Positions 1 to 7,451 of a DNA stretch of 7,451 nucleotides are shown here, one piece after another. Under the pieces are notes generated by a model. The model searched no databases. It saw nothing but the letters and a program-made list of their open reading frames with translations, and was not told the origin of the DNA. The position numbers were made by a program, and so were the translations under genes. Within the stretch, counting starts at the first letter, position 1. The number at the start of each line of letters is the position of its first letter. This DNA comes from Deltaproteobacteria bacterium TMED58 (GTDB lineage: Bacteria > Desulfobacterota_D > UBA1144): assembly GCA_002167555.2 (NCBI GenBank), contig NHDL02000001.1, positions 96,740 to 104,190 on the forward strand. The letters are read 5' to 3'.

Positions 1-225
1 AAGAATAGAGTTATAGGTCTACTTGGGTCAAATAATAAAGGCAGCTCAATAATAATTTGTGCAGCAAGCTCTGACATAGAAGATTTTGACTGTAAGGCTT
101 TCTTGAATAGTATCGCATCTAAAATTAACGGAAAAGGTGGAGGTAAGAAGAATTTAGCTCAATTTGGTTGCGATAAAATTGAGAGTCTTGAGAGTACTTT
201 ATCTCTTATTAAAAATCAGCTGTAA
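1..225 (+). CDS. alaS: Alanyl-tRNA synthetase, C-terminal fragment (5' end outside window)
   Basis: The reading frame is open from the first base and ends in TAA, giving the last 74 residues of a protein. The segment matches the end of the DHHA1 (C-Ala) domain of AlaRS: a beta-strand stretch (SSIIICAAS, about residues 15-23), then a helix, then the glycine signature GKGGGKKNLAQFG at residues 44-56, equivalent to the usual GGKGGGRPDMAQ-G, followed by a short terminal helix. In AlaRS this domain helps to bind the tRNA-Ala elbow and bridges the aminoacylation and editing domains. DHHA1 also occurs in DHH phosphoesterases, but the GKGGGxxxxAQ form at the very C-terminus is typical of AlaRS. The catalytic and editing domains are not in view. 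The stop codon lies inside the 3' end of rpoH on the other strand, with a 17-bp overlap. Confidence 0.85.
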   Translation, partial: KNRVIGLLGSNNKGSSIIICAASSDIEDFDCKAFLNSIASKINGKGGGKKNLAQFGCDKIESLESTLSLIKNQL

Positions 226-1099
226 TTCCATTTTTAAGGAGAATTTTCTTAATTTTCTTAATAGCTGTTTTTTCTATTTGCCTTACTCTTTCACGTGAGA
301 TTTTAAATTTTTTTCCAAGTTTTTCTAGTGTCACTTGTTGGTCTGATAATAATCTATTTTTTATTATAAAAGACTCTCTTTCATTTAGAGTTTCAATTGC
401 TTCCTTTAGGCTAGATTCTAACTCTTTTCTTTGTTGACTCTCTATTACTATATCTTCTTGACTATCTGCTCCTGATGGTAAAAATTCAATTTTTGTCTGC
501 TTCTCTTCAGATTTTATCTCCTCATCTAAGGAATAATCCTTGCCCCCCATTCTTTGATCCATCTCCTTGATTTCTTTGATCGAAACTTTGAGGTCCGTAG
601 ATAATTTTTGATAATATTCTTCTAATGATAAATTGCCGGAATTGTATAAACTTTTAGCAGACCTAATCTTATAAAATAATTTTCTTTGACCTTGTGTTGT
701 GCCAATTTTTACAAGGCTCCAATTTTTCATTATAAAGTTTTGAATATATGCTCTTATCCACCAAACACCATATGAGATTAGTCTGTATCTTTTTGTTGGA
801 TCAAATTTTGTCACCGCTTGCATAAGACCAAGGTTACCCTCTTGAATTACATCCATTAAATTGAGACCATAATTCCTATATTCCATAGCAATTTTAACAA
901 CAAATTTAAGATTAGCAGTTATTAGCTTTCTAGCTGATTGTAAATCACCAGAATCTCTATACTCTTGCGCATATTTTGCTTCTTCTTCTCTTGATAAAAT
1001 TTCGTAATTACTTATTTCGGTTAAATATTTCTCTAGAGAATTTGCAGGAACCGGCAGATTCTTGTTAATTTTTTTTTCTTTTATCTTTTCTTTACTCAT
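209..1099 (-). CDS. rpoH: RNA polymerase sigma-32-type (heat-shock) sigma factor
   Basis: A 296-residue sigma-70-family factor that would direct RNA polymerase to heat-shock or other alternative promoters. Region 1.2 starts near residue 21 (SLEKYLTEIS). Region 2 spans about 55-125, with the core-binding and -10-recognition part LKFVVKIAMEYRNYG...DVIQEGNLGLM and WWIRAYIQNFI. Residues 137-146 (GQRKLFYKIR) match the 'RpoH box' that separates RpoH from RpoD and RpoS. Region 4.2 carries the helix-turn-helix LEKLGKKFKISRERVRQIEKTAIKKI (about 258-283). Length fits RpoH (about 285-300 aa). The sequence is closer in feel to deltaproteobacterial/myxobacterial RpoH-like factors (NWSLVKIGTTQ) than to E. 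coli sigma-32. The ATG has no Shine-Dalgarno sequence in front. A good sigma-70-type promoter lies 15-43 bp upstream. The N-terminus is lysine-rich. The 3' end overlaps alaS. Confidence 0.9.
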   Translation of the reverse strand: MSKEKIKEKKINKNLPVPANSLEKYLTEISNYEILSREEEAKYAQEYRDSGDLQSARKLITANLKFVVKIAMEYRNYGLNLMDVIQEGNLGLMQAVTKFDPTKRYRLISYGVWWIRAYIQNFIMKNWSLVKIGTTQGQRKLFYKIRSAKSLYNSGNLSLEEYYQKLSTDLKVSIKEIKEMDQRMGGKDYSLDEEIKSEEKQTKIEFLPSGADSQEDIVIESQQRKELESSLKEAIETLNERESFIIKNRLLSDQQVTLEKLGKKFKISRERVRQIEKTAIKKIKKILLKNGITADF

Positions 1100-1113
1100 T
1101 AATATTAGTAATC

Positions 1114-1142
1114 ATTATACTTTTATAGATTTATCTTTCCAA
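1114..1142 (-). promoter_or_regulatory. Predicted vegetative promoter of rpoH
   Basis: On the minus strand, TTGGAA (1142-1137) and a perfect TATAAT (1119-1114) are separated by exactly 17 bp. Predicted transcription start is roughly six bases downstream, leaving a 5' leader of only about 8 nt before the rpoH ATG at 1099. No ribosome-binding site is seen in that leader, so rpoH translation may start on a near-leaderless message. The promoter assignment is by eye only. Confidence 0.6.
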
Positions 1143-1157
1143 TTATTATGAATATGC

Positions 1158-1186
1158 TTGACTGTTATAAGCATTTACATTAAATT
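1158..1186 (+). promoter_or_regulatory. Predicted promoter of tRNA-Asn
   Basis: TTGACT (1158-1163; 5 of 6 to the -35 consensus), a 17-bp spacer and TAAATT (1181-1186; 4 of 6 to the -10 consensus). The expected start, near 1193, lies about 15 bases before the mature tRNA 5' end. The element is back-to-back with the rpoH promoter on the other strand. Confidence 0.5.
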
Positions 1187-1207
1187 GTTAGTTTTATAGT
1201 TCAGTAT

Positions 1208-1283
1208 TCCGGAGTAGCTCAGTTGGCAGAGCAGGTGACTGTTAATCACTTTGTCGGGGGTTCAAATCCCTCCTCCGGAGCCA
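1208..1283 (+). tRNA. tRNA-Asn (anticodon GUU)
   Basis: A complete 76-nt cloverleaf can be folded. The acceptor stem TCCGGAG (1208-1214) pairs with CTCCGGA (1273-1279). The D stem is GCTC/GAGC (1217-1220/1229-1232). The anticodon stem GGTGA/TCACT (1234-1238/1246-1250) has one terminal G-U pair. The loop CTGTTAA (1239-1245) places GTT at 1241-1243, reading AAC/AAU asparagine codons. The T arm is GGGGG/CCCTC around TTCAAAT (1261-1267), with one G-U pair. Discriminator G is 1280, and CCA is encoded at 1281-1283. No terminator hairpin follows; the next promoter begins six bases later. Confidence 0.97.
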
Positions 1284-1288
1284 GAATA

Positions 1289-1316
1289 TTTACAATTTAT
1301 GTTTAATTTGTATAAT
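1289..1316 (+). promoter_or_regulatory. Predicted promoter upstream of the 125-aa membrane protein and umuDC
   Basis: TTTACA (1289-1294; 5 of 6) and a perfect TATAAT (1311-1316) with a 16-bp spacer. A start near 1323 would give a leader of about 50 nt ending in the AAAGGAG ribosome-binding site. It may drive the whole membrane protein-umuD-umuC run. I see no E. coli-type, Bacillus-type or alphaproteobacterial LexA site overlapping it. Confidence 0.6.
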
Positions 1317-1360
1317 TAATCTAAATATTTTTTATTTATATTAGTTACTATGTTATAGAT

Positions 1361-1367
1361 AAAGGAG
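1361..1367 (+). promoter_or_regulatory. Shine-Dalgarno site of the 125-aa membrane protein gene
   Basis: AAAGGAG, six bases before the ATG at 1374, supports that start. It is the only strong Shine-Dalgarno sequence seen in front of a gene in this window, which makes the missing sites before rpoH, umuD and the transporter gene stand out. Confidence 0.75.
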
Positions 1368-1373
1368 TTTTTT

Positions 1374-1751
1374 ATGGTTTCATTTACTAAAATTACTGGA
1401 TTAGTTTTAATTCTTCTGGGTGGATTGGGATATTATTTATATGAAACTTTCACTGTATTGATTCCAATAATTCTGGGCTCACTAATATTAATTCTTGGCT
1501 TAATTGCTGATAATCCAAATCGAAAAAGGATGGCTATACATATAGCTGTCATGTTTACGGTTATTGGACTGGTAGTATGTTGGGCTGGAATTAAGGAGCT
1601 TCCTGCTTTGTTGTCTTGCGGTGATATATTAACGTGTGAGTCTGTTAATCGACCTGTAGCCGTTTTATTTAGGTCCGTAATGTTTCTTGTTCTTTTTCCT
1701 TACTTTGTTGCATCAGTAAGATTTTTTATTAAGGCTCGAATGGCTAAATAA
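1374..1751 (+). CDS. Small four-helix membrane protein of unknown function
   Basis: A 125-residue protein with four predicted membrane helices (about residues 5-25, 28-46, 53-72 and 97-118). A short basic loop NPNRKR (48-53) joins helices 2 and 3. A polar loop holding two cysteines (C82 and C88, in SCGDILTCES) joins helices 3 and 4. The two positively charged ends (NRKR, IKARMAK) suggest that the 2-3 loop and the C-terminus face the cytoplasm, leaving the cysteine loop outside, where a disulfide could form. From memory the pattern resembles a widespread uncharacterised small membrane protein in proteobacteria and planctomycetes (LIPxxxGxxLLxLGxxA...RPxAV...), but I can give no function. The start is backed by a good ribosome-binding site. 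It lies 21 bp before umuD on the same strand, so co-transcription is likely without implying a role in mutagenesis. Confidence 0.75.
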   Translation: MVSFTKITGLVLILLGGLGYYLYETFTVLIPIILGSLILILGLIADNPNRKRMAIHIAVMFTVIGLVVCWAGIKELPALLSCGDILTCESVNRPVAVLFRSVMFLVLFPYFVASVRFFIKARMAK

Positions 1752-1756
1752 ATATT

Positions 1757-1765
1757 TGGTATAAT
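1757..1765 (+). promoter_or_regulatory. Extended -10 element directly before umuD
   Basis: TGG followed by TATAAT (1757-1765) is a textbook extended -10 (TGnTATAAT), which can work without a good -35; none is seen at 16-18 bp upstream. The expected start falls at about 1772-1773, that is on the A of the umuD ATG, so the transcript would be leaderless. No Shine-Dalgarno sequence precedes umuD, which agrees with this. It could also be chance in AT-rich DNA. Confidence 0.45.
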
Positions 1766-1772
1766 ATAGTTA

Positions 1773-2216
1773 ATGGGTGCACCAAAAATAAAATCTAATA
1801 TTTCTGATATAAAATCCTATACCAGCAGCAAAGAAAGATATCCAATGTTTGTTGCAAGAGTTCAAGCAGGATTTCCTTCACCAGGAGACGATTATATTGA
1901 GAAAAACCTTGATTTAAATGAACTTTTAATAAGAAATCCTTCAGCAACTTTCTTTGTAAAAGTCGAAGGTGATTCAATGGTTAATGCAGGGATAAATTCT
2001 GGTGATACATTAGTTGTAGATAAGGCATTAGAAGCGAAGGATAAAAGTGTTGTGATTGCTCATATTAATGGAGAGTTGACGGTTAAAAGAATTTGGCTTG
2101 CTAAAGGAAAAGTTTTTTTAAATCCTGAGAACGAAGAGTTTAGTCCTATAGAGGTTACAGAAGAAACAGATTTTGATATATGGGGCGTCGTAACTTATGT
2201 CATACATAAGGTCTAA
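1773..2216 (+). CDS. umuD: UmuD, self-cleaving subunit of translesion DNA polymerase V
   Basis: A 147-residue member of the LexA/UmuD S24 peptidase family. In the family, RecA-ssDNA filaments induce self-cleavage to UmuD', which joins UmuC to form Pol V for mutagenic bypass of DNA damage. The segment [14 protein letters not shown] (30-43) is nearly identical to E. coli UmuD around its cleavage site. Here the scissile bond would be Ala32-Gly33, as in LexA, instead of Cys-Gly as in E. coli UmuD. The catalytic serine is S68 in GDSM, and the general-base lysine is K105 in GELTVKRI. Length fits UmuD (about 139-150 aa) and is too short for LexA, with no N-terminal helix-turn-helix. It is followed by umuC after 5 bp. 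The ATG at 1773 lacks a ribosome-binding site but aligns well with the family start. Confidence 0.93.
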
Positions 2217-2221
2217 TTTAT

Positions 2222-3487
2222 ATGGGTAGATTTGTAGCGTTAATTGATTGTAATAATTTTTATGCTTCATGTGAGCGTGTATTTGATCCTTCGTTAAAAC
2301 AGAAGCCAGTTGTTGTCCTTTCTAATAATGATGGATGTGTTATTGCTAGATCTACCGAAGCTAAAATGGTTGGAATAAAGATGGGTGAGCCATTTTTTAA
2401 ATGCAAAGATATTATTAAAAAAGAATCAGTGAAGGTTTTTTCCTCTAATTATACTTTATACGCAGATATGTCTAATAGAGTGATGAATATAATTAAGGAA
2501 AATTTTCAAAATGTAGAGATTTATTCTATAGATGAGGCTTTTGTCTCCATCGAAACAAGGTCGACTGAAAATTTATATAAAGAGCTTATTGCTTTAAGAA
2601 ATAAAATTTTAAAATGGACCGGGATACCTGTGTCTATAGGAGTTTCTACAACAAAAACTTTAGCTAAACTGGCTGGAAGAAAGGCTAAAAAGAAACTAGG
2701 GGTTTATTGCCTTTGTGAACCTAATGATTTTCCTGATGCTTTGAGAGAAGTTCCAGTAGGGTCGGTTTGGGGAGTGGGAAGAAGGCTAGAAAAGAAATTG
2801 TTTTTAAAAGGTCTATCTAATGCTTATCAATTAAGTTTGTTTGATAAAAAAAAAGCTCGAACTTTTGGTAGTGTTAATCTTGTTCGGACTATTTTAGAGC
2901 TTAATGGGGTGTCATGCTTAGATATTGATTCAGTTATAGAGAAGAAGAGGCAAATTACAACTTCTAGGGCTTTTGGAAGCCCTATATACTCTTTAGACTT
3001 ACTTCAGGAGGCTGTTTCAGTTTACATATCTCGGGCTGCGGAAAAGCTTAGACTCCAGGATTCAAGCTGTTCAACTATTACAGTAGCTCTTTCAACGAAT
3101 CGTTTTAGCCAGAAAGAACCATATAAGTTTCTCTTTAGAACTCAGTCATTAATTTCTTCTACAGACTCGACATCAAAATTAATTAGTGTTGGGAAAAAAA
3201 TTTTAGAATCTATATTTAAAGAAGGTTTAAGCTATAAGAAGGCTCATATCTTTCTTTCCGGTTTGGAGAGTTCTATCTCGAAACAATATTCGCTGGAGGA
3301 TGATATTTCTTCTATAGATAAAGAAACCAATCTTATGTCGGTACTCGACAAATTAAATCTTTTTTATGGTAGAGATACATTAAAGTACGCTAGTGCAGGC
3401 ATTTCACATGATTGGCTTATGAAAAGAGAGAGAAAATCTAAAAGTTACACAACAAACTGGAATGAGATTCTTACAATACAATTATAA
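2222..3487 (+). CDS. umuC: UmuC, Y-family translesion DNA polymerase V catalytic subunit
   Basis: A 421-residue, full-length UmuC. The palm opens with [18 protein letters not shown] (4-21), with D9 as first metal ligand. YSIDEAF (101-107) supplies D104 and E105. [20 protein letters not shown] is the conserved finger/palm segment, and [17 protein letters not shown] is the thumb helix-hairpin-helix. The little-finger domain follows. KLNLF at 377-381 fits a beta-clamp-binding motif (QLxLF-like). The tail [17 protein letters not shown] matches the UmuC-specific C-terminal domain (DUF4113; E. coli W-MKRE--SPRYTTRW). Those last features separate UmuC from DinB/Pol IV. Translation is probably coupled to umuD: the gap is 5 bp and a weak AAGG lies within the umuD end. 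The stop overlaps the convergent 138-aa gene by 6 bp. All key residues are present, so the enzyme should be active. Confidence 0.95.
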
Positions 3488-3898
3488 TATTATGAGAGTG
3501 GAAACTATAGCTTTAAAAAACCACAAATAAACTCTAAATACGTTACCGTTAACTAGTTTTTCAATTTCAGCAATCGATTTACCAGTAGATAGCTTATTAT
3601 GACTTGGGACTTGAAGAAGAAAAGTAATAATCCAAATAAGTGCAACCAATGATAGATTAATCAATGAAAGAATTGAGAAATAGAAATAACATATAATTAT
3701 AGAAATCACTACTTCTATAATCATCAGAGGAATTACTAAGAAAGATATATTTTTTGTATGAAATTTATGAAATTCGACAAATTTTTCTATATCTATAAAA
3801 TTGAAAGATTTATAATGGACAAAATGTATCACAAGTATAAGACCTAAGAGAATAGAGGAGACTATTAAGTTAGAATAAAAAAGTAATACAAAACTCAC
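3482..3898 (-). CDS. Histidine-containing four-helix membrane protein, last gene of the flavoenzyme operon
   Basis: A 138-residue protein with four predicted membrane helices (about 4-26, 51-71, 75-96 and 121-138). It starts with GTG, which overlaps the stop of the upstream FAD oxidoreductase gene by 4 bp (GTGA), so translation is coupled. Polar residues stand out at helix ends: H25, H28, Y29 (HFVHY), H44 and H47 (FHKFH), E62 (MIIEV), and Q96, P98, H100, N101 (QVPSHN). From memory this pattern (VHY...H..H...P.M..E...Q.P.HN) is shared by an uncharacterised family of small membrane proteins; I know of no assigned function. The histidines could bind haem, metal or quinone, which is inference from their spacing. 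The 3' end runs 6 bp into umuC on the other strand. Confidence 0.75.
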
Positions 3899-5091
3899 TT
3901 CCTTAAGGACTCCACTAAGTTAATTCCTGATTGTATTGCCCCATCTAAACAAGGAGATGAAAGGTAATCCCCAGCAAAGTAAATATTATTATTGTATTTA
4001 TAGAAAGATTTTTCTTGGAAGTTAAAAAATTTGGGATTTGATGGCAATGCATCAGGTATTTTGTACGAATTTAAAAAACGTATATTTTTCATACTACTAA
4101 AGTAACTTAAAATTTCTTTTTCAATAGTATTTTTTGATACTTCCATAGATAAAGAAGAGACCGAAACTAATAGTTTGTTCTGAGATGCTTTTTTAAAATA
4201 TATATTTGTTATGTTATTCGAATCTGGAAATAGGTATATAAAATCCTCGTTTATATCAACCATATCAGATATAAAGTAGAAGCATTGAGTCCCATTATAG
4301 GTTATATCTTTAAAAAATTCTTGATTTAATTCTTTGTTGATTAATTTTTCAATTTTTGGATCTGTACAATATAGATTCTTAAAATTGAAGTTATCCCCAT
4401 CTTTTGTTTTAATACTATTTATTCCAATATTTATAATCTCTTTATTAAAGATAATTTTTGATGAATCTAAAAGTGAGGCTATGTTTTTAGCTATTTGGCC
4501 TATCCCATTAATAGGGATACTTACATTACTTTTTGAAAAAAGAGAAAAAATAAAAAGAAAATACTTTAGAGGTACATTTAAGCCTTTACTTAAGAAAACA
4601 CCTTGGAAAAATGAAACAAAAAAATTTTTAATAAAAGTATGACTGAACCCAAAATTTTTTAAAAAATCTTTCACGGGTATCTTTTTATTCTTATATTTTT
4701 TATTTAATAGTATTAATTTTAATAAAAGATATTTATCTTTTAAAGTGAATCCTGGAAAAGTATTAGCGGGAGATAAACCTTTAATATTTTTAAATGGATT
4801 TAATATTTTATAAAAATTTTCTTGTTTTATAGTTATAAATCCAGATGATAGTCTTTTAGACTCTAAATTATAAATTTCAGGAAATATTTTTAAATTGGGA
4901 TAGTCTTCTAGTAAAATTTGAAATCCACAATCTAATTCATATCCTAGGTGGTTTTCAGTTGAAAGCTTTCCCCCTACAGAGTTATTTTTATCAATGATTA
5001 AATAATCCTCGTTTTTATTATTCAAAAGTTTAGCAATTGTAAGCCCCGTAATTCCACTACCTATGATTATGTTGTCATATGATTTACTCAT
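3895..5091 (-). CDS. NAD(P)/FAD-dependent oxidoreductase, amine oxidase/phytoene desaturase superfamily
   Basis: A 398-residue flavoprotein. The N-terminal Rossmann dinucleotide-binding motif is IIIGSGITGL (8-17), with D34 (IIDK) in place to bind the adenosine ribose and GGK (40-42) as the second FAD contact. GYELDCGFQILLEDYP (50-65) matches the conserved GxxxDxGFQ(I/V)L...YP of a poorly characterised subgroup. The C-terminal FAD-closing motif is YFAGDYLSSPCLDGAIQSG (371-389), as in amine oxidases and protoporphyrinogen/phytoene oxidases. The middle part (about 120-190) is hydrophobic, like the substrate tunnels or membrane-contact regions of enzymes acting on lipid-like substrates. The substrate is unknown; I would not call it CrtI, which is about 490 aa and differs at the ends. 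Start and stop are fused by 4-bp overlaps to the 352-aa gene upstream and the 138-aa gene downstream. Confidence 0.85.
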   Translation of the reverse strand: MSKSYDNIIIGSGITGLTIAKLLNNKNEDYLIIDKNNSVGGKLSTENHLGYELDCGFQILLEDYPNLKIFPEIYNLESKRLSSGFITIKQENFYKILNPFKNIKGLSPANTFPGFTLKDKYLLLKLILLNKKYKNKKIPVKDFLKNFGFSHTFIKNFFVSFFQGVFLSKGLNVPLKYFLFIFSLFSKSNVSIPINGIGQIAKNIASLLDSSKIIFNKEIINIGINSIKTKDGDNFNFKNLYCTDPKIEKLINKELNQEFFKDITYNGTQCFYFISDMVDINEDFIYLFPDSNNITNIYFKKASQNKLLVSVSSLSMEVSKNTIEKEILSYFSSMKNIRFLNSYKIPDALPSNPKFFNFQEKSFYKYNNNIYFAGDYLSSPCLDGAIQSGINLVESLRK

Positions 5092-6146
5092 TCCGAAGGT
5101 GGTAATATCCAGTTTTCAGGTTTCCCTGCGTTCCCATGTACCCCTTTAAAAATTATAGAAAGATTAAATGATGCAAAAAATATAATTAGCCTAGATACAT
5201 TTGGCAATCCTAACCTCTTTTCATTTACATTGATTCTAGTTTCTATTGAGGGAATAGGATAAAAAATTGTTTCAACAGCCTTATTTCTAGATTCATTTTT
5301 ATCTTGGTAATTTTCAAATATCTCTAGATTTTCTTTAAATAGATTCATATCTTTATTTTTCATTATACTGTCTATATTTATAATTCCATTCTGACTTATT
5401 TTTGGAAGAATTAGAATGTATAAGAAAGATATTAAATTGGATATTAATGATAAATATATAATAGAAGAGCTGACAGTATAATCACTATTTAAAAAATAAT
5501 AATAAATACCAGAAAATAAAATAGAATTAAGAGAAATACTAAAAATAATAGATTTTAGATCAATTTTCATTTTCTTTATTAATTCAAATCTTTCAAGATG
5601 AAAAAAATAATTCTTTTCATTTTGCTTTACCCAGTGAATTGGAACTACTATTTTTGGACCCTTTAAGGTTCTCAATATGTTCATTGTTATATATGATGGT
5701 GAATTTGCACAGATTAATAGTGAGGAATGATTATATGATTTTTCTTGAATATTAAATATATAAGGTGTGATAACTCCTTGAAGGGCTAATAGTAGTAATT
5801 GCATTAATATTGAAAATACAAATGCTAAAAGTAAATTTTGAAGATTAAATAGAAAATATATTATGGATATAAAAATAATAAAAATTAAAAACAGAACTAT
5901 ATTACCAAATACTATTTTTTTGATACATCTATCTTCAGAGGAGTTAAGATTTTTATTTGATAGGAAATCAAAAGGCAAAGTGAATAAGATTAAAAAGAAA
6001 AAGTAAACATAGACACTTTTTATATTATCTCCAAAAGTGGATGTGATAAAGTCGGCTATATCAAAATATAAACTGAATAAAGTAAATAAAACTATTAGTC
6101 CTACATATATAATTCCAAAGGAAAGCTTGATATCATTAAACTTCAT
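5088..6146 (-). CDS. 352-aa polytopic membrane protein of unknown function, possibly a degenerate M48-like fold
   Basis: About seven predicted membrane helices (roughly 8-28, 45-64, 77-100, 103-130, 198-218, 226-248 and 315-335). A soluble loop (about 131-197) contains PIHWVKQNEKNYFFHLERFELIKK, with H171, H183, E185 and R186. A second soluble part (249-314) ends in ETIFYPIPSIETRI (292-305). The C-terminus is polar and proline-rich (HGNAGKPENWILPPSE). The layout (N-terminal helices, soluble segment with a His/Glu helix, helix pair, then a 'P...R' segment) recalls HtpX-type M48 metallopeptidases, but no HEXXH motif is present, so zinc protease activity is unlikely; this relation is speculative. 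The ATG lies 11 bp inside the renalase-like gene, and the TGA overlaps the next ATG by 4 bp. No clear ribosome-binding site is visible, so translation is likely coupled. Confidence 0.7.
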   Translation of the reverse strand: MKFNDIKLSFGIIYVGLIVLFTLFSLYFDIADFITSTFGDNIKSVYVYFFFLILFTLPFDFLSNKNLNSSEDRCIKKIVFGNIVLFLIFIIFISIIYFLFNLQNLLLAFVFSILMQLLLLALQGVITPYIFNIQEKSYNHSSLLICANSPSYITMNILRTLKGPKIVVPIHWVKQNEKNYFFHLERFELIKKMKIDLKSIIFSISLNSILFSGIYYYFLNSDYTVSSSIIYLSLISNLISFLYILILPKISQNGIINIDSIMKNKDMNLFKENLEIFENYQDKNESRNKAVETIFYPIPSIETRINVNEKRLGLPNVSRLIIFFASFNLSIIFKGVHGNAGKPENWILPPSE

Positions 6147-7092
6147 TTTTCATATATTTTTCGGCAATTGATATTCCAGATTTTATTGCACCACCAAAAT
6201 TTCCATTTGTGAATATATCCCCACACATGCCTATAAAATTATTCAGTCCTATGTTAAGGGAGTCATCATTGGGGTAGAAGTTTATAGGGATAGAATATCT
6301 CCATTTATGATTAGAGAGAATATTATATTTTTTGTTGAATATTATATCAAGCTCGGGTTTTAACATAGAATTTATCTCATCATATTCTTTTTCAAAATTT
6401 TTCACACTAAAATTAGTTGAACATATTAGGGTATAAAAGTTTTCTTTTTTAGATATGGTTTTCCTATAATTATCTGAAATAAAGCTAAAGTCATCAGATG
6501 GATTTTCCTGAAAAAATTCATAATTTAGATTAATAGAATTTTCTGATTCTATCATTAATATTATTCCGGGGGAATATTCCAAACTTCTAACTCCATTAAA
6601 TTTGTCGTTATCAATATTGACATTACTCCTATCTAGTATTTCTATTGATTGTTTGATAGGCGAGGAGAATATTATTGAATCAGAAATAATTTCTTGACCA
6701 TTTTCAAAAATTAGAGAAATTTTATCTTTATTTTCATTGATTCTAATAAGTTTAAATTCCTTGGAAACACTAAGATCTTTGCTTAGAAACTTTGGAATAC
6801 TAGTCATGCCATCATCTCCAATATATACATTTGGTACCTTAGTTTCTTTTAAGATATTATTTTTTATCAGACTTTTAATTTCAGGTAGATCATATATATC
6901 ATCTAATTTTAAATACTGAGCACCATGATCAAATTTACCCTCACTTGATCTTCTTGTAGCAAGCCTTCCACCTACTCCTCTAGACTTATCAAATAGTCGT
7001 ATATTTTTTAGTCCCCTTTTTTTTAGATGTAAAGCAGCAAAAATACCACTTATTCCACATCCTATAATTGATATCGATTTATCTAAATTCAT
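6136..7092 (-). CDS. Renalase-like NAD(P)/FAD-dependent oxidoreductase
   Basis: A 318-residue flavoprotein of the renalase family within the amine-oxidase superfamily. Visible motifs: Rossmann SIIGCGISGIFAA (8-20), DKSRGVGGRLATRR (35-48), FDHGAQY (54-60), HKWRYSIP (262-269) and the C-terminal FAD motif GMCGDIFTNGNFGGAIKSG (288-306). DKSRG-GGR-ATRR, FDHGAQY and HxWRY are hallmarks of bacterial renalases. A characterised Pseudomonas renalase oxidises 2- and 6-dihydro isomers of NAD(P)H, a repair of miscoded cofactor. Whether this protein does that or acts on another substrate is unknown, and its operon partners hint at a lipid- or membrane-linked job. It is the first gene of a four-gene minus-strand operon. 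No Shine-Dalgarno sequence is well placed (an AAGG lies about 16 nt upstream of the ATG). Length fits the family (310-340 aa). Confidence 0.87.
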   Translation of the reverse strand: MNLDKSISIIGCGISGIFAALHLKKRGLKNIRLFDKSRGVGGRLATRRSSEGKFDHGAQYLKLDDIYDLPEIKSLIKNNILKETKVPNVYIGDDGMTSIPKFLSKDLSVSKEFKLIRINENKDKISLIFENGQEIISDSIIFSSPIKQSIEILDRSNVNIDNDKFNGVRSLEYSPGIILMIESENSINLNYEFFQENPSDDFSFISDNYRKTISKKENFYTLICSTNFSVKNFEKEYDEINSMLKPELDIIFNKKYNILSNHKWRYSIPINFYPNDDSLNIGLNNFIGMCGDIFTNGNFGGAIKSGISIAEKYMKNEV

Positions 7093-7118
7093 ACTTTTAT
7101 ATATTAACCTTAATAAAA

Positions 7119-7124
7119 ATTATA
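7119..7124 (-). promoter_or_regulatory. Predicted -10 element of the renalase-like operon
   Basis: On the minus strand 7124-7119 reads TATAAT, 26 bases before the ATG at 7092. The -35 position (about 7142-7147) falls in the first codons of the divergent transporter gene and matches the consensus poorly. The element is one half of a palindrome shared with the opposing -10. Confidence 0.4.
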
Positions 7125-7132
7125 TATATAAT
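7119..7132. repeat. 14-bp perfect palindrome between divergent genes
   Basis: The 14 bases ATTATATATATAAT are identical to their own reverse complement and contain TATAAT on each strand. The palindrome sits inside the 46-bp gap between the renalase-like operon and the Nramp-like gene. It may be two abutting -10 elements, an operator, or simply low-complexity AT sequence. Confidence 0.6.
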
Positions 7133-7138
7133 AACTAA

Positions 7139-7451
7139 ATGTTAAAAAAAGTCAGAGATAAATTATCTCTTTTAGGACCCAGCATTCTGTGGGCATCTGC
7201 TGCAATTGGAGTTTCACATATTGTTCAGTCAACAAGGGCAGGTGCTACGTATGGCTATAGTTTAATTTTAATTGTCATACTAGCAAATGTATTAAAATAT
7301 CCTTTTTTTGAATTTGCGACCAGGTATACAGTTGTAAAGAATGAAACTGTTTTAGATGGATATAGAAGAATTGGTAAGTGGGCTATATATTTATATACAG
7401 CTTTAACAATTAGTACTATGTTTACAATACAGGCTGGTGTTACACTTGTCT
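7139..7451 (+). CDS. Nramp-superfamily transporter with altered metal motif, N-terminal fragment
   Basis: The first 104 codons of a gene running off the right edge. The start LSLLGPSILWASAAIGVSHIVQSTRAGATYGYSLI (9-43) aligns with the first membrane helix and following loop of Nramp/MntH proton-coupled divalent-metal transporters (GP-F-AAIAYVDPGNFATNIQAGA-FGY). KYPFFEFATRY (53-63) fits the second conserved helix (KYPxFExGxRY). In classical Nramps, Asp and Asn of DPGN bind the metal; here the aligned residues are G24-V25-S26-H27. It therefore belongs to a divergent branch whose substrate need not be Mn2+ or Fe2+. The ATG at 7139 is chosen because the homologous region begins about ten residues later and no in-frame alternative fits better. 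No ribosome-binding site is present; a TATAAT lies six bases upstream. Confidence 0.8.
   Translation, partial: MLKKVRDKLSLLGPSILWASAAIGVSHIVQSTRAGATYGYSLILIVILANVLKYPFFEFATRYTVVKNETVLDGYRRIGKWAIYLYTALTISTMFTIQAGVTLV

Follow-up and report, generated by a model that had tools for sequence, protein, structure and literature searches.

Why would a small bacterial genome keep two unlike flavoenzymes and two membrane proteins in one overlapping operon? The question is raised by the window, the 7,451-nucleotide stretch analyzed here (G000:C5:96740-104190), which comes from a 1.01-Mb genome (G000, 93% complete) and contains the minus-strand genes renA, memB, oxC and memD (Table 1). The original prediction reported overlaps of 11, 4 and 4 bp between these genes, and a check of the open reading frames gave exactly these values. 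One flank of the cassette holds a sigma-70-type factor together with a UmuDC-like pair, an S24 peptidase and a Y-family polymerase, and on the opposite flank a divergent Nramp gene is followed by polA, the latter named from its sequence. Promoter consensus matches near 7104-7132 and 7155-7128 were weak and did not rise above the level of shuffled sequence.

Table 1. Features of the cassette, with positions in the window.
Feature	Description	Positions	Strand	Basis
renA	Renalase-like FAD oxidoreductase, 318 aa	6136-7092	-	PF01593, renalase structures
memB	Membrane protein, 352 aa, predicted Ste24/ZMPSTE24 (M48) fold, no HExxH	5088-6146	-	Predicted structure
oxC	Phytoene-desaturase/HpnE-type FAD oxidoreductase, 398 aa	3895-5091	-	PF01593, HpnE similarity, model
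memD	Small membrane protein, 138 aa, GTG start, uncharacterized family	3482-3898	-	Cross-phylum homologues
renA/Nramp gap	Presumed promoter region, 46 bp, AT-rich, separating renA from the divergent Nramp gene	7093-7138	.	

The four encoded proteins

The assignment of both flavoenzymes to the PF01593-type superfamily, in clearly different branches, is borne out: RenA (E 5.2e-11) and OxC (E 1.3e-15) match PF01593 together with NAD_binding_8, and RenA is renalase-like where OxC is phytoene-desaturase/HpnE-like. Both fall below the cut-off of 97.85 bits for the HemY profile TIGR00562, at 28.9 bits for RenA and 29.5 bits for OxC. The closest solved relatives of RenA are the bacterial renalases 3kkj (E 2.4e-12, over two stretches) and 4zcc (E 6.4e-12), and human renalase 3qj4 matches its residues 7-312 by phmmer (E 1.9e-10), a similarity that takes in the whole chain. 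RenA shares with these enzymes the FAD fold, an FDKSRGxGGRxxTRR motif and HxWxY near the C-terminus but differs from them in its low overall identity, and its cassette partners are part of no described renalase system. Human renalase oxidizes 2- and 6-dihydroNAD(P) (PMC10297141).

The AlphaFold model of OxC (pLDDT 92.7) has the overall fold of phytoene desaturase, and its top VIA match is the rice enzyme 5mog (Z 32.7, 389 residues aligned), followed by the archaeal structures 3ka7 and 3nrn, an L-amino-acid-oxidase-like protein and protoporphyrinogen oxidase (Z ~30), with the fatty-acid isomerase 2b9w at Z 30.3. OxC resembles the group formed by phytoene desaturase, HpnE and 3ka7/3nrn in its full-length fold (VIA Z 31-33) and in the HMM similarity of its distant homologues, which score best with the HpnE profile TIGR03467 (about 1e-13 to 1e-14, 51-54 bits). 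It differs from that group in lying far under the HpnE cut-off of 283 bits (24.6 bits for OxC itself, and the distant homologues are also below it) and in its length, which at about 400 aa is less than that of plant PDS; phytoene synthase, the partner of phytoene desaturase, was not found in G000. The structural matches and the HpnE similarity of the distant homologues suggest, by resemblance, that OxC belongs on the lipid/isoprenoid-acting side of the superfamily. The redox or lipid/isoprenoid role put forward in the original prediction fits this fold, but protoporphyrinogen oxidase and amine oxidases lie only 2-5 Z units below 5mog, so that the fold does not single out a substrate class.

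MemB and MemD match no Pfam or NCBIfam family. Comparison of ten MemB members with Pfam at E values up to 10 returned noise and no M48 match, a sequence search against solved structures returned nothing and no entry of a viral structure library matched; MemB is placed by its fold only. Its AlphaFold model (pLDDT 89.1, pTM 0.88) has the fold of human ZMPSTE24 and yeast Ste24, as seen in a Foldseek match to 4aw6 (E 2.3e-4) and in a VIA alignment with Ste24/ZMPSTE24 (Z 19.8, 309 residues, rmsd 3.2), and the next VIA matches are far lower (the M48 protease BepA at Z 4.8, an unrelated entry at Z 3.8). Like these M48 CAAX proteases, MemB has membrane helices enclosing an M48 domain; unlike them, it has no Pfam or PDB match at the sequence level, carries a unique C-terminal tail, the invariant VHGNAGKPxNWxxPP beyond the fold, and has lost HExxH, which is present in 0 of 10 members (another HxxxH spacing occurs once only). 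The helix expected to bear HExxH reads NYxFHLxRF with an invariant Arg, in a register taken from the order of elements, not from coordinates. As judged from the predicted structure, MemB is a Ste24-fold pseudoprotease that has lost its zinc motif. The original prediction had not recognized this fold.

MemD, whose homologues are likewise without a Pfam or NCBIfam match, has relatives in Bacteroidota, Oligoflexia, Bdellovibrionaceae, Lentisphaera, Neomarinimicrobiota and other groups, and eight of its residues are invariant across phyla (Y29, M59, W89, P98, H100, N119, R122 and W126).

Conservation and loss within the family

The order renA-memB-oxC-memD, between umuC and Nramp, is kept in 12 of 14 family genomes and in four of five genera, a count that includes one genome with the cassette split over two contigs (G004) and two with frame breaks in memB (G003 and G011). 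The family genomes are marine MAGs. The neighbors umuDC, Nramp and polA flank the cassette in the family and are as syntenic as the cassette itself. No cassette was found in G001, and polA, ~2 kb beyond the cassette site, is missing from that MAG too; the region is therefore probably absent from the assembly, and a true absence of the cassette in G001 was dropped as a reading. G005, which is 93% complete, holds a decayed renA relic beside umuDC, in which residues 8-28 are joined to about 209-314, and no trace of memB, oxC or memD at the site. Thus, given the synteny in 12 of the 14 genomes and this relic, the family ancestor most likely carried the cassette and G005 deleted it.

Purifying selection acts on all four genes. 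In the two genome pairs with unsaturated synonymous sites, dN/dS ranged from 0.07 to 0.26: the G007/G010 pair gave 0.26 for renA, 0.12 for memB, 0.18 for oxC and 0.15 for memD, and the G006/G009 pair gave 0.08, 0.12, 0.13 and 0.07, respectively (the G000/G002 pair is saturated). These values imply that all four are working genes, memB included, and the identical order together with the low dN/dS argues that the arrangement is not due to chance. The tight arrangement that the original prediction described, and took as a hint of fixed stoichiometry and one pathway, holds inside one family, where selection has conserved the cassette as a unit, but the full order was not found beyond it. No MemB was found in 43 other genomes of the class, and among 386 genomes of 317 genera it occurred in the family only, bar a marginal partial match in G099 (E 0.006); with MemB confined in this way, a wider module would not need every part.

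Recurring gene pairs and the link to light

Parts of the cassette recur far from the family. Among 372 outside genomes, memD is present in 10, strong oxC relatives in 6 and both in 2 (hypergeometric P 0.009). At locus L217, oxC shares 4 bp with an overlapping renalase-like gene, and at L163 (Chitinophagales) oxC is directly followed by memD. Two Flavobacteriaceae loci (L162 and L090) hold one run of genes that goes from a DPRP-type photolyase through memD and an NAD_binding_4 reductase to oxC, and so resemble the cassette in placing the oxC and memD families in one operon but differ from it in having photolyases and the reductase and in lacking memB and renA. In a plasmid search, distant homologues of oxC, memD and renA turned up only singly, with their partners missing. 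On the original prediction's own terms, under which families found mostly apart and an order limited to one species cluster would count against a system, the evidence divides: the order is limited to one family and memD and oxC are mostly apart elsewhere, but oxC-renA and oxC-memD pairs recur in distant genomes.

A photolyase-family gene lies in the fetched flank of memD at 8 of 27 distant loci and at 2 of 10 loci in a broader sample, against a chance expectation of about 1-2% (our estimate, assuming that a 3-Mb genome carries a few photolyase genes); these loci are not independent, since several come from related flavobacteria. At the majority of distant memD and oxC loci, no photolyase lies close by. 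The presence of oxC and memD in photolyase clusters outside the family had been missed by the original prediction. In the family genomes the cassette does not adjoin photolyase genes, which are present in 12 of the 14 and absent from G005, the genome with the cassette relic, and from G004, which is 77% complete. The shared loss of cassette and photolyase inside the family is one event, that in G005, and is only suggestive; on this pattern, a role tied to light damage, in membrane repair or redox chemistry, is probable for the cassette. A dependence on proteorhodopsin was ruled out, since the genus of the window has no rhodopsin match (none was seen in G000) yet keeps the cassette.

Described light and singlet-oxygen regulons, namely Rhodobacter UfaD-UfaO-UfaM and the Pseudomonas pmlR1/LitR cluster, place photolyases under shared control with a phytoene-desaturase-like FAD enzyme whose target is membrane lipid (PMC7380195, PMC9758184). 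UfaD, from the RSP1087-1091 operon, is a phytoene-desaturase-like NAD/FAD protein that serves as an acyl desaturase on membrane phospholipids (PMC7380195), and a light-induced operon contains PhrB, an FAD-dependent oxidoreductase and UfaM (PMC9758184). Unlike these regulons, the cassette has no LitR-type regulator alongside, and no UfaM/Cfa-type motif was found in G000. UfaD is the nearest described analogue, and OxC is proposed to act like UfaD, not to be UfaD. Our literature search found no paper on a renalase-photolyase pairing, and the composition of the cassette is undescribed in the literature searched; its new part is the pseudo-Ste24 protein, and in kind it belongs with the flavoenzyme companions of light response.

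Competing explanations and a model for the cassette

The four genes may form no single system at all. A streamlined operon whose enzymes act separately, its overlaps a product of the small genome (1.0 Mb) and its order inherited by descent, would account for the confinement of memB and the full order to one family, for the separation of memD and oxC elsewhere and for flanking genes that are equally syntenic. Descent of this kind fits less well with an exact order that survives protein divergence to about 40-50% identity, with the loss of memB, oxC, memD and most of renA together in G005 and with the re-formation of oxC-renA and oxC-memD pairs in unrelated genomes, and we consider this explanation somewhat unlikely, if a serious contender.

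Three functional alternatives fare worse. A non-canonical oxidase of protoporphyrinogen or another tetrapyrrole, replacing HemG/HemJ/HemY, would explain why HemJ (PF03653) is absent from 14 of 14 family genomes and why no amine-oxidase-type flavoprotein other than RenA and OxC, and no other HemY-like protein, turned up among the G000 open reading frames; OxC aligns with structures of protoporphyrinogen oxidase at Z about 30, and cytochrome-oxidase-type and heme A/O synthase-like reading frames at L003, as read from sequence, suggest a need for heme. G000 has HemB and one HemN-like reading frame, but a crude motif scan of this 93% complete MAG found no HemE, HemC or HemH, so that no protoporphyrin route is visible there, and G005, equally complete at 93%, lost the cassette; we regard the tetrapyrrole reading as improbable. 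Nearly the same verdict, very improbable, applies to a phytoene-type carotenoid desaturation module: the fold of OxC is closest to plant phytoene desaturase and rhodopsin-bearing relatives make retinal (PMC8115339), but G000 keeps the cassette without a rhodopsin match, the relatives' rhodopsin cluster carries its own crtI, and queries from that cluster found no crtB, crtI, crtY or blh homologue among the G000 reading frames (MAG 93% complete), which makes a carotenoid role unlikely. The strong match to Ste24 over 309 residues would also suit an active MemB protease whose product, a matured prenylated or membrane peptide, is the one that the flavoenzymes modify; given that HExxH occurs in 0 of 10 members, with the other HxxxH spacing seen once, and that the expected zinc-site helix reads NYxFHLxRF with its Arg invariant, we give this idea the least credence, as a highly improbable one.

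We tentatively favor a reading in which the four genes form one cassette that oxidizes a hydrophobic, membrane-held molecule and is linked to light or oxidative stress, a possibility we place somewhat short of an even chance. The molecule, harmed by or formed under such stress, would be desaturated or restored. OxC would be a membrane-surface flavoenzyme whose substrate is a long chain of lipid, polyprenyl or quinone-like type, and MemD, whose conserved residues include polar ones, might present the substrate or transfer electrons. MemB, its zinc site lost, may have been retained as a membrane scaffold or hydrophobic chamber, and RenA could reoxidize a reduced or mis-reduced small cofactor, for example off-pathway NAD(P)H isomers or a reduced carrier. 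The substrate, complex formation, electron flow and light induction are parts of this model that we infer. The more specific proposal that a dead Ste24 serves as an intramembrane chamber or scaffold for two unlike flavoenzymes, in a membrane-lipid or quinone repair module of sunlit-ocean bacteria, is speculative and, in our judgment, unlikely.

Both the memD and the oxC family occur widely, have no annotation or a vague one and accompany photolyases in several lineages, and through the cassette they are joined to a renalase-like enzyme and a membrane pseudoprotease. If the favored reading of the cassette is confirmed, it would provide a first function for memD and an instance of a bacterial Ste24 fold used without proteolysis; from a non-exhaustive survey, we know of no non-proteolytic Ste24 fold in a bacterium. 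It would also provide, for streamlined ocean bacteria, a testable tie that joins light damage to the chemistry of membrane lipids or quinones.

Sequences flanking the cassette

The divergent Nramp gene beside the cassette is split into two frames and contains 13 N bases in the window's MAG, whereas related genomes carry an unbroken ORF of ~411 aa; the broken frame is probably an assembly fault. In G005, the family genome that retains only a truncated renA relic, an apparent Nramp start fragment adjoining this relic is joined to tRNA-like sequence, a fusion resembling the scar of a deletion or of a recombination event. A 125-aa membrane ORF, for which no Pfam family was found, is kept across the family directly upstream of the umuD-like gene; G005 carries two copies.

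Coordinates of the features described (L, fetched loci)
Feature	Window	Loci
125-aa membrane ORF	1374-1751	
Nramp, two frames	7139-7451	L004:3878-5115
G005 apparent Nramp/tRNA-like fusion		L224:3100-4150
Membrane ORFs by photolyase		L127:8930-13758; L136:2388-7237
DoxX-type proteins		L159:1572-3440; L157:6936-9029

Heme genes in the window's genome

Crude motif scans of the genome recovered HemB and did not find HemE, HemC or HemH; heme A/O synthase-like ORFs are present.

Photolyase and oxC neighbourhoods

In the genus to which the window belongs, two big membrane ORFs (~800 aa) lie downstream of the photolyase gene. Elsewhere, two DoxX-type small membrane proteins adjoin oxC homologues of one member of the Oligoflexia and one flavobacterium, with PF13564 confirmed in L159 only of the two loci. 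Their position beside oxC homologues in both loci suggests that DoxX-type proteins are another recurrent oxC partner.
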